Positions 1-64,000 of a DNA stretch of 64,000 bases are shown here, one piece after another. Positions within the stretch are counted from its first letter, which is position 1, and each line of letters opens with the position of its first letter. Source of the stretch: Phycisphaerae bacterium (GTDB lineage Bacteria; Planctomycetota; Phycisphaerae; Sedimentisphaerales; Anaerohalosphaeraceae); the NCBI GenBank assembly GCA_018052735.1, contig JAGPMT010000007.1, positions 1-64,000 on the forward strand, in the 5' to 3' direction. A program made the position numbers and the translations under genes. The notes below the pieces were generated by a model. That model saw nothing but the letters and a program-made list of their open reading frames with translations, was not told the origin of the DNA and made no database searches.

Positions 1-1128
1 TCAAGCCGGCAGGTATCCCTGCTGGATATTCTTGGCCATTGCACGCAGGTGCGGGAGGGCATGGTCAAAAAACATTTTATAGCCCTCGCAGAAGTAGCTG
101 GGAACCTTGTGCGTACCGCTCAGCATCGCCCGGTCTTTGGGGCAGCCGCCCCGGCAGATATCCAGATAGCGGCAGACAAGACATTTATTGTCTATCTCGG
201 CTTTTTTGCGGTTAAAATTTCGTTTGATTTCGCTGTCAGCCAGCACATCAATTTGTGCCTCCATAATATTACCCAAGCGGGTTTCACTGGTCACATAGAA
301 ATCGCAGCAGAACGCATCGCCGTTATGCTCAACTACAATATAGTCGGCACATCGGCGGCCAAAGGTGCATTCGGTCGGCGGCCTCCCAATAAGACAGCTC
401 AGTATACTGTCAAACAGCCGTATACTGAGCCTGCGAACTCCATAGTCCAGCCAGCGATCAAAAATGCGGTTCAAAAACAAACCATATTGCTGGGGAGTAA
501 TACTATACGGGGCCGGCTTGTTCATCGCTTCTTTTGATTGCTCCACACACGGCACAAATTGAAGAAATTCAACTCCAAGCCCTGTAAAAAAATCAAATAA
601 TTCATCGGGGTGCTGGATATTGATGTTATTAAGCAGAACCAAAATATTGTATTCGGCTTTATTCCTCCGGCAGGCATCAATGCCTGCTATCACGCGGTCG
701 AATGTCCCGTTTCCCCCTTTATCCTTCCGGTAATAATCGTGAAATTCCTTTGGACCGTCCAATGAGATTCCTGTCAGAAATCTGTTTTCGGCCAAAAATT
801 TCGCCCAATCATCATCCAGCAAAACACCATTCGTCTGAAGCGTATTGACAATGACCTGTTTCGGGGAGGCGTATTTTTTTTGTAAGTCCACAAGCCGCTT
901 ATAAAAATCCAGCCCCATTAGGGTCGGTTCCCCGCCTTGCCAAGCAAAACTGCTCTGCTCAAAACGGCATTCCAGATAGCTTTTGACCAGCTTCTGCTGT
1001 ATCTGGCTGCTCATTCGATGGGTACTGCCGCCGAAAAAATCCTGCTTGCAGGTATAAAAACAATAGTCACAAGCCAAATTGCAGTCAGGGCCGGCCGGCT
1101 TAATCAGCAGTGTAAATGGGCGCGGCAT
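1..1128 (-). CDS. Anaerobic sulfatase-maturating enzyme (radical SAM/SPASM)
   Basis: This 375-residue protein is a likely formylglycine-generating radical SAM enzyme, which oxidises an active-site Cys or Ser of sulfatases without oxygen. Near the N terminus a CxxxCxxC cluster (C16, C20, C23, followed by FY) fits the SAM-binding 4Fe-4S site. A GISLDG segment follows, and the C-terminal third has many cysteines (CTFGRRC, FCCDF, KCLVCRYLDICRGGCP), as expected for a SPASM domain holding two extra clusters. Length matches the family. The stop codon lies at the very edge of the window, so the gene is complete. No sulfatase gene is present here, so substrates must be encoded elsewhere. Other SPASM peptide-modifying enzymes are possible, but the N-terminal LLIKPAGPDCNL and the overall layout favour the sulfatase maturase. 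Confidence 0.88.
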   Translation of the reverse strand: MPRPFTLLIKPAGPDCNLACDYCFYTCKQDFFGGSTHRMSSQIQQKLVKSYLECRFEQSSFAWQGGEPTLMGLDFYKRLVDLQKKYASPKQVIVNTLQTNGVLLDDDWAKFLAENRFLTGISLDGPKEFHDYYRKDKGGNGTFDRVIAGIDACRRNKAEYNILVLLNNINIQHPDELFDFFTGLGVEFLQFVPCVEQSKEAMNKPAPYSITPQQYGLFLNRIFDRWLDYGVRRLSIRLFDSILSCLIGRPPTECTFGRRCADYIVVEHNGDAFCCDFYVTSETRLGNIMEAQIDVLADSEIKRNFNRKKAEIDNKCLVCRYLDICRGGCPKDRAMLSGTHKVPSYFCEGYKMFFDHALPHLRAMAKNIQQGYLPA

Positions 1129-1141
1129 ATTGATTGCGGAT

Positions 1142-2254
1142 TCAGGGATTCAGGTTTATTTTTTGGATACGAAACGTCTTCCGGCCATCATCACTAAGAA
1201 ACTTGTTGGGGCAGGTGCCGTTAGGCAGCAGCTTGCCTTCCATACACTGACTGGGAGATTCAACAGGTATCTCAAGCATGCCGTCATCGCTGAACAGCCA
1301 CAGCAGCCCGTCAGGTCCCACGGCAATTCCTTCGGGCGTAAAGGCAGAACTGTTTTCAGCCCACTCGACGACAAGTGTCGGCTGCTTTTCAAAATCGCCT
1401 TCCCAACGAAACAATGCACTGGCAGTTTCAGAATCTACAGGGCCGGCCAGAATGTAAAATGTTGTATCAGCTGAATTGTATTCCATACCTCGGATGCCGC
1501 GATTATCCAGATTCCATAACAAAACCCGGCCGAATCGGGCATTGGAACCTGCAATTGCTAAATCCTGAGGATTGAGCAGCTGAACTGCTACAGCCAACTT
1601 TTCTTTTTGTCCTTTGGGTTTAAACAGCGGATTGCGAAGACCTATCAGAAGACTTTCATCGAATGGATAATAAACCAGACCTTCGATATTAAGGCCTTGT
1701 TCCTTTGGTGCCAGTTTTTCCCGCTGCTTTTTGGAAAGCGGCTGATCGAATTGTGTGGCTTGCTTAAGTATTTCCTGAACTGGAGATGGATGAGCCAGAA
1801 GCTGCTGAACCAGCGTCTTGCAAGGTTTGCCTTCGATAACCAGGCGTTCACCGCCGGTCTGGCCAGACTGGATATGCGTGCAAAAAAACCTGTACCGGCT
1901 GGGTCGTAGCTTGCCGTCTTTATTTCGACCATGAGAAGTAATCCAAAAGATTCGATCTCCAACGCGGGCTGCGGCTTCTATATCGGCTTCCGGCGAATCC
2001 GGCTCTACCTGCAGAAAAGAATCCAGATTTATCTGTTCCACCGGACTTTGCGGCCGATCTATTTGATAAATACGCAGATGATTTGATTCATCATTGGCTA
2101 TGACAAAATGACTATCATCCAGAAAAACAGCAGCAGAAACATCCGCAGCACCCCAGAATTTTGTTTCCTCAGCAAATGTACTGCTGGCCAATAATATTGC
2201 CAGTGCATATAGGACATTAAACATCGACATATCCGTCATTTTTTTATTTTTCAT
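1142..2254 (-). CDS. Exported DUF3616-like beta-propeller protein
   Basis: The protein of about 370 residues looks like a DUF3616 family member. These are exported proteins thought to fold as a propeller; the function is unknown. The open frame continues upstream to 2410, but I place the start at 2254. The protein then begins MKNKKM, followed by a hydrophobic stretch (MFNVLYALAILLASS) ending TFA|EE, which reads as a signal peptide with a signal peptidase I site. The upstream 52 residues are AT-rich and look untranslated. The body has repeated motifs of the kind ADIEAAARVGDRIFWITSHG, IEGLVYYPFDESLLIGLRNP and PEGIAVGPDGLLWLFSDDG, typical of propeller blades. It lies 13 bases upstream of the sulfatase maturase in the same direction, so co-transcription is plausible. 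The family call rests on pattern recognition only. Confidence 0.65.
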   Translation of the reverse strand: MKNKKMTDMSMFNVLYALAILLASSTFAEETKFWGAADVSAAVFLDDSHFVIANDESNHLRIYQIDRPQSPVEQINLDSFLQVEPDSPEADIEAAARVGDRIFWITSHGRNKDGKLRPSRYRFFCTHIQSGQTGGERLVIEGKPCKTLVQQLLAHPSPVQEILKQATQFDQPLSKKQREKLAPKEQGLNIEGLVYYPFDESLLIGLRNPLFKPKGQKEKLAVAVQLLNPQDLAIAGSNARFGRVLLWNLDNRGIRGMEYNSADTTFYILAGPVDSETASALFRWEGDFEKQPTLVVEWAENSSAFTPEGIAVGPDGLLWLFSDDGMLEIPVESPSQCMEGKLLPNGTCPNKFLSDDGRKTFRIQKINLNP

Positions 2255-2432
2255 ATATAAAATTATAACCTTTTCTACTACAAAATCAAACAGCAAAAAA
2301 ATAATATATTTAGGTCTAATTTGGCGAATATTTGTAATAAATTCCATATTTTTACAGTCATTTTTTAATTTTTTTAGTAAAAATGGAATTGACAGAGACA
2401 CAGTGTCCATTATAATAATTTGCTTTCATTAG

Positions 2433-2496
2433 ATACCGTATTATATCAGTAAGCTGTTTGGGATAATAATATTCTGCGTACAGATAAATACGGTAT
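2433..2496. repeat. 9-bp inverted repeat upstream of rplM
   Basis: ATACCGTAT (2433-2441) is matched by its reverse complement ATACGGTAT (2488-2496), 46 bases apart, in the AT-rich divergent gap between the DUF3616 gene and rplM. In RNA it could form the base of a leader stem for the L13-S9 operon, or it could be a paired protein site. No clear -35/-10 pair could be assigned, so the role is open. Confidence 0.35.
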
Positions 2497-2552
2497 ATCG
2501 AGTCGGATTATTTGCCGATGCGGGAAAAACTAAACTTATAAATTGGTGCAAT

Positions 2553-2981
2553 ATGAAGAGTACTTTAGCAAAGAAAGAATCTGTGCAGCGCAACTGGCGC
2601 ATCGTGGATGCAGACGGGGCTGTATTAGGGCGTTTGGCCTCCAAGGTTGCCATGGTTTTAATGGGTAAAGACAAGCCGATTTACACGCCGCATGTAGATA
2701 CCGGTGATTTCGTCATCGTGGTCAATGCAGAAAAGGTTCGCTTGACCGGACAGAAAGCCGATAAAAAGGAATACCAGACCTACAGCCGTTATCCGGGCGG
2801 TCAAAAGATCATCCCATTCAAAAAAATGCTTCAGCAGCATCCGGAACGGGTAATTGAGCTGGCAGTTCGGCGTATGCTTCCCAAGAGTACGCTTGGTGCC
2901 CATATGTTTAAGAAATTAAAAGTCTATCGCGGCCCAGAACACGCTCATGCTGCTCAGCAGCCGCAGAAAATGGAACTGTAA
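2553..2981 (+). CDS. rplM: 50S ribosomal protein L13
   Basis: This is a 142-residue uL13, a component of the large ribosomal subunit. The sequence starts with the family's RNWRIVDADGAVLGRLAS block. It continues with MGKDKPIYTPHVDTGDFVIVVNA, the GQKADKKEYQTYSRYPGG loop, and ends with AVRRMLPKSTLGAHMFKKLKVYRGPEHAHAAQQP, all characteristic. Length is normal. It forms the classical L13-S9 pair with rpsI, 27 bases downstream. The start has only a weak GGTG in place of a Shine-Dalgarno site, but MKSTLAKKESVQRNW is a sensible N terminus. No regulatory protein site was recognised apart from the upstream inverted repeat. Confidence 0.97.
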   Translation: MKSTLAKKESVQRNWRIVDADGAVLGRLASKVAMVLMGKDKPIYTPHVDTGDFVIVVNAEKVRLTGQKADKKEYQTYSRYPGGQKIIPFKKMLQQHPERVIELAVRRMLPKSTLGAHMFKKLKVYRGPEHAHAAQQPQKMEL

Positions 2982-3008
2982 TTTATCAGCTGATTACGGA
3001 AAGCATAT

Positions 3009-3491
3009 ATGACTGAAACAAAAAATGACGGTCTTCTGATTAATCCGAACATCGTTACTAACACAGCTGCACAACCCAGCGGCACAAAGGCCGTTCCCGA
3101 CAAAGGCGGTTTTGTATGGGGTACTGGCCGGCGTAAAAGCAGCGTTGCCCGCGTACGGGTTAAACCGGGCAAGGGCATCGTTACCATTAATGACCGGCCT
3201 GTTCACGATTATTTTAAGCAAATCAAAGACCAGGACGCTGTGTGGGCACCGCTTAAAGCTACCAATACCCTTGGGGGGCTGGATGTCTTCGTGAACGTTA
3301 CAGGCGGCGGTACAACGGGACAGGCAGGAGCTGTGATGCTGGGAATCGCACGAGCACTGAAGAATTTTGATCCCAACCTGCTCAAACCGCTGCGTGACGG
3401 CGGCTATCTGACACGCGACAGCCGAATGGTTGAACGCAAGAAGCCCGGCAAACCCGGCGCTCGCAGGAGTTTCCAGTTCTCGAAACGTTAA
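3009..3491 (+). CDS. rpsI: 30S ribosomal protein S9
   Basis: This is uS9 of the small subunit. From about residue 37 the sequence GTGRRKSSVARVRVKPG matches the family, and the C terminus ends in the invariant basic tail (RRSFQFSKR), whose last residues reach the P-site tRNA. At 160 residues it is about 30 longer than the E. coli protein. The extra part is an N-terminal extension rich in Thr, Asn and Pro, as seen in several planctomycete S9 proteins. It is the second gene of the L13-S9 operon and is followed directly by an intrinsic terminator, so the operon has two genes. Confidence 0.97.
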   Translation: MTETKNDGLLINPNIVTNTAAQPSGTKAVPDKGGFVWGTGRRKSSVARVRVKPGKGIVTINDRPVHDYFKQIKDQDAVWAPLKATNTLGGLDVFVNVTGGGTTGQAGAVMLGIARALKNFDPNLLKPLRDGGYLTRDSRMVERKKPGKPGARRSFQFSKR

Positions 3492-3521
3492 TTTGCATCC
3501 ACAGCAATAATCGAGTACAAT

Positions 3522-3548
3522 AAGCCGCCGAATCAGGCGGCTTTTTTT
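3522..3548 (+). terminator. Intrinsic terminator of rplM-rpsI
   Basis: A perfect 8-bp stem AAGCCGCC (3522-3529) / GGCGGCTT (3536-3543) with a 6-base loop is followed by an unbroken T run. It lies 31 bases after the rpsI stop codon and 34 bases before argC. Confidence 0.93.
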
Positions 3549-3581
3549 ATTCATCGAATTTTAGAAAAAAGGATTTATACA

Positions 3582-4589
3582 ATGATACGAGCAGCAATTA
3601 TTGGTGCCGGCGGTTATACCGGTGTAGAGTCGATCGAAATTCTGTTGCGGCATCCCGAGGCGAAAGTTAGCTACCTGACCGCCCTTCCGGAGGAATGCAT
3701 GCATGTTGCAGATATGTTCGGCCAGCTCCGCGGCCGTCTGGATATGATGATTGAGCCGCTGGATCTTGACAAACTGGCTTCCAAAGCAGATGTCGCTCTG
3801 TGCTGTCTGCCTCATAAAGTTTCCATGAGCTTTGTGCCCAAGCTGCTGGCCACAGGCATTAAAGTAATTGATTTCAGCGCTGACTACCGCATCAAAAACG
3901 CAGCGGTCTATGAAAAATATTATGAACCCCACACGGACAAAGAGAATCTGTCGCATGCTGTTTACGGCCTGCCGGAGCTGTTTCGAAGTGAAATCAAGGG
4001 GGCTCGTCTGATCGCCAATCCGGGCTGCTATCCAACAGGGGCATCGCTGGCCCTGGCGCCGCTGCTGAAGCATGGCTTGATTAAAACCAGCGGCATTATA
4101 GTCAGTTCCGTTACCGGTGTTTCCGGCGGCGGCAAAAAACCCTCGCCGAATTTCCATTTTCCGTATATGAACGAAAATATTTATCCATACGGAGTGGGGG
4201 TTCACCGGCATATGCCGGAGATGGAACAGGTGGCCTCAACATTGGCCGGAAAAACCGTGGAACTGCTGTTTCAGCCGCATGTTGGGCCATTTGACCGGGG
4301 AATTTTATCCAGTACCTACAGCGATCCTGTCGGCACAATAACAGCCGACGAGGTGATGACGCTGTATCAGGATTTCTACAAAGGCGAACCGTTTGTGCAG
4401 GTTCTATCCAAGCCCCCTGCCGTCAAACATGTTGCCAAAACCAATTACTGCCATATATTTCCAACAGTCGCCAAAGGCAAAATCGTTGTGTTCTCCGTTA
4501 TCGATAACTTAATCAAGGGTGCTTCAGGGCAGGCAATTCAAAATATGAATATTCTTTTTGGACTCCCGGAAACAATGGGGCTTGAATGA
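3582..4589 (+). CDS. argC: N-acetyl-gamma-glutamyl-phosphate reductase
   Basis: This enzyme reduces N-acetylglutamyl phosphate to the semialdehyde with NADPH, the third step of arginine synthesis. The N terminus carries the dinucleotide-binding motif GAGGYTG (residues 9-15), and the catalytic cysteine is C149 within ANPGCYPTG. A later GVGVHRHMPEMEQ block carries the conserved histidine of the C-terminal domain. At 335 residues it has normal family length. An AAAAAAGGATT stretch before the start provides a ribosome site. Its stop overlaps the next start by four bases (ATGA), so the two genes are translationally coupled. No other arg gene lies in the window. Confidence 0.95.
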   Translation: MIRAAIIGAGGYTGVESIEILLRHPEAKVSYLTALPEECMHVADMFGQLRGRLDMMIEPLDLDKLASKADVALCCLPHKVSMSFVPKLLATGIKVIDFSADYRIKNAAVYEKYYEPHTDKENLSHAVYGLPELFRSEIKGARLIANPGCYPTGASLALAPLLKHGLIKTSGIIVSSVTGVSGGGKKPSPNFHFPYMNENIYPYGVGVHRHMPEMEQVASTLAGKTVELLFQPHVGPFDRGILSSTYSDPVGTITADEVMTLYQDFYKGEPFVQVLSKPPAVKHVAKTNYCHIFPTVAKGKIVVFSVIDNLIKGASGQAIQNMNILFGLPETMGLE

Positions 4590-5446
4590 ATTCAGTGAAT
4601 TCAGGTGCAGTAAAGGTTGCTACTTGTCAGTTTCCCGTATCTGCGGATATCGCATCCAATGCTTCCTTCATTCGGACATTGATGCGGCAGGCCGCCGAGC
4701 AAGGGGCTGAGATTGTTCATTTTTCCGAATGCGCCTTGAGCGGTTATGCTGGTGTTGATTTTGATTCATTTGAGGGATATAACTGGGATCTGCTGGCGGA
4801 GAAAACCCATGAAATTATCGCCTTGTCCGGTGCACTGCACATCTGGACTGTTTTAGGCAGTACCCATCGTTTGACAGAACCGCATAAGCCCCATAACAGT
4901 CTGTACCTTATCAGTCCAGATGGACAGCTGGCAGACCGCTACGACAAGCGGTTCTGTACGGAAAATGACCTCAGCTATTATACGCCGGGCAGTCATTTTT
5001 CATTCTTTAATATAAATGACGTTAAATGCTCGCTGCTGATTTGTTTTGATTTACGCTTCCCGGAACTGTACCGGGCATTATACAAGGAAAACGTCCGCTG
5101 CATTTTTCAGTCATTCTATAATGCACGGCAGAAAGGCCCAAGCATCCATTCCGAAATAATGCGCCAAACCATGCAGGCCCACGCTGCAATGAACGGCTTT
5201 TGGGTCAGCATGTCTAATTCCTGCGGCTGGTTTTGCCCATATCCGTCCTGCTTCATTCAGCCGGATGGACGAATTGCCGCCCAGATGGATGAACACCGGG
5301 AGGGTTTGATGATCAACATTGTCAACCTGCAGGAGAATTTCTATGATCCCTCTGCTCTGTTTCGGGATATGGCTATCGCCGGCAAACTGAATAACGCTTT
5401 AGAAGTGATAGACGATCCCCGTTCAACTGATCGGCATCATCTATAA
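4586..5446 (+). CDS. Carbon-nitrogen hydrolase (nitrilase superfamily)
   Basis: This 286-residue nitrilase-superfamily amidohydrolase shows the Glu-Lys-Cys triad: E48 (VHFSECALSGY), K121 (DRYDKRFC) and C153 (LLICFDLRFPELYR). It resembles the single-domain amidase branch that includes N-carbamoylputrescine amidase and omega-amidases. Substrate cannot be fixed from sequence. Coupling to argC by an ATGA overlap hints at nitrogen or arginine metabolism, but this is inference. The end is seven bases from the convergent gene at 5454, with no evident terminator between them. Confidence 0.85.
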   Translation: MNSVNSGAVKVATCQFPVSADIASNASFIRTLMRQAAEQGAEIVHFSECALSGYAGVDFDSFEGYNWDLLAEKTHEIIALSGALHIWTVLGSTHRLTEPHKPHNSLYLISPDGQLADRYDKRFCTENDLSYYTPGSHFSFFNINDVKCSLLICFDLRFPELYRALYKENVRCIFQSFYNARQKGPSIHSEIMRQTMQAHAAMNGFWVSMSNSCGWFCPYPSCFIQPDGRIAAQMDEHREGLMINIVNLQENFYDPSALFRDMAIAGKLNNALEVIDDPRSTDRHHL

Positions 5447-5453
5447 TCACGGC

Positions 5454-6389
5454 TTATCTTGTATTACCCCTATTCTGCCCGCCGTATCCGCTTTGACTAT
5501 CCTCATCTGCCCGCGACGGAGCCATCAGAAGATCCTCAATGGAATACACACGTGTCTTATTTTTTTCCTGCAGCCCCACGCGTGTACCAAGTGTTAAAAT
5601 ACCCCCTTCTGCAGCAAGGACAGGCTTTACTTGCCCGACAGCAACTGAACGCAGGATGCTGTCCAGTACCTGCCCGAGACGCATGCGTCCAAAACCTTCG
5701 ACGCCGATAGGCGTATCTTTCTCAACCAATGCATTAGCCTGCAGATCTCCCCATAAAACCACCAGCGGCAAACGCGGCACTACAGAACCGCAAAGAAAAT
5801 CCAATGCTTCAGAAAATGGAGTATCGCTGCGGAGCGATGAACAATCCACCGGAGTATCAAGAAGCGTCTGCAACGAAACTCTGCGGGTACGGACAGCTGG
5901 ATACCGCACATCAGCAGGCAAAAGATTTGCGGATATTGCTGAAGCGGGCCTTGGAAGAGAGGACGGTTGAGTGTTTTGTGAAAATGCCTGCTCCGGCGTA
6001 GGTGCCAAACTGGGATTCTGCTTAATCAGTCGCAGGGATAAATCATTGCCGTCAGCCCATACATCGGCCTCGACACGAAAGTAATTGCGGAAAACAGGGT
6101 TGCGAAGCTCTATTTTTCGAGCAGTTGCAAGCTGCTCTTTGAAAAACTGTGCATCGGAATCCGTGGCATTCTGGGGTGAAATTCCACGTAAAAATACTTG
6201 AAAGCGTACAGAAGGAGCGGGTTCATACCCTTTCAGACGGCAAAGAAAAGATACAGGTGTAAGAACTCGGATGAACTCTTCAACCTGATAGGTTTTGGTT
6301 GAGCCGGCAGCTGAAAGCGGGCCCAAGCAGCTTATTATGCCGACAGATGTGAGATAGAAAAACAGTTTTTTCCGCTGCTCACTTAACAT
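5454..6389 (-). CDS. Exported protein with a STN/secretin-N-like C-terminal domain
   Basis: I do not recognise a named gene. The 311-residue protein begins with a basic segment and a hydrophobic stretch (KKLFFYLTSVGIISCLGPLSAAG) that reads as a signal peptide. A Pro/Ser/Ala-rich linker sits around residues 128-165. The C-terminal part (about 170-285) has a DTPFSEALDFLCG-type opening, a VVLWGDL strand and the YSIEDLL motif. That resembles STN domains found in secretins and in TonB transducers, and common in planctomycete exported proteins. The N-terminal 120 residues have no family that I recognise. It is the last gene before valS on this strand (23 bases from the valS stop) and may be read with it. 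Confidence 0.6.
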   Translation of the reverse strand: MLSEQRKKLFFYLTSVGIISCLGPLSAAGSTKTYQVEEFIRVLTPVSFLCRLKGYEPAPSVRFQVFLRGISPQNATDSDAQFFKEQLATARKIELRNPVFRNYFRVEADVWADGNDLSLRLIKQNPSLAPTPEQAFSQNTQPSSLPRPASAISANLLPADVRYPAVRTRRVSLQTLLDTPVDCSSLRSDTPFSEALDFLCGSVVPRLPLVVLWGDLQANALVEKDTPIGVEGFGRMRLGQVLDSILRSVAVGQVKPVLAAEGGILTLGTRVGLQEKNKTRVYSIEDLLMAPSRADEDSQSGYGGQNRGNTR

Positions 6390-6412
6390 TTATACCCAAT
6401 GGTTAGCCAGTT

Positions 6413-9394
6413 TTAGGAGTCCTTTATCTGGAGTTCAGCAAGATGTCTTTCAATCGCCTCAAGCTGCTCTGTTAATTCGCGAAGCTTCTGACGCGCCTGC
6501 TGAACAACTTCGGGGGCCGCCCGCGCTACAAAGTTCTCATTCGCCAATTTCGCTGCCAGCGGCTTGATTCCTTTCTCGACAAATTCTTTCTGTTTTTGCA
6601 GCCGCTGACGTTCCGCTTCGGGATCAACAACATTATGAACAAAAAGCTGTACTTCTTCAACGATAGCCGCAGCAGCATTGTTCGGCTTTTTAAAGTCTGG
6701 CTGCGCCTGAAACTGCCCTACATTGGCAAGCTGTTGAACTAAGCTGCGGTTGTCATTCAGCACTTGGCATACTTCCATAGGAGCGGCCGCTGAACAATCC
6801 AGCGGCTTTGACGGGGCTATCGTATAGCGACTGCGAATATCGCGAATCGCTCGCACTATATTCTGGACAGTCTCTATCTTCCTTTCGCTTATGGAGTCAA
6901 CCCATTCTGCTGTATATTCCGGCCATTGTGCAATCATAATGGATTGGGCCGGCTTAAGGGACATCAGACCCTTAAGACCGCGCTGAGGTGCTATGGAGTT
7001 GAGATTCTGGAAAATACCCTCCGTAATAAACGGTATAAAGGGATGCAGAAGCCGCAGAATCTGATCCAGCACAAAAGCAAGCACATTCTGGGCAACCGGT
7101 TTTTGTTCCGGATTCTGCATACGCGGCTTAATCCATTCGAGATACCAATCACAGAAATCATTCCAGAAGAACTTGTACACTTCATTCAAGGGCTCGTTAA
7201 ACTTATATGCCTCCAGATCCCTCGATACACTGGCAACAGTTCGGTCAAGCCGGGATAGAATCCAGCGGTCGGTAATGTCCATTTGCGAAGCAGTAAAGGC
7301 ATTTATATCAACTCCTTCAAGGTTCATCATCGCAAAGCGGGAAGCATTCCACAGCTTGTTGCAGAAATTTCGCCCCAGATCAAATTTGGGCGAACTGTTT
7401 ACTTTGCGTCCATCCGGCAGCTCCAGTTCGGTAACGGGCATTCGTATATCCTGCGTATCCGTTGTCATGCTGGCTAAGGTAAACCGCATTGCATCTGCCC
7501 CGTGACTGTCAATCGCCACCAAAGGATCAATACCGTTGCCCAGACTCTTTGACATTTTGCGACCAAAGCCATCCTGTATCATTGCATGAATATAAACGTC
7601 GCTGAATGGTATATCCCCCACGCAGTATTGCCCCATCATTACCATCCGCGAAACCCACAGCGTGATAATTTCCCGTGCCGTACAGAGCACATCGGTCGGA
7701 TAAAACGTTTTAAGGGTAGCATTTTCATCCGGCCAGCCCATCGTGCTGAACGGCCATAATGCAGAAGAAAACCATGTATCCAGCACATCCTCATCGCGCA
7801 GCCAGCCTTCGGCATCGAGGGCTTGTTCGATTTCTTCACAATCTGCTTTCACACAGGCGTACGTCAACGACTGCTGTTCGTTTTGAACAATGGCTGTAAA
7901 TACAGCGTTGGGGAAGGGATTTTTATGATTGCCTTCTTTTGACCAGACCGGTATCCGATGTCCCCACCAGAGCTGTCGGCTAATAGGCCAGTCGCGAAGA
8001 TTTTCCAGCCATGTTTGATAGGTCTTGGCATACCGCTGGGGATAAAATGTCAGCCGGCCTTCCAGCAACGGTACAAGTGCCAATCCAGCCAGCGAGTTAA
8101 CCGGAACATCAGTTCCTTTAATGAAGGTTACGCCGTCCCGCGTTTCCGTTTCGCATTTGACTTCTGGCAGTTGACAGCTGATATTGGGAATCGGCTTTTT
8201 AACAGCAATATACCACTGGTCTGACAAATACGGTTCAATCGGCACATGGCTGCGGTAGCTGTGACCGACTTCATGGGAATATTCCCGCACATCTTCCAGC
8301 AGGTTTTCCTGCCTGAACCATTCGACAATCGCTTCACGGGCTTCAAAACGGTCCAGTCCAATCACATTTTCGACATCCGGATTTTTAATGTCTTCCCAGT
8401 CCGTCCAGCCGTATTTTTCGCTGATGGAACCGTCCGGTGCCATCACATTGATTACAGCCAAACCATGCCGCTGACCAATCGCCCAGTCGTCTGGATCGTG
8501 CGCCGGTGTAACCTTCAAAAAACCAGTTGAAAACTTCGCCTTTTCGTCTGGACTGTCTGGATTGGGCAGAACGACATGTTCATCAGCGATAATCGGAATC
8601 AGCCGGCCGACTATCGGCAAGCGCACGATTTTGCCCACAAGATATGTAGCCCGCGGATCAGCCGGATTCATTGCGACCGCCGTATCCCCCAGCATTGTTT
8701 CCGGGCGGGTTGTCGCCACGGTAACATATTCAACTTTTCGGCCGTCGATAATAGCAGGCGTCTGGAGAGGATATTTCAGATACCAGAAAAATCCTTGAAT
8801 AGTCTGATGCTCAACCTCATCATCCGCCAAAACAGTTTGCGTGGCGGGATCCCAGTTGACAAGCCGCTTGCCCCGGTAGATTAATCCATCCTTAAAGAGA
8901 TTGAAAAAAACCGTTCGTACAGCTTTGGCACAGACTTCATCCATCGTAAAACGCGTCCGCGTCCAATCACAGGAACAGCCCATACTCTTGAGCTGCCCGA
9001 GAATGCGGGCTTCATACTCATCCTTCCAAGATTGAACATGGGAGACAAATTCATCCCGTCTGAAATCCGTGCGCCGCTTGCCCTGTTCAGCCAGAAGGCG
9101 TTTTTCCACAACGGTCTGGGTGGCAATACCCGCATGATCTGTACCGGGCATCCAAAGCGTGTTATACCCCTGCATACGCCTCCACCGGACCAGTATATCC
9201 TGAAGGGTATTGTTCAGCGCATGCCCTAAATGCAGTGCCGCCGTAACATTCGGCGGTGGAATCACAATTGAATAGCTGCCCTTCGGCGAAGCCGCTTGTT
9301 CATCGGCATGAAAATACTGTCCCTTTTCCCATAGTTCAGCGGTCTGACGCTCCACAGAAGACGGATCATAAATCTTGGGTATCTCACGCATCAT
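6413..9394 (-). CDS. valS: Valyl-tRNA synthetase
   Basis: This class I aminoacyl-tRNA synthetase charges tRNA-Val and edits misactivated threonine. The HIGH signature is HLGH (residues 55-58) preceded by IPPPNVTAALHLGH. The KMSKS signature is at residues 613-617 (GRKMSKSLGN). The editing domain carries VTVATTRPETMLGDTAVAM (about 225-243) and the catalytic region DVLDTWFSSALWPFSTMGWP. A C-terminal coiled-coil arm closes the protein (DPEAERQRLQKQKEFVEKG and following), as is usual for ValRS. At 993 residues it is slightly longer than the E. coli enzyme. A promoter-like element lies just after the rho stop codon upstream. No T-box is visible. Confidence 0.97.
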   Translation of the reverse strand: MMREIPKIYDPSSVERQTAELWEKGQYFHADEQAASPKGSYSIVIPPPNVTAALHLGHALNNTLQDILVRWRRMQGYNTLWMPGTDHAGIATQTVVEKRLLAEQGKRRTDFRRDEFVSHVQSWKDEYEARILGQLKSMGCSCDWTRTRFTMDEVCAKAVRTVFFNLFKDGLIYRGKRLVNWDPATQTVLADDEVEHQTIQGFFWYLKYPLQTPAIIDGRKVEYVTVATTRPETMLGDTAVAMNPADPRATYLVGKIVRLPIVGRLIPIIADEHVVLPNPDSPDEKAKFSTGFLKVTPAHDPDDWAIGQRHGLAVINVMAPDGSISEKYGWTDWEDIKNPDVENVIGLDRFEAREAIVEWFRQENLLEDVREYSHEVGHSYRSHVPIEPYLSDQWYIAVKKPIPNISCQLPEVKCETETRDGVTFIKGTDVPVNSLAGLALVPLLEGRLTFYPQRYAKTYQTWLENLRDWPISRQLWWGHRIPVWSKEGNHKNPFPNAVFTAIVQNEQQSLTYACVKADCEEIEQALDAEGWLRDEDVLDTWFSSALWPFSTMGWPDENATLKTFYPTDVLCTAREIITLWVSRMVMMGQYCVGDIPFSDVYIHAMIQDGFGRKMSKSLGNGIDPLVAIDSHGADAMRFTLASMTTDTQDIRMPVTELELPDGRKVNSSPKFDLGRNFCNKLWNASRFAMMNLEGVDINAFTASQMDITDRWILSRLDRTVASVSRDLEAYKFNEPLNEVYKFFWNDFCDWYLEWIKPRMQNPEQKPVAQNVLAFVLDQILRLLHPFIPFITEGIFQNLNSIAPQRGLKGLMSLKPAQSIMIAQWPEYTAEWVDSISERKIETVQNIVRAIRDIRSRYTIAPSKPLDCSAAAPMEVCQVLNDNRSLVQQLANVGQFQAQPDFKKPNNAAAAIVEEVQLFVHNVVDPEAERQRLQKQKEFVEKGIKPLAAKLANENFVARAAPEVVQQARQKLRELTEQLEAIERHLAELQIKDS

Positions 9395-9423
9395 TTCTCA
9401 ATTCCTGTCTTGGGCTCTTTTTC

Positions 9424-9459
9424 AAATAAAAAGTCCCGGCATATTTCTGGCCGGGACTT
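9424..9459 (-). terminator. Intrinsic terminator of rho
   Basis: On the minus strand a 10-bp stem AAGTCCCGGC (9431-9440) / GCCGGGACTT (9450-9459) with a 9-base loop is followed by TTTTTATTTG. It begins 34 bases after the rho stop and ends about 30 bases before the valS start. Confidence 0.88.
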
Positions 9460-9461
9460 GT

Positions 9462-9489
9462 ATTGTAGCCAATATCTTTTGGTTGTAAA
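9462..9489 (-). promoter_or_regulatory. Probable sigma-70-type promoter of valS
   Basis: On the minus strand TTTACA (9489-9484) and TACAAT (9467-9462) are separated by 16 bases, directly after the rho stop. The predicted start, near 9455, falls inside the first arm of the rho terminator hairpin. A transcript from this promoter would therefore lack part of the stem, while read-through RNA from rho would form it fully. Confidence 0.5.
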
Positions 9490-9492
9490 GGG

Positions 9493-11001
9493 TTAGTCCA
9501 ATTTGAGCGTCATCAGAAATTCAGCATTGGAACGGGTCTTGGCCAGACGGTTCTTGAGCAGTTCAATGGCTTCAACCATATTCATTTCGCTGAGTACTTT
9601 TCTCAAACGATATACAAGCTCCATTTCCCGCGGATCAAGCAGGAGCTCCTCGCGGCGGGTGCCGCTCTTGCTGATATCGATAGCCGGAAATGTCCGCCGC
9701 TCGACCAGTTTGCGGTCCAGATGCAGCTCCATATTGCCTGTTGCCTTGAATTCTTCAAAAATAACCTCATCCATCTTTGAGCCGGTATCAATTAAGGCCG
9801 TTGCAATGATGGTCAGTGAACCGCCGTTTTCGATATTTCGGGCCGCACCGAAAAAGCGTTTGGGCATCTGCATCGCATTGGCATCCACGCCGCCGGTCAA
9901 AATCTTGCCGGAATGCGGCATTTCGGTATTATATGCCCGCGCCAAACGGGTAATCGAATCCAGCAGAATAACAACATCTTCTCCATATTCCACCATACGT
10001 TTGGCCTTTTCGATAACCATCTCCGCAACCTGACAGTGGCGGCTGGTCGGCTCATCAAATGTCGAGCTGATCACTTCTACATCATCGGCCGTCTTTCGCT
10101 GCATATCGGTTACTTCTTCCGGACGCTCATCGATCAGCAGCACAATGAGTTTGACTTCGGGATGGTTATGACTGATGGCATTGGCAATCTTTTGAAGCAG
10201 AACCGTTTTGCCTGTACGAGGCGGAGCAACAATCAGGCCGCGCTGGCCTTTGCCGATTGGAGTAATCAAGTCGATAATACGCATGCTCAGCTCTTCCGGC
10301 GTTGTTTCGAGAATCAGCCGTTCTTCGGCGTGCAGCGGGGTTAAGTCTCGGAAAACAACTTTTTCGGCCAACTTATCCGGCTCTTGATAGTTAATTGCCT
10401 CGACGCGCAGCAGGGCAAAGTATTTTTCGCTTTCTTTGGGGGGACGAATCTGGCCTTGGACAATATTGCCGCTGCGAAGGCCAAACCGGCGGATCTGGGA
10501 AGGAGAAACATACACATCATCCGGCGAAGCCAGATAGTTGTATTTCGGACTGCGCAGAAAACCAAAGCCGTCCGGCAGAATTTCCAATACACCCTCTCCA
10601 TACATTAAGCCGTCCTGACGAATCCGTTCTTTGAGAATGCGGAAAATCAGCTCCTGTTTGGTCATCCCCATGTAATCGGTAATGCCTTCCTTTTTTGCCA
10701 AAGCATGCAAATCTGTAACTTCAAGATTCTGCAGATCGGCAATATGAAGGTTGCCGCGTTTAATGCGTTCATACTTAGCATGGGTTGATTCTTCTTCTGT
10801 AAGGGTTTTTGGTTCTTCGGCTGCAGGAGCTTCTGACGCCGCTAATTGTTTTTCTTCGGCGGAAATGTCTTGGGATATTTCCTCAACCGTTTGATCCGGC
10901 TGAATCTCGGTCTGCTGGCTGGACTGTTCAGGGGCTTCTGGCTGGGTCGCTGTATCTTTCGGATTGCGTTTCTTTCTTGTTTTTGCCGTTGTCTTGGCCA
11001 T
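9493..11001 (-). CDS. rho: Transcription termination factor Rho
   Basis: This is the hexameric RNA helicase that ends transcription at Rho-dependent sites. The first 75 residues are a Glu/Gln/Thr/Lys-rich, low-complexity extension absent from E. coli Rho. The Rho N-terminal helical domain follows ([18 protein letters not shown], residues 90-107), then the cold-shock-like RNA-binding domain ([15 protein letters not shown], about 136-150). The Walker A motif is APPRTGKT (259-266) and a Walker B-like [16 protein letters not shown] appears later, together with the Q/R-loop region. At 502 residues it is longer than the usual 420 because of the extension. A strong AGGAGA site precedes the ATG. The gene ends at its own hairpin terminator. 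Confidence 0.96.
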
Positions 11002-11276
11002 TGTTTCTCCTAATTTATAGAAATAGTTTCATTATTCTATCCTGTAAAGGGTCAAAATCACAGGAATGCTTATTAATCTTCTGCCTTAAAGCAGCTCTAC
11101 TTACTTTTTATGGCAACCAACCACAGCTTCTCGAAACTGTGTGTTATGCGATGGGATTTCAACGCTGTATCTAACTCCATCTATGTAATTACTATGAATC
11201 TACATTTCGGTTATTTCGGCATATAAAATTAACAATTGCCCGCCCCTGCTCTGCCAAGGTATTTTACCGATATAAA

Positions 11277-11882
11277 CTACTTATTTCCTGTAATTGTTGA
11301 GAAGATTTTTACGACTTGCTCTGCCAGCTCTGACTCGTCAGAATTGTTTATAATCCTATAATGTGCCATTTGCCGCTTTTTGTCCAGAGAAATCTGGAAT
11401 TTTTCTCTTTTTTTTATCTGTAAGAGGTCAATTTTGCCGTTTTTGCAAACTCTCTGCAATTTTTTTTCTTCATCACATTCAACAAAAATTAAAAAGTCGC
11501 ACTTTTTATCCCATCCCACTTCCAGTAAAAGCGGCATATCAATCACAATTCCCCGGACATTGGGGTCAGTACTAAAGGAATCTAAAAGTATTTGGCATTG
11601 CTGCAGAATCCGAGGATGAATTAGCCGACACAAAAAACCCAATTCATCTGGATTCGAGAATACCCGTTCTGCAATTTTTTTACGTTCAATCAAGCCTGAA
11701 GAATTCAATATTTCCCTGCCATACCTATCCGTTATATCCCGAATAATTTCAGATTCATTCAGAACTTGATGGGCGATTGAGTCGGCATCAATCACCCTGC
11801 ACCCAAGACGTTCAAAATGTTTGGCAACGGTACTTTTCCCAGAAGCAATGCCGCCCAGAATACCAATAATTGGTGGTGTCAT
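11277..11882 (-). CDS. coaE: Dephospho-CoA kinase
   Basis: This enzyme phosphorylates dephospho-CoA with ATP, the final step of coenzyme A synthesis. The P-loop GILGGIASGKST lies at the N terminus, followed by the family's CRVIDADSIAHQVL segment. The middle has the expected LIHPRIL and VIDMPLLLEVGWD blocks, where the CoA-binding lid sits. The frame is open to a TTG at 11918, but I choose the ATG at 11882. It puts the P-loop close to the N terminus as in the family, and the TTG lies in the tail of the upstream gene's terminator hairpin. The resulting protein has 201 residues. It is AT-rich compared with its neighbours. Confidence 0.93.
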   Translation of the reverse strand: MTPPIIGILGGIASGKSTVAKHFERLGCRVIDADSIAHQVLNESEIIRDITDRYGREILNSSGLIERKKIAERVFSNPDELGFLCRLIHPRILQQCQILLDSFSTDPNVRGIVIDMPLLLEVGWDKKCDFLIFVECDEEKKLQRVCKNGKIDLLQIKKREKFQISLDKKRQMAHYRIINNSDESELAEQVVKIFSTITGNK

Positions 11883-11915
11883 CGAGGCAAAGTTAATCAA
11901 TGTTTGAGAGTGTGT

Positions 11916-11951
11916 CAAGAAAAGAAATGGGGAACGCTGTTAGCGTTCCCC
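11916..11951 (-). terminator. Intrinsic terminator of the GT5-like gene
   Basis: On the minus strand the stem GGGGAACGCT (from 11951) / AGCGTTCCCC (to 11929), with a 3-base loop, is followed by ATTTCTTTTCTT. It lies 32 bases after the stop codon of the upstream glycosyltransferase and just before the coaE start. Confidence 0.85.
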
Positions 11952-11982
11952 AGAAGACCAGCCCTATTATTCATCAAAGATG

Positions 11983-13770
11983 TCATACCACAACCGCCTG
12001 CATAGTGTGCTTTTTTCTAAGCGCCTTATTCAGACTCTTAAGCACATAGTTTTGTACAACGCTCTCCCAGCCCATGTGACGGGCCAATTCGTATCCTGAC
12101 TGCAGCAGGTGGTTCAATTCTTCGTCATTTTTGGGCAGTCTGGCACAGATTTCCAGAGCAACTTTCTCGCTGATTTTGTGTTCTATTCGATCTCGATAAA
12201 GCCGATCAATACGCAGCATTTCTTCAACATCCATGCCGGCGTCGCCATTTAATTCGGTATAATCGGCAAAAATAACATTCGGGACCATCTCGCTGCCGGC
12301 AACGGCCTTGACAAAGCCTGCGCAGCCGCAGACATTGGTCACAACACAAATGCCTCCGAAAGTAAGCGGCTCAAGCTGCGCAATACCAAACGGCTCATAT
12401 ATGCTTTGGCCGAATTCGACATCGCTGCCCTTTCGTATATCCATAAACTGCATATCCGCAGGCATTCGGTAGCCGCAGGAGGCCTGGTCAAATCCAAACT
12501 GATTAATAAAGATAACCTTGATATTGCGGCTTTTGGCATTAAATTCCTGAACACCGACATAAAAAGCTGCTTCACCCCCGGAAAGATCCGGCATTCCTTC
12601 GCGATGCGCCACCGGCCATTTATACGCAGCTTCCATTTGGTAAATGTCCTGCTCCCGCCGGCGATGCGTTTCTGTACTCAAGACAAGCAGAACCGCTGTC
12701 CGGTTGAGTGCATTCAATTCTCGATCCATATGTTCCAAAACACGCAGATCGCGCCATAGTCCCTTGCTTAAAACAAGCCGGGTTACATGAGTAAAAACAA
12801 AATCCGGCTTCCACCCCAGCAGATTCTGGCAATACTGCCGCAGCTTATCCCGTGATTCATGTTTTTCGGCAACTGTAATTTGATAAGCGGGAATGCCGTT
12901 GTAGGTCAAATCAATATCGGCTGTGGCGAATTCGGGCGCCAAGAATCGTAATTCATCGACTACACAATTACCGACGGCCAGAATATTATCACAATATCGG
13001 GCGGCGTTTACCAATGCATATTTGAAGAAACTGCTCTGGTCCCCAAAAACTTCATTGACATAGAGGTCTCGCTGATGAGCTTTTTTGATTACATTATAAA
13101 ACATCGTATCGTGTCCCGGATGCTCTTCAACAATTTTCCGCATCGGAGCCACTTCGTGCGCGTAAAAAACCGTCTTGAAATCAAAGGGATCCAAAACAGC
13201 AGCCAATGCTGTAGGCATGCCCATAAATTCGTGGGCGACTATAATCGTCGGCTTATCCGGCTCGGCTGCTCCGATGGCCTTCAGCGCTTCGATAGCAGGA
13301 AGCGCCAGCCGCACCCATTGCTCATAATCCCAATAATGCTCATAGCGGTCGCTTCGGATACCGAACTCCCTGAACATTGCCCCCTTTAACTGATCAACCG
13401 GCGATTTCTCCATCCGGGTTACATCAATCAGCAGAATCTCCGGCTGGCCGGCAATGCCGTTCATCGGATCGGTAAACCGTCTTCGGCCATAGACAATTTC
13501 GACATTGAATGCATCTTCAATCCGCCGAAAACTGGAAACATAACTGCTTCGAATTAATCCATCCAGAGAAGAATACAAAACTTCTCCGCCCGGCCCCAGA
13601 CGGCTAAAAACATTTCCTTCTGTTGAAAATAATGGGCTTATTAAAATTGTTCTGCCAACCGCCTCATTATAGGCGGGGCTGGTAAACATTCCTTGCAGAA
13701 CAGCTCCAATACCCCCGATTTTTCCTGTGGCCTCGTGAGTAACATGCACAACCGTTGGTTTTTGAACCAT
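11983..13770 (-). CDS. Glycogen/starch synthase-like glycosyltransferase (GT5-type, GT-B fold)
   Basis: This 595-residue glycosyltransferase resembles glycogen or starch synthase, which adds glucosyl units from a sugar nucleotide to an alpha-glucan. The N terminus has VVHVTHEATGKIGGIGAV, where KIGGIG (17-22) replaces the KxGGL motif that contacts the nucleotide-sugar phosphates. Near the C terminus YEPFGIAQLEP carries the E-x7-E pair (E459, E467) typical of GT-B retaining enzymes, followed by LTFGGICVVTNVCG. It is longer than bacterial GlgA (about 480), and the middle has family-specific inserts. Donor and product cannot be told from sequence. It stands alone, with its own promoter region and terminator, and is distinct from the GT5 module of the giant protein at 47 kb. 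Confidence 0.75.
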   Translation of the reverse strand: MVQKPTVVHVTHEATGKIGGIGAVLQGMFTSPAYNEAVGRTILISPLFSTEGNVFSRLGPGGEVLYSSLDGLIRSSYVSSFRRIEDAFNVEIVYGRRRFTDPMNGIAGQPEILLIDVTRMEKSPVDQLKGAMFREFGIRSDRYEHYWDYEQWVRLALPAIEALKAIGAAEPDKPTIIVAHEFMGMPTALAAVLDPFDFKTVFYAHEVAPMRKIVEEHPGHDTMFYNVIKKAHQRDLYVNEVFGDQSSFFKYALVNAARYCDNILAVGNCVVDELRFLAPEFATADIDLTYNGIPAYQITVAEKHESRDKLRQYCQNLLGWKPDFVFTHVTRLVLSKGLWRDLRVLEHMDRELNALNRTAVLLVLSTETHRRREQDIYQMEAAYKWPVAHREGMPDLSGGEAAFYVGVQEFNAKSRNIKVIFINQFGFDQASCGYRMPADMQFMDIRKGSDVEFGQSIYEPFGIAQLEPLTFGGICVVTNVCGCAGFVKAVAGSEMVPNVIFADYTELNGDAGMDVEEMLRIDRLYRDRIEHKISEKVALEICARLPKNDEELNHLLQSGYELARHMGWESVVQNYVLKSLNKALRKKHTMQAVVV

Positions 13771-14111
13771 TTTTTAAATCCCCATTATAACCTTGTTACA
13801 TTGTTTGCAAATACTCTGCTGCTGACAAGGTTTCCTTGTCTATTCATAATAAAATATAGAGAATAAAAGTCCACTTGACCAAATATATATCGGTATTTTT
13901 ACGGTTAGAAAATTAAGTGGTTCGTTCTTATCTGAAATACTATTTTTTACCGGACCAAATATATTAATTCCAATGTATTTTAATCATGTATTTCAAATAG
14001 GTGTCCTAACCATTTCTGACGTAAAATTGTTTAGTTCCAGAAATGATAAATTCAGTGATGATGGCGTCAGTCAGAATTACCCAGCAGCCGCTTTTTTCAA
14101 TTCTATCCTGT
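13771..14111. promoter_or_regulatory. AT-rich gap with promoter, inverted repeat and direct repeats
   Basis: This 341-base gap has no convincing gene. On the minus strand a TATAAT (13799-13794) lies 23 bases before the glycosyltransferase start and is preceded at 15 bases by TTGCAA, a possible promoter. GACAAGG-TTT-CCTTGTC (13824-13840) is a perfect 7-bp inverted repeat just upstream of that region. GACCAAATATAT occurs twice in the same orientation, at 13877-13888 and 13953-13964. These could be operator sites for the glucan synthase gene. Nothing recognisable is present between 13970 and 14111. Confidence 0.35.
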
Positions 14112-14984
14112 TTATTCCGAGACTTGGATAAAGGCATGTCCCAGATGCTCAACAATATCGGAAGCAATCATGCTAACTTGTCCGCGGATTTTCGCAGCAG
14201 CATCACCAGCCAAACCGTGTATATACACTCCCAGTACAGCCGCATCAAACAAAGACAATCCCTGCCCTGCCAATGCCGCAATTACACCGGTCAGTACATC
14301 GCCGCTGCCTGCTGTTGCCATGCCAGGATTTCCGGTGTCGTTAACATACAGGCGCTCTCCATCCGCAACCGTTGTACCAGCTCCCTTGAGAACAACAATG
14401 CTCTTTGATTTCCGAGCAAATTCAGACGCACAGGTTTGGCGATTCTCCGGCATCGGTTCACGAAAAACGCTTTTCCACAGCCGCTGCATCTCGCCGGGAT
14501 GAGGAGTCAGAATAACATCTGCCTTTTTCTTATCAAGCCATCCCCCGGAACCCCCGCACTGGCTGAGCACATTGAGTCCATCCGCATCAATCACTAATTT
14601 CAAACCCTCTGCTTTAATCAAACAAAGCAGCGTTTCCTTAACACCTGCGCCCATTCCTGCACCCGGTCCAAAGGCAATGACATCATTTTCAGCAAGCATT
14701 TGGTTGATAACCGCCGCATCTTGAGCGGACATCCGGCCGTTTGAATCTTGCTTCAATGCAATCGTGGTATAGCAAGGATTGACAGCTGCAACAATCGGCT
14801 GCACAGAAGCGGGCACTGCGACGCGCACCAGTCCTGCTCCGCTCCGCAAAGCAGCGATTCCTGCCAGCGCCGGGGCTCCGCTGTATCCTATACTGCCCCC
14901 CACAATCAGAACCTTGCCGAATGTTCCTTTATGACCATCAGCCGGCCGCGGGGAAAGCTTTGGAATAACAGTAATTGTCTCCAT
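14112..14984 (-). CDS. nnrD: ADP/ATP-dependent NAD(P)H-hydrate dehydratase (YjeF C-terminal type)
   Basis: This enzyme repairs hydrated NAD(P)H by ATP- or ADP-dependent dehydration. The sequence shows the carbohydrate-kinase-like fold: KGTFGKVLIVGGSIGYSGAP at the N terminus, AFGPGAGMG in the middle, VILTPHPGEM, and the phosphate-binding GNPGMATAGSGDVLTGVIAAL near the C terminus with the catalytic Asp. It has 290 residues and lacks the epimerase (NnrE) domain fused in E. coli, so the epimerase must be elsewhere. It is 21 bases downstream of tyrA on the same strand and probably co-transcribed. Confidence 0.93.
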   Translation of the reverse strand: METITVIPKLSPRPADGHKGTFGKVLIVGGSIGYSGAPALAGIAALRSGAGLVRVAVPASVQPIVAAVNPCYTTIALKQDSNGRMSAQDAAVINQMLAENDVIAFGPGAGMGAGVKETLLCLIKAEGLKLVIDADGLNVLSQCGGSGGWLDKKKADVILTPHPGEMQRLWKSVFREPMPENRQTCASEFARKSKSIVVLKGAGTTVADGERLYVNDTGNPGMATAGSGDVLTGVIAALAGQGLSLFDAAVLGVYIHGLAGDAAAKIRGQVSMIASDIVEHLGHAFIQVSE

Positions 14985-15005
14985 CTTCGCAAGTCATAAA
15001 TAATG

Positions 15006-15878
15006 TTAGAACAGCTCTTTCTGCTCGATTTTATACTGAATCAGCTGAGCCCGCTTTCGAGCAGCCTGCGTCAAAAACTTCTCTATTTTCTTCTTATCCT
15101 CACTGCGAACTGCATCCTGAATCAGCCGTAATTGTGTAATCAGTCTTTCAATTCCTGCAACACAGTTGGCCGGATTGGTCATCAGAATATCCGTCCATAT
15201 ATCTGCTGGCCCGGAAGCAACACGGGTGGTATCAATAAAGCCGCGGCCAGCAAACTTCATATCCTGCAGTGTATTCGCATTCACAAGAGCGGCTGCTGTA
15301 AGGTGCGGTAGATGGCTGACTCTCCCGAGAATACGATCGTGGTTTTCCGGTGACATCACTATAACCGTACAGCCCAGTCGTGACCAAAACCACCGAAGAA
15401 GCTCGATAGACGTTGTACTTGTTCCATTCGTTTTTGTTAATATGCATCGGGCATTTGTCAGTAAATCATCGCGGGCAAATTCAACCCCACGTTTCTCAGA
15501 GCCGGCTATGGGATGAGAGCCGACATAACTGACCTTTTTGGGCAAATATTTTTTAGCCCAATGGTGCGGCAGGAGTTTGGTCGATCCTACATCGGTTACT
15601 ATACACCCATCTTTCAAATATCTCGATATTTCTAAAAAGTAATTCTTGAATGTCTGTATTGGTGTTGCCAAAATTACAATATCCGCATTTTTTACTGACT
15701 CCTGCAAGGTTTCGGCAATTTCATGTGCAACTCCGGCCTCACGAGCCTTCTGACGCGTCTTGGCACGATGGCTGTAGCCAATAACCTGTGCTGACGGCAA
15801 CTCCCGCTTTACAGCAAGGGTAACACTTGCCCCTAAGAGCCCCATCCCGATCACACTAATCTGTTTTAAGTTAATCAT
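15006..15878 (-). CDS. tyrA: Prephenate dehydrogenase
   Basis: This enzyme converts prephenate to 4-hydroxyphenylpyruvate in tyrosine synthesis. The N terminus contains the NAD-binding GMGLLGASVTLAV motif. It is followed by ADIVILATPIQTF, the VTDVGSTK loop and VGSHPIAGSEKRGVEFA, with the substrate-binding His. HLPHLTAAALVN and DTTRVASGPADIWTDIL complete the family pattern. I chose the ATG at 15878 (MINLKQISVIG), which puts the Rossmann strand at the N terminus. The frame stays open to 15908 but that adds ten unlikely residues. No chorismate mutase or ACT domain is attached, unlike the enteric fusion. Confidence 0.93.
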   Translation of the reverse strand: MINLKQISVIGMGLLGASVTLAVKRELPSAQVIGYSHRAKTRQKAREAGVAHEIAETLQESVKNADIVILATPIQTFKNYFLEISRYLKDGCIVTDVGSTKLLPHHWAKKYLPKKVSYVGSHPIAGSEKRGVEFARDDLLTNARCILTKTNGTSTTSIELLRWFWSRLGCTVIVMSPENHDRILGRVSHLPHLTAAALVNANTLQDMKFAGRGFIDTTRVASGPADIWTDILMTNPANCVAGIERLITQLRLIQDAVRSEDKKKIEKFLTQAARKRAQLIQYKIEQKELF

Positions 15879-15981
15879 ATTTAAGAACTTACAATAAACA
15901 GAGAACAATTGGCACTGCTTAAATAAGTACCTTGCTTGTGTTGATATGTCAATTTTTTTCTTCCTTTTGACCTATTAAATA

Positions 15982-16062
15982 TGGTATTATTTTAGAACCA
16001 TTGGTTGCCGGTAAGCGGCAGGAAAAACATTCTGGTTCGCCCTTGAGGCGAACAGTTTTTTT
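15982..16062 (+). promoter_or_regulatory. Promoter and two-hairpin leader (attenuator-like) of accA
   Basis: An extended -10 element TGGTATTAT (15982-15990) would start RNA near 15997. Downstream is a 5-bp hairpin TGCCG/CGGCA (16006-16010/16016-16020), then a 7-bp hairpin GTTCGCC/GGCGAAC (16035-16041/16047-16053) followed by AG and seven T. This is an intrinsic-terminator shape 25 bases before accA. It may be an attenuator or the end of a small RNA of about 65 nt. Confidence 0.55.
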
Positions 16063-16086
16063 AAATTTAACAAAAAGCTGAATCGA

Positions 16087-17199
16087 ATGAAAAAAGAAGA
16101 TACTATAGATACAATAAACATTGTAAAACAATACTTGCCGTTCGAAGAAGAAATTGCTGCTATCGATCGGCAGATTGAAATGCTCAAACAGCAAAACGGA
16201 CAAAATTCGCTGCAGGGTAAAAACGGTTATCAAATTCGTGCGCTCCAGGTACAGCAAACTGAAGTTCTCAAAAAAATCTACTCTTCTTTAACTCCATGGC
16301 AAACAGTACAAGTTTCGCGGCACCCGCAGCGGCCGATTTTAAGTGATTACCTGAATCGGATGTTTAAGGATGTTCGGGAGCTTCATGGAGACCGGTGCTT
16401 TGGGGATGATCGGGCGATTATTACTGCTTTGGGGCAAATCGGGCATCAAAAAGTCATGATTGTCGGCCAGAATAAAGGCCGAGATATCAAGGAAAAAGTG
16501 GCCTGTAATTTCGGCTGTCCGAATCCGGAAGGTTATCGGAAAGCACTGGCTAAAATGAAGCTGGCAGAAAAATATGGACTTCCGATTGTTACATTGATTG
16601 ATACGCCAGGCGCCTACCCCGGCGTGGGCGCTGAAGAACGCGGACAGGCACAGGCCATCGCAGTAAATTTAATGGAGATGGCGCGTCTGCGCACACCTAT
16701 AGTATGCGTTATCATTGGAGAAGGCGGGTCGGGAGGAGCATTGGGAATCGGAGTTGGTGATAAAATCGCTATTCTGGAATACGCTTACTATTCTGTCATT
16801 TCTCCCGAAGGGTGTGCGGCTATTCTCTGGCACGACGGAACAAAAGCCCCTCAGGCAGCCGAAGCTCTAAAATTGACCGCAAAGGATCTGCTTAAACTTG
16901 GACTGGTCGACTCTATCATTCCTGAACCGCTGGGCGGCGCACACCGAAACATTCATGACACCATTTATAATGTTGAGCAATTTATGATTCGCACGCTTGC
17001 GCAATTAAAACGCTTCAGCATTGACGCGCTTCTTGAGAATCGTTACAAAAAGCTGCGGCAGATAGGTGCCGATTGCGTTAAAATCTCTTCTCTTACTTCT
17101 GCCACGGACACCAAACGAACCGGTTCAGACCTTGCCTTGCTCAAGGAAAAACTGGACAAACTTTCATCGGAACAGATATCAGCTTCTTTCGGGGTATAA
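16087..17199 (+). CDS. accA: Acetyl-CoA carboxylase carboxyltransferase subunit alpha
   Basis: This is the alpha subunit of the carboxyltransferase that passes CO2 from biotin to acetyl-CoA, the first committed step of fatty acid synthesis. The N terminus has the LPFEEEIAAIDRQIEML helix typical of AccA. RPILSDYLNRMFKDVRELHGDRCFGDD, GRDIKEKVACNFGCPNPEGYRKALAKM, TLIDTPGAYPGVGAEERGQA and IGEGGSGGALGIGVGD then follow the family in order. It has 370 residues, about 50 more than E. coli AccA; the surplus is in the C-terminal tail, which ends in a helical Lys/Leu/Ser-rich stretch. AccD is not in the window. The leader carries a terminator-like hairpin, so expression may be attenuated. Confidence 0.96.
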   Translation: MKKEDTIDTINIVKQYLPFEEEIAAIDRQIEMLKQQNGQNSLQGKNGYQIRALQVQQTEVLKKIYSSLTPWQTVQVSRHPQRPILSDYLNRMFKDVRELHGDRCFGDDRAIITALGQIGHQKVMIVGQNKGRDIKEKVACNFGCPNPEGYRKALAKMKLAEKYGLPIVTLIDTPGAYPGVGAEERGQAQAIAVNLMEMARLRTPIVCVIIGEGGSGGALGIGVGDKIAILEYAYYSVISPEGCAAILWHDGTKAPQAAEALKLTAKDLLKLGLVDSIIPEPLGGAHRNIHDTIYNVEQFMIRTLAQLKRFSIDALLENRYKKLRQIGADCVKISSLTSATDTKRTGSDLALLKEKLDKLSSEQISASFGV

Positions 17200-17234
17200 A
17201 AAACCGATTCTGGTATTGGATTGGTGTTTTGAAT

Positions 17235-17705
17235 TTATGCCTCAGTGTTCAGCTGCCGAGGATCCATTCCTTCTTCAATGGCCTGTATCTTTCTAACACG
17301 CCGCAGATGACGGCCTGCAACAAACTCTGTTGTCAGCCATGTTTCCACAATTTTCCGCATCATCGTAGGGCCAATTAAATCTCCAGACAGACACAGCACA
17401 TTGGCATCATTATGCTCACGCGACAGTTTGGCTGCCAGTTCGTCGTAGCACAAGGCCGCCCGAATCCCTTTTACTTTGTTAGCGGCAATGCTCATCCCAA
17501 TCCCTGTTCCGCAAACAAGAATTGCCCGATCGGCCTTTTTTTGGGCCACTGCGGTAGAAGCCGCATATGCCATATCCGGGTAATCTACCGGCTGGTCAGC
17601 GTTGATGGAATAATCAATACATTCAAATCCCAGCTGCGATATGATTGCTTTTATCTGCTCTATGGCATTAATGCCTCGATGATCGTTGGCTAGCGCTACT
17701 TTCAT
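17235..17705 (-). CDS. rpiB: Ribose-5-phosphate isomerase B
   Basis: This enzyme interconverts ribose 5-phosphate and ribulose 5-phosphate. The RpiB/LacAB fold is shown by KVALANDHRG at the N terminus, DYPDMAYAASTAVA, the catalytic-cysteine strand ILVCGTGIGMSIAANKVKGIRAAL, and the SREHNDANVLCLSG segment with the conserved His and Asn. At 156 residues it has normal length. It overlaps the upstream fusion gene by four bases. The pairing of rpiB with a Sua5-like protein and a low-molecular-weight phosphatase recalls the ywlC-ywlE-ywlF order of Bacillus. Confidence 0.93.
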   Translation of the reverse strand: MKVALANDHRGINAIEQIKAIISQLGFECIDYSINADQPVDYPDMAYAASTAVAQKKADRAILVCGTGIGMSIAANKVKGIRAALCYDELAAKLSREHNDANVLCLSGDLIGPTMMRKIVETWLTTEFVAGRHLRRVRKIQAIEEGMDPRQLNTEA

Positions 17706-18823
17706 AAAAGTTCATCCGTTCTCTCTGCTATGGCCGCTTGTATCTGCCTGAAACATGCTTCATAATCTTCCCTGTCCAACCCAACCGGATCCTCTATCGG
17801 CATCCCCCTTTTATCCAAAAGAAAACACCTGCTGTCGGCCGATGGGCACAGCCGCACTACCTCATCCCTATGATGGGGACTCATTACATAAATTACATCG
17901 CTCTGTTCGGCCAAATTTCTTGTTAAAAGCCGGCTATGATGGCCTGTCAAGTCAATTTTATAGCTGCGGCAGACTTCAACTGCATAGCGGCTTGCCGGGG
18001 CACCATCAAAGGCGACAACCCCTGCTGAGTTTATTATATATCCTAAACGGCTAAGTTCGTCAACTGAACAGCCCAAAATATCAGCAAAATATTTCCTGCA
18101 AATACCCTCTGCCATTGGACTGCGGCAGGTATTGCCAGTACATACAAACAAGATACGCAAAGTCGCTATATCTCGTATTACGCTGTCTGGGACGGCACCC
18201 GACCGAAGGATGTGTATACCGCTTTTACCAACCTTAACCACAGTACTGCTCTTGTTATAACATATTCTTTCGTCAGGGGTATCAACAATGCATTCAATTT
18301 TACCATTAAAATATGTCAAAACCTGCTCAGCATTGATTGCCGGATTCTGACCAGACAGGTTGGCGCTGGGAGCAACCACAGGAAATTGAGACGACGAAAG
18401 GATAGCACAGGCAATTGAATGCGCCGGGTAACGAATCCCGACAGTTCCATCTGAGTACAACAAATCAATTACCTCTTGAGGCAGAGTTTGGGTGATATGC
18501 TTTAATCCCTTTTCGTTACATTCGAATACAATTGTTACTGGACCGGGCAGAATACGGCTCACAAGCTTGCGGGCTTGGGCATTCATTACAGGGATGTATT
18601 TTGACAGCTGTTCATAATTGCCCACATGCAGGGTATAACGCTTGTCCGCAGGACGCCCTTTTAACTGGTTAAGACGCTGGATTGTACTTAATTCCACCCT
18701 GCAGCCAACCCCATAAACAGTTTCAGTCGGAAATGCAACCAGTGCCCCTTGGTCAAGCAATTGTGCCGCTTCTTGAACAGTTTCATCTTTCGGATCGTAA
18801 ATTTTTAGGATTTTTGTCTCCAC
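17702..18823 (-). CDS. Fusion: threonylcarbamoyl-AMP synthase (TsaC/Sua5) + low-molecular-weight phosphatase, probably arginine phosphatase
   Basis: Two enzymes are joined in 373 residues. Residues 1 to about 215 form a YrdC/Sua5 domain that makes threonylcarbamoyl-AMP for the t6A modification of tRNAs: FPTETVYGVGC (31-41), KGRP (55-58), LPGPVTIVF (92-100), GTVGIRYPAH (126-135) and APSANLSG (151-158). Residues 222-373 form a low-molecular-weight tyrosine-phosphatase fold with the P-loop VCTGNTCRS (catalytic C228, R234) and the general acid in IEDPVG (D345). Thr232 in the loop is the residue that gives Bacillus YwlE its specificity for phosphoarginine; tyrosine phosphatases usually have Ile or another residue there. 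The frame is continuous with no sign of a stop between the domains. The gene overlaps rpiB by four bases. In Bacillus the same three functions are separate neighbours. Confidence 0.88.
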   Translation of the reverse strand: METKILKIYDPKDETVQEAAQLLDQGALVAFPTETVYGVGCRVELSTIQRLNQLKGRPADKRYTLHVGNYEQLSKYIPVMNAQARKLVSRILPGPVTIVFECNEKGLKHITQTLPQEVIDLLYSDGTVGIRYPAHSIACAILSSSQFPVVAPSANLSGQNPAINAEQVLTYFNGKIECIVDTPDERICYNKSSTVVKVGKSGIHILRSGAVPDSVIRDIATLRILFVCTGNTCRSPMAEGICRKYFADILGCSVDELSRLGYIINSAGVVAFDGAPASRYAVEVCRSYKIDLTGHHSRLLTRNLAEQSDVIYVMSPHHRDEVVRLCPSADSRCFLLDKRGMPIEDPVGLDREDYEACFRQIQAAIAERTDELL

Positions 18824-18861
18824 AATACTCTCTTTGCAAAATCCGACAGCCTGAAATCATT

Positions 18862-21855
18862 TTAATTTCCGGTTCTCAAAACACCGGGAATTGTAGAGAG
18901 CGAAGTCTCAATCTGGCCTGTAGCAAGGTTGTATCGAATAGCCGGCACGCGTGCTCCATCCAGTCGGCAGGGATTTGCTTCCGTTCCGTTTATGATCAGC
19001 CATCCTCCCCCGGCTTGAGCATCATAATCCAACGTTTGGCCAATCAACTCGTGAAGCGTTTTGGTCTGATCGGCATTATTTTCCCGATATACAATTCCCT
19101 GATTGGTAAAAACTTTTGCCAACATAGTACGGCCGGCGGAATCGGCCGCAAAATCCAGATTAAACTGGATCGAATTGACATAGATAAATCGTTCCGGCTT
19201 CTTCTCAAGCAGCGGTATATAAACAAGCTGCATAGTTTCCTGATTGGCGTCAGCGACGATTTTCTGGTCGTTTAGCAGCCACCGGATTTTGTCAAATCCA
19301 ACCAACTGAGCTACACACGGCCGCCGGAAGTTGATTCCCGTCTGTTCCGGCATATCAGCCGGTGTTTCATCGCTGGTTATCAGTTCGATTTTGCCGGGGC
19401 CTTGGGCCGCCAAAAGATTTTCAGGACGATCCCATGTGATGTCGGTGCAAGTCAGCTTAACATGAGACAATTTGACATCTTCGTGCATGCGTAGAGATTC
19501 GGCAAATACATTTCCTTCGGTAATATTGATACGCTGTATATCCATAGAGCCGGTTTTGTTTTTTTGCGGAAAAACGGACAGTTTTTCTCCATGGAAGGTA
19601 TCTGTCTGGATATAATTCAATGCCTCCAAGCGGCGTACGGCTACAACATTTTGGTTAAACACTACCTGCCGGATAGAGCCGGATGTGTCGGCTGTAAATT
19701 CTGCATTTTTCTCAGCCGTGACCGTTATAGGGATCCATGGCTGGAGGGCTTGATTGTCATTTTTTGCCGCTTGATAAAAGGTAAACTGAAGCGGGCCATG
19801 GGCCAATCCCGAACCGGTTTGCAGATCGTAATCAATCCGACGTGCTTCAAATCGGGCCGGCGGTTCCTCTGGCGACGCTGTTTTGGTTTGCAGAACTGTA
19901 TTGCCGGAGGCATGAACAGCTGCGGGCTGAACAGCTCCTGATGTATCGGCTGAAAATTCAATTGTGGCATCGGATGAGGTGAGCTGCCCTGTCTGCGATG
20001 CTACACAAACATCGCCTTGGAGATTGGCCCGCTGAACTTTATCCTTTTCAAAATAAAAAACGGCGGTCTCAGCAGTTGCACGGGACTGGCTGCTGTCTTG
20101 AAGGCTTTCGAAACGGACCTGACCGTTCATATAGGCAGCTGTCAGAGAATTCCCGGGACCGAATTTGAGGGTTGCCGTTTTTGCGGCAGCCCGCTGCGGT
20201 CTGCCGGGCTCCAGAGACTCAAATTGAACGCCTCCCTCCAGGTGCGCCGACTCGATGTCACTTTTTTCGCCAAACTCAAAAACAGCTGAATCAGCTGCGG
20301 TCTTATACCAGCCGTTCTGCCTGAAAATTGCATTCATGCCGCCGGTTAAGTTGACAGTCTGCACAGTTACAGAGGTTCGAGCTGTTTCCGGCTCGGCAAA
20401 CCGCAGTTCCATTTTGCCGCCAAAGGCCACCTCGCTGGGTTCTTGGGCTGAATCTTTGCTGGAAAGAAATGCTTTCCCGGGACCTCCAATGCTGGCTTGC
20501 TGTGTCTTTCGATTCCACAGGACATTGCCGCGCGTTTGAATCCGCCCCTGCAAAGACGGATCTCCCAGTACAATCTCAGGCTGGCTGATGTTCGTAAACA
20601 AACGCAGAATATCCTCGGCGGGCTTATATTTAAGAATGCCGCAAGAAACCAGCATTTCGTTGACCACGCCGGTTTCTGACGAAGGCCGCTCAATCCGAAG
20701 CGGCGAGCCGTTCATTTCTATCGATAGTTCGGGAGCAGCTTCAGACATGGATGAATTGTCAGCACCGTTCATCGGCTTTAGGATAATGCCGCCATCGCAC
20801 AGGACCACTATATCCCGATTTTTACTGTCTGCCGAGCTTGGGGCAGTCAAGGAAATGCCGGGAGACTTCTGTCCATCCGTCAGGGAGTCTGCAGATTTTA
20901 CAGGCCCTTCTTTTTGCCCAGCTGCCTTTTCGGCTGTACTGTCGATTCTCGATAACAGGATATTTTGCACTGCAACGCGGTCGGCACCGGCGACAACCAG
21001 CTGGCTGCCGTAGTGAATAACAACATTGTTATCTAAAATGCATTGATAGTAGTCTGGCTGCTGGCTGGATGTTTCCATTGATTTTGATGTCGAGGACTTC
21101 GGAGAACGTACGGCAGAGCTAAAAGTATCGGATGCAGCATTTTTAGGTGCCGCTGCAGAAGAGGAGCCCTCGGATGCCGAAGCGGAGGATGCCGCCATAT
21201 TAATCAGCCGCAGCTGCTCCAAATCAAGGATATGCAGATAATCGATCCGCCCTTTGGCGACATCCAAAATCAGAACCAGACCGAATCCTTTCAGATCAAT
21301 CTGGTCTGAACAGACTCGCACAGGACCATCCGTGGCAAATTCAGACCGTTCACTGCTGAATGTCAGGTCATCCATATAAACAAAGGTTTGGCTGATTGAA
21401 CTTCCTGCGCGGGGAGTTACACGAATGACAACATTGCCGTTTAGCTGTGCATCCCGGACATCCTTGGGGGCTGCATTGGGGCCGGCTGTCTCAACCTGAA
21501 ATACTCCGGAGTCGGATTCCAGCCGGCATTCATAATCCATTTCATAGAAAATTAAATAGGGTTTTTCGACCAGCCAGCGTGACGATTCCGCCTGCGGATT
21601 CAGCAGCTTCTCAAAACCCAGAACGCGGCGCACTTGTTTGGTTTGAGGATCCAGCAGCACATAGCGGGACTGCTGGACGCCGTGAATAACCGTCTGACTT
21701 GTTTGGCCGGCATCAGAAGCTTGGGGCAGGGTCAGAACATTTGCATCGGCCGCCTTAGGGGGCAGCGGCACAGAAGTTTCCATCGTCCGCACATACAGCC
21801 AGAAGGCCAGTGCCACTGCACCCAATGAAATCAGACCAATACTTATTTTCCGCAT
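18862..21855 (-). CDS. Very long LptC/LptA-like lipopolysaccharide transport protein
   Basis: This 997-residue protein probably belongs to the LptC/LptA (OstA) group that carries LPS across the periplasm. An N-terminal anchor (residues 4-22, ISIGLISLGAVALAFWLYV) is followed by a LptC-like periplasmic section. After a Ser/Ala-rich linker (about 225-265) come many beta-rich segments with the recurring pattern of a 'G-x-V' strand followed by a strand naming a second state (for example AHLEGGVQFESLEPG, AYMNGQVRFESLQDS, RANLQGDVCVAS). This fits stacked OstA-type beta-jellyroll repeats. LptC and LptA of E. coli are each under 200 residues. The neighbours kdsC and kdsD have the same order as in the enterobacterial kdsD-kdsC-lptC-lptA locus, which supports the call. 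LptB is not in the window. The domain call is by pattern and context only. Confidence 0.6.
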   Translation of the reverse strand: MRKISIGLISLGAVALAFWLYVRTMETSVPLPPKAADANVLTLPQASDAGQTSQTVIHGVQQSRYVLLDPQTKQVRRVLGFEKLLNPQAESSRWLVEKPYLIFYEMDYECRLESDSGVFQVETAGPNAAPKDVRDAQLNGNVVIRVTPRAGSSISQTFVYMDDLTFSSERSEFATDGPVRVCSDQIDLKGFGLVLILDVAKGRIDYLHILDLEQLRLINMAASSASASEGSSSAAAPKNAASDTFSSAVRSPKSSTSKSMETSSQQPDYYQCILDNNVVIHYGSQLVVAGADRVAVQNILLSRIDSTAEKAAGQKEGPVKSADSLTDGQKSPGISLTAPSSADSKNRDIVVLCDGGIILKPMNGADNSSMSEAAPELSIEMNGSPLRIERPSSETGVVNEMLVSCGILKYKPAEDILRLFTNISQPEIVLGDPSLQGRIQTRGNVLWNRKTQQASIGGPGKAFLSSKDSAQEPSEVAFGGKMELRFAEPETARTSVTVQTVNLTGGMNAIFRQNGWYKTAADSAVFEFGEKSDIESAHLEGGVQFESLEPGRPQRAAAKTATLKFGPGNSLTAAYMNGQVRFESLQDSSQSRATAETAVFYFEKDKVQRANLQGDVCVASQTGQLTSSDATIEFSADTSGAVQPAAVHASGNTVLQTKTASPEEPPARFEARRIDYDLQTGSGLAHGPLQFTFYQAAKNDNQALQPWIPITVTAEKNAEFTADTSGSIRQVVFNQNVVAVRRLEALNYIQTDTFHGEKLSVFPQKNKTGSMDIQRINITEGNVFAESLRMHEDVKLSHVKLTCTDITWDRPENLLAAQGPGKIELITSDETPADMPEQTGINFRRPCVAQLVGFDKIRWLLNDQKIVADANQETMQLVYIPLLEKKPERFIYVNSIQFNLDFAADSAGRTMLAKVFTNQGIVYRENNADQTKTLHELIGQTLDYDAQAGGGWLIINGTEANPCRLDGARVPAIRYNLATGQIETSLSTIPGVLRTGN

Positions 21856-21897
21856 ACTTCGCTCACCACAATAGGAACAAAATAATTCCGCATCCTG

Positions 21898-22416
21898 TTA
21901 AATCCTGTACCGCTCCATAAGTGAATCCCATTTCCCGGCTGCTTTCAGCAGATATTCAACAACCTCTCCGACCGCACCATGGCCTCCTTGTTTTACAGTG
22001 ATGTAATCGGCCAACTGCTTTAATTCTTCAGCCGCATTGGCCACTGCAACACCGAATCCCACGCGACGAACTACAGGTATGTCCATAATATCATCTCCAA
22101 TATAGGCTGTCTGGCTAGGCGCAAGGGCTGTTTGTTGCAGGAGCTGCTCAAATGCTGGAAGCTTTTCCAAACATCCCTGCATTACATACGCAATATCCAG
22201 CTGACGAGCCCGATGGATTGTAGAGGGCGTGTCTCTTCCGCTGATAATTGCCGTAAGTCCGCCGGCACGATGCCACATCTTAATACGATGTCCATCCATC
22301 ACATTGAAGCGTTTGCTTTCAATGCCCTGGTCATTCAGGAATATGCCTCCATCGGTCAGAACACCGTCCACATCCAGAATCAGCAGTTTTATTTGCGCCA
22401 GGTTGTCTGCTGCCAT
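21898..22416 (-). CDS. kdsC: 3-deoxy-D-manno-octulosonate 8-phosphate phosphatase
   Basis: This HAD-type phosphatase releases Kdo from Kdo 8-phosphate for the LPS inner core. The first HAD motif is LLILDVDGVLTDGGIFLND (both catalytic Asp present), followed by FNVMDGHRIKM, LTAIISGRD (motif II) and the GDDIMDIPVVRRVGFGVAVANA block (motif III/IV). At 172 residues it is the single-domain, cap-less form that works as a tetramer. It sits between kdsD (4 bases upstream) and the LptC-like gene, forming an LPS operon. Confidence 0.94.
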   Translation of the reverse strand: MAADNLAQIKLLILDVDGVLTDGGIFLNDQGIESKRFNVMDGHRIKMWHRAGGLTAIISGRDTPSTIHRARQLDIAYVMQGCLEKLPAFEQLLQQTALAPSQTAYIGDDIMDIPVVRRVGFGVAVANAAEELKQLADYITVKQGGHGAVGEVVEYLLKAAGKWDSLMERYRI

Positions 22417-22420
22417 CGAA

Positions 22421-23410
22421 CTATCCTACAATTTTAATCGTTACAATATCCTGCACATCAATCAGGCCTACCGGTTTATTTTCAGAATTGACAACCGGCA
22501 ACTCATCAATACGATACTTATGAAATATCGCCATCGCTTCAGCAGCCAGTGTATCCTGACGGACGCATTTGCAGTTGGGGGTCATAATCTGCCGACAGAC
22601 CATCGCAAATGTCTTCTCCTTCATCTTCGCCATCGCCCGGCGCAAATCCCCATCCGTAATGATGCCCGCAAGCCGTCCCTGCCGGTCCACAACCATCACT
22701 GCTCCGCGCCGCTTCAGCGGCTCATTCTTAATCAGCATTGTTTCTATTGTATCATCCATTTCCGCCAGCGGCAGCGGTTCATCGGGTTTAAACCACATTG
22801 CCTGCCCTACGGTCAGCAGCTTGCGTCCGAGTGCACCGGCAGGATGAAAACGGGCATAATCTTCAATGCTGAATTGACGCGATTTCATCGTCGTCAAAGC
22901 CAGAGCATCTCCAAGAGCCAGCATGCAGGTAGTTGAAACACTGGGAGCCGCACCAAATGGGCACGCTTCCGTCAGCATTCCCATACACAAAGCCACATCG
23001 CTGTGCACAGCCAGTCGGGATTGGGGATCGCCAACAATAGAAACCAGTTTAATCTGCCGCTGCTTGAGCGGTTCTATCAGCCGGACAATCTCTTCGCTTT
23101 CTCCGCTGTGGCTGAGGGCCAATACAATATCATTGCTTTGAATCCGTCCGAGGTCGCCATGAACCGCTTCCGCCGGATGCAGAAAATGGCTGGCCGTTCC
23201 TGTCGAAGCCAGTGTGGCGCTGATTTTGCTTCCCACAATGCCGGCTTTGCCCATACCCGAGACGATAACCGAACCCTGGCATTCAAGAAACATCTGTACA
23301 ACCTGCCTGAAAGCAGACCAGTCGATCGCCTTGAGCAGGCCCAGCACGGCCTGCCCTTCGGACTCAATCACATTCTTAGCAAAATCGATATCAATTGCTG
23401 TTTCTGCCAT
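22421..23410 (-). CDS. kdsD: Arabinose-5-phosphate isomerase
   Basis: This enzyme converts ribulose 5-phosphate to arabinose 5-phosphate, the precursor of Kdo. The N-terminal SIS domain shows VIVSGMGKAGIVGSKISATLASTGT and HPAEAVHGDLGRI, plus ALSHSGESEEIVRL. Two CBS domains occupy the C-terminal third (VVDRQGRLAGIITDGDLRRAM and VVNSENKPVGLIDVQDIV). I start at the ATG at 23410 (MAETAIDIDF) because CGGAGATAAC places a good Shine-Dalgarno site before it. Another ATG at 23449 overlaps the stop of the RNase gene (TAATG) and would add 13 Cys-containing residues. It is first of the kdsD-kdsC-LptC-like set. Confidence 0.93.
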   Translation of the reverse strand: MAETAIDIDFAKNVIESEGQAVLGLLKAIDWSAFRQVVQMFLECQGSVIVSGMGKAGIVGSKISATLASTGTASHFLHPAEAVHGDLGRIQSNDIVLALSHSGESEEIVRLIEPLKQRQIKLVSIVGDPQSRLAVHSDVALCMGMLTEACPFGAAPSVSTTCMLALGDALALTTMKSRQFSIEDYARFHPAGALGRKLLTVGQAMWFKPDEPLPLAEMDDTIETMLIKNEPLKRRGAVMVVDRQGRLAGIITDGDLRRAMAKMKEKTFAMVCRQIMTPNCKCVRQDTLAAEAMAIFHKYRIDELPVVNSENKPVGLIDVQDIVTIKIVG

Positions 23411-23448
23411 GTTATCTCCGCAGGCGTCTGCCTGAGGGCAGCATGTCA

Positions 23449-24969
23449 TTAGAATTTGACAACACTGCCGCGTTCATCAAAACACTCAATTCGGGCCTGC
23501 CCCAATGTCCCGGAAGTATCGGGATGGATTCGAATCTCTTTGCCGTTTTCCGCCTCAATCTGCGCCAGTACAGCCCGTCGCTGGTTGAGAAGAAAATCGG
23601 CCGCTTCCGGAGATACGGTTGCCTCGATGCGATGAATTTCTTTTTTCATTGCGGCCATTCGAATTATCCGCAGAACTTCGATAGACTGCGACTCGATACT
23701 CTTGATGACGCCGGTTCCGCTGCAATGCGGACATTTCAGATACGTGCTCGACTGCAGGGATGGACGCATGCGCTGCCGTGTCAGTTCTATCAGCCCGAAA
23801 GCACTCATCTTAAGCACTTTGGAACGCGCCCGGTCCGATTTGAGGGCGTTGCGGAATTCCTTCTCAACTTCGTGCCTGTTGCGGCTGTCCCGCATATCGA
23901 TAAAATCGCAGATAATCAATCCTCCCAGGTCGCGCAGCTTCAGCTGCCGCACTATTTCGCGGGTTGCCTCCAGATTGATTTTCAGGGCCGTCTGTTCAGC
24001 ATTGGTTTGTTTGCGATAGCGGCCGCTGTTCACATCGATCGCCACCAGCGCTTCGGTTTGTTCTATCACCAAAGACCCGCCGCTTTTCAGTTCGACCCGC
24101 GTGGACTGAATTTTTTCGATTTCCTTCTCTATATTGTATTTGTGAAAAAGAGGGGTGTCGCCTTCGTAAAAGCTGACTCGATGCTTCAGCCGCGGTTGCA
24201 CAAGAGACAAAAAATCCCGAATTTTGCGCGTTTCAGCTTCATTATCACAGAGAATTGTATCAATAGAAGAATCAAAAATATCCCGCACCGTACGAAGTGC
24301 CAGATCGGATTCCTGATAAATCTCTGCGGGGGCTTTCTCGGTATCGATCCGTTTGCTGATTACCCCCCATAGCCGCTTCAGATAGGCAATGTCGTTCTGC
24401 AGCTCCCGCTTGCTGGCCAACTGCGCCGCCGTGCGGATAATCAGCCCTGCGTTCTTTGGAAGAGGTATGCCTTCCATCATGTCACGCAGTTTTTTACGCT
24501 CCTGTTCATCTTCGATTTTTTGGGACACACCCACACTGGTCATCCACGGCATTAAAACAAGGTACTTTCCCGGCAGCGAAATATACGAGCTCAGCGTCGG
24601 CCCTTTTGTGTTAATGCCTTCTTTGGTCTCCTGTACAATTATTTCCTGCCCTTTTTTGAGACATCTCTGAATAGGCGGTCTCTGAGCCAGAGCTTTACGC
24701 CGGCCGATGTTTTCTTCACTCTCTTTCTGCCCAAAATAACGCGGATGCAGGTCACTGATATGGAGAAAACCGTTTTTCGATGTACCAAAGTCAATAAACG
24801 CCGCCTGAATGGCCGGTTCGATATTCACCACCCGACCTTTATAAATGTTGCCGACATGGCTAACCATATTGGAACGTTCTGTGTATAATTCCTCCAAAGA
24901 ACCATTTTCAACCACCGCCACGCGGCATTCTTCTCCTTCTGTAATATTAATCAGCATCTCACGCGACAT
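23449..24969 (-). CDS. rng: Ribonuclease E/G family endoribonuclease
   Basis: This protein cleaves single-stranded AU-rich RNA in rRNA and mRNA processing. An S1 domain spans about residues 36-115 with an insertion, opening with MVSHVGNIYKGRVVNIEP. The catalytic Asp pair sits in VAIDVNSG (D312) and IICDFIDM (D358), and the zinc-link is CPHCSGTG (C413, C416). At 506 residues it has the RNase G length, with no long scaffold tail, so I name it rng rather than rne; the two cannot be separated firmly. It follows the DUF2344 gene by 20 bases, a familiar pairing in clostridia and other bacteria. Confidence 0.92.
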   Translation of the reverse strand: MSREMLINITEGEECRVAVVENGSLEELYTERSNMVSHVGNIYKGRVVNIEPAIQAAFIDFGTSKNGFLHISDLHPRYFGQKESEENIGRRKALAQRPPIQRCLKKGQEIIVQETKEGINTKGPTLSSYISLPGKYLVLMPWMTSVGVSQKIEDEQERKKLRDMMEGIPLPKNAGLIIRTAAQLASKRELQNDIAYLKRLWGVISKRIDTEKAPAEIYQESDLALRTVRDIFDSSIDTILCDNEAETRKIRDFLSLVQPRLKHRVSFYEGDTPLFHKYNIEKEIEKIQSTRVELKSGGSLVIEQTEALVAIDVNSGRYRKQTNAEQTALKINLEATREIVRQLKLRDLGGLIICDFIDMRDSRNRHEVEKEFRNALKSDRARSKVLKMSAFGLIELTRQRMRPSLQSSTYLKCPHCSGTGVIKSIESQSIEVLRIIRMAAMKKEIHRIEATVSPEAADFLLNQRRAVLAQIEAENGKEIRIHPDTSGTLGQARIECFDERGSVVKF

Positions 24970-24989
24970 TCATTATTCCTCTTTCGCTA

Positions 24990-25652
24990 TCAATTTTGTT
25001 CCCATTGCACTTCCATACGCAAGACCGGCTCCCTCAACATCGGCTGGTCAAGATGCAGCCATTGCATCATCTCATCGACTCGAACTGTACCGGCTGGGCT
25101 GACGCGGCAGACCAGTTCAATCCGGTCAGCAAAAATATCCATCTTCTCCACAAACGGCGAAATATCCAGCTTAACAAAATGCCCTGTTTTGGCATTCAGC
25201 CGCTGTACTTCAATAGGCCTTTTATCCTGGATGCTTTGTCGGCACTGCTGGCAATGCTGCATCAGGGCTGTCTCGGCCGGCGGTTCTACGAAAAATGCAT
25301 AACGAACACTTCTCGGCTGGAAAGTTATTTTGCCCTCTCTGCATTGTATCTGACGAATTGTGCAGCCGACGGGCAATTGCCGCTGAATGCCCCCGGACAG
25401 GTCTTGGGGGATTATACCTTTGGAAAATCTCACTGCGGCACACAGACGCTCTGCCGCTGACTGTACCCCGACACTCCGCGGAAGCGGAATCGACAGATGA
25501 GGCCGCGGATTAAATCCGCTGGAAAAAATCAGCGGCACTTCGGCGCGGATCATCGCCCGTTCAAACAGGGTCAGCGTTTCCTGATGGGACAGATACGCTG
25601 CATTTCCGGTTATAGAAAAATCCGCAATCAGTGTGTAAACCTGTTCGCTCAT
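24990..25652 (-). CDS. DUF2344 radical-SAM-linked protein
   Basis: This 220-residue protein fits the DUF2344/TIGR03936 family. The opening, YLSHQETLTLFERAMIRAEVPLIFSSGFNPRPHLSIPLPRSVGVQSAAERL, is the family's hallmark 'SH-x-(D/E)...FERA..R...P....SGFNP.P..S...P..VG..S..E'. Members are usually encoded next to, or fused to, a B12-binding radical SAM protein and next to RNase E/G. Here the RNase is directly downstream, but no radical SAM partner is adjacent. The reaction is unknown. A role with RNA or RNase modification is only inferred from context. Confidence 0.85.
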   Translation of the reverse strand: MSEQVYTLIADFSITGNAAYLSHQETLTLFERAMIRAEVPLIFSSGFNPRPHLSIPLPRSVGVQSAAERLCAAVRFSKGIIPQDLSGGIQRQLPVGCTIRQIQCREGKITFQPRSVRYAFFVEPPAETALMQHCQQCRQSIQDKRPIEVQRLNAKTGHFVKLDISPFVEKMDIFADRIELVCRVSPAGTVRVDEMMQWLHLDQPMLREPVLRMEVQWEQN

Positions 25653-25753
25653 TCCTCTCTTTGAATGCCTCTTGGTTTTCCTGCGGGCATTGTCCGCTGC
25701 ATCCGGCCGTGCCTCACATCATCTTTCTGCAGGGCAAAAGCAAATCCTGCCTG

Positions 25754-27490
25754 TTAAAAACTCTCCGGCAGAATCCGGGTTGCAGCATCCCGCAAGTAAT
25801 TCTTAATCTGCCGCGGAGAATCCATCGTTGCAACCTTGCGCGACAGCTCATTGCACTCCTCCATTGTTACTGAACGAATAATCTTTTTGACTTCGGGAAT
25901 CATCGGCGGCGCCAATGACAGCGTGCGCACACCCATCCCTATCAGCAGCATAATAAATTCTGGATCCGATGCGACTTCCCCGCATATGCTCAATCCGATT
26001 CCTGCCTTATAGGCATCCTGAATCACATTACGGATGAGCTTCAAAACAGCAGGTTCCGCCGCTGAATACAGTGTTGAAACATGTTCATTGGCACGATCTA
26101 CGGCTAATGTATACTGGATTAAATCATTGGTGCCGATGCTGAAAAAGGAGCATTCGTTAGCCAGCAAAGCAGCAGTCAGCGCCGAGCTGGGGGTTTCTAT
26201 CATAATGCCAACCGGCATTTGGGCATTGTACGGCACAGCATATTCATCCAAATCTTCCATTACATCCCGCAGAATCATCTTGGCCTGCCGAAGTTCCTGC
26301 AGGTTGGTAATCAGCGGAAACATAACCCGCACATCGCCCAGCACAGAGGCCCGCAGGATAGCCCGCAGCTGCGTTTTAAACAGCGGCAGTGCCTGCAGGC
26401 AGTAGCGGATGGAACGCAGGCCCAGCACGGGATTTGTTTCATTCGGATGCCATCCGGAATGCGGAAGTTTATCGGCTCCGAGGTCCATTGTTCGAATGAC
26501 AACGGTTCTGCCTTCAACTGCCCGAATAGCATCCGCATAAGCACTGTAGTGGTCTTCTTCCGTCGGCTCCTGCCCGCCGTATAAATACAGAAATTCTGTT
26601 CGGTACAGTCCTACACCCTGGCCGCCTTTGCTGATAACCACAGCGGCTTCGTCGGGAAACTCAATGTTTCCAAGGAGCTGAATCTCAACGCCGTCCTTCG
26701 TCTGTGCAGGCAGGTCTTTCAGCTCGTTCAGCTTACTGACAAACTGTGTTATCTGCTGGGCATAGCGATCATATTGCCTGCGGGTTTCTTCATCGGGATC
26801 GATTACAACAACACCGCGATTGCCGTCAACAATAACAACACAGTCCGGCGGTATCTCGGCGGACAAGTCCCCCAATGCAACCACAGCGGGTATCCCCAGC
26901 GACCGCGCAACAATAGCCGTGTGACTGGTGCGTCCACCCTTCTCTGTGGCAAAGCCCTTAATAAAAGTTTTGTTGAAGCCGGCCGTCTGGGTAGGGGTTA
27001 AATCTCGGGCAAGAATGACAACCTCTTCCCGCAAGTGATCCAGCTCCTCCTGACGCTTGCCGAGCAGATGGACCAAAAGACGTTTTTCAATATCATAAAT
27101 ATCAGCCGCCCGCTCGCTGATATAAGGATCGTCAATTCCGGCAAAATGGGATGCGATTTCTCTGAGAATGGCGGAAACAGCATATTCGGCTGTCACCAAT
27201 TCGTGATTAATCATATCGGTTATGCGCCGTCTGAAGCTCCGATCACGCAAAAACCGGAGGTGTACAGCAAAAATATCACGGATTTTGTCTTCCTCAATAT
27301 TCTTGGCTGACTTGACCTGTTCCAGTTCTGCTACAGCCGTAGCAAATGCCTTGCGCAGACGCTGTATCTCATGCGTCCGCTGTGAAGGCAGAATCGAGCG
27401 GCGAGGAATGCGGTAATCCTTTGAATCGATCAGCATTGGCTTTGCTATGGCAATGCCCGGTGAAACCGCAATTCCTTTTCTAATTTCCAT
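25754..27490 (-). CDS. ptsI: PTS enzyme I (phosphoenolpyruvate-protein phosphotransferase)
   Basis: This is the first component of the phosphotransferase relay, taking phosphate from PEP to HPr. The phospho-histidine lies in GGRTSHTAIVARSLGIPAVV (H190). The PEP-binding barrel shows GVGLYRTEFLYLYGG, RTMDLGADKLP, VMFPLI, GIMIETPSSALTA and the C-terminal FFSIGTNDLIQYTLAVDR and SICGEVASDPE. At 578 residues it has the standard length, without GAF or other regulatory domains. It follows ptsH by eight bases. No sugar-specific EIIBC permease lies in the window. Confidence 0.96.
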   Translation of the reverse strand: MEIRKGIAVSPGIAIAKPMLIDSKDYRIPRRSILPSQRTHEIQRLRKAFATAVAELEQVKSAKNIEEDKIRDIFAVHLRFLRDRSFRRRITDMINHELVTAEYAVSAILREIASHFAGIDDPYISERAADIYDIEKRLLVHLLGKRQEELDHLREEVVILARDLTPTQTAGFNKTFIKGFATEKGGRTSHTAIVARSLGIPAVVALGDLSAEIPPDCVVIVDGNRGVVVIDPDEETRRQYDRYAQQITQFVSKLNELKDLPAQTKDGVEIQLLGNIEFPDEAAVVISKGGQGVGLYRTEFLYLYGGQEPTEEDHYSAYADAIRAVEGRTVVIRTMDLGADKLPHSGWHPNETNPVLGLRSIRYCLQALPLFKTQLRAILRASVLGDVRVMFPLITNLQELRQAKMILRDVMEDLDEYAVPYNAQMPVGIMIETPSSALTAALLANECSFFSIGTNDLIQYTLAVDRANEHVSTLYSAAEPAVLKLIRNVIQDAYKAGIGLSICGEVASDPEFIMLLIGMGVRTLSLAPPMIPEVKKIIRSVTMEECNELSRKVATMDSPRQIKNYLRDAATRILPESF

Positions 27491-27498
27491 CTGTGCAA

Positions 27499-27807
27499 CT
27501 ACCCTTCCTTTTCGCCTGCCTCTACAGGTGAATCGCCGGCGAATTTCTGTTCCACCAGCCGCTTGAGAGCTTCAATGGCCTGTCGGGCATCAGCCCCGAC
27601 CGCCTGAATCCGCAGTCGGCTTCCGCAGGTCGCCGCCAGCATCGTCATTTGCATAATGCTCTTGGCGTCCACAGTCAGGTCCTGATGACTGACAGTAATA
27701 TCTGAATCAAACGAATTAGCCAAATCCACAAACTGCATGGCAGGACGCATATGCAGTCCTTCAGGATTTAGAATCTCTACCTCAATTTCGTGGATCGGCT
27801 TGGACAC
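27499..27807 (-). CDS. ptsH: Phosphocarrier protein HPr
   Basis: HPr accepts phosphate from enzyme I and passes it to EIIA. The active histidine is H19 in GLHMRPA; most HPr proteins have GLHARPA, so the Ala-to-Met change is unusual. Ser50 in AKSIMQMTMLAA corresponds to the regulatory serine (Ser46) phosphorylated by HPr kinase in many bacteria. The C terminus carries an extra acidic tail (DSPVEAGEKEG). It lies between ptsN and ptsI in one operon. Confidence 0.93.
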   Translation of the reverse strand: MSKPIHEIEVEILNPEGLHMRPAMQFVDLANSFDSDITVSHQDLTVDAKSIMQMTMLAATCGSRLRIQAVGADARQAIEALKRLVEQKFAGDSPVEAGEKEG

Positions 27808-27856
27808 GCTATTATTCCTGTATCTTTTTTACAGCACTAAAATTTAAAAGTTTTCA

Positions 27857-28327
27857 CTAACCGGCATCTTCATCGGCATCCCGAATCGCCTCTATAATTT
27901 CTTGACGTGTCTGGGCTTGCCGCAGGAATCGGCGGAAATCGTCTTTTTGGAGATTTTTGAAAATCGTTTCCATCGCCTGTAAATGCTTATCCGGCTTGTT
28001 GGTCGGACTTAAAAGCAGAAAAACAGAATAGACCGGCTGCTTGTCTAAAGAAGAAAAATCAATCCCGTTCTGTGAACAGCCCACCACTGCAACCGGTTCG
28101 GTGATAGATTCGTGCTTTACATGCGGTACAGCAACCCCCTTTCCTATGCCGGTGCTGGCTTCATTTTCACGTTTGATGACTGCCTTGGCCAGCATTTTGG
28201 GGTCGGCACCCTGCAATTTCTTATGCTTGCTCAATGAAGCAACAAGTTCCTGGATCACTTTGTCGCGTTCTGTGGATTCCAATTGAGCAACAATCGCTTC
28301 CAAACAAACAATATCGGCTAATTTCAT
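27857..28327 (-). CDS. ptsN: PTS EIIA component of the fructose/nitrogen-regulatory type
   Basis: This EIIA receives phosphate from HPr at a histidine. GVAVPHVKHESI holds the active residue (H69 counting from the chosen start), as in EIIA-Ntr and EIIA-Fru. The protein is a lone EIIA of 156 residues, with no EIIB/C attached. The neighbouring hpf gene, as in many rpoN-hpf-ptsN clusters, favours the PtsN regulatory role over sugar uptake. The start at 28327 (MKLADIVCLE) is chosen because AAGGAGACAGT precedes it; the longer frame to 28345 has no such site. No rpoN is present nearby. Confidence 0.9.
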   Translation of the reverse strand: MKLADIVCLEAIVAQLESTERDKVIQELVASLSKHKKLQGADPKMLAKAVIKRENEASTGIGKGVAVPHVKHESITEPVAVVGCSQNGIDFSSLDKQPVYSVFLLLSPTNKPDKHLQAMETIFKNLQKDDFRRFLRQAQTRQEIIEAIRDADEDAG

Positions 28328-28396
28328 ACTGTCTCCTTGGTACAAAAACCACTGTTGGGATTACCAAAGCATCTTGCTTGTCGCGGCATAACCCTA

Positions 28397-28747
28397 TTAA
28401 ACCACATCTTCTTCCGACAGCGGCTGAGTTTTAATTCCCGCCGGCGGCATCGCCTTATGTTCCCTTTGTTTTTCTTTGATTTTTCGAAGCTGCCTTTCCA
28501 GCTTATGAACTGCCATATCAATACAGGTATAGGTATCCATGCCGATTTCTTTGGCAACCAGCGGATCGTTGTGTTCGGCATGGGCTATCACCTCAACGCT
28601 TTGTTTGCCTCCCTCACTGCCTTCTATAATAACCTCGATGCGACTGATACCGTCATAATAGCGAGGCATTTTATCTACTTTTTCTTGAATATGGGCGCGA
28701 ATCGTATCCGTAATTTCGATATGCTTTCCTGTTACTGTTACGAGCAT
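28397..28747 (-). CDS. hpf: Ribosome hibernation-promoting factor
   Basis: This is a ribosome hibernation factor of the RaiA/HPF family that binds the decoding region of the 30S subunit and stores inactive ribosomes. The sequence MLVTVTGKHIEITDTIRAHIQEKVDKMPRYYDG is the family's beta-alpha opening, and YTCIDMAVHKLERQLRKIKEKQ is the second helix. At 116 residues it is close to the short form, without the dimerising C-terminal domain of long HPF. A GGAGG site precedes the ATG. It leads the hpf-ptsN-ptsH-ptsI run; the 69-base gap to ptsN leaves co-transcription likely. Confidence 0.92.
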   Translation of the reverse strand: MLVTVTGKHIEITDTIRAHIQEKVDKMPRYYDGISRIEVIIEGSEGGKQSVEVIAHAEHNDPLVAKEIGMDTYTCIDMAVHKLERQLRKIKEKQREHKAMPPAGIKTQPLSEEDVV

Positions 28748-28771
28748 CGGGACCTCCGATTATAAAGTTAT

Positions 28772-29500
28772 TTATTCATTTTCCAAAACCGGTTCTGCAC
28801 AAGGCGCTCCGTTGGGCCGTTGTTCAGCCGGCGCAATAACTCCAGCGCTTACAACAAAACGGATTGCTTCCTCTATCGATATATCCAACTCCACCGTGTC
28901 GGTCTTGGGCACCATAATAACATATCCGGTAAATGGTGTTGGTGAGGTTGGAACGAAAACGGTAAGCAGTTCTGCTTGAACCGTCTGTGCCACTTTTTTT
29001 AGACCTCTGCCTGTTACCAGACCAATCGACCATATTCCTTTCCGCGGATACTCAAATGCCACTACACTGCTGAATTCAAGACCTTTTTTGGTCAGCAGAA
29101 AATCCGTTACTTGCTTAATATATGGGTAAACTTGGCGTATCAGCGGGACTTTCATCAGGGTTTTTTCTATATAATGCCATATTGTATGGCCCATTACACT
29201 GGCCAAGAAAGCCCCTACAAAACAGACCCCAATAATGGCTATGAAAAAACCCGTTATTTTGCCCTGACCCTTGACCCAGAAACTGGTCAGGAATTCATAA
29301 TCCCACCGGTCCGAAAATAATAGTATTAAACGGACAAGCCCCCTGTTAATATGAATACTTATTTTGTCCTGAATAAAGATGTAACACTGGACAAAAATCC
29401 ATATTGTCAGGATAGTCGGCAATAAAGCAGCTACGCCTCGAAAGAAGTAGCTGCGAAAATTCTTCAACGCCTGCATAGCGCTTACTGTAGTCCCCGGCAT
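28772..29500 (-). CDS. DUF502 family inner-membrane protein
   Basis: This 242-residue protein is a DUF502 member of unknown function. Two membrane segments are visible: FFRGVAALLPTILTIWIFVQCYIFI (about 19-43) and ITGFFIAIIGVCFVGAFLASVMG (about 81-103). The family blocks IPLIRQVYPYIKQVTDF and TVFVPTSPTPFTGYVIMVP are also present, in the form VPLIRQVYPYIKQ and VPTSPTPFTGYV. The start could be 29500 or 29476 (MQALKNFRSYFF), and neither has a strong ribosome site. It lies 24 bases upstream of hpf in the same direction. Confidence 0.85.
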   Translation of the reverse strand: MPGTTVSAMQALKNFRSYFFRGVAALLPTILTIWIFVQCYIFIQDKISIHINRGLVRLILLFSDRWDYEFLTSFWVKGQGKITGFFIAIIGVCFVGAFLASVMGHTIWHYIEKTLMKVPLIRQVYPYIKQVTDFLLTKKGLEFSSVVAFEYPRKGIWSIGLVTGRGLKKVAQTVQAELLTVFVPTSPTPFTGYVIMVPKTDTVELDISIEEAIRFVVSAGVIAPAEQRPNGAPCAEPVLENE

Positions 29501-29732
29501 CGTGCCGTTTATAATATCATTATCACTGTTTTATGTGATACAAATCTACTTTTTAAGTCTAAACACTAACGGGCATTATGTACCCCGCAGCCGATTTCGT
29601 CAATAAAAATATAAGGAAGCCGCCGATTGTTTAGTAAAAGTTGGAGTTTTACAGAACTTTATACCTCGATAAACATCAGATTCATTGCAGGTGAGAAATA
29701 GACCGGTTAACAAAGACTCCCCACACTGATGG

Positions 29733-30755
29733 TCACTGCTTGTTTCCTACGTGATGAGGACCCAATAGATGCACTATCATCCCCGGCAAAGAGGCAGCGA
29801 TCCATGTTATCCGCTGACACAATGCCAACGCAGTAACGGATTCTAAGTCTGCATGGGCAAAGGTTACAAACAAAAATACCACCCCCCCTTCCAGAATTCC
29901 AATACCGGCTATGCTGATAGGGATAGAACCGATAATCCATACTATCGGGAAAAAAACAAAATAATATCCCCAACAGGCCCCTATTCCAAGTTCACGCCCT
30001 ATAGCCCAATATGATAAAATTACAATACTTTGCAACAAAAGTGTCAAACCGAAACTTACAACAAGAACCAGAGGATAATGATAATAAATCGTAATTACTT
30101 CTTTCAGTTGACCCCAAAAATATAAAACTCTCTCGAACAGTCTTTTAAGGATCACCTCAAAATTAATCCAACGTCCTAAAACAAAAACAGATATAACTAT
30201 TAGGACAACTAATATAACTGAATAAAACCGGATATGAGGGTATCTTTCCAATAAGGAACTTATTAACGAATTTGAATGGCTGACTTGCAGCATGCCTTTT
30301 TGGCCGCGCATAAAAAGCAAATAACCGGCAACCGCAATAATTAAGGTAGAAACCAGACCCATAATTCTGTCAATGATCACGCCAAGAGCGGCCTGAAGTT
30401 TTTTGGGACTATGCTGAGATACATACCAAGCACGAATCAAATCACCGCCGACAGAACTGGGCATAAAGTTATTGAAAAATAAACCCAGAAAAGTCAGCTT
30501 AATTGTCAACCATAGAGAAATCGCCACTCCTTGTGCACGCAGAAAAATCCACCACCGGAGCCCCAATAATGCCTGAGAAAATATATAGATTAAACTTGCC
30601 GCCGGCAGCACAAGAGGATGCATGCGCTTCAAAGTCAAGCCAACCTGCCGAAAATCAACATCTTTAAAAATAATATAGCACGCAACGGCCGCTATAACGA
30701 TGCGAAGCAACAGTAACAGACGCGGCTTGAGTTTTTGGTTTTCTTTTGTCGTCAA
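29733..30755 (-). CDS. UPF0104/YbhN-like multi-pass membrane protein (lysylphosphatidylglycerol synthase TM family)
   Basis: This is a membrane protein of about 341 residues with the LPG_synthase_TM (UPF0104) pattern: repeated hydrophobic helices, LGLRWWIFLRAQG, LTFLGLFFNNFMPSSVGGDLIRAWYVS and DRIMGLVSTLIIAVAGYLL. Members are flippase-like or act in lipid or cell-wall assembly, and no catalytic domain is attached. The frame stays open to 30884, but that stretch overlaps the divergent hisI start. I prefer the TTG at 30755, preceded by CCAGAGG at a 7-base distance, giving the usual family length. It is divergent from hisI and would share its promoter region. Confidence 0.8.
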   Translation of the reverse strand: MTTKENQKLKPRLLLLLRIVIAAVACYIIFKDVDFRQVGLTLKRMHPLVLPAASLIYIFSQALLGLRWWIFLRAQGVAISLWLTIKLTFLGLFFNNFMPSSVGGDLIRAWYVSQHSPKKLQAALGVIIDRIMGLVSTLIIAVAGYLLFMRGQKGMLQVSHSNSLISSLLERYPHIRFYSVILVVLIVISVFVLGRWINFEVILKRLFERVLYFWGQLKEVITIYYHYPLVLVVSFGLTLLLQSIVILSYWAIGRELGIGACWGYYFVFFPIVWIIGSIPISIAGIGILEGGVVFLFVTFAHADLESVTALALCQRITWIAASLPGMIVHLLGPHHVGNKQ

Positions 30756-30871
30756 TAGCAAACCTCTGGAAAATTTCTTGTTTTTCAATAAGATAGCGAT
30801 TAAAAACAGCAACTGCAATAGTAGCGACGGATATTTTGGATAAGAAAATCGAAAATCAGGAGTTTTGTAAG

Positions 30872-31282
30872 GTGAGCATAACAAATAAAGAAATTGAAGA
30901 TGGACTAAGTTTTAAGCCCAAATTTGACGCCTCTGGATTAATTACCGCTATTTCTCAGGATGCCCAAACCGGACAAATCCTAATGGTCGCCTATATGAAT
31001 GAGGAGGCACTCAAGCTGACCCTCCAGACAGGCAACGCTGTCTTCTACAGCCGGTCGCGAAAGAAATTATGGAAAAAAGGAGAAGAATCCGGCCACGTCC
31101 AGAAAGTGCGCCAGATACTTGTGGACTGCGACCAAGATTGCCTGATATTAAAAGTTACTGTCGATCAAGGCCAATGCCATGTCGGCTACCAATCCTGCTT
31201 CTATCGCCAGGTCGTCAGTGATAAAACACTGGAATTCATATCCGAAAAAACGTATGACCCCAAACAGGTTTATAAAAAATAA
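30872..31282 (+). CDS. hisI: Phosphoribosyl-AMP cyclohydrolase
   Basis: This enzyme opens the adenine ring of phosphoribosyl-AMP, the third step of histidine synthesis. The family pattern is complete: [37 protein letters not shown], the zinc/magnesium site in [12 protein letters not shown], and [15 protein letters not shown] start at the GTG at 30872 ([10 protein letters not shown]), with AGGAG nine bases before it. The frame is open to a TTG at 30836 but the extra residues are atypical. At 136 residues it is the stand-alone HisI without the HisE pyrophosphohydrolase domain. No other his gene is adjacent. Confidence 0.93.
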
Positions 31283-31384
31283 TCTTTCTCTGTGAAAATT
31301 GTATAAAGATTTGAATTTTATAAATTTATAGATGCCAAAAACACAAAGGTTTCTAATTCGCTTAGAAAAAACATAAAAATTTGG

Positions 31385-31497
31385 TTGACAGAATTCAAAT
31401 AAGTTTGCTAAAAGGAAGATGCTCCTTCTGCCGCCTGTGGTAAGCCCTGGGAAGTACACCGACTTCCTCCTCCTTAAGCCACAGGCGGATTTTTTTT
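31385..31497 (+). ncRNA. Candidate small RNA or leader with long terminator-like hairpin
   Basis: A TTGACA at 31385-31390 is followed, 17-18 bases on, by CTAAAAG (about 31408-31414), so RNA would start near 31420. Downstream, a perfect 10-bp stem CCGCCTGTGG/CCACAGGCGG (31431-31440/31479-31488) encloses TAAG/CTTA and an inner hairpin GGAAGT/ACTTCC (31450-31455/31462-31467). It is followed by A and eight T. The predicted RNA is about 80 nt. The gap runs from 31283 to 31738: its first 100 bases are AT-rich with nothing recognisable, and 31498-31738 is an AT-rich leader of the next gene. It is not a tRNA, SRP or 6S RNA that I can recognise. Confidence 0.55.
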
Positions 31498-31738
31498 GCA
31501 TAAAAAACCGTAATTAAATCACCACAAGGAGACCAAATAAATCTTGATTTTTCCCGATTCCTGCTGGTCAATAAATCCTTAAATAACTGTCTTTTAGGCT
31601 TTTATTGTGGTTTGATTTTCTCGATAAAATAAAGAATTTATTGAGTTTTCCAAGCAATAAGATATACTTCAAGCTGATTATATTAACGTTTGGTTTTTTT
31701 ATAGTTGTTCTTTCTATCATATTTGAAAGGAGTTATTT

Positions 31739-32842
31739 ATGCTGTTATATGTTTTGCGATTTTTATTCTTTATCACCTCAACGGCTTTTCTATTGGTGGG
31801 ACTCAATCGTACCGCTAAAACAGACCAAGATATTTACATCTTTTATGCAGCTCTGATACTGACAGTCGTTTTCATAGCCGTCGAATGGCTTACGCCTAAA
31901 AAAGCTCTCTTCACACTAACAGGAGTCTTTTTTGGCCTACTGGTCGGCATGGTTATCAACTGGGCTGTAAACTGGATAATCATGATGATGAATGACCTGT
32001 TCTGGCAGCTGCCGCCCAATACCCTTCGCATGGGAACATGGTTTGCAGATTTGTGTATATGTTTTTTATGCATCAGTATTGTGATCCGAACCAAGGACGA
32101 TTTCCGTTTTTTAGTGCCTTATGTTGAGTTCACTCGGCAAACTCGCGGTTTGCGGCCTTTGGTACTGGATACATCTGTTATCATTGACGGCCGCATTGCA
32201 GACATTGCCCAGACCAAGCTTTTTGACGCCCCGCTGATTGTGCCCCGATTTGTGCTCAATGAACTGCAGCTTATTGCGGACTCGCCGGATAAAATCAAAC
32301 GCAATCGGGGCCGGCGCGGGTTGGATATGCTCAATAAACTCCAGCATAGTCCTGTCGTAGAAATTACGGTTGACGATACTCCCCCGCCCGGACTTGACGA
32401 CAAAAGCGAAGTTGACCAGAAATTGGTTGCTTTTACGAAAAACTGCGATGGGCGTCTGGTTACTAACGACTTTAATCTCAACAAGGTTGCATCCCTGCGC
32501 GGGGTGGATGTCATAAACATCAATGATTTGGCAAATGCCCTTAAAACAGTTACTTTGCCGGGTGAAACCATGTCCGTCAAGATACTCCGTGTAGGAGAAG
32601 ATCCTCATCAGGGAGTTGGATATCTTGAAGACGGCACAATGGTTGTAGTTGAAGGTGCCAATGATAAGATTGGGCAAACCGTTACTTTTGCCGTGACCAG
32701 TGCGCTGCAAACCTCCGCCGGCCGGATGATTTTCGGCAAATGCGACAATGCCGGCGGCCCCGCAACCAATGAGAATGCCGGTTTGGAGCGAAATGGTTCG
32801 TATGACTCCAGAAAACGGCGACGGTCTTATCCAAATACATAA
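31739..32842 (+). CDS. YacL-like membrane PIN/TRAM domain protein
   Basis: Several N-terminal membrane helices (about residues 1-115) precede a PIN nuclease-type domain and a TRAM RNA-binding domain, the order of Bacillus YacL. The PIN domain starts at LVLDTSVIIDGRIADI and includes FVLNELQLIADSPDKIKRNRGRRGLDML and GRLVTNDFNLNKVASLRGVDVININDL, supplying the acidic residues of the nuclease. The TRAM part (GVGYLEDGTMVVVEGANDKIGQTVTFAVT) follows. At 367 residues it matches the family. GAAAGGAG precedes the ATG. A terminator-like hairpin lies about 240 bases upstream, so expression may depend on its read-through or on a separate promoter. Confidence 0.85.
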   Translation: MLLYVLRFLFFITSTAFLLVGLNRTAKTDQDIYIFYAALILTVVFIAVEWLTPKKALFTLTGVFFGLLVGMVINWAVNWIIMMMNDLFWQLPPNTLRMGTWFADLCICFLCISIVIRTKDDFRFLVPYVEFTRQTRGLRPLVLDTSVIIDGRIADIAQTKLFDAPLIVPRFVLNELQLIADSPDKIKRNRGRRGLDMLNKLQHSPVVEITVDDTPPPGLDDKSEVDQKLVAFTKNCDGRLVTNDFNLNKVASLRGVDVININDLANALKTVTLPGETMSVKILRVGEDPHQGVGYLEDGTMVVVEGANDKIGQTVTFAVTSALQTSAGRMIFGKCDNAGGPATNENAGLERNGSYDSRKRRRSYPNT

Positions 32843-34011
32843 TGAATCCTGTCCCCAATCATCGAAAGCCGCCCTCGTGGCTCGTTGACAGACGGAATAC
32901 AGACAGCCTGAAATGGCGAAAGTATCAGAATACGGATATCCTGCCGCTGTGGGTAGCAGATATGGACTTTCGATGTGCTGAACCGATTATTGAAGCTCTT
33001 CATAAACGGGTTCAGGAGGGCATTTTCGGCTATGGCGCTGTTCCTCCGGCCGCTGTTGAGGCAGTGATGGGCTGGCTTGAAAAGCAGCATCAGTGGCACA
33101 TCGAGCCGGACTGGATTGTATGGGTGCCGGGGCTGGTGTCAGCGCTTCATATTGCATGCCGGGCATTTACAGAACAAGATGAGCACGTTCTGACATTTAC
33201 ACCTGTTTATCCTCCCTTTCTATCCGCTCCTCGGCTTTCAGGCCGCAGCCTTATAGTATGTCCGCTGAACAATGAAAATGGACATTACCGCATCGATTTT
33301 CACAGACTGCAGAAAATCCTGACCGACAAAACTCGCCTTCTTATCCTGTGCAGTCCGCACAATCCCATCGGCAGAGTCTGGACCAAAGACGAATTGCTGA
33401 AAATAATAGAAATCTGCAGTGAGCGAAATATTCTGCTGTGTTCCGATGAAATCCATTGCGATTTGATTTTAGACAAATCTGTACAGCATATTCCAACTGC
33501 GGCGTTAATGCATGGTGCAGAAAACAGAATTATTACATTGATGTCGCCTGCAAAAACATTTAATTTGCCCGGACTCAGCTGCGGATTTGCCGTCATTCCC
33601 GATATCCAGCTGCGCCGCCGATTCATTCAAACGGCAAGCGGAATTGTCCCGCATGTAAATGTCTTCGGCTACACGGCCTGCGCAGCTGCTTTTTCCGAGG
33701 GATTGCCGTGGCTGCAGGAGGTGCTGGACTATCTCCGCGAAAATCATCGTATTCTTTATGAAACGGTGAACGAAACACCGGGATTATCGATGGGCAACGT
33801 GCAAGCCACTTATCTTGCGTGGATAGATGTCAGCAGACTGAACATCTCGAAGCCGGCGGCTTTTTTCGAGCAGGCCGGCGTGGGCGTGATGGACGGCGCC
33901 GACTTTGGGCAGGCAGGATTTGTACGGCTTAATTTCGCTTGTAATCGGGATATTCTCTTAACAGCTTTAGACCGGATAAAACAGGCCGTCACCAATCATG
34001 TATGCGAATAA
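32842..34011 (+). CDS. PatB/MalY-type pyridoxal-phosphate beta-lyase or aminotransferase
   Basis: This is a PLP-dependent fold type I enzyme of the PatB/MalY group, usually a C-S beta-lyase acting on cystathionine, or an aminotransferase. LPLWVADMDFRCAEPIIEAL is the family opening. SPHNPIGRVWTKDEL and LLCSDEIHCDLI give the Asn and Asp of the PLP site, and SPAKTFNLPGLSCGFAVIP holds the Schiff-base lysine. At 389 residues it has normal length. Its ATG overlaps the stop of the YacL-like gene by one base (TAATG), so the two are coupled. Substrate cannot be decided from sequence. Confidence 0.88.
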   Translation: MNPVPNHRKPPSWLVDRRNTDSLKWRKYQNTDILPLWVADMDFRCAEPIIEALHKRVQEGIFGYGAVPPAAVEAVMGWLEKQHQWHIEPDWIVWVPGLVSALHIACRAFTEQDEHVLTFTPVYPPFLSAPRLSGRSLIVCPLNNENGHYRIDFHRLQKILTDKTRLLILCSPHNPIGRVWTKDELLKIIEICSERNILLCSDEIHCDLILDKSVQHIPTAALMHGAENRIITLMSPAKTFNLPGLSCGFAVIPDIQLRRRFIQTASGIVPHVNVFGYTACAAAFSEGLPWLQEVLDYLRENHRILYETVNETPGLSMGNVQATYLAWIDVSRLNISKPAAFFEQAGVGVMDGADFGQAGFVRLNFACNRDILLTALDRIKQAVTNHVCE

Positions 34012-34157
34012 GCATCACAAAAAAATTGAAAGGTTTGGGCTTTGCCCTTACACCATACAGTTGTTCAGAACCATTAAAAAATATAGCCGTCCGATTATAG
34101 GATATCTTACGCTTTGTTCATATAATGCTGTTTTTTAATGCAAGCTGGAAATAAGGC

Positions 34158-35963
34158 ATGAAACATTATCAAGTTCATTTCAAGCCGGATGATGTGACGG
34201 CCATTGTTCATGCAGGAGCAACCCTGCTGGAGGCCGCAGGTCAGGCGGGAATTATCCTTGCTAATCCCTGCGGGGGCATCGGCCGATGCGGCAAATGCAA
34301 AGTTCAGCTTCTGCCTTCTGGCAAAGAAGTTCTGGCCTGCCAATTCCGGATTGACCATAATTTAACTGTTCAAGTTCCAGATTCCAGCAGGTTTTTCCTG
34401 CAGAAAATTCTTGAGCAAGGAACCGAACACCACACCCTTGCAGAACCTGCAATATTAAAAATCTTTATTGATACTCCCCCCGCATCCATCGATGACTTTT
34501 GTGAGCTGTTATCCGACAAAATTCAGCTTCCGTTTACTCTGCAAGATTCTATAAACACACAAGCCGCAGAATCTCTGAATCTCTGGCGGAAAACGGGAGT
34601 AACCGTAATTTTTGCATTATCTTCCGTTGGAAATGACAAACCAACCTATCGAGTAACCGGATTTGAAACGGGCAATACCACCGACGTTCTTTATGGAATA
34701 GCCGTTGATATTGGCACAACCACCATCGTAGCACATCTGCTGGATTTAAATACAGGCCGCCGCGCAGCTACCGTTTCTGCCTGCAATCCCCAGTCTCAAT
34801 ATGGCGCGGACGTTATCAGCAGAATTGGGTATGCAGAAACAGATGAAGGATTGCTGCAATTGCACCGATCCGTCATCGATTGCCTGAACGAATTGATTCA
34901 TAAAGCAGCAACGGCGGGAAGTATTGACTGCAGCTGTATCTATGAAATTGCCGTTGTCGGCAATACGACAATGAATCACCTTTTTCTCAACTATCCGGTT
35001 AAGCAGCTCGGACAAGCCCCTTACCGGCCTTATTCCCTGCTTGCAGCCGATCGCAGCCCATCTCAACTACAAATTACAATCAATCCGGCCGGAAATATCC
35101 ATACCGCAGCTAATATCGCCGGCTTTATAGGTTCTGACACAGTCGCATCTGTTCTGGCCTGCAAGATGGAGGCTGCTTCAGAAAATATCCTTTTAGTGGA
35201 CATTGGGACCAATGGGGAAATCGTTCTGGCAGCAAGTGGTCATTTGCTGGCAGCCAGCTGTGCCGCTGGTCCGGCATTGGAGGGAGCAGGGATTGAATTT
35301 GGAAGCCGGGCCCAAAAAGGAGCGATCGAGCGGGTTCTATATGACGGATGCGATATTTATGTTGATGTCATTGAGTCCGATACAGCCCTTACAATCTGCG
35401 GAAGCGGACTGATTGATGCGGCAGCTGTTTTATTAGAGGCAGATATCATTGAATCATCCGGGCAATTCCGGACTCCAGAAACTCTTTCACCATTTACCGC
35501 ACCATCTATCCGTAATCGCCTGATTGCTTATAAGGGTAAACCGGCATTTGTTTTAGCCGGCACGTATAAAAACCAACAATGGAAAAATCCTGTTCTGCTG
35601 ACCCAGAAAGACATCCGTCAGCTGCAGCTTGCCAAGGCAGCCATTCGTACAGGCATTGAACTGCTGTTAAAAGAGGCAAAGATAGATGCAGAAAATATTG
35701 GTAAAGTCCTGTTGGCAGGAGCCTTTGGAAATTACATCCAAAAAGACAGTGCTGTAAGAATCGGCCTATTGCCGCCTATTCCGCTTGAAAAAATCCATTT
35801 TGTCGGGAACGCCGCTGGTACCGGAGCAGAAATGATTCTTATCAGCAGTCAGATGCGGCAGCAGGCTGTTCGACTGGCACAGTCGATCTGTTATGTTGAA
35901 ATTGCCAGACAAAACTCGTTTCAATCGGTCTTCGGCGAATCCCTCCTGTTCCCTGAAAAATGA
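34158..35963 (+). CDS. Reductive activator of corrinoid proteins (RACE/RamA-like, DUF4445)
   Basis: This 601-residue protein combines an N-terminal 2Fe-2S ferredoxin domain (C38, C44, C47 and C61, in NPCGGIGRCGKCK and LACQ) with an ASKHA ATPase-type domain. The ATP-binding opening is AVDIGTTTIVAHLLD (DIGTTT 184-189), with a second phosphate motif at LLVDIGTNGEIVLA and a later LAGAFGNYI. Such proteins use ATP and a reductant to reactivate oxidised cob(II)alamin in corrinoid methyltransferase systems. The gene has 146 bases of free leader and a hairpin after its end. No corrinoid protein or methyltransferase is adjacent, so its partner lies elsewhere. Confidence 0.87.
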   Translation: MKHYQVHFKPDDVTAIVHAGATLLEAAGQAGIILANPCGGIGRCGKCKVQLLPSGKEVLACQFRIDHNLTVQVPDSSRFFLQKILEQGTEHHTLAEPAILKIFIDTPPASIDDFCELLSDKIQLPFTLQDSINTQAAESLNLWRKTGVTVIFALSSVGNDKPTYRVTGFETGNTTDVLYGIAVDIGTTTIVAHLLDLNTGRRAATVSACNPQSQYGADVISRIGYAETDEGLLQLHRSVIDCLNELIHKAATAGSIDCSCIYEIAVVGNTTMNHLFLNYPVKQLGQAPYRPYSLLAADRSPSQLQITINPAGNIHTAANIAGFIGSDTVASVLACKMEAASENILLVDIGTNGEIVLAASGHLLAASCAAGPALEGAGIEFGSRAQKGAIERVLYDGCDIYVDVIESDTALTICGSGLIDAAAVLLEADIIESSGQFRTPETLSPFTAPSIRNRLIAYKGKPAFVLAGTYKNQQWKNPVLLTQKDIRQLQLAKAAIRTGIELLLKEAKIDAENIGKVLLAGAFGNYIQKDSAVRIGLLPPIPLEKIHFVGNAAGTGAEMILISSQMRQQAVRLAQSICYVEIARQNSFQSVFGESLLFPEK

Positions 35964-35965
35964 AA

Positions 35966-36002
35966 GCCGCAAAAGAAGAATCTTGCCCTCTTCTTTTGCG
36001 GC
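35966..36002. terminator. Probable bidirectional terminator hairpin
   Basis: A 14-bp stem GCCGCAAAAGAAGA (35966-35979) / TCTTCTTTTGCGGC (35989-36002) lies three bases after the RACE gene. On the plus strand a T run follows after eight bases (AATTTTT). On the minus strand TTTCATTTTTC follows, which would end the small gene at 36065-36145. Confidence 0.75.
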
Positions 36003-36064
36003 CTTGAATGCAATTTTTAGAATGCCTCTCAAAAGGCACTCTGTTTCCTTATGCAATGAAAATA

Positions 36065-36145
36065 TTATGTTATCTTATGACGAACTTTCCATTTTGTCTT
36101 ACGCTTCTTGCTGCCAATCTTTCTTCTTCGTCTCGGCTTAGCCAT
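36065..36145 (-). CDS. 26-residue very basic peptide, likely small ribosomal protein
   Basis: A short frame encodes 26 residues beginning MAKPRRRRKIGSKKRK and ending KVRHKIT, with 14 Lys/Arg. An AGGAGAAATAA sequence before the ATG is an excellent ribosome-binding site, and a hairpin follows about 60 bases after the stop. Composition and size resemble tiny ribosomal proteins of the bTHX, bL37 or COX24/AURKAIP1-like type, which bind rRNA. I cannot assign it to one of these. The gene stands alone between convergent genes, with space for its own promoter in the gap up to 36246. Because it is so short, coding capacity rests on the ribosome site and composition. Confidence 0.65.
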   Translation of the reverse strand: MAKPRRRRKIGSKKRKTKWKVRHKIT

Positions 36146-36246
36146 TTATTTCTCCTGGTAAACTTTCTTTCTTTTCAAAATCATTTTTGAGGGTTATTAT
36201 AAAAGTTTACAATGAGAATGCAAGTATTTTTCGAGAGGAATAACTC

Positions 36247-36525
36247 ATGATTCAATGCAAGGATTGTGAATATTATTCACAGGATGAACACGGCCGCAGG
36301 ACATTCAGATGCGACCCTTTTCAGAACATAAAAGAGCCTGAATGTCTCTTGAAATGGCAGCTCTTGCGTCTTGATCTTCTGGTTACTCATTATCAGACTA
36401 TGATTGCTTGGCAAAACAAAATGGCACCAATTCAAGACAAGATTCTCAAGTATGTTAAACGCGAACTTGACGACATCGATGAAGCAGACAAGTGGAAATT
36501 TGAAGACACAGAAGAACCAGAATAG
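36247..36525 (+). CDS. Small cysteine-containing protein of unknown function
   Basis: I do not recognise this 92-residue protein. It starts MIQCKDCEYY and has four cysteines (C4, C7, C22, C33), arranged C-x2-C then single cysteines, which could bind a metal. The middle is a predicted long helix (LLKWQLLRLDLLVTHYQTMIAWQNK), and the C-terminal third is acidic. A GAGGAATAACTC stretch precedes the ATG, a strong ribosome site. It lies 150 bases upstream of the ECF sigma gene in the same direction. It may be a planctomycete-specific conserved small protein, which is inference. Confidence 0.7.
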   Translation: MIQCKDCEYYSQDEHGRRTFRCDPFQNIKEPECLLKWQLLRLDLLVTHYQTMIAWQNKMAPIQDKILKYVKRELDDIDEADKWKFEDTEEPE

Positions 36526-36675
36526 AGAATAAGCGGCCGGTTATTGAAATCATTCAAAGGGAAGGATTGTCTCCTTTAATGGCCTTTATTAAAAATCCTA
36601 TTTTGCCGCTTCAAGAGCCGTTTTATGCAATAAGCAGACAAGTGTATCCGTCTTTTCATAAGAAGTCGTAATGTC

Positions 36676-37209
36676 ATGACTGAATCGTCAAGACTTGACA
36701 AGTTAATCAACCGATGTAAAAAAGGCGATCCGGAAGCATTTAACACGCTGATTGAATGCTATGCAGATCGCTGTTATGCATATTTTTACCGCTTAACCGG
36801 TCGGGCAGATATCAGTGAAGAATTGTTAAGCGATCTGTTTATCCGGTTATTTCGAAAAATGCGATCTTATGAAAGCGGGTCTTTTGACAAATGGATATTT
36901 ACCGTTGCATCGAATTTGTTTCGGGACTCGCTTCGTCGCCAATATAGACAGAAACGCCTGATAGAAGAAAAAACAGAGTTACTGAGACAGTCAGAATCTG
37001 CAGATAAATCCAATCCTGAAGTTTTTGATAAGCTTCAGTTGGCTCTGGAAAAACTCGATACAGAAACAGCCGAGTTAATTGTTTTACGCTACTACAGTCA
37101 AATGAGCTTTAAAGAATTAGCCCAAATGCGACAGGAACCTATTGGTACAACATTATCCAAAGTCCATCGGGGCATAAAAAAACTGCGTCAGATAATGGAT
37201 GACTTATGA
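36676..37209 (+). CDS. ECF-type RNA polymerase sigma factor
   Basis: This is a 177-residue sigma-70-family factor with only regions 2 and 4. Region 2 spans about residues 15-95 and includes YFYRLTGRADISEELLSDLFIRLFRKM and FDKWIFTVASNLFRDSLRRQYR. Region 4 spans about 115-175 and includes LEKLDTETAELIVLRYYSQMSFKELAQMRQEPIGTTLSKVHRGIKKLR, the helix-turn-helix that reads the -35 element. It overlaps the next gene by four bases. The downstream membrane protein without catalytic features is the natural anti-sigma partner. The target promoters are unknown. Confidence 0.9.
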   Translation: MTESSRLDKLINRCKKGDPEAFNTLIECYADRCYAYFYRLTGRADISEELLSDLFIRLFRKMRSYESGSFDKWIFTVASNLFRDSLRRQYRQKRLIEEKTELLRQSESADKSNPEVFDKLQLALEKLDTETAELIVLRYYSQMSFKELAQMRQEPIGTTLSKVHRGIKKLRQIMDDL

Positions 37210-37724
37210 TGAATAATAAAGAACATTTAGAAGAACTGCTGCTTCAGTTTATGGACCGAAAGCAGGCTGTCGAAGCGGCCCGTGAGATTTCCGACGCCGA
37301 TCGTCTGTTTGATGCTCAACCTTTGCCTGCCCTATCGAGGGACAGGTTATCGGCTGTTCAAGCAAAAATCCGGTTAGCAATAGAACAACAACGACGCCGG
37401 GCTTCAGAAATCCGATGGTTTAGCGCCGCCGCATCTATTGTAGCTGCAGCACTTCTTGTTGGATTATATGTTCTCAATCAAGCAGATAAAGACATTCAAA
37501 TCCCTGCTTCTCTGTATTATGCTACAGCTTTAGATTGGAACAGAATGAACCGTTCTGATGATTCTGCCCTCTCTCAAATTGAAAACGAGCTGCGCGATGT
37601 GGCCGAATCGATGAAAAGCCTGTCGGAAGACACCTTTAAGCCGGTCAACACTCTTTCTCTGGATACAATGGAATTGGATGAAATAGAATCTTTGGTCAGA
37701 AATACCGAGTTTTGGAAAGGATAA
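37206..37724 (+). CDS. Putative single-pass anti-sigma factor
   Basis: This 172-residue protein has a cytoplasmic N-terminal segment, one transmembrane helix (about residues 71-89, FSAAASIVAAALLVGLYVL) and an extracytoplasmic part of about 80 residues. It directly follows an ECF sigma gene with a four-base overlap, the normal order of sigma and anti-sigma genes. The N-terminal part lacks the H-x3-C-x2-C zinc motif of ZAS anti-sigma factors, so any sigma binding would use another fold. The tail has an acidic coiled-coil-like section (LSQIENELRDVAESMKSL). The call depends on context more than on sequence. Confidence 0.65.
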   Translation: MMNNKEHLEELLLQFMDRKQAVEAAREISDADRLFDAQPLPALSRDRLSAVQAKIRLAIEQQRRRASEIRWFSAAASIVAAALLVGLYVLNQADKDIQIPASLYYATALDWNRMNRSDDSALSQIENELRDVAESMKSLSEDTFKPVNTLSLDTMELDEIESLVRNTEFWKG

Positions 37725-37729
37725 ACGAA

Positions 37730-38605
37730 ATGAAGAATTTCCCTGCTGCACAATGGATGCTCTGCATGGCCGCCTTTGGAATACTGGTTTTGTCTGCTGC
37801 CGCTCAAGATGAAAGCAAACCGAAGGAACCTCCGCAGCCCGCTTCTGGGGAAACCAAAAGCAGGGAAATTACATCGGATATCTGGCATGAGATCTCGCTG
37901 GAATCAGATGATATTAAATTAACAGAAAAAAAAGTGCAGGAGATTCTTGAAGAGCTTAAAAAAAGCAGCCCCCAGCAAGCCGAACAACTGGCTGCTTTGC
38001 GTCAGAGCGATCCTTCAAAATTTATCGATGCCATTCGGGAAGAAATCCGCAAACATACACAGAGCGAAAAACCAGCTGCAGGGACGGAGGATAAATCGTC
38101 CCAATGGAAAGAGCAGCTGGAACGACGGCATGAGCTGTTTTTGGAATGGTTCCAAAAAGGGTATGCTAATGAATTCGGCGAACTGGTCAAGCTTCGGGAA
38201 TCCAATCCCGAAAAATATGTCCAGCGTGTTTTGGATCTGATGAAAGTGTATGAGCCGATTCAGCGTGCAGAACGAATCAGCCCCGAGCTGGCCTCGGTAA
38301 TGAAAAAGGAATTGGAACTTCAAAAACAGCAGGATGAACTGCTTGTGCAGATTCGGCTGGCAGCCAAAGACCAGCAGCCGAAACTGACGGAGGAATTAAA
38401 ACGGCTCGTTTCAACCCAATTTGATGCTATTGTATCGGAAAAGCAGATTCGCTGCGAACTCCTGCGGAAACGGCTGGAATCTCTCACCCAGCAGCTCGAA
38501 GCCCAAGCGGCTGAGCTGGAATTACTTAAGAAAAACAAGAGTCAAACAGTCGAAGATAGAATCAAAGAATTGATTGAACGAAACGAAAAAATTAACTGGG
38601 ATTAG
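37730..38605 (+). CDS. Exported coiled-coil protein of the sigma operon
   Basis: I do not recognise a family. I start at the ATG at 37730, preceded by AAAGGATAAACGAA, giving 291 residues. The frame also runs from a TTG at 37712. A signal peptide is likely (residues about 1-26, MKNFPAAQWMLCMAAFGILVLSAAAQ) followed by DES. The rest is highly charged and helical, with long heptad-like Glu/Leu/Lys runs (for example LRKRLESLTQQLEAQAAELELLKK), so an extended coiled coil is expected outside the inner membrane. It starts five bases after the anti-sigma gene. It might sense envelope stress for that pair, which is inference from order alone. Confidence 0.7.
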   Translation: MKNFPAAQWMLCMAAFGILVLSAAAQDESKPKEPPQPASGETKSREITSDIWHEISLESDDIKLTEKKVQEILEELKKSSPQQAEQLAALRQSDPSKFIDAIREEIRKHTQSEKPAAGTEDKSSQWKEQLERRHELFLEWFQKGYANEFGELVKLRESNPEKYVQRVLDLMKVYEPIQRAERISPELASVMKKELELQKQQDELLVQIRLAAKDQQPKLTEELKRLVSTQFDAIVSEKQIRCELLRKRLESLTQQLEAQAAELELLKKNKSQTVEDRIKELIERNEKINWD

Positions 38606-38927
38606 GCAGCGAACATTCTCTCAGAGCCAGATGACGCCTTGCAAACCGCAAAATATCTCCAAATCATATATAGATTTATTGATGATGCCCGTTTCGCTTC
38701 CCGCTGTAAGTCGTTATGCACAAATTGCTTAAACAAGAGCTTCTATGCATAGCAAATAAGTTAATCAAAAACATTTCTCCTTCTGCAAAGCTGGACGGGG
38801 AAAAAGAAAGAACTATTTTTATACATTTTTTTCATCCTTTTTTTATATAAGTTATTAATAATAAAAGGGATACAATTATTGTCTTATGTGGACAATGTTT
38901 TACCATAAATAAAATGGTTCAGTTTGA
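38606..38927 (+). other. Gap between the sigma operon and the pyrK promoter
   Basis: This stretch of about 320 bases is AT-rich with no credible reading frame, no tRNA and no strong hairpin. I see nothing in it except an oligo-T/A-rich section at 38817-38880 just upstream of the pyrK promoter, which could act as an UP-like element. Confidence 0.5.
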
Positions 38928-38956
38928 TTGACATACATTTGTATGACTGCTATACT
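38928..38956 (+). promoter_or_regulatory. Strong sigma-70-type promoter of the pyrK-pyrD leader
   Basis: TTGACA (38928-38933) and TATACT (38951-38956) are spaced exactly 17 bases, a near-consensus promoter, the best in the window. RNA should start near 38963. Confidence 0.8.
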
Positions 38957-38962
38957 CTTTTG

Positions 38963-39050
38963 TATAGTAAAAAGCGAATTTAACGGCTTTCTTTGCCGTG
39001 GCGGGCTTCCGGAATGTCGGTGGATGAATGTTCCGGAAGCTTTATTTTTG
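38963..39050 (+). promoter_or_regulatory. Attenuator-like leader of pyrK-pyrD
   Basis: The predicted leader first forms a small hairpin ACGGC/GCCGT (38983-38987/38995-38999). It then forms a 10-bp stem GCTTCCGGAA/TTCCGGAAGC (39005-39014/39031-39040) with a 16-base loop, followed by TTTATTTTTG, the shape of an intrinsic terminator 27 bases before the pyrK start. PyrR is encoded at 61.4 kb, but I see no match to its known binding loop. It could also be a free small RNA of about 88 nt. Confidence 0.6.
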
Positions 39051-39076
39051 TAACTTATTTGTCAAAAAGGGATTAG

Positions 39077-40003
39077 ATGCAAAAAGGAGTGTTCCAGGCT
39101 GAAGTCTTAAGCAACCAGCAAATTCGACGCTGTTATTACCGACTGAACCTTCAATTTGACTCAAAAGGCAGCCTTCTTTTCAGCAGCGTGGTCCCCGGAC
39201 AATTTCTTGAACTTGACGTAAGCAGCATATCCTTACCTCCTGCATCTTTAATCCCGGAACATCTTCGGGAGACTGCCGCAAAGCAGGTATTTTTACGAAG
39301 ACCCTTCAGTTTTTCCGATGTGATCAAAGTAAATGATGCAGAAGGAACTGTCGTTAGAGTTGAAATCCTCTATTGTGTGTTAGGCCCAGCTACTGTCCGA
39401 ATGATGGCGCTGAAATCCAAAGACAAAATCAGCGTACTTGGTCCCTTAGGCAACGGATTTTCAATTCCTCAAAATCTGCAGACGGCAATTCTTATAGCCG
39501 GTGGAATGGGCTCTCCTCCCCTGCTTCATCTGGCCAGCTATTTAAAACACAGTTTGCCGCAATGCCGCATCGTCAGCTTTGTTGGTGCAAAATCCTGTGA
39601 AGATTTGCCGTTTACCGTCCGAATTGGGAATTTCAAAGGCCTTGTGCTGGAAGAATTTGAGTTGATTCAAGTCCCCTCGTTTATTGCAACCGATGACGGT
39701 TCAGCCGGCTATCGGGGTTTTGTTACAGATTGCGCACGCCGATGGCTGCAAAATCATACTTGCGATCCTGCCTCAACAGCAATCTTCGCCTGCGGGCCGG
39801 AAGCTATGCTGAAAAGCACAGCGCGTCTGGCAGGAGATTTTTCGCTGCCCTGTCAAATCAGTATGGAAAGGATGATGGCCTGCGGCATCGGCTTATGCCA
39901 AAGCTGTGCCGTTGAAGTAAAAAATGCAGAGACACGCTATCAATTATGCTGTAAGGACGGCCCGGTCTTCGATGCCCGCAATGTTATATTTCAGGCAGAC
40001 TGA
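39077..40003 (+). CDS. pyrK: Dihydroorotate dehydrogenase B electron-transfer subunit
   Basis: PyrK carries FAD and a 2Fe-2S cluster and passes electrons from the PyrD subunit to NAD. The flavin-binding motif is RRPFSFSD. The NAD-binding part has LIAGGMGSPPLLHLASYL and IFACGPEAMLKS. The C-terminal cluster cysteines lie in MACGIGLCQSCAVEV and LCCKDGPVF. At 308 residues it is longer than the typical 260, with extra sequence in the N-terminal flavin domain. AAAGGGATTAG precedes the ATG. Its stop overlaps the pyrD start (TGATG), so the two subunits are coupled. Confidence 0.93.
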   Translation: MQKGVFQAEVLSNQQIRRCYYRLNLQFDSKGSLLFSSVVPGQFLELDVSSISLPPASLIPEHLRETAAKQVFLRRPFSFSDVIKVNDAEGTVVRVEILYCVLGPATVRMMALKSKDKISVLGPLGNGFSIPQNLQTAILIAGGMGSPPLLHLASYLKHSLPQCRIVSFVGAKSCEDLPFTVRIGNFKGLVLEEFELIQVPSFIATDDGSAGYRGFVTDCARRWLQNHTCDPASTAIFACGPEAMLKSTARLAGDFSLPCQISMERMMACGIGLCQSCAVEVKNAETRYQLCCKDGPVFDARNVIFQAD

Positions 40004-40935
40004 TGGAAGCAGATACTACATTAAAAACAGAATTTGCCGGACTTGAATTGGCAAGTCCGGTATTCCTGGCATCTGGAACCTGCGGTTATGCCGATGAACT
40101 TGCCGAGTTCATGGATTTATCAATTCTTGGCGGCATAACCACAAAAAGCATCACACTTGAATCCCGTAAAGGAAATCCGACACCCCGGATAGTCGAAACC
40201 TGCGGAGGCATGCTCAACGCCATCGGTTTGGCTAATATGGGCTTGGAACAGTTCCAAAACCAGATGCTTCCTGTATTGGAGAAACTGCCCACACGCGTTT
40301 TTGTGAACTTGGCAGGAAAAACAATTGAAGAGTATGCGGCTGTCGCCCGGGCACTATCTGCCGAAACAGCTATTGACGGTTTCGAATTGAATATCAGCTG
40401 TCCAAATGTCAAAAAAGGCGGCATTACATTCGGCACCGATCCCGTGCTTATTCGGGAGATTACAGCCGCTGTTAAAAAGGAATGCGGCAAAAAACCGCTT
40501 ATGGTCAAACTGACTCCGATGGTGACAAATATTACCACAACCGCAACTGCCGCCATTGAAGGCGGAGCCGATGCATTAAGCATGATAAACACCTTTACCG
40601 CAATGGTTATCGACATTCATCAACGCAGGCCGGTCTTGGCCAATCGGACAGGCGGGCTCAGCGGACCCGCAATCAAGCCCATAGCAGTGTACTTAGTCAG
40701 CAAAGTCTATCAAGAGGCGGCCAAAGATGCCGGCATTCCTATTTTAGGGATGGGAGGGATAATGACGGCATCTGACGCTCTGGAATTTTTCATTGCAGGC
40801 GCTTCTGCCGTCGCTATAGGGACAGCAACATTCATTTACCCCGATACAGCCCGGCGGGTAATTGAGGGATTGCGGTGTTATTGCACCCAAAAAGGATTCT
40901 CCCGCATTTCAGATCTTGTCGGCACCCTGCAATAA
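40003..40935 (+). CDS. pyrD: Dihydroorotate dehydrogenase B catalytic subunit
   Basis: This class 1B enzyme oxidises dihydroorotate to orotate with FMN. The active-site base is the Cys in ELNISCPNVKKGG. Other marks are ITTKSITLESRKGNPTPRIVET, LNAIGLANMG, KLTPMVTNI and the FMN-binding ILGMGGIMTASDALEFFIAGASAVAIGTA. At 310 residues it has normal length. With pyrK it forms the NAD-linked heterotetramer, consistent with anaerobic growth. The remaining pyrimidine genes in the window are pyrR-pyrB-pyrC at 59-62 kb. Confidence 0.95.
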   Translation: MEADTTLKTEFAGLELASPVFLASGTCGYADELAEFMDLSILGGITTKSITLESRKGNPTPRIVETCGGMLNAIGLANMGLEQFQNQMLPVLEKLPTRVFVNLAGKTIEEYAAVARALSAETAIDGFELNISCPNVKKGGITFGTDPVLIREITAAVKKECGKKPLMVKLTPMVTNITTTATAAIEGGADALSMINTFTAMVIDIHQRRPVLANRTGGLSGPAIKPIAVYLVSKVYQEAAKDAGIPILGMGGIMTASDALEFFIAGASAVAIGTATFIYPDTARRVIEGLRCYCTQKGFSRISDLVGTLQ

Positions 40936-41022
40936 AAAGAGGCACTTTACAGAATTGTTTTCTAAACCTATATTTATTTCAGTATAACAGTATCAAAATG
41001 CCGAAAATGAGTAAAGAGTGCT

Positions 41023-41331
41023 ATGAGCCAATCAGAAATACTAAAATTGTTAATGGACTATTTTCCAACGGCGGTTAATACCGGACGAAGTCTTGTTTTT
41101 ATCAGCGAAGACTGGCGAATTGAACTGATTGAGAGAAAAAATCCCTTTTTCGGACAGAATATTACGAATACTCCTATTATACGCGTTAAAGTTTTTAAAA
41201 AAGCCCTTAACGGCGAATTTCTTGCCGGCCATTATGAAGATTTTCAAATTCTTTCAATTAATGACCTTGCCTTACAGATTGAACGATATATTCAAAACGC
41301 TGTAGGCACAAATATTCGGGAAAATGCATAA
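41023..41331 (+). CDS. Conserved small protein of unknown function
   Basis: I do not recognise this 102-residue protein. It looks soluble and alpha/beta, opening MSQSEILKLLMDYFPTAVN with a mid-section VFISEDWRIELIERKN. No cysteines or obvious catalytic motif are visible. Its stop overlaps the start of the DUF167 gene by eight bases, so it is coupled to it and heads a five- or six-gene run to 45.2 kb. No clear Shine-Dalgarno site precedes the ATG. Confidence 0.65.
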   Translation: MSQSEILKLLMDYFPTAVNTGRSLVFISEDWRIELIERKNPFFGQNITNTPIIRVKVFKKALNGEFLAGHYEDFQILSINDLALQIERYIQNAVGTNIRENA

Positions 41332-41632
41332 TCTGCTGTCCGCTATCTGCAGAGAACATCCTCAAGGGGTGGAGATAACAGTCAAGGCCGTTGCCGGCAG
41401 CAGCCGAACGGCAATTGCCGGAATCCACGGCCAAATGCTGAAAATCAAAGTTGCCGCACCTCCGGAAAAAGGAAAGGCCAACAAGGCAATTGTTGAACTT
41501 TTGGCCAATAAATTGAAACTGAAAAAGTCTGACGTACTGATTCAAAGCGGCCATACAAGCTGTGTCAAACAGGTTTTATTTCAAGGGATTACAGTGCATG
41601 ATGTGGAAATCCTGTTTAACGAAAAAACCTGA
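41324..41632 (+). CDS. DUF167/UPF0235 (YggU) family protein
   Basis: This 102-residue DUF167 protein has the family's signature GVEITVKAVAGSSRTAIAG, then LKIKVAAPPEKGKANKAIVELLANKLKLKKSDVLIQSGHTSCVKQ. The biochemical role of the family is not known. It overlaps the previous gene by eight bases, and the next gene starts inside its 3' end. The tail beyond the family core is short. Confidence 0.9.
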   Translation: MHNLLSAICREHPQGVEITVKAVAGSSRTAIAGIHGQMLKIKVAAPPEKGKANKAIVELLANKLKLKKSDVLIQSGHTSCVKQVLFQGITVHDVEILFNEKT

Positions 41633-43322
41633 ATCTCGGGATTTTTCTGCCGGATTCTGTATGCTTGCGGCGGCATCTTTGCTGCTGAGCCTGCAGGCAG
41701 ATGGAGTCACTCTGGCAAATTCACAGAAACAGGGGCTTCGGGCTTACACGATCGAGGGCATGCTGAGACTCCCTGACAATGAGATTGACATCGGCACAGC
41801 CGCATTGATTTTAAGCCGCCAATGGGGAAGCCAGCGAACACTCTATGTATATCGTCGAAAAATTGATGATATGGCTGAGGCCATTCTAAAAAAACTGCAG
41901 GAACAGCATCTGCCCGCTGACCATCGTGCTGTCAGCGTCATGAATACCTACTTGTTTGAGGAACTCGGGTTCTCATCTGTCGAAACGGCAGACAATCCGG
42001 AGGATTTATTCCTGCATACTGTTCTGGATAAAAAAAGGGGATATTGCCTGAGTCTTTCTATTTTATATCTTGCAGTTGCCGAGCGGCTGGGGCTTCCTGT
42101 GTACGGAGTGGTTGTTCCGGGGCATTTTTTCGTTCGGTACGATGACGGCCGCCATCGGATGAATATTGAAACCACATCCAAAGGGGCTGGCGCTGATGAT
42201 GCGCACTATATCGCCACATTCAAACCGCCTGCCAATCCCCAGATGCTCTATATGAAAAATCTGACTCCCAAACAAACTCTGGGATGCTTTTTCAACAATT
42301 TAGGCAACAGCTATACAGCCGTTGGAGATACCGAGAAGGCCTTCGAATCGCTTCTGCGTGCTGTTCAAATTAATCCCCTTCTGTCAGAAGCGAATATGAA
42401 TCTGGGAAATATTTATCTCCAGAAAAAAATGCCGCACCAAGCCATTGCCCAATACGAAAAGGCCTTGTCAATTCTCGGAAGCGACGCCAAAGTGATGAAT
42501 AACCTCGGTTCTGCTTATATGCAGTTATCCAATTACCCTCGTGCCGAATCCTATTACAAGACCGCCTTATCACTCGATCCGCAATATACAGATGTTTATC
42601 GAAATTTGGCCCAAGCGCTGCAAATGCAGGGAAAATATGAAGAAGCTGTCAGCCAGCTTCAGGCAGCTGTTGTCCTGAATCCGAAGGATGCGGCAGCGTT
42701 TGCTCTGCTAGGACAGATTTGCCGCCAACTCCAGCGTTTCCCGGATGCAGAAAAATACCTCTCGAAGGCTTTGTCGCTGGATGCATCGCTGGCATCCGTA
42801 CGGATTTCCCTCGGCTATCTCTATTTAGACCAGAGCCGGCTGGAACAGGCGCAGGAGGAGTTTTCATCTGCCCTTCAGTCAGCCGACACCGCCGCGCAGG
42901 CCTATTTCGGCTTAGCGCAGATTTACCATCAAAAGGGACAGGCTGAGGATGAAATCGCTGCCTACGAGCAAGCCCTCGCTATCGACCCGTCGATGACGGC
43001 TGCGCTGCAGAACCTTGGCAATGCCTACAGCCGAAAAGGCAATGACATGGCGGCAATTGACGCCTATAAGAAAGCGATTCGCATTAATCCTAAAAATCCG
43101 GATCTGCACTACAATCTGGGCATTGCGCTGGCCAAAATGCAACATCATGAGCAGGCCATAGCGGCTTTTTTGGAAGCAATCCAGCTGGACGCCAACAATG
43201 CCGCCGCTTATAATGGATTAGCAATTTCGTATTACCAGTCCGGCAATAAAGAGCTGGCTCGAATCTATGCCCAGAAAGCAAAATCGCTGGGATTCGAAAT
43301 TTCTGATATATTGCTGAAATAA
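41598..43322 (+). CDS. Exported TPR protein with transglutaminase-like domain
   Basis: I start at the ATG at 41598 (MMWKSCLTKK), preceded by CAAGGGATTA. The open frame itself begins at 41562. The N terminus has a hydrophobic stretch (FCMLAAASLLLSLQADG) that reads as a signal or anchor. A transglutaminase-like fold follows around residues 115-200 (RGYCLSLSILYLAVAERLGLPVYGVVVPGHFFVRYDDGRHRMNIE), with the Cys, His and Asp expected of that fold, as in SirB1-like proteins. The C-terminal two thirds carry about nine tetratricopeptide repeats with the typical alternation of Ala/Gly/Leu and Tyr/Pro residues (for example LGNIYLQKKMPHQAIAQYEKAL). The TPRs probably form a protein-binding scaffold. The gene overlaps DUF167 by 35 bases. 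Confidence 0.8.
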   Translation: MMWKSCLTKKPESRDFSAGFCMLAAASLLLSLQADGVTLANSQKQGLRAYTIEGMLRLPDNEIDIGTAALILSRQWGSQRTLYVYRRKIDDMAEAILKKLQEQHLPADHRAVSVMNTYLFEELGFSSVETADNPEDLFLHTVLDKKRGYCLSLSILYLAVAERLGLPVYGVVVPGHFFVRYDDGRHRMNIETTSKGAGADDAHYIATFKPPANPQMLYMKNLTPKQTLGCFFNNLGNSYTAVGDTEKAFESLLRAVQINPLLSEANMNLGNIYLQKKMPHQAIAQYEKALSILGSDAKVMNNLGSAYMQLSNYPRAESYYKTALSLDPQYTDVYRNLAQALQMQGKYEEAVSQLQAAVVLNPKDAAAFALLGQICRQLQRFPDAEKYLSKALSLDASLASVRISLGYLYLDQSRLEQAQEEFSSALQSADTAAQAYFGLAQIYHQKGQAEDEIAAYEQALAIDPSMTAALQNLGNAYSRKGNDMAAIDAYKKAIRINPKNPDLHYNLGIALAKMQHHEQAIAAFLEAIQLDANNAAAYNGLAISYYQSGNKELARIYAQKAKSLGFEISDILLK

Positions 43323-43340
43323 AATTATGAAAGGAAAAAT

Positions 43341-44192
43341 ATGAATAAACAGCAGAAAATTCTGACGGGTATCGTTTTTATCCTGTTTGTACTTATTGTT
43401 GCCGCCGGCATCCTGATAAAAATATACGGCAATGAAGCATTGCGCATCGGAATAGAAAAGGCATCCCAAAGCGCATTACAAGTCAAAACGCGTCTGGCTG
43501 GGCTTCAATTGTCGCTGCTCCGCGGAACGTTGGATTTGCATAATCTGGAAATCGATAATCCCGAAGGCTTTGAGCACCCTACCTTCCTCAAGCTTGGGCA
43601 TGGCCACACCGCTTTAAACATTCGCAGTCTTCTCGATGAAACAATTGTAATCGATAGGATTCAGCTTGAAAACATCGAAATCGTACTTGAACAAAAAGGC
43701 CTGACCAGCAACCTGAAAGAGATACTCAATAATCTGCCTAAAAGCGAAGGTCAAGAACCAAAAGCAGAAGAAAAAAAATCCAAAAACATTCAAATTACCC
43801 AACTGATTATCAAGGATGTCAAAGTCAAGGCCAATTTAGTGCCGGTGGAAGGGCTTGCGCGGGCTTCGACGGTCAGTATCCCTCTCAAGGAAATCCGTAT
43901 GGAAAATATCGGCACAGCAGAGAAGATAGATGCCGTTCAGCTGACCGCCATGATTATTCGGGCTATTGCCGAAGGCATAGTCGAACAGGGCAAAGGCATT
44001 CTCCCTCTGGATATGATAAACTCCTTTACAGAAGAGTTGTCAAAACAAGGCGAAGCACTCCTCCGTACCGGGCAGCAGCTGCTGGAAGAGGCCGGAAAAA
44101 CCGGCAAAGAACTGCTGGATGTTCCGCAGGATATTGGGAAAAAAGCGGCTGAAGGTCTTAAAGGACTGCTGCCCGGCAAGAAAGAGGAGTAA
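43341..44192 (+). CDS. AsmA-like membrane-anchored protein
   Basis: This 283-residue protein begins with a basic segment and a transmembrane helix (ILTGIVFILFVLIVAAGILIKIYG, about 7-30). The next part resembles AsmA/YicH-type domains: a LQLSLLRGTLDLHNLEIDNPEGF motif, then GHTALNIRSLLDETIVIDRIQLENIEIVLEQKG. Such proteins work in outer-membrane lipid homeostasis, but this one is far shorter than AsmA. A charged Lys/Glu region and an amphipathic helix-rich C-terminal tail (LLEEAGKTGKELLDVPQDIGKK) follow. An AAAGGAAAAAT site precedes the ATG. Confidence 0.7.
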   Translation: MNKQQKILTGIVFILFVLIVAAGILIKIYGNEALRIGIEKASQSALQVKTRLAGLQLSLLRGTLDLHNLEIDNPEGFEHPTFLKLGHGHTALNIRSLLDETIVIDRIQLENIEIVLEQKGLTSNLKEILNNLPKSEGQEPKAEEKKSKNIQITQLIIKDVKVKANLVPVEGLARASTVSIPLKEIRMENIGTAEKIDAVQLTAMIIRAIAEGIVEQGKGILPLDMINSFTEELSKQGEALLRTGQQLLEEAGKTGKELLDVPQDIGKKAAEGLKGLLPGKKEE

Positions 44193-44269
44193 TGCTGTTG
44201 GCTGTGACGGCGGTTATCCTGCTGGTCCTGTGTTTTACTGAACGGCTATGCAAAATCAAGAACAGATAA
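44192..44269 (+). CDS. Possible 25-residue membrane peptide gene
   Basis: A 25-codon frame (starting MLLAVTAVILLVLCFTERLC) overlaps the stop of the AsmA-like gene as TAATG and extends into the start of the GT9 gene at 44248. The first 15 residues are strongly hydrophobic and the tail is basic, the outline of a single-pass membrane peptide. A GAGGAG lies close to the ATG, but only two bases away. Its reality is uncertain. In its favour, the GT9 start lies inside it and lacks a ribosome site, so coupled translation through this peptide would explain GT9 expression. Confidence 0.35.
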   Translation: MLLAVTAVILLVLCFTERLCKIKNR

Positions 44270-45252
44270 GAAACGGGGTCATTCTGCATCCGGGCGCTGT
44301 CGGGGACTGTCTTCTGACACTTCCTCTGGCTGATTATATGAAAAAAGTGTTCGGATTAGATCAGATGGATTTTATCGGAAGAACCGAATATATTGATTTC
44401 TATCCGGGCCGAACCTGTATTGACCGCATTCGTTCGATCGAAAGCATTGAACTGCACCGTTTATTTGAAGATAAAAATAGTTTTTTTCTCGAAGATAAAG
44501 ACCGCCTTTTAGAGGCATTTGCCGGCTATGAACAAATCGTCAGTTTTCTCGGCGCCGGTCATCCTTCGTTCGAGACAAACCTGCTTTTTACCGTTCATAG
44601 CACTCACTCGGCAGATGTGGCTGTTTTATCTTCAGCAATTCCCGATGACTACACAGCTCATATTACAGACTTTTATTTGCAGCAGTTCCTAAATGAACAT
44701 CATCTTGAACAAGCAGATGCCAAAATAGAATCCGATGCATTGATTGTGCCTGTTGCCTCCGATTATTCTGCGGGGCAGGAGATGCTCGAACAGATTGGAA
44801 TTCAGCATGAACAGCCGATTGCTGTTATTCATCCCGGCAGCGGATCTCCTGCTAAAAGCTGGCATTGGACGAATTATTTGCAGCTTGGTTCAGAATTAAA
44901 GGCAAATAATATCCAGACTATCTTTATCTTGGGACCCGCCGAACAAGACCGAATGCCGGAAGAATCGGCTCAAATTCGAGAAAAGGAAATCGTTCTGGAA
45001 AACCTGACTCTCGGACAAGTTGTGCAGCTGCTTACGCAAGCAGATGTTTTTGTAGGAAATGACAGCGGTATCAGCCATCTTTCCGGGATGCTTGGCAAAC
45101 GAACAATCGCGTTATTTGGACCGACCAATCCCGCTCATTTCCACCCGCTGGGCCGTTCTGTGACAATTCTCACTCCCAATGCAGATAGTTTCTCTGCATT
45201 CAATTTGGCAGAATGCAAAAAGGTTTTCGATTCCGTCATTCAAATGTTGTGA
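44248..45252 (+). CDS. Glycosyltransferase family 9 (heptosyltransferase-like)
   Basis: This 334-residue GT9 protein resembles ADP-heptose:LPS heptosyltransferases. ILHPGAVGDCLLTLPLADYMKK is the N-terminal motif, IAVIHPGSGSPAKSWHW the central donor-site block, and FVGNDSGISHLSGMLGKRTIALFGPTNPAHFHPLG the C-terminal signature. It probably adds a sugar to the LPS core; the exact sugar is not decidable. No ribosome-binding site precedes the ATG. It is followed within 80 bases by lpxD, supporting a role in the LPS pathway. Confidence 0.88.
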   Translation: MQNQEQIRNGVILHPGAVGDCLLTLPLADYMKKVFGLDQMDFIGRTEYIDFYPGRTCIDRIRSIESIELHRLFEDKNSFFLEDKDRLLEAFAGYEQIVSFLGAGHPSFETNLLFTVHSTHSADVAVLSSAIPDDYTAHITDFYLQQFLNEHHLEQADAKIESDALIVPVASDYSAGQEMLEQIGIQHEQPIAVIHPGSGSPAKSWHWTNYLQLGSELKANNIQTIFILGPAEQDRMPEESAQIREKEIVLENLTLGQVVQLLTQADVFVGNDSGISHLSGMLGKRTIALFGPTNPAHFHPLGRSVTILTPNADSFSAFNLAECKKVFDSVIQML

Positions 45253-45330
45253 TTGATTCCTTCAATTCAAGATTTGACGCAGCAAATCGCAATGGTATAA
45301 TGACCTCTCGTAATATGAACAGGACTGATT

Positions 45331-46365
45331 ATGTCTCCAAAAACTATACAGGAAATTGCTGAACATGTTGGCGGCCGTGTGATTGGCCAAGGTGATGTCC
45401 TTATTTCATCGGCTGCCACCTTGGATAATGCCGGACCCGGACAGATAACCTTTTTAAGCAATCCCAAATATACCTCGCGTGTAAAAACAACGCAGGCCGC
45501 AGGGATTCTTGTTTCCAAACAGGTTGAAACTGACGCCAGTCAAATCCTTGTTGAAGATCCCTATTATGCTTTCATGCAGGCTGTTGTCTTGCTGCATGGT
45601 CACCGGCGTCACCCGCAGACCGGCATCAGCGAGCAGGCCTCCATTGCTTCCTCAGCCCACATCGGCAGCAACTGCAATATTCATGCCTTTGCTGTCATCT
45701 GCGAGAACGCCGTTATTGGAAACAACTGTCAGATTTATTCCGGCGTGTTTATAGGCCCCAACGCCGTAATCGGGAATGACTGTGTTTTATATCCCAACGC
45801 TGTCATTTACGATGGATGCCGGCTGGGAAATCGGGTGATTGTGCAGTCGAATGCATCAATCGGACAAGACGGCTTTGGTTTTGCAACACACAAAGGCCAA
45901 CATCACAAAATTCCCCAGATTGGGATTGTTATTCTGGAAGACGATGTGGAAATCGGCTCCGGCTGTGTTGTCGAACGGGGCACACTGGATGATACGATAA
46001 TAGGAAAAGGCAGCAAACTGGGCGACTTGGTAGCCATTGGACACGGCACAAAAATCGGGCCGCATTGTCTTTTAGTACCGCAGGCAGGTGTGGCCGGCTC
46101 GGCTGAGCTGGGACATCACTGCGTTTTGGGCGGACAAGTTGGTGTGGTCGGCCATATCAAAGTAGGCAATATGGTCAAAATCGGCGCCAAGGCAGGAGTC
46201 ATTAATGATGTGCCGGATGGAGCCACACTTGTCGGCACTCCGGCAATTGATGCGAATACAGCCAAACGCGCATATGCACTGATCGAAACGCTGCCTCAAA
46301 TGCGGCAGAAGCTGCGTCAGCTGGAAAAACAAATTGAGGGATTAACCGGCGGTCCGAAATCCTAA
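45331..46365 (+). CDS. lpxD: UDP-3-O-acylglucosamine N-acyltransferase
   Basis: LpxD adds the second acyl chain to UDP-3-O-acylglucosamine in lipid A synthesis, using acyl-ACP. The N-terminal domain (about 1-100) includes the GPGQITFLSNPKYTS motif. A left-handed beta-helix of hexapeptide repeats (about 105-300) is clear in SAHIGSNCNIHAFAVICENAVIGNNCQIYSGV. The catalytic His is in VAIGHGTKIGPHCLL. At 344 residues it has normal length. It is followed six bases later by lpxI, which acts next in the same pathway. Confidence 0.95.
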   Translation: MSPKTIQEIAEHVGGRVIGQGDVLISSAATLDNAGPGQITFLSNPKYTSRVKTTQAAGILVSKQVETDASQILVEDPYYAFMQAVVLLHGHRRHPQTGISEQASIASSAHIGSNCNIHAFAVICENAVIGNNCQIYSGVFIGPNAVIGNDCVLYPNAVIYDGCRLGNRVIVQSNASIGQDGFGFATHKGQHHKIPQIGIVILEDDVEIGSGCVVERGTLDDTIIGKGSKLGDLVAIGHGTKIGPHCLLVPQAGVAGSAELGHHCVLGGQVGVVGHIKVGNMVKIGAKAGVINDVPDGATLVGTPAIDANTAKRAYALIETLPQMRQKLRQLEKQIEGLTGGPKS

Positions 46366-46370
46366 GCCAG

Positions 46371-47228
46371 ATGGAAACAAAAAAAATACTGGGTCTGATA
46401 GCCGGGCAAGGGCGTCTGCCTTTTCTGGTGGCCGATGGCGCCCGAAAGGCAGGTGTAACAGTGATCTGTGTCGGACTGGCTGACAATGCCGAGCCCCAGC
46501 TGGCAGAACACGCAGATATTTTCTTTTACGGCAGCATTGCCCGCCCCGGCGGATGGATCCGCAAGCTTCGCAAATACGGCGTTCGCAATGCTATTATGGT
46601 CGGCCGGGTTTCCAAGAAACAGATTTATACGCCTTGGAGGATAGTCAAGTATCTGCCGGATTGGCGGGCCCTGCGGATCTGGTACTGGCGTTTGCGGAAA
46701 AAAGACAAACGAAACCATACGGTGCTATGCGCCATAGCCGATGAATTTGCCAGCGCCGGCATCTTTCTGGAGGATTCGACAATGTACTGCAAAGAACACC
46801 TGTCCGACTGCGGGGTCATGACAGCCTGCCAGCCGCCTGCTTATGCATGGGACGACATTGATTTCGGATGGCCTCTGCTCAAAAAAGTCAGTGAACTGGA
46901 TATCGGGCAGGCGATTGCCGTACGGGAGCGGGAGATTATCGCGGTTGAAGCCATTGAAGGCACGGCCCGCATGATCGAACGCGCCGGCCAGCTGTGCAGA
47001 AAAGGCGGATGGACATTGCTGAAAGCCCCGCGCTGCCATCATGACATGCGCTTTGATGTGCCGTGCATCGGACCGGATACAATTGAAAGTCTGAAGCAGA
47101 ACAACGCCTGCTGTGTCGCCCTCGAAGCAGGCAAAACGCTCATCCTTGACAAACCGCAAACACTGGCACTGGCCGACAAGCTGGGAATAGCCGTCGTGGG
47201 ATTAGCCGGCACCGAACGTGGTCATTGA
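46371..47228 (+). CDS. lpxI: UDP-2,3-diacylglucosamine pyrophosphatase LpxI
   Basis: LpxI hydrolyses UDP-2,3-diacylglucosamine to lipid X in bacteria that lack LpxH. The family (DUF1009) marks are LGLIAGQGRLPFLVADGARKAG at the N terminus, FYGSIARPGGWIRKLRKYGV, and in the C-terminal half SELDIGQAIAVREREIIAVEAIEGTARMIERAGQL and MRFDVPCIGPDTIESLKQN. At 285 residues it matches the family. It follows lpxD with a five-base gap. Its 3' end overlaps the end of the convergent giant gene by 27 bases. Confidence 0.94.
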   Translation: METKKILGLIAGQGRLPFLVADGARKAGVTVICVGLADNAEPQLAEHADIFFYGSIARPGGWIRKLRKYGVRNAIMVGRVSKKQIYTPWRIVKYLPDWRALRIWYWRLRKKDKRNHTVLCAIADEFASAGIFLEDSTMYCKEHLSDCGVMTACQPPAYAWDDIDFGWPLLKKVSELDIGQAIAVREREIIAVEAIEGTARMIERAGQLCRKGGWTLLKAPRCHHDMRFDVPCIGPDTIESLKQNNACCVALEAGKTLILDKPQTLALADKLGIAVVGLAGTERGH

Positions 47229-50200
47229 TTCAAGGAGGCGGCCAAGAACTTCCGCTTCCAGAGAACTTTCGTTCTTGTCTATGCGTTTTTTCAGAATAGC
47301 CGTTACCTCATCGCCGAGAACTCTATACAGGCGCTCCAGACAGTTTTGAGCTGCTGTTCGAACAGACGAAACAGGTGCAGCCAGAGCTTCTGCAAGGCAA
47401 TGGATAACATACTCAACTTTCATCCCTTTTTTCAAAACCAAGTCGGGCAATTCATGGTCTGATACCCCTTGGGCATCCGCGGCAAATCGGACTGCATCGA
47501 TATGGTCAGGCAGATGAACATTGGCCATCATGCAATAGGTCTGAATATAGTCTCTCAGCAGCCGCAGCCAGCGGTGATCCGTTGTAAAGGCATTGTACGA
47601 CAGGTCGCTGTAGCGAAGCTTCCGCGGCTGTCCTTTCTTATCCAGATAATGGAGCCGGCGTCCGTTGAAATAAATCTCCACGGCATCCAGCATGGCTGTC
47701 AGGAGCGATTCTCCATTAAAACCGCTGAACTTTATGCCATTAGGAGGAGATTCCGTGTCGCCAAAATCTGCATCGCATACGGTGCGGATCAATCCATCCT
47801 GATGATGTGCAATGACAGGAGTGCCTCCTGCGTGGGCCTCCTGCTGGCTGATTCCGCACGGTTCCCCAACCTCGCCGCCGGAGGGCATTACAAAAAACTG
47901 GCTTCCCACATATACATTTCGATACAGGGATGCCGGCAGAGTCCCTTCCGGATAATAAGCAAAACGGCCCCGATATTCGGGCATAGATGCAATCCGCCGG
48001 AAATGCATATCAAATCGGCGGCCGTCCCAGGAATCTTCCACCCTGCCGCAGATAACAAACTGGATGCGGCTGTCGCAGTTTAGGAAATATTCCAACACCG
48101 TCGGTCCCATCATTTTCCAGGGTTCATAGGTTATCCACCGATTCCCTTTATCCTGATAAGCCTTCCAGTCCACCAGCAGTTCAAAACCCTTCTGCTTGCT
48201 GATACGGTGAAGCATTGAGAAAATGACATGATGATGCGTATCGTCATCCGGGGTCAGGCGAATAGCCGGATCGGTCTGAAAGGCGCGTTTGGCAAGCAGT
48301 TTGGCCCGGGTATATTTTGCAAAAAGGCGTTTGCGGGCAGCATGGTCGTATGTTTCAAGAATGCTTTTCTTGCAGCTGAACCAAAACCTCTGCCGGGCCG
48401 CCATATTAAAGCCGTTGCGGCGGCCGAAAAAACGGCCCTCCGCTTCCATCTGCCGGAACAAATCGGCATAGCCGAAAACCTGCGGTTCATCCAGAATCCG
48501 CCGCTTCATAGCACGGCTGACTGTTCCAATATGATCGGAGGTCTTCAGCATCAGGTAGGTCAGGTCAATTTGCTGGCAAAAAGGTCCTGAGGGATTTAAG
48601 CAAATATCACTGTGGGCTTCCAATCCGAGAACCCGGCAGTAGTAATACCGGCGGAAAGTATTGGCTTCCGCCAAACGGATGCTGTATGACGGATGAGGAT
48701 TGTGCATCATTCCGACAACACGGGTATTATCAAAATGCGGATCGGTGTTATAGTCTGTCCAGCGCCGCAAATAAGCCCCAACCAGCCACGTGGGCCACTC
48801 GTTCATCTGAATAATAGCAGGGTAATAATTATAGGCACGAAGGGCTTCCAGTGCTCCCTGCGAAAGAACCCTTGCCCTCCGCAGCTTGTCTTCCCCGGTC
48901 TGGCCGCCATACGGAGCGTCAAGGTATTTGCCGTTTTCCAGATACAATACTTCGACACGGACATGCTTGCCGTGCTTGTATCGAAGAATCTGACTGCGCA
49001 GGATATTGACGATATCGGGCGAAGTGTTAGTTCGTATGGATTGAGAGGCCTCATCAAATTCAGGAAAATGAATGGCGAAGCTGTATCCATCGTAGCGGGG
49101 GGTATATGTTTTGAGAATTTTATCCCGCAGCGATTCATACAGCGGCGTCACGACGACAATATGAAATCCAAGTTCGCTTAACACATCGGCAATATCCGTC
49201 GTATAAATGCCCACCCCCCCTGCCGTACCGCTGTAGTGGGATTCAGGAGAAACCAGAACAATGGTTCCAAGGTTCATCCCATGCAGGATATCGGCTGCCG
49301 ACTGGCAAACGGCGGTTTCGAACTGATTCCCCTCGTTGACGGCAATCCGCATTAAAAAATGGATAATAGCAGTTCGGCGCTGGGCATTGTCTTCACTGAT
49401 TTCCGCCAGCAGCGAGGTCAATACATTCAGTCCGAGTTTTCTCTTGTGATCGATCCATGTTGCCAGAAGCACGAAATATTCCGCAAACGCCTCAAAGCTA
49501 TGGGGGGCTTCATCAGCTATCCCCGCTATAATCCGTGCAACATAGGTATAGCGAACCCGATCCTGCTTTCCGTAAAGCGGATACCGGACAAACGAATCCA
49601 GCATCATCTGGTGACGGCTGACCCGATCGCTTTTATCGATCAGCTCAAAAACGTGTGAAGAAACAGGTCCCAATGTTCCGCCGAATCCCAAATGGATCAG
49701 CTCATTGCCCCACCAGAATTCTTTTCGGGCTCGGCGGGACCGTCCTTCTGTATTGTTGTACCGTTCGGTAATCTCATAAATGCTGTCGGGGCGGATTTGT
49801 TCCAGCGGACTTCGGTCAAAAGCATTGCAAAGGAGAAAATTGAAGCGTCTGGGCACAGCCTGCTGACCCTCGGCATGGGAAGCAGGAAAATTGAAGACGC
49901 ACAGAAACAAATGGTCTTTATAGGCACGCAGAAACGCAGCAATACGGCCGTTTTGGGTATTGAGGGGGATAACCTCACCGCGAACCAGCGCCGGATACTG
50001 TTCCACAAAAGCAAAAAGTCCGCGCAGATATTTGCCGAATCCGTACAGAATAGGATAAGCCGTCAGAATCCGCCAGCGGGCCTTGTTTTCTTCATGCCAA
50101 GGATGGCCAAACCGATTGTTAACCCAGTGCTTCCAGCATTCCGTATAGGCCTCATCAAACCGCTGCTGCATCGAACCGGCGGAAGCCCCTCCCAACCGGC

Positions 50201-52709
50201 TGATATGGTACATCAGCGGTCCCTGGCTGCTTAATACCAAAAAAGCAGCAGCCGGCCATATCATATTCTGATAATTGCTGGCCGGCGACTCCTCATCATG
50301 GCTGTTGAACAGCGACAACGTCTGGCCGCCATAGGTCTTGTAAATAGCATTCAGATACCGGAGATTATCATTTAACCCCAAGGGGGCATCTGCCGGCTGG
50401 CCGCTGCGGATATGTTCGAGATTCTTGATCAGCGAATTGTACGGGGTGGTGCCCGATTTGATCATCCGTATTTCATTGCCGTGCCACTGTTCTGCGTAAA
50501 TAACTGTCGCGTGAGGAACTGCTTTCTGTATCCGATAACACATATACAGCAGCGGGATGTTCGGCTCTTCGGTTTTTCGCAAGTCCACCTGCTCAAATCC
50601 TTTTACTGTTACCTGCCCCAGCAGACGGGCAGTCCCCTCAAGCTGTTCAGAGATCGGGAAAACCGTATCAAATCCGTGGCCTACATCGATCCGCAGTCCG
50701 AAGCCTAACTGGGCCAGCTCAATGCCGATTTCGGCCAGCGCATCGACATTTTCAAAATCCCTCATATTGACCATAAAGCTGTCCAGCCATTCGCTCCATT
50801 CCCCATCCCAGCCGGCTCGGCGTACCAACTTGCCGTTTGAATCGGCAATATAGACCGGCATATGATAGGCAAAAGAGACATTGGCCCGCGAAAAGTGCGA
50901 CAGAACACACAGCAGAACCTTCATCCCCAGCTGGTCTGCTTTTTGACGCAGATAGAGCAGGGCTTCGATGCCCCCCAAGTCGCGCCGGACTGTCTTTCCG
51001 TCCCAGACGGAAAACACAGACGGATCAGGCCCTGCCTCGCCGGCCCAGCCCAGTTCCAGCGCCCCCAGCGGATACAGCCGTGTATACCCTTCGGCTCGAA
51101 TCGCTTCCAGCTGTTCGGCAATATCATAAAAGGTGCCGTATACATACATTCCATCTTCATTTTTTACCGGCTGATACTTGTCATCCAGCTGCAGATTAAA
51201 CGTATCCGCATAAAAGCTGAGAACCCGCTGGCCGCGTTCATCGGGTACAAATTTGATCAGGCCGTGCGAATTTTCATCCAGCTCCTCCCACTGCCACGAT
51301 GCGCCATTGTCATCGGAAATCTGCACGGCATAGTGAAGCCAACCGGTCCGGACAGGGAAAACGGCTGAAAATGCGATCATGGAACTGCCTTCAGCAGCAT
51401 CGTCCTGCTCCATTAAAATAGGATTTCTCCGCCGGCCGTTAGCATACCACAGAATTCGGGCTTTATATATTTTCCTGCCCGTTTGGCGGGCTTTCGGCAG
51501 GCAAATACGAACGGATGCCGGCTCGGTTCGGAAGACAGTGCGGTTGATTCGGCTGGGAGGAAAATGAAACGGACGCTCTGTTAGAATATCCGCCAACAGC
51601 CCGCTGACTTCAAGACAAATGGAACGGCACACCCCTTTGTCGGGGTGATTCCAGTAATACAGTGCTGCGTACAACAGACGAAGAGCCTGACGGGCGTTGT
51701 CTTTGCGGCGGATTTTTTTTGCCAGTTGGGAAATGGCTGTCCTGACTTTCTGCAAATCATCCGAAAGAAGCATCTCCTCCAGCACTGCCAAGGACGCATC
51801 GCTGGAATAGGCCTGACGCTCCTGCAGCCATCCGCGAATCCACCGGCCGTGATCATGGAAGATATCCGTTCTGACTTTTTTGAAAACAATAGATGTGCAG
51901 GCGAAGGAGGCGGCCATCGCATCTATTTTGTTCGAATCGCATATGCGAACCGCCTTCAGCAGCTTCGGATTCAATTCATACACAAAAACCACTGAATTGC
52001 TGTCTGTATAAAACCGCTTGAATCCGGTCAGAATCTTTTCTTGGGTCGCCTTGATCAGAAGATCCGATTGACAGGTGCGGACACAGCTTTGAAGGATTTG
52101 CCTGAGTTTCTGACGCGCCGAGGTCTGGGGCAAGCGCAGAGCTTCCTGCAGGAGCAGCTGCGTCTGAGGACTTTTAGCCAACCGGGTCCAAAAACGGTCC
52201 AGCAGCATAATCTCCTCAATCTGCATAAGCGTTTCCAGCCAGTCTGGCTCATCGAAAAGCGGCGCGTTTTCCTGCATTTCCTGAATCGTCGATTTGAGAA
52301 TATCCCGGTGGGCATCATAAAACCGCAGAGTGTGCATGCGCACCTGCGTGATATGCAGTTCAGGATTGCACCAGTGGTAAAGTGCTCTGTAAAGAATGCC
52401 CATCAGCATCCGATGCCGATGCGGCAGGCGTCGTTTTTCGACGGTCAACAAAGCAGCATTCATCAGGATATCATGCGGAAGCAGGGAAGCCGTGCCGGCG
52501 GCAGAATCTGTAATCCGCACCTGCACCCTCTTGTTGATCAGCATGCGATACAAAGTCTTGGATTCCTGCTTAATGAGGGACAGTATTTCCTTTAAGGCGG
52601 TAGTCAGGATAAGCAGCTGATCAGAAGGAAGTTTTTGAAGGGATGTTTCAGAGCAGGTGAATTTCACGCTGTCGGAAGCATCATAGTGAAATACAATCAG
52701 TACATCCAT
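47202..52709 (-). CDS. Giant alpha-amylase-type (GH13) + glycogen synthase-type (GT5) fusion protein
   Basis: This is one continuous frame of 1835 residues. The first 400 residues are helical with no recognised domain. A beta-rich section (about 400-490) resembles a carbohydrate-associated module. Residues about 515-1000 form a GH13 barrel with an intact triad: nucleophile D675 in FGLRIDVGHGF, acid/base E740 in VIYAEQW, and D805 in FNSHDEES. Residues about 1145-1700 form a GT5 module with the phosphate-site variant GTAGGVGIYTTD (1161-1172), HNPHPS, and the pair E1616/E1624 in GEPCGISQQEAHAGGTPVI. The last 100 residues are helical, repeat-like. No signal peptide or membrane segment is visible, so it should be cytoplasmic. 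The order GH13-GT5 is that of fungal alpha-1,3-glucan synthase; here it lacks the membrane part. It converges with lpxI, overlapping by 27 bases. Confidence 0.8.
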   Translation of the reverse strand: MDVLIVFHYDASDSVKFTCSETSLQKLPSDQLLILTTALKEILSLIKQESKTLYRMLINKRVQVRITDSAAGTASLLPHDILMNAALLTVEKRRLPHRHRMLMGILYRALYHWCNPELHITQVRMHTLRFYDAHRDILKSTIQEMQENAPLFDEPDWLETLMQIEEIMLLDRFWTRLAKSPQTQLLLQEALRLPQTSARQKLRQILQSCVRTCQSDLLIKATQEKILTGFKRFYTDSNSVVFVYELNPKLLKAVRICDSNKIDAMAASFACTSIVFKKVRTDIFHDHGRWIRGWLQERQAYSSDASLAVLEEMLLSDDLQKVRTAISQLAKKIRRKDNARQALRLLYAALYYWNHPDKGVCRSICLEVSGLLADILTERPFHFPPSRINRTVFRTEPASVRICLPKARQTGRKIYKARILWYANGRRRNPILMEQDDAAEGSSMIAFSAVFPVRTGWLHYAVQISDDNGASWQWEELDENSHGLIKFVPDERGQRVLSFYADTFNLQLDDKYQPVKNEDGMYVYGTFYDIAEQLEAIRAEGYTRLYPLGALELGWAGEAGPDPSVFSVWDGKTVRRDLGGIEALLYLRQKADQLGMKVLLCVLSHFSRANVSFAYHMPVYIADSNGKLVRRAGWDGEWSEWLDSFMVNMRDFENVDALAEIGIELAQLGFGLRIDVGHGFDTVFPISEQLEGTARLLGQVTVKGFEQVDLRKTEEPNIPLLYMCYRIQKAVPHATVIYAEQWHGNEIRMIKSGTTPYNSLIKNLEHIRSGQPADAPLGLNDNLRYLNAIYKTYGGQTLSLFNSHDEESPASNYQNMIWPAAAFLVLSSQGPLMYHISRLGGASAGSMQQRFDEAYTECWKHWVNNRFGHPWHEENKARWRILTAYPILYGFGKYLRGLFAFVEQYPALVRGEVIPLNTQNGRIAAFLRAYKDHLFLCVFNFPASHAEGQQAVPRRFNFLLCNAFDRSPLEQIRPDSIYEITERYNNTEGRSRRARKEFWWGNELIHLGFGGTLGPVSSHVFELIDKSDRVSRHQMMLDSFVRYPLYGKQDRVRYTYVARIIAGIADEAPHSFEAFAEYFVLLATWIDHKRKLGLNVLTSLLAEISEDNAQRRTAIIHFLMRIAVNEGNQFETAVCQSAADILHGMNLGTIVLVSPESHYSGTAGGVGIYTTDIADVLSELGFHIVVVTPLYESLRDKILKTYTPRYDGYSFAIHFPEFDEASQSIRTNTSPDIVNILRSQILRYKHGKHVRVEVLYLENGKYLDAPYGGQTGEDKLRRARVLSQGALEALRAYNYYPAIIQMNEWPTWLVGAYLRRWTDYNTDPHFDNTRVVGMMHNPHPSYSIRLAEANTFRRYYYCRVLGLEAHSDICLNPSGPFCQQIDLTYLMLKTSDHIGTVSRAMKRRILDEPQVFGYADLFRQMEAEGRFFGRRNGFNMAARQRFWFSCKKSILETYDHAARKRLFAKYTRAKLLAKRAFQTDPAIRLTPDDDTHHHVIFSMLHRISKQKGFELLVDWKAYQDKGNRWITYEPWKMMGPTVLEYFLNCDSRIQFVICGRVEDSWDGRRFDMHFRRIASMPEYRGRFAYYPEGTLPASLYRNVYVGSQFFVMPSGGEVGEPCGISQQEAHAGGTPVIAHHQDGLIRTVCDADFGDTESPPNGIKFSGFNGESLLTAMLDAVEIYFNGRRLHYLDKKGQPRKLRYSDLSYNAFTTDHRWLRLLRDYIQTYCMMANVHLPDHIDAVRFAADAQGVSDHELPDLVLKKGMKVEYVIHCLAEALAAPVSSVRTAAQNCLERLYRVLGDEVTAILKKRIDKNESSLEAEVLGRLLESMTTFGAG

Positions 52710-52881
52710 ACATCTTCCAGGCGTTATTAAACCGTTTCCTATCTATGCCGCGTGCTGAAACACTTTTTAGTCTGCTGTGTCCGATTGTAAACTGTTAGCA
52801 GCAGAAAAACAAGAGTTTTTTAGTTTTTCGATAGAGATTGTCCTTCAAAGGCAATTATTGCAGGCAAGGCGGAACAAGATT

Positions 52882-54171
52882 CTATTCATGACGTAGAGAT
52901 TCGATAGGATCCATATTGGCCGCCTGATAAGCAGGATACAATCCAAAGGTTAATCCAATCCCCGCCGATATTCCAAAGGACAGCAGCAGGGCTTGCAGCG
53001 TAATCACCGTAGGCATATTGCTGAAGATGGTTACAAGAATAGGAATGCACGTGCCTACGAACATTCCCAGCAGTCCGCCGATAAGGGTCAAAAGGATGGT
53101 TTCCGACAGAAACTGGATCACAATATCTTTCTTGCGGGCGCCGAGAGCACGGCGTATGCCGATTTCGCGCGTTCGCTCACTGACGGTCGCCAGCATAATA
53201 TTCATAATCCCGATTCCGCCAACCAGCAGCGAAATGGCCGCAATAGAGCCCAGCACAATGCTGAAGATCCGCTTGGTGCGAGCGGCCTCCCGGAGAAGTT
53301 CAAGCGGAACAATAATTTGATAATCTTTTTTCTTGTGGTACTGCTCCAGCAGAGAAGCCAGTACATCCCGGGTAGGAAGAACACGCTCCATCGAAGGCAC
53401 TTTAATGGTAATTTCGCTTAATTCGATCCGCTCCCCGCTGGCTCCGCTTGTACCGCCGAATTGAATTTGCGTCTCGCCGAAGCGGCTTTTCATCGTTGCC
53501 AGCGGGATATAGACATAGCCGCTGACTCCGCCGCCCTGCGAGGTGCGACTGACAGCAGCCGGCTCTTCTGCTTTTGCGGAGGTATCCTTGACAATCCCGA
53601 CAACGGTGTAGTATTCACCGGCAATCTTCAGCTCCTGCCCAATGGGATCATCGTAGCGAAACAGCAGTTCCTGAACCGTTTCATCAATAACGCAGACGGC
53701 CTGACTGTAGTGCATATCAATAGGCGTCAGAAAGCGCCCTCTGCGGACTTCGATCGGGGCTAATTCAGGATACCAAGCCACCGTGCCGACAGCCTCTGCA
53801 GTAATACGGCGGTTCAGATACTGCGTCTGCTGCGGCAGCCGCCGGACAGGCACTACCACTTGGGCATCCGGAATGGTATCCCGAAACCGCTCTGCGTCAT
53901 CATACCGCAGGCCGTATTCCCGAATTGTCTGCTGGCTTGCATCGGCCACTTCGATATCCGGGGGCTTAACCGTTTTGAGTATAATGTTGGTGCTGCCCAG
54001 ACGGGAAATCTGCTCCTGCGCTTCCCGGCTTGCGCCTTCCCCAATGGCCAGCATCGCGATAACACTGGCTACACCGAATACAATACCCAGCGTCGTCAGA
54101 CCAGACCGCAGGCGGTGCATCCACAGACTTCGCAAACTGATTTGCAGCAGAGCCAGAATTTCCGAAATCAT
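52882..54171 (-). CDS. MacB-like ABC transporter permease (FtsX superfamily)
   Basis: This 429-residue permease has an N-terminal membrane helix (LRSGLTTLGIVFGVASVIAMLAIGEG), a large periplasmic MacB_PCD-type domain (about 45-275), and a C-terminal FtsX part with three helices, including IGIMNIMLATVSERTREIGIRRALGARKKDI and LIGGLLGMFVG. Together with the ATPase and adaptor genes beside it, it forms a MacAB-type exporter that pushes substrate from the periplasm through an outer-membrane channel. The substrate is unknown. The ATPase gene overlaps it by four bases. The gene is last of the four-gene operon. Confidence 0.92.
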   Translation of the reverse strand: MISEILALLQISLRSLWMHRLRSGLTTLGIVFGVASVIAMLAIGEGASREAQEQISRLGSTNIILKTVKPPDIEVADASQQTIREYGLRYDDAERFRDTIPDAQVVVPVRRLPQQTQYLNRRITAEAVGTVAWYPELAPIEVRRGRFLTPIDMHYSQAVCVIDETVQELLFRYDDPIGQELKIAGEYYTVVGIVKDTSAKAEEPAAVSRTSQGGGVSGYVYIPLATMKSRFGETQIQFGGTSGASGERIELSEITIKVPSMERVLPTRDVLASLLEQYHKKKDYQIIVPLELLREAARTKRIFSIVLGSIAAISLLVGGIGIMNIMLATVSERTREIGIRRALGARKKDIVIQFLSETILLTLIGGLLGMFVGTCIPILVTIFSNMPTVITLQALLLSFGISAGIGLTFGLYPAYQAANMDPIESLRHE

Positions 54172-54902
54172 CCGCCCCCCTTTCCATTTCGGACTTCCCG
54201 TTCAATCCGTCCGTCGCGCAGATGAATCGCACGATGCGTGCGTGCTGCAACATACTCATCGTGGGTTACCACAATGATCGTCTTGCCCTGAGCATTCAAT
54301 TCATCCAGCATAACCAGAATTTCCCTGCCGCTCTGGGTGTCCAGATTTCCGGTCGGTTCGTCGGCCAGAATAATCAGAGGATCATTGGCCAGTGCCCGCG
54401 CAATGGCTACGCGCTGCTGCTGGCCGCCGCTGAGCTCATAAGGCCGATGCTTGAGGCGTTCGCCCAGTCCGACTCGCTGGGCCAATGCGATGGCCCGCTG
54501 CCGGCTTTCGGATTTGGGGATGCGCTGATAATACATCGCCACTTCAATGTTTTCGATAATGTTCAGCTGCCGGATCAGATTGAAAGACTGAAAAATAAAT
54601 CCAATCTGCTTGCCGCGGACTTGGGACAGCTGGTTATCATCCATCATCGACACATCATGACTGCCCAGCAGATAACGCCCGCTGGTGGGCTTATCCAAGC
54701 AGCCCAGAATATTCAGCAGGGTCGATTTGCCTGAACCGCTCGGCCCCATAATGGCAACATACTCTCCCTGACAAAATGTAATATCCAATCCCCTCAGGAC
54801 CGGCAGTTCCAATGCCCCGATCTGGTAGGACTTATGGAGATTCTCAATTTGTACAACCGGCTGGCCCTTGGGGGGGCTGTCAGGCACATTCTGGCGAATC
54901 AT
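54168..54902 (-). CDS. MacB/LolD-like ABC transporter ATP-binding protein
   Basis: This is a 244-residue ATPase that powers the adjoining permease. Walker A is [12 protein letters not shown], the signature is [17 protein letters not shown], and Walker B is [13 protein letters not shown], followed by the [13 protein letters not shown]-type H-loop. The MacB/LolD/FtsE subfamily is indicated by [18 protein letters not shown] and [10 protein letters not shown]. In E. coli MacB the ATPase and permease are one polypeptide; here they are separate. It overlaps both neighbours by four bases. Confidence 0.93.
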
Positions 54903-56887
54903 GGATTCTGTTCTCCCAATCCGCCGGGCTGGCGCCGTCCCTGTCTCATCATCTCACTGGCAGCCGCTTCCCTCTCCTGAGCATCGACAAAGCCGTCCTG
55001 ATTTGTATCCAGCCGCTGGAGAAACATCCGTGCCCGTTCAGGCGCTTCATCGGCCAGACTGATTTTCCCGTCGCCGTTGGTGTCCATCTCCATAAACCGG
55101 TCCGCCGGATTGCCTGCCCTTTCTCCGCCCTCTCGGCGCATTTGCCGGCGGCCGGACGGCATTTCCTCTGAACCGCTTCTGTCCGGCATGAATTCACGCC
55201 GCTGCTGCGGGTCAGCTGCGGTCGCCGCCGGCTGGGACTGCGAAGAGTCCGCCGGCTGCTCAGAGACAGCCGCTACAGGCTGCATCTCATCTGATTTGGC
55301 CGCTTCAGCCAACAGTCTCGGCGGATTCAGGAGAACCCGCTGGCCCTCCTGAAGGCCATCCACCACTTCAACAAAACGGTCATTAAACGCACCGGTCTGA
55401 ATGGGCCGTTCCTTGGGCTGGCCGCCGTCCATCACATAACAGACTTTTCGCCCCCCGCGTGTGGCAACGCACTGGACCGGAATGCTGATTACATTTTCCA
55501 GCTGGGCAATAATAATCTCAACTTGCGCGCTCATTCCCGGCTTTATCTGATCGCTGACATTTTCAATGCTGACAACCGTCGAATAGACTTTCAGATCCGG
55601 ATTGCCGAAAAACGCCTGAGGATCGGGCAGCGGGGCTATTTTCTGCACCTTTCCGGTAAATACCTTGTCGGGCTGGGCATCCACGACAATGCGCACCGGC
55701 TGTCCGACACGCACTTTGTCCACATTCGTTTCATGGACCTTCACTTCCACATCTTTTTCAGCAGCGTTGGTTACCGTCATAATCAGTTCGCGCTCGCGAA
55801 CGGCCTGCCCAACCTCGATATATGTCCGCGTTCCGCCGTATCGTCCGCCTCTGTCACTGGATGCATAGATAACCAGCCCCGGAGCCGTTGCCCGAACCGT
55901 GCAGACTTCAAGCTGCCGGCGGATACGCTCCAGACGCTCCTTATTCAGCAGATAAGTGGCTTCTGAACTGTTCAGCCGTGCCTCGGCCTGCGCCAGCCGG
56001 GATCTTGCCTGAGCATAAATGCGTTCAAGCTGCCGCTCGGCCTCCAGATAATCACTGAACAATTTCTGTGCATCCTTGGGGAATTCATACTGCTCAAACA
56101 GATCCAGAGATGTCTGCGCCTGTTCCCAGGAGACTTTTAAACGCTGCACTTTAAGCCGGTCTGCATCCAAATCCGAACGCGACACATAGGATTTCTCAAA
56201 AAGCTTCTCGGTCCAGCCCAAATCTGTGTTGGCACGTCTGTACTCCTCTTCGGCCAGACGAATATCCGCTGTGAGCTTCCGATAATTCTGAAGCGACTGG
56301 CCGCCCAGCTGATTGGGATCCCGGATTAAGTCGGTAATGACAGGCATTTCCCCCGTCGCTTTGTACTGCTCAATAAGCCGGTTGGCCATCTGCTCTCCAA
56401 GATATTTCTGCAGATCCATCCGGGCAAACTTGACATTCATCAGACCCTGCTGAATGTCAGAATCATTTTGATTTTTCTGAATCGTTAACGCTTCTTTCGC
56501 TTCTGTGTAGTTGGCCTCTGCTGAATTAAACGTTATTTCCTGCTGGTTGACATTATCCCGGAGCTCCGATGAATCCAGCTCGACCAAGACTCGGCCGTTC
56601 TGGACATCCTCTTCTGTAATATAGGTGCCCTCAGGAACCAGGCTGACGATCGTGGTGGAACCTTCCACCTGTGACTTGATTTCCATGGCGTTGCGGGCTT
56701 TGATGGTACCGCTTTCGGTCACGCTCATAATCAGATTGCCGCGGGCGGCGGTATAGGTGCTGAGCATAGCGCTGTCGACGGCCGAATCTCCGCCGCGGAA
56801 GCGATAGGCCGCATAAGCCGCAAGAACAATGCCAGCAACAACTGCAATTAAAAGAATTTTTTGTCTGTTTCTTCCAGTGATTCCCAT
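54899..56887 (-). CDS. MacA/HlyD-type periplasmic adaptor with C-terminal EF-hand pair
   Basis: This adaptor links the inner-membrane exporter to the TolC channel. An N-terminal helix (ILLIAVVAGIVLAAYAAYRF) anchors it. Lipoyl halves, a long coiled-coil hairpin (about 105-330) and the beta-barrel section (VEVKVHETNVDKVRVGQPVRIVVDAQPDKVFTGKV) follow in order. After a Gln/Ser/Pro-rich linker (about 540-595) two EF-hand loops occur at the C terminus: DTNGDGKISLAD (602-613) and DTNQDGFVDAQE (627-638), both with the acidic 1, 3, 5 and 12 positions. Ordinary MacA is about 370 residues. The calcium-binding tail is unusual for this family. The start overlaps the TolC-like gene by 40 bases. Confidence 0.88.
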   Translation of the reverse strand: MGITGRNRQKILLIAVVAGIVLAAYAAYRFRGGDSAVDSAMLSTYTAARGNLIMSVTESGTIKARNAMEIKSQVEGSTTIVSLVPEGTYITEEDVQNGRVLVELDSSELRDNVNQQEITFNSAEANYTEAKEALTIQKNQNDSDIQQGLMNVKFARMDLQKYLGEQMANRLIEQYKATGEMPVITDLIRDPNQLGGQSLQNYRKLTADIRLAEEEYRRANTDLGWTEKLFEKSYVSRSDLDADRLKVQRLKVSWEQAQTSLDLFEQYEFPKDAQKLFSDYLEAERQLERIYAQARSRLAQAEARLNSSEATYLLNKERLERIRRQLEVCTVRATAPGLVIYASSDRGGRYGGTRTYIEVGQAVRERELIMTVTNAAEKDVEVKVHETNVDKVRVGQPVRIVVDAQPDKVFTGKVQKIAPLPDPQAFFGNPDLKVYSTVVSIENVSDQIKPGMSAQVEIIIAQLENVISIPVQCVATRGGRKVCYVMDGGQPKERPIQTGAFNDRFVEVVDGLQEGQRVLLNPPRLLAEAAKSDEMQPVAAVSEQPADSSQSQPAATAADPQQRREFMPDRSGSEEMPSGRRQMRREGGERAGNPADRFMEMDTNGDGKISLADEAPERARMFLQRLDTNQDGFVDAQEREAAASEMMRQGRRQPGGLGEQNP

Positions 56888-58479
56888 AATCCATCCGGCT
56901 TAACGTTTAACAGTTCAATATCACGATAAAAGTTCAATTTGGCCAGCATATAATTCACCAGCGTTGACGTCGTATCATTCTGTGCCGAAAGCAGAGAATC
57001 CTGTGATTCCAAGAGGTCACGGGATTGGGCACGTCCGGCCTGCAGAAGCATGGTTGTACTGTTGACGCGTTCTTGAGCCAGTTCCAGACTGATTTTTTGG
57101 ATTTCGTAGCGGCGAGCAGCCTCTATCAGCTGGTTGTAGGCATTCCGCACATCCAGCTTGACCTGATCGACGGTCTGTTCATAGTCGCGCTGGGCCTGTA
57201 AAGCAGAAATCAGGGCCTGCCGGTATTCTGCTGCTTCGGCCTTTTTGTCAAGCGGCAAATCCATTGTCAGCCCGGCGCTGTAGGTGCCCTCATCAAATTG
57301 AAGACGATACCACTGATCGGTTTCTGACGAAGGAGACCGGACATTGCTGATGCCGGCATTCAAATCCAGCCGGGCACGCAGCCGGTCAGCGGCAACTTTC
57401 ACTTTGCGGCGGGCATCGTCTACGCTGTCCAATGCTGTGGCTATATCCAAACGGTTTTGAAGCGCCAATTGAACCGCTTCATCAACGGGGAAATTGGGTT
57501 CGGCTATCTTCATCGCCTTTAAACCGGCTAATTCATTGGGATCCAGTTCAATGTCGGCATCGACCGGCAGGGCCAGTGTCAGCTTGAAATTATCGAGCGC
57601 ATACTGATAGGATCGCTGGGCTTCGGCCAAACGGTCTCGGGCCTGCAGCATCCGCTGCTCGGTCTGATCCGCTTGCATTTGCGCCAGCTTGCCTGCCTGT
57701 GCCTTCAGGGATGCTTCTTCATAAGCCGCTCGAAGGCTGGCATAGTTGCTTTGGGCATTTTTAACGCTGTCCTGCGATTGAAGGGTTTGAAGATAACCGC
57801 GGACAATCGAGACGACAAACTCCTTGCGGTACCGGCTGAACCTGCGGATTTGGTACAGAACCCGTCTTTCGGATTGTGTGAGATTTTCCTGAACAATCTC
57901 TTTCCCACCGCCGCGCATCAGAGGTTTAGAGATGCTGGCGCTTAAAACCGAACCCAGCGAGGTTCGCGGGCTGCCGGTGAGAAACTGCATCCAGTCTATT
58001 GCCAGACTGCTGCCGATCTGTGTTCCATCCGCCAGAAGCTGATTAAAACCGACCCGCCCTCCTGCATCCACAGATTCATCCGATGCCGAGCGGGCATAGC
58101 CGCCGTCGATTGTGCCAAACCACTGCCTTACATAATTATGCCGTTCCAGCGACAACGACAATGCAGAATTGTACAAATCCTCCTTGTTTCTCTGGTACGT
58201 CCGGCTGCGGGCAGTGGCTATCGCGACGGCCTGAGCCAGCGACAGACGGCCGGAAGGCATCCAGTTCGGATCAACAATGACATCATTGGGGTCCGGCTGG
58301 ACATCGGCAATACGATAGTTGGCCTTGACCCCATGTTCAGGACGCCATTTTTCATCGAGAATAGTATACACTTCCTCGTCTGTCTTGGCTTTATAGTCTT
58401 CAGCTGTTTTACAGCCGAATAAGCCGCTCAACAAACAAAGCAGTCCAATCCGCAGATACAATCGCTTCTTTCTGGCCAA
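56848..58479 (-). CDS. TolC-family outer-membrane efflux lipoprotein
   Basis: This 543-residue outer-membrane channel protein starts at a TTG. Its N-terminal signal has a lipobox (CLLSGLFGCK, cysteine 23), so it should be lipidated, as NodT-type and some TolC-like proteins are. Two helical OEP repeats are apparent, rich in Gln/Ala/Leu/Arg (for example LRAAYEEASLKAQAGKLAQMQADQTEQRML and LIEAARRYEIQKISLELAQERVNSTTMLLQAGRAQSRDLLESQDSLLSAQND). It is the first gene of the four-gene MacAB-TolC-type operon. The start follows TGGGGCTTTAAT. Confidence 0.88.
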   Translation of the reverse strand: MARKKRLYLRIGLLCLLSGLFGCKTAEDYKAKTDEEVYTILDEKWRPEHGVKANYRIADVQPDPNDVIVDPNWMPSGRLSLAQAVAIATARSRTYQRNKEDLYNSALSLSLERHNYVRQWFGTIDGGYARSASDESVDAGGRVGFNQLLADGTQIGSSLAIDWMQFLTGSPRTSLGSVLSASISKPLMRGGGKEIVQENLTQSERRVLYQIRRFSRYRKEFVVSIVRGYLQTLQSQDSVKNAQSNYASLRAAYEEASLKAQAGKLAQMQADQTEQRMLQARDRLAEAQRSYQYALDNFKLTLALPVDADIELDPNELAGLKAMKIAEPNFPVDEAVQLALQNRLDIATALDSVDDARRKVKVAADRLRARLDLNAGISNVRSPSSETDQWYRLQFDEGTYSAGLTMDLPLDKKAEAAEYRQALISALQAQRDYEQTVDQVKLDVRNAYNQLIEAARRYEIQKISLELAQERVNSTTMLLQAGRAQSRDLLESQDSLLSAQNDTTSTLVNYMLAKLNFYRDIELLNVKPDGLWESLEETDKKFF

Positions 58480-58573
58480 ATTAAAGCCCCACTGTAAAAG
58501 TAACTATCCTATTCTGTTTAATTAAAACAGAGATTTTTATTCCTGATTCTCCGTGAAAGTCATTAGAAAGCAC

Positions 58574-58589
58574 CAAGATACCCATCTTG
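58574..58589. repeat. Inverted repeat upstream of the exporter operon
   Basis: CAAGAT-ACCC-ATCTTG is a 6-bp inverted repeat 95 bases before the TolC-like start. A related half-site ATCTTGG occurs near 58633. It could be an operator of the exporter operon, but no clear -35/-10 pair was found beside it. Confidence 0.3.
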
Positions 58590-58681
58590 ATATGGCCAAA
58601 AACGTATATAACATTAATTATATTGCACTCTATCTTGGTTACATACAGAAATGAATTTTTTCCGATACTTTCACCTAACCA

Positions 58682-59164
58682 TTATTGATTCATACCAAAA
58701 ATTTTCAGCCAGATATCCGTTTCCCGTTTGGACAAACCGCCCCGTTTCTGGGATGGTTCTGGCATCGGTTTGTTTGCTGCTTTTTCCAATTGTCGGAGCA
58801 AAGCTATCCAGAAAGCAGTTGCCGTTACAGCCGCGGCCTTACGTTTGGCGGCAGCAGCACGAAGACGGCGGTCTGAACTCACGACAACAAGTCTTTTGGG
58901 AGCTGTATTGTCCAATATCATATCTTCAATAATATCATCCGCCTCCTTTTTGGAACCCGAAAAATGCACTTCAAGATAACGCATTCCCTCAAAAGCACTT
59001 TTATCAGCTGGACCAATGCCGTCGAATATAATAGACCCGCGCTGACGAATACTGCTGAGAAAATCGGAAATAGCCCGGCACAACTGGACATCGGAAAAAG
59101 ACGCAAATTCTTCCATTTTCTGAACTGCACGCAGAAGGTTATACCCATCAAATAAATAGGGCAC
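58682..59164 (-). CDS. YacP-like NYN domain ribonuclease
   Basis: This 160-residue protein starts at a GTG with a good GGAGG site eight bases before it, inside the end of pyrC. The NYN fold is shown by YLFDGYNLLRAVQKM (first acidic residue), GSIIFDGIGPADKSAF, the SGSKKEADDIIEDMI block and RLVVVSSDRRLRAAAAKRKA. This matches the YacP/Rae1 group, endonucleases that act on mRNA in the ribosome or on structured RNA. It ends the pyrR-pyrB-pyrC run with a three-base gap to pyrC, so it is probably in that operon, though a functional link is not clear. Confidence 0.85.
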   Translation of the reverse strand: MPYLFDGYNLLRAVQKMEEFASFSDVQLCRAISDFLSSIRQRGSIIFDGIGPADKSAFEGMRYLEVHFSGSKKEADDIIEDMILDNTAPKRLVVVSSDRRLRAAAAKRKAAAVTATAFWIALLRQLEKAANKPMPEPSQKRGGLSKRETDIWLKIFGMNQ

Positions 59165-59167
59165 GGC

Positions 59168-60466
59168 TTAATCCTCCGCCGCAAAGCGTATTTCTCCGGC
59201 GACAATTGTATACAGCACCTTCGTCTTCACTGTCCAGCCCTGATAAGGACAATTACGGCCCTTGGAGTAGAATTTAGAACTGTCTACCGTCCACTGCGCA
59301 TCCGGATCAATTATGACTGCATCCGCCCGGTCGCCGACGGCCAGACTGCCCTTGGCGGCATTCAGAATCGAAGCCGGCTTGTATGTCAGCATAGACAGCA
59401 TCTGCGGCCAACCGCATACGCCTGTATCAATCAGCGCTTTGCGATACAGAGGCAGGGCGCATTCAATTCCCGCAATACCGCAGGGGGCCGTGAGAAATTC
59501 CAGTTCCTTTTCACTTTTCAGATGCGGGGCATGGTCTGTTGCCAGAGCATCGATAACGCCGTCCGCAACCGCCTGCCGGATTGCTTCAATATCCTTCTGC
59601 GTCCGCAGGGGCGGATTTACTTTGTAGTAGGTATCGTAATTGACAACGGCTTCTTCGGTCAGCAAAAGGTGATGCGGGGTAACTTCGCATGTGACCGGCA
59701 ATCCCTGTGCTTTTGCCTGCCGGATAATCTCAACCGAACCGGCTGTTGAAATATGCTGGGCATGGTAACGAACGCCGGTTTTTTTAACCAGCTGGATGTC
59801 CCGCCAGAGCATCAGTTCTTCTGCCAGCGGGTCCATTCCGGGCAGTCCCAAAACAGTGGCATTATAGCCGGCATTCATGACGCCGTTTCTGGCAAGAGAA
59901 CGATCCTCGCAGTGCTGGGCAATAAAGCAGTCAAACATGGAAGCATATTTCATTGCACGAAGCATCACCGCAGTATCCTGTACACCGCTGCCGTCGTCGG
60001 TAAAACCCACAGCCCCGGCTTGTGCCATCAGCCCCATTTCGGCAAGTTCCTTGCCGGCTCTTTCCTTGGTGATGGCGCCCATAACATAAATATAGGTTTT
60101 ACGAGCCTGCCGGCCCATCCGATGGACATATTCTACAGCCGTCGCCTCATCGATAGCAGGGGCTGTATTGGGCATACAGACAACCGATGTGAACCCGCCT
60201 GCTACGGCGGCCGCCGAGCCGGAGGCGATTGTTTCTTCTTCTTCATCGCCCGGCTCACGAAAATGCACATGGAGATCAATCAGGCCGGGGGCCACTATTT
60301 TATCTGTTGCATCTATCAGACGGTCTGCAGTCTCCGTCAGATTTTTCCCTATTTTAACAACCTGACCGTCAGCCAACAGAATATCGGCTTTGCGATCCAC
60401 CTTGTTTTTGGGGTCAATCAATCGCCCGTTTTTTATCAAAATTGTTTCTGAAATCATTTTGGCCAT
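59168..60466 (-). CDS. pyrC: Dihydroorotase
   Basis: This enzyme closes carbamoyl-aspartate to dihydroorotate, the third step of UMP synthesis. The metal-binding motif is LIDLHVHFREPGDEEEETI, and further ligands lie in YHAQHISTAGSVEIIR and ALATDHAPHLKSEKE. GITGIE-like and PASILNAAKGSLAVGDRADAVIIDPD segments complete the amidohydrolase fold. At 432 residues it is the long (class I, bacterial/PyrC-type) form. The ATG follows AAGGAAAAATA, and its first base overlaps the pyrB stop (TAATG). Confidence 0.94.
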   Translation of the reverse strand: MAKMISETILIKNGRLIDPKNKVDRKADILLADGQVVKIGKNLTETADRLIDATDKIVAPGLIDLHVHFREPGDEEEETIASGSAAAVAGGFTSVVCMPNTAPAIDEATAVEYVHRMGRQARKTYIYVMGAITKERAGKELAEMGLMAQAGAVGFTDDGSGVQDTAVMLRAMKYASMFDCFIAQHCEDRSLARNGVMNAGYNATVLGLPGMDPLAEELMLWRDIQLVKKTGVRYHAQHISTAGSVEIIRQAKAQGLPVTCEVTPHHLLLTEEAVVNYDTYYKVNPPLRTQKDIEAIRQAVADGVIDALATDHAPHLKSEKELEFLTAPCGIAGIECALPLYRKALIDTGVCGWPQMLSMLTYKPASILNAAKGSLAVGDRADAVIIDPDAQWTVDSSKFYSKGRNCPYQGWTVKTKVLYTIVAGEIRFAAED

Positions 60467-61434
60467 TATTTTTCCTTCTGCTCCTGAGCTGCTGCCTGAT
60501 TAACCAGAAACAACACCGCCATCCGCACCGCCAGCCCGTTGGCTACCTGTCTTAGAATTACGCTGTTTGGGCCGTCGGCAACTTCGGATTCGATTTCCAC
60601 ACCGCGGTTCATCGGGCCGGGATGCATCACCAGTATATCCGGCTTGGCACGCTTTAACCGCTCCACAGTCAAACCGAAAAAGTGCGAATACTCCCGCACA
60701 GACGGGAACGGATTTCCCCCCAGCCGCTCAAATTGGATCCGCAGCATATTGATAACATCAAAATCTTCAATGACAGCATCCAGATTATAAGATACCTTGA
60801 CAGGCAAATCCTGCACCCGGGCCGGCATCAGTGTGGGAGGGCCTACCAGTGTAACTTCCGCTCCCAGTTTGGTCATCGCATAAATATTGCTGCGTGCCAC
60901 ACGCGAATGGGCAATGTCACCGACGATTCCGATCTTTAAGCCGTCCAGCGAGCCGCGGACCTGCCGAATCGTATAGACATCCAGCAGGGCTTGAGTCGGA
61001 TGCTCGTGATAACCATCGCCGGCATTGACGACGCAGGCATTGATGCAGCGCGTCAACAGCTTGGGAGCTCCTCCGGCACTATGCCGAATCACCACAATAT
61101 CCACCCCCATCGCTTCCAGATTCCGCGCTGTATCAATCAGCGTTTCGCCCTTACTGACCGAACTGGATTTTTCAGTAAATTCAATGACATCAGCACTGAG
61201 GCGGCTGGCCGCCAGAGTGAAGCTGTTGCGCGTGCGGGTACTGTCTTCAAAAAACATATTGACGACAACTTTGCCCCGCAGCGGAGGAGCTTTTTTTATC
61301 GAGCGGGTGCTGAACTCTTCAAAGCTCTGGGCGGTATCAAGAATGAATTCAATCTCCCGACGGCTCAGGTCGCTTAAGCCAATCAGGTGCTTTCGAGTCC
61401 ACTGAAACTTCTCGGTTTTGGTCTGTGTATCCAT
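60466..61434 (-). CDS. pyrB: Aspartate carbamoyltransferase catalytic subunit
   Basis: This enzyme joins carbamoyl phosphate and aspartate, the committed step of pyrimidine synthesis. The carbamoyl phosphate site is FEDSTRTRNSFTLAA, and other marks are RHSAGGAPKLLTR, DGYHEHPTQALLD, KIGIVGDIAHSRVARSN and ILVMHPGPMNRGVEI. The regulatory subunit PyrI is not present, so allosteric control as in E. coli is unlikely here. I start at the ATG at 61434, which overlaps the pyrR stop (TGATG); a GTG three bases earlier is possible. The length, about 322, is normal. Confidence 0.95.
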   Translation of the reverse strand: MDTQTKTEKFQWTRKHLIGLSDLSRREIEFILDTAQSFEEFSTRSIKKAPPLRGKVVVNMFFEDSTRTRNSFTLAASRLSADVIEFTEKSSSVSKGETLIDTARNLEAMGVDIVVIRHSAGGAPKLLTRCINACVVNAGDGYHEHPTQALLDVYTIRQVRGSLDGLKIGIVGDIAHSRVARSNIYAMTKLGAEVTLVGPPTLMPARVQDLPVKVSYNLDAVIEDFDVINMLRIQFERLGGNPFPSVREYSHFFGLTVERLKRAKPDILVMHPGPMNRGVEIESEVADGPNSVILRQVANGLAVRMAVLFLVNQAAAQEQKEK

Positions 61435-61958
61435 CACTCAATTATGACCCGGTCTTCATTGTCTGTTTCCGTAAAATGCACACGAACAACCTGCGGCTCC
61501 TGCACATCCGTTTTGAGCCCTGTATAATCGGCGCAAATGGGGTACTCATGATGGCCCCGATCGACCAGTACCGCCAGACGAACCATGCGGGGTCTGCCTA
61601 AATCCGTCAGAGCATCCATAGCGGCCCGCACACTCCGACCGGTATGCAGCACATCATCGGCAAGAAGTATCAGCTTATCTGTAATATCAAAATTGATTTC
61701 GGTACTGCGAACGGTGGGCTGCACTTCTTTAGGTTCATTCAGATCGTCTCGATAAAGGGTAATATCCAATGTCCCGTTGAGGATTTGACCTGTAAAATAA
61801 CTGCTCAGCGCTTTAACCAGCCGCTTTGCCAAAATTTCCCCCCGGCTGCGTATCCCGATAACTGCTATGTCTGTATCAGCTGGAATATCCGACTTGATTT
61901 GTCTGACAATACCCTCGATTGCCTCATTAAGCTGCTTGCCATCAAGTAAAGTTTTCAT
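61434..61958 (-). CDS. pyrR: Bifunctional pyrimidine regulator PyrR / uracil phosphoribosyltransferase
   Basis: PyrR binds pyr mRNA leaders in response to UMP and also has uracil phosphoribosyltransferase activity. The PRPP-binding loop is ILLADDVLHTGRSVRAAMDAL. TAVIGIRSRGE-like and LRDLGRP-type blocks (here DIAVIGIRSRGEILAKRL and LTDLGRPRMVRLAVLVDRGHHEYPI) match the family. At 174 residues it has normal length. It leads pyrR-pyrB-pyrC. Its leader has no recognised PyrR-binding loop or terminator, but the pyrK leader at 38.96 kb has a terminator-like stem. Confidence 0.93.
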   Translation of the reverse strand: MKTLLDGKQLNEAIEGIVRQIKSDIPADTDIAVIGIRSRGEILAKRLVKALSSYFTGQILNGTLDITLYRDDLNEPKEVQPTVRSTEINFDITDKLILLADDVLHTGRSVRAAMDALTDLGRPRMVRLAVLVDRGHHEYPICADYTGLKTDVQEPQVVRVHFTETDNEDRVIIE

Positions 61959-62098
61959 GGATTTATTGTCTTTTTTTGCTTGTATGTGTTTTTTCCTTTG
62001 CTTGGTTACTAATTCAGCCGAAGTAAAGAATGAATATAGCGGCAGTTTAATAACAAAGCAAGGATTATAAATAGTTATCCCAAAAAATGCTGAATCCG

Positions 62099-62128
62099 TT
62101 GAAATTCGAGCGTATTCTATGGTATAGT
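62099..62128 (+). promoter_or_regulatory. Promoter of the S8-like protease gene
   Basis: TTGAAA (62099-62104) is followed, 18 bases on, by TATAGT (62123-62128), preceded by TGG as an extended -10. RNA would start near 62135, so the true start codon lies downstream of the first open-frame codon at 62087. Confidence 0.55.
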
Positions 62129-62158
62129 ATGAGGTGTTACCGAAAGCGGGAAATCAAA

Positions 62159-63991
62159 TTGAACAAGATATTACAGATATATCTTTACCGTTTATTAGCT
62201 TTAACGCGCTTCCTCGCAATAACTTTTTCGGTTCTTTTTTCTGGATTGGGGACAGGCAGAGCGTTGGCGTCCGGGGAATCCAATCCCTCTATGCTTCCTG
62301 TTGAACCGGCAGCCCTTGACTATGCCCGGATTTATACGGTGGTCCAGTATGACCCTTCCCTGACAGGACGGGGGATACGAATCGCCTATATATGCCCCAG
62401 TGAAACTTATATCAATAATCGCCCCCAGAATGACTACCGCATCAATGTCCATCATTCCTGTCTGTATGATGCCGATGTGGCGTTCGAAGATGGTTCCGAT
62501 GGGAAGTGGGGGCTTTCTTCCCATGAAACTGCCTGTGCCGGCATTTTGCTGGGTGCAGATGAGAAGGCCTTTATTCCGGACTTTGGAATGTTTCAATACC
62601 GCGGGGCATGCCCTGATGCCTCCGTTGATGTCTATGAATTCTGGCGGTTTGCAGCTTTATACCTGTTCGGCAAAAAACCCTTTGAGGCCGATATTGTAAC
62701 ATTAAGCTTAGGCAACATTTTTGAAGAATGGTGGACACGCGGTCTGGAACAGGCAGCAGATGAAAAAGACCTTCTGGTTATAGCCGGAATTGGAAACGGC
62801 GCCGGCGTGCACACGCCTAAGCCGCTGTATCCGGCAGCCGGAGCCAATATTCTCGGAGTCGGCGTTGTTGATGCAGCAGTTGACCAACACGGCACTATCA
62901 GTCTTTGGGATTTTTCTTCTGCCAAAGCCGTTCACTCGAGTGTTGGACCTACCGAAGACGGGCGGTGCAAACCAGATATTATCGCTCCCGGAACAGCCTT
63001 GGTGCCATCCCATACAGACAATACCGGATATGTTTTGGCTTCCAACTGGTCTTCCCTTTCGGCTCCGATTGTAAGCGGTACAGCAGCTCTGCTGTTACAG
63101 AAAGCCGCCATGTTTGAACAAAATGACATATACAACCAGCCCGGCAAGGCGTTGCTGCTCAAAGCCATTCTGATGAATTCAGCCAGAAAACTGCCCTTCT
63201 GGCATAAAGGCCGCGTTGAAGCGGAAGACGATCCTGAAACGCCGCTGGATTATATACAAGGGGCAGGGGTTATCGATGGATTGGAGGCCTATCAGCAATT
63301 AACCGCCGGGCCGGGGAGTCCGGGATCCGTCTCGCCCGTCGGCTGGGACAACCGCATGCTGGACAACACCCATACAAGCTGTGACTATATGTTCACCGCT
63401 GCTGAACCCAATCAGTTCATAACTGCAACCCTCTGCTGGAATCGGGTTTATCAGCCGCATTACCCCTTTAACCGCCTGACTGAGCAGGACACAGACCTGC
63501 GCCTCGAATTATGGGCGGTCAATCCGAATGAGCCCAATCAGCCGATTCTGCTGGATTACAGCGACAGCATCAATGACAATATAGAACACATTTATGCCGC
63601 ATGCAGCCCGAATTACACGGTTTACTTCCTTCGCGTCCGGTTTAATGAGCTGCAGACGATGCAAAACCCCGTCCGCCAGCGCTTTGCTGTGGCTTGGTCA
63701 GTCGGTCCCGACCGACAGGCAGGCAACCCATGGTGGTATGACCTCAACGGCGATGACCAGATTGATGCAACAGACCAACTGATTTATGCCATGCTCGATT
63801 CCGGTATGTTTACGGATGCCGATGCCGTATCCTTGGGGCAGGCCCTCAACTGCACTCCGGAACGGATCAATCTGTTAGTCGGCGGCTGGGATGTCTGGAA
63901 GCGCTATTTGACCAATTGGGAATTGGCATCAGATACTCCGCCCGCCGTCGACGCACAAAACCTGCCCAGTGATGTAGGAATTATCCAGTAG
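62159..63991 (+). CDS. Exported S8 (subtilisin-like) protease-like protein with dockerin-like C terminus
   Basis: I start at the TTG at 62159, downstream of the promoter, giving 610 residues. The frame itself begins at 62087. A signal peptide is likely (LLALTRFLAITFSVLFSGLG...ALA). The S8 fold shows the His motif SSHETACAGILLG (H122), the oxyanion Asn in IAGIGNGAG (N213) and the Ser motif SLSAPIVSGTAALLLQ (S299). The position of the catalytic Asp (normally VIDTG) reads YICPSET, with Cys79 in its place, so the triad may be incomplete. The C-terminal part has a jelly-roll-like stretch and then a dockerin-type loop DLNGDDQIDATD, as planctomycete exported proteins often carry. Confidence 0.78.
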   Translation: MNKILQIYLYRLLALTRFLAITFSVLFSGLGTGRALASGESNPSMLPVEPAALDYARIYTVVQYDPSLTGRGIRIAYICPSETYINNRPQNDYRINVHHSCLYDADVAFEDGSDGKWGLSSHETACAGILLGADEKAFIPDFGMFQYRGACPDASVDVYEFWRFAALYLFGKKPFEADIVTLSLGNIFEEWWTRGLEQAADEKDLLVIAGIGNGAGVHTPKPLYPAAGANILGVGVVDAAVDQHGTISLWDFSSAKAVHSSVGPTEDGRCKPDIIAPGTALVPSHTDNTGYVLASNWSSLSAPIVSGTAALLLQKAAMFEQNDIYNQPGKALLLKAILMNSARKLPFWHKGRVEAEDDPETPLDYIQGAGVIDGLEAYQQLTAGPGSPGSVSPVGWDNRMLDNTHTSCDYMFTAAEPNQFITATLCWNRVYQPHYPFNRLTEQDTDLRLELWAVNPNEPNQPILLDYSDSINDNIEHIYAACSPNYTVYFLRVRFNELQTMQNPVRQRFAVAWSVGPDRQAGNPWWYDLNGDDQIDATDQLIYAMLDSGMFTDADAVSLGQALNCTPERINLLVGGWDVWKRYLTNWELASDTPPAVDAQNLPSDVGIIQ

Positions 63992-64000
63992 AAATCCTAT

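Follow-up and report, generated by a model that had tools for sequence, protein, structure and literature searches.

The window, by which we mean the whole 64,000-nucleotide stretch that was analysed, carries on its minus strand a gene for one conserved polypeptide in which a divergent GH13-type domain and a GT5-fold glycosyltransferase are joined, with the catalytic residues of the GH13-type domain all kept. The frame contains no internal stop, and the uninterrupted 1835 residues claimed in the sequence-only reading, which named no strand, were recovered at exactly 47202-52709. The features of the gene, from the N-terminal to the C-terminal end, are as follows:

47202..52709, minus strand: whole coding sequence of the 1835-residue GH13-GT5 fusion (P0001); ATG start at 52709, matched in orthologs
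51555..52709, minus strand: residues 1-385, mostly helical, family-specific N-terminal region; no Pfam match; mean identity 42%
51240..51554, minus strand: residues 386-490, predicted beta-sandwich before the barrel, as in the N-domains of MalZ, neopullulanase and GlgE; strands at 389-465
49620..51239, minus strand: residues 491-1030, divergent GH13 barrel and C-terminal beta domain; profile, hhalign and Foldseek matches, Malt_amylase_C in orthologs
50685..50687, minus strand: codon of D675, GH13 nucleophile, in the motif GFGLRxDVGHG with R673; invariant in 20 of 20 orthologs
50490..50492, minus strand: codon of E740, GH13 acid/base, in the motif EQWHGNE; invariant in 20 of 20
50295..50297, minus strand: codon of D805, GH13 transition-state stabiliser, in the motif FN[ST]HDEE with H804; invariant in 20 of 20
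49275..49619, minus strand: residues 1031-1145, linker of helices (at 1029-1144) that connects GH13 to GT5; mean identity 49%
47514..49274, minus strand: residues 1146-1732, GT5-type GT-B glycosyltransferase; PF08323 and fold match, TIGR02095 below cut-off
47838..47864, minus strand: E-x7-E pair E1616 to E1624 (EPCGISQQE); invariant in 20 of 20
47205..47513, minus strand: residues 1733-1835, variable and helical C-terminal region; mean identity 31%, helices at model positions 616-715

The fusion was found in 26 of the 161 genomes of the same order, with two families represented, and is a complete single frame in about 18 of these 26. Counted on independent contigs there are 17 loci, with 53-74% identity, all of them in Planctomycetota, a range that comes from one scan for close relatives. 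The planctomycetes that carry it are mostly uncultured, and the single-contig genomes listed for the order (G287, G127, G432 and G433) lack it. Viral contigs yielded no matches, and plasmids gave GlgA-type matches only (22-23% identical). Elsewhere in the phylum, relatives of the N-terminal region and the GH13 part were limited to faint matches to the C-terminal end of the latter. The literature searched held no description of a GH13-GT5 fusion in bacteria, nor of a well-described family with the same domain order.

The GT5 module is well supported by both profile and fold. The starch synthase catalytic domain PF08323 scored 77.7 bits against a gathering score of 22.7 (E 1.5e-21), and the GlgA model TIGR02095 scored 104 bits against a curated cut-off of 328.45, and thus below it (E 7.7e-30). 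The structural model matched starch and glycogen synthases with Z scores of 22-24, including starch synthase IV (6gne; Foldseek E 2.2e-17, VIA Z 24.1) and E. coli glycogen synthase (2qzs; VIA Z 23.4), these two over 457-475 residues. R1502, K1507, E1616 and E1624 are invariant in the 20 orthologs, and the E-x7-E pair had been numbered correctly; the first three of these residues align with GlgA positions, E1616 with the catalytic-loop Glu of E. coli GlgA. The loop GTAGGVG, which had been taken for a variant phosphate loop, has an invariant GG-x-G, but the position aligned to the lysine of GlgA KTGGL can be T, S, A, H, N or E, thus the family lacks that lysine instead of having one fixed variant. 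Moreover, the active-site HDWH of GlgA is NEWP in all orthologs, N1303 replacing the first His in 20 of 20, so that donor, acceptor or linkage may differ from those of GlgA. The phylogeny that had been proposed was run against GlgA, and the fusion GT5 formed a separate deep branch (stem 2.16, support 100/99), although the deep branching among fusion, GlgA, cluster GT and phosphorylase-like lineages was weakly supported (56/22).

The GH13 assignment could be confirmed only indirectly, since Pfam PF00128 does not match the window protein and reaches E 0.035 in just 1 of 15 orthologs. Profile matches to PDB entries are co-linear with both ends of GH13 enzymes (3dhu at 525-633, trehalose synthase at 902-948), and Malt_amylase_C was detected at 916-947 in 13 of 15 orthologs and below cut-off in the window protein. 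With hhalign the GH13 part matched E. coli MalZ (E 4.2e-5), and MalZ alone, as nothing convincing was obtained against the single E. coli AmyA, TreC, GlgB and GlgX sequences. Structure prediction of this region, as had been suggested, gave top Foldseek matches to GH13 enzymes only; all 36 matches with E <= 0.001 were of this kind (best 2.5e-6), in a low-confidence model whose barrel has a pLDDT of 28-76 and reaches a VIA Z of at most 7.7. Alignments to neopullulanase and GlgE structures begin at model residue 394. The triad D675, E740 and D805 had been assigned with the right residue numbers, and these three, together with R673 and H804, are invariant in 20 of 20 orthologs while overall identity falls to 54%. 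In motif I the usual Asp is lost in most orthologs, and the usual Asn is lost as well.

Conservation differs strongly along the protein. Across the 20 orthologs, mean identity is 70% in the GH13 part and 69% in the GT5 part, versus 42% and 31% in the N- and C-terminal regions; with both catalytic parts equally conserved and the ends far less so, the two seem selected for activity. Residues 1-385 were modelled mostly at pLDDT 80-94 as alpha with some beta, and no known fold or family was found for them; they were modelled with other residues and may still have a known fold. The C-terminal part gave one HEAT-like match, which was not significant (E 0.26). The fusion has no signal peptide, exporter domain or transmembrane segment, the best 19-residue Kyte-Doolittle mean being 1.41, in agreement with the earlier reading.

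The genome of the window also contains a separate, ordinary glycogen cluster with GT, GH57 and GH133 genes, and the cluster GT and debranching genes also occur in genomes without the fusion. No GlgC match over cut-off was found in 32 genomes, in a search that recovers just 7 of its 14 controls above cut-off; a search for galU, which was uninformative, gave no match over cut-off in the window genome. The fusion, patchily distributed in one planctomycete order and lying beside a separate, general glycogen cluster, is thus probably an extra alpha-glucan enzyme. Of the earlier suggestion of a cytosolic storage-polymer enzyme, the cytosolic nature stands, but a plain storage-glycogen synthase is weakened by the presence of this cluster. 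Directly downstream of the GH13-GT5 fusion, two relatives, G361 and G348, encode another giant fusion, made up of a phosphorylase-like GT, GH133 and GH13, which points to an alpha-glucan. The neighbours of the fusion gene are otherwise not conserved and differ between genera, and a TolC/MFP/ABC/permease set lies upstream in three cases only, namely the window, L001 and L005; inference of function from gene neighbourhood was therefore dropped.

The probable role of the fusion is intracellular synthesis and editing of an alpha-glucan. With slightly better than even confidence, we propose a soluble, cytosolic, bifunctional enzyme that combines a GT5 polymerase with a GH13 chain editor. The GT5 half would extend alpha-1,4-glucan chains from a nucleotide-glucose, the donor more likely being UDP- (or GDP-) glucose than ADP-glucose, since no GlgC exceeded the cut-off in the genomes checked and the KTGGL lysine is missing. 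The tethered GH13 half may cut and re-join nascent chains, by branching, 4-alpha-glucanotransferase or primer-forming transfer, and because it is covalently attached, growth and shaping of the polymer could take place within one molecule. A probable role of the helical region at the N-terminus is to anchor the enzyme to its glucan or to partners. The idea that the fusion might trim its own glucan fits the data. Against the proposal stand the failure of PF00128 to recognise the GH13 part and its poor barrel model, the NEWP motif, the varying gene neighbours, the absence of a galU match over cut-off that would point to a source of UDP-glucose, and the inactive GH13 half of Waddlia GlgA-GlgB.

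A hydrolase or phosphorylase-like GH13 part, freeing short oligosaccharides as GT5 primers or for turnover at donor shortage, is an unlikely alternative. The N-domain and barrel are closest in structure to MalZ/neopullulanase-type hydrolases and GlgE, and apart from the fusion no GH13-like protein was detected in the window genome (0 matches to PF00128); however, this structural ranking comes from a low-confidence model, and hydrolase and synthase in one chain would be a futile pair unless regulated. Somewhat less likely still is a counterpart of fungal alpha-1,3-glucan synthase, with a non-alpha-1,4 or mixed-linkage glucan, transglycosylated by GH13, destined for export or the cell surface. 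The altered acceptor/donor region of GT5 (NEWP, QDGL) would suit it, as would the shared order of GH13 before GT5 and the extracellular domain of Ags1, which is thought to join chains through transglycosylation (PMC5753165), but the fusion lacks any export signal of its own and no consistent export genes lie nearby. A catalytically dead GH13 part that only binds glucan or acts as a scaffold, in what would simply be a second glycogen synthase, is quite improbable: the blindness of PF00128, the eroded motif I and the inactive GH13 half of Waddlia GlgA-GlgB (PMC7935935) would be in line with this, yet all five active-site residues are invariant and conservation equals that of GT5. Finally, although bacterial GT5 enzymes are as a rule stand-alone, an assembly error or chance joining of neighbouring genes is practically excluded, since the same single frame recurs in independent assemblies from many environments, a search of 397 genomes from the class gave no stand-alone relative of the fusion GT5 at E <= 1e-8, and 17 independent loci at 53-74% identity are far beyond chance.

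The preferred reading, an enzyme that makes and edits its glucan in the cytosol, suggests a second alpha-glucan in some planctomycetes, formed via a route without GlgC. A bolder reading, which we hold to be rather doubtful, is a membrane-free bacterial analogue of the design of fungal alpha-1,3-glucan synthase, a self-contained polymerase plus transglycosylase. It would make an alpha-glucan with a new linkage pattern or architecture while normal glycogen metabolism is retained, and the second giant enzyme seen in some relatives would degrade the same polymer.

Compared with GlgA and starch synthases (TIGR02095; 6gne), the fusion shares the GT-B fold and keeps RxxxxK and E1616, but its GT5 part is only 18-19% identical and below the GlgA cut-off; it has NEWP for HDWH, no KTGGL lysine and a second Glu in E-x7-E. 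Like neopullulanase/MalZ and the maltosyltransferase GlgE (GH13_3), it is predicted to have an N-terminal beta-sandwich, a barrel with the triad and a C-terminal beta domain, although similarity is very low and the conserved motifs I and III (LSHFS, EQWHGNE) depart from their classical forms. The plan of fungal alpha-1,3-glucan synthase (Ags1/AgsB), which the sequence-only reading had recognised, holds for the domain order in one chain, but the likeness ends there. Ags1 consists of an extracellular domain, a transmembrane segment, an intracellular synthase and a multi-transmembrane domain (PMC5753165), and has a signal peptide; compared by description, the planctomycete protein, having no membrane segment, is not built like it and has an extra 385-residue N-terminal region. 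It could serve as a soluble system in which to study the two-domain logic of an enzyme that is difficult to handle as a membrane protein. The nearest precedent is the GlgA-GlgB protein of the Chlamydiae Waddlia and Estrella, in which a glycogen-synthase GT5 and a GH13 are likewise fused within the PVC superphylum and GlgC is lost. There, GT5 precedes a GH13 branching enzyme, whereas the planctomycete order is reversed. The Waddlia protein, the one characterised GT5/GH13 fusion tested, has an inactive GH13 part, and its decaying gene was presented as an exception without parallel (PMC7935935). In contrast, the planctomycete enzyme would offer a natural case of fused chain synthesis and chain editing in which both catalytic sites are apparently preserved.

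The gene for the GH13-GT5 fusion was read from the sequence alone as one uninterrupted frame, and this was borne out. Its ATG follows a weak Shine-Dalgarno-like GGAAG, and the start site lies at about the same position in the orthologs. The gene and its convergent neighbour are:

47202-52709, minus strand: fusion gene, ATG at 52709, 1835 residues, zero internal stops
46371-47228, plus strand: LpxI-like gene, 3' end sharing 27 bases with that of the fusion gene

The LpxI-like gene scored 115 bits, below the 400-bit cut-off. TolC, membrane-fusion, MacB-like ATPase and permease genes (52882-58479, minus strand) are co-oriented with the fusion gene and run up to it, and same-sized genes in the same order were found upstream of the fusion at two other loci (L001 and L005) and nowhere else.

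A single scan covering 84,980 species genomes found close relatives at 17 loci. All are in Planctomycetota MAGs with labels such as Sedimentisphaerales or Phycisphaerae, and the majority of the loci cover residues 1 to ~1800 in one frame. Within the order Sedimentisphaerales, 26 of 161 genomes, belonging to two families, carry the fusion, with complete copies 54-74% identical over their whole length. These two counts rule out the assembly error joining neighbouring genes that had been considered initially. Seemingly split copies in other genomes mostly coincide with contig ends or gaps; one ortholog (G400, contig C203, 304-5548) is broken near residue 1624 into two overlapping frames, possibly by a frameshift or sequencing error. 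Distribution is patchy even within a family, one genus (g3) lacking the fusion in all six genomes examined. No full-strength fusion was found beyond the order, either among 294 genomes of the phylum (2 matched) or with a GH13-half profile (3 of 392 genomes matched), and the 16 of 397 class genomes matched by a GT5-half profile were all carriers inside the order.

The GT5 assignment was confirmed by a PF08323 match at residues 1150-1419 (E 1.5e-21) and by an AlphaFold model of residues 1120-1835 (pLDDT 77.6), which matched starch synthase IV, E. coli glycogen synthase and granule-bound starch synthases with Z 23-24 over 451-475 residues. TIGR02095 also matched (7.7e-30), but far below the GlgA cut-off. 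All 20 orthologs keep R1502, K1507, E1616 and E1624, including both residues of the previously noted E-x7-E pair, and in our alignment the first three correspond to R300, K305 and E377 of E. coli GlgA. The second Glu of E-x7-E is Tyr in E. coli GlgA, and HDWH of that enzyme is consistently NEWP in the fusion family. The phosphate loop, first noted as the variant GTAGGVG, does depart from GlgA KTGGL, yet not as one fixed variant, since the lysine position is variable across the family. In a glycosyltransferase tree, which makes the comparison with GlgA suggested by the sequence-only reading, the fusion GT5 occupies its own long branch, separate from both GlgA and the glycosyltransferase of the order's glycogen cluster, the deeper branches being poorly supported.

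The GH13 half is very divergent. PF00128 did not match the window protein, and just one of 15 orthologs reached 0.035, while 13 of 15 touched Malt_amylase_C. A profile of the 15 orthologs matched alpha-amylase at residues 525-633 and trehalose synthases/sucrose isomerases at 891-948, covering the two ends of a GH13 enzyme in the correct order, and hhalign aligned residues 504-603 with E. coli MalZ (E 4.2e-5). Between these ends lie the invariant motifs GFGLRxDVGHG (R673, D675), EQWHGNE (E740) and FN[ST]HDEE (H804, D805). Motif I is altered to LSHFS, in which His is kept and Ser replaces Asn, and its Asp is absent in seven of the eight orthologs printed. A model of residues 1-1145, poor in the barrel, gave 36 Foldseek matches at E <= 0.001, all GH13 enzymes, led by maltodextrin-glucosidase-like and neopullulanase-type enzymes and GlgE; VIA Z was below 8 throughout, so the predicted GH13 fold of the middle of the protein is supported rather than proven. 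The triad proposed earlier (D675, E740, D805) is kept in all 20 orthologs.

Measured against the window protein, identity averages 70% in GH13 and 69% in GT5, compared to 49% in the linker, 45% in the beta-sandwich, 42% in the N-terminal region and 31% in the C-terminal tail; judged by these values, both modules appear to be under equal selection. No membrane segment was found in the fusion protein, in agreement with the sequence-only reading.

In two genomes of the second family, a second giant gene lies directly downstream of the fusion gene:

L011:7436-12127 (G361): second giant fusion, 1563 aa
L101:746-5368 (G348): second giant fusion, ~1540 aa, 69% identical over its length to the L011 copy

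The L011 copy combines a phosphorylase-like glycosyltransferase (TIGR02094, 4.3e-32), a GH133 debranching domain (5.6e-96) and GH13 (2.2e-13), and reads EACGTSDQR versus EASGT.xMK of phosphorylases, which places Arg at the PLP lysine position. In G346, a stand-alone 643-aa version of the phosphorylase-like domain (L104:11795-13726) adjoins the fusion gene divergently. These neighbours tie the fusion to alpha-glucan metabolism. Other stand-alone relatives of this domain (626-653 aa) occur in G345 (C29), G346 (C433) and G347 (C468 and C630).

The window's genome also has an ordinary glycogen-type cluster on a separate contig (C46):

L105:5734-10424: glycosyltransferase (PF08323/PF00534), GH57, GDE_N-GDE_C debranching enzyme

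Its glycosyltransferase and debranching genes are common to carriers and non-carriers. The genome contains no PF00128 protein and two GT35 phosphorylase-like genes. One of these (C49:157260-158771) encodes a shortened protein of 571 aa (normally ~800 aa) with the EASGTSGMK lysine motif retained; across the order, similarly sized proteins recur beside one of 870-900 aa. GlgC exceeded the cut-off in 0 of 32 genomes of the order, a cut-off that 7 of 14 controls also fail. This makes an ADP-glucose route for the fusion unlikely and, together with the separate cluster, marks the fusion as an accessory enzyme of alpha-glucan metabolism.

On balance, we slightly favour a cytosolic polymerase of alpha-glucan to which a GH13 editor is tethered. 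No description of a bacterial GH13-GT5 architecture was found in the open-access literature searched. The likeness to fungal alpha-1,3-glucan synthase Ags1 drawn earlier holds for domain order, but the membrane parts that define Ags1 (PMC5753165) are absent from the fusion. The closest bacterial precedent is GlgA-GlgB of Waddlia and Estrella, a fusion termed exceptional in all domains of life and inactive in its GH13 half (PMC7935935), with a domain order opposite to that found here.
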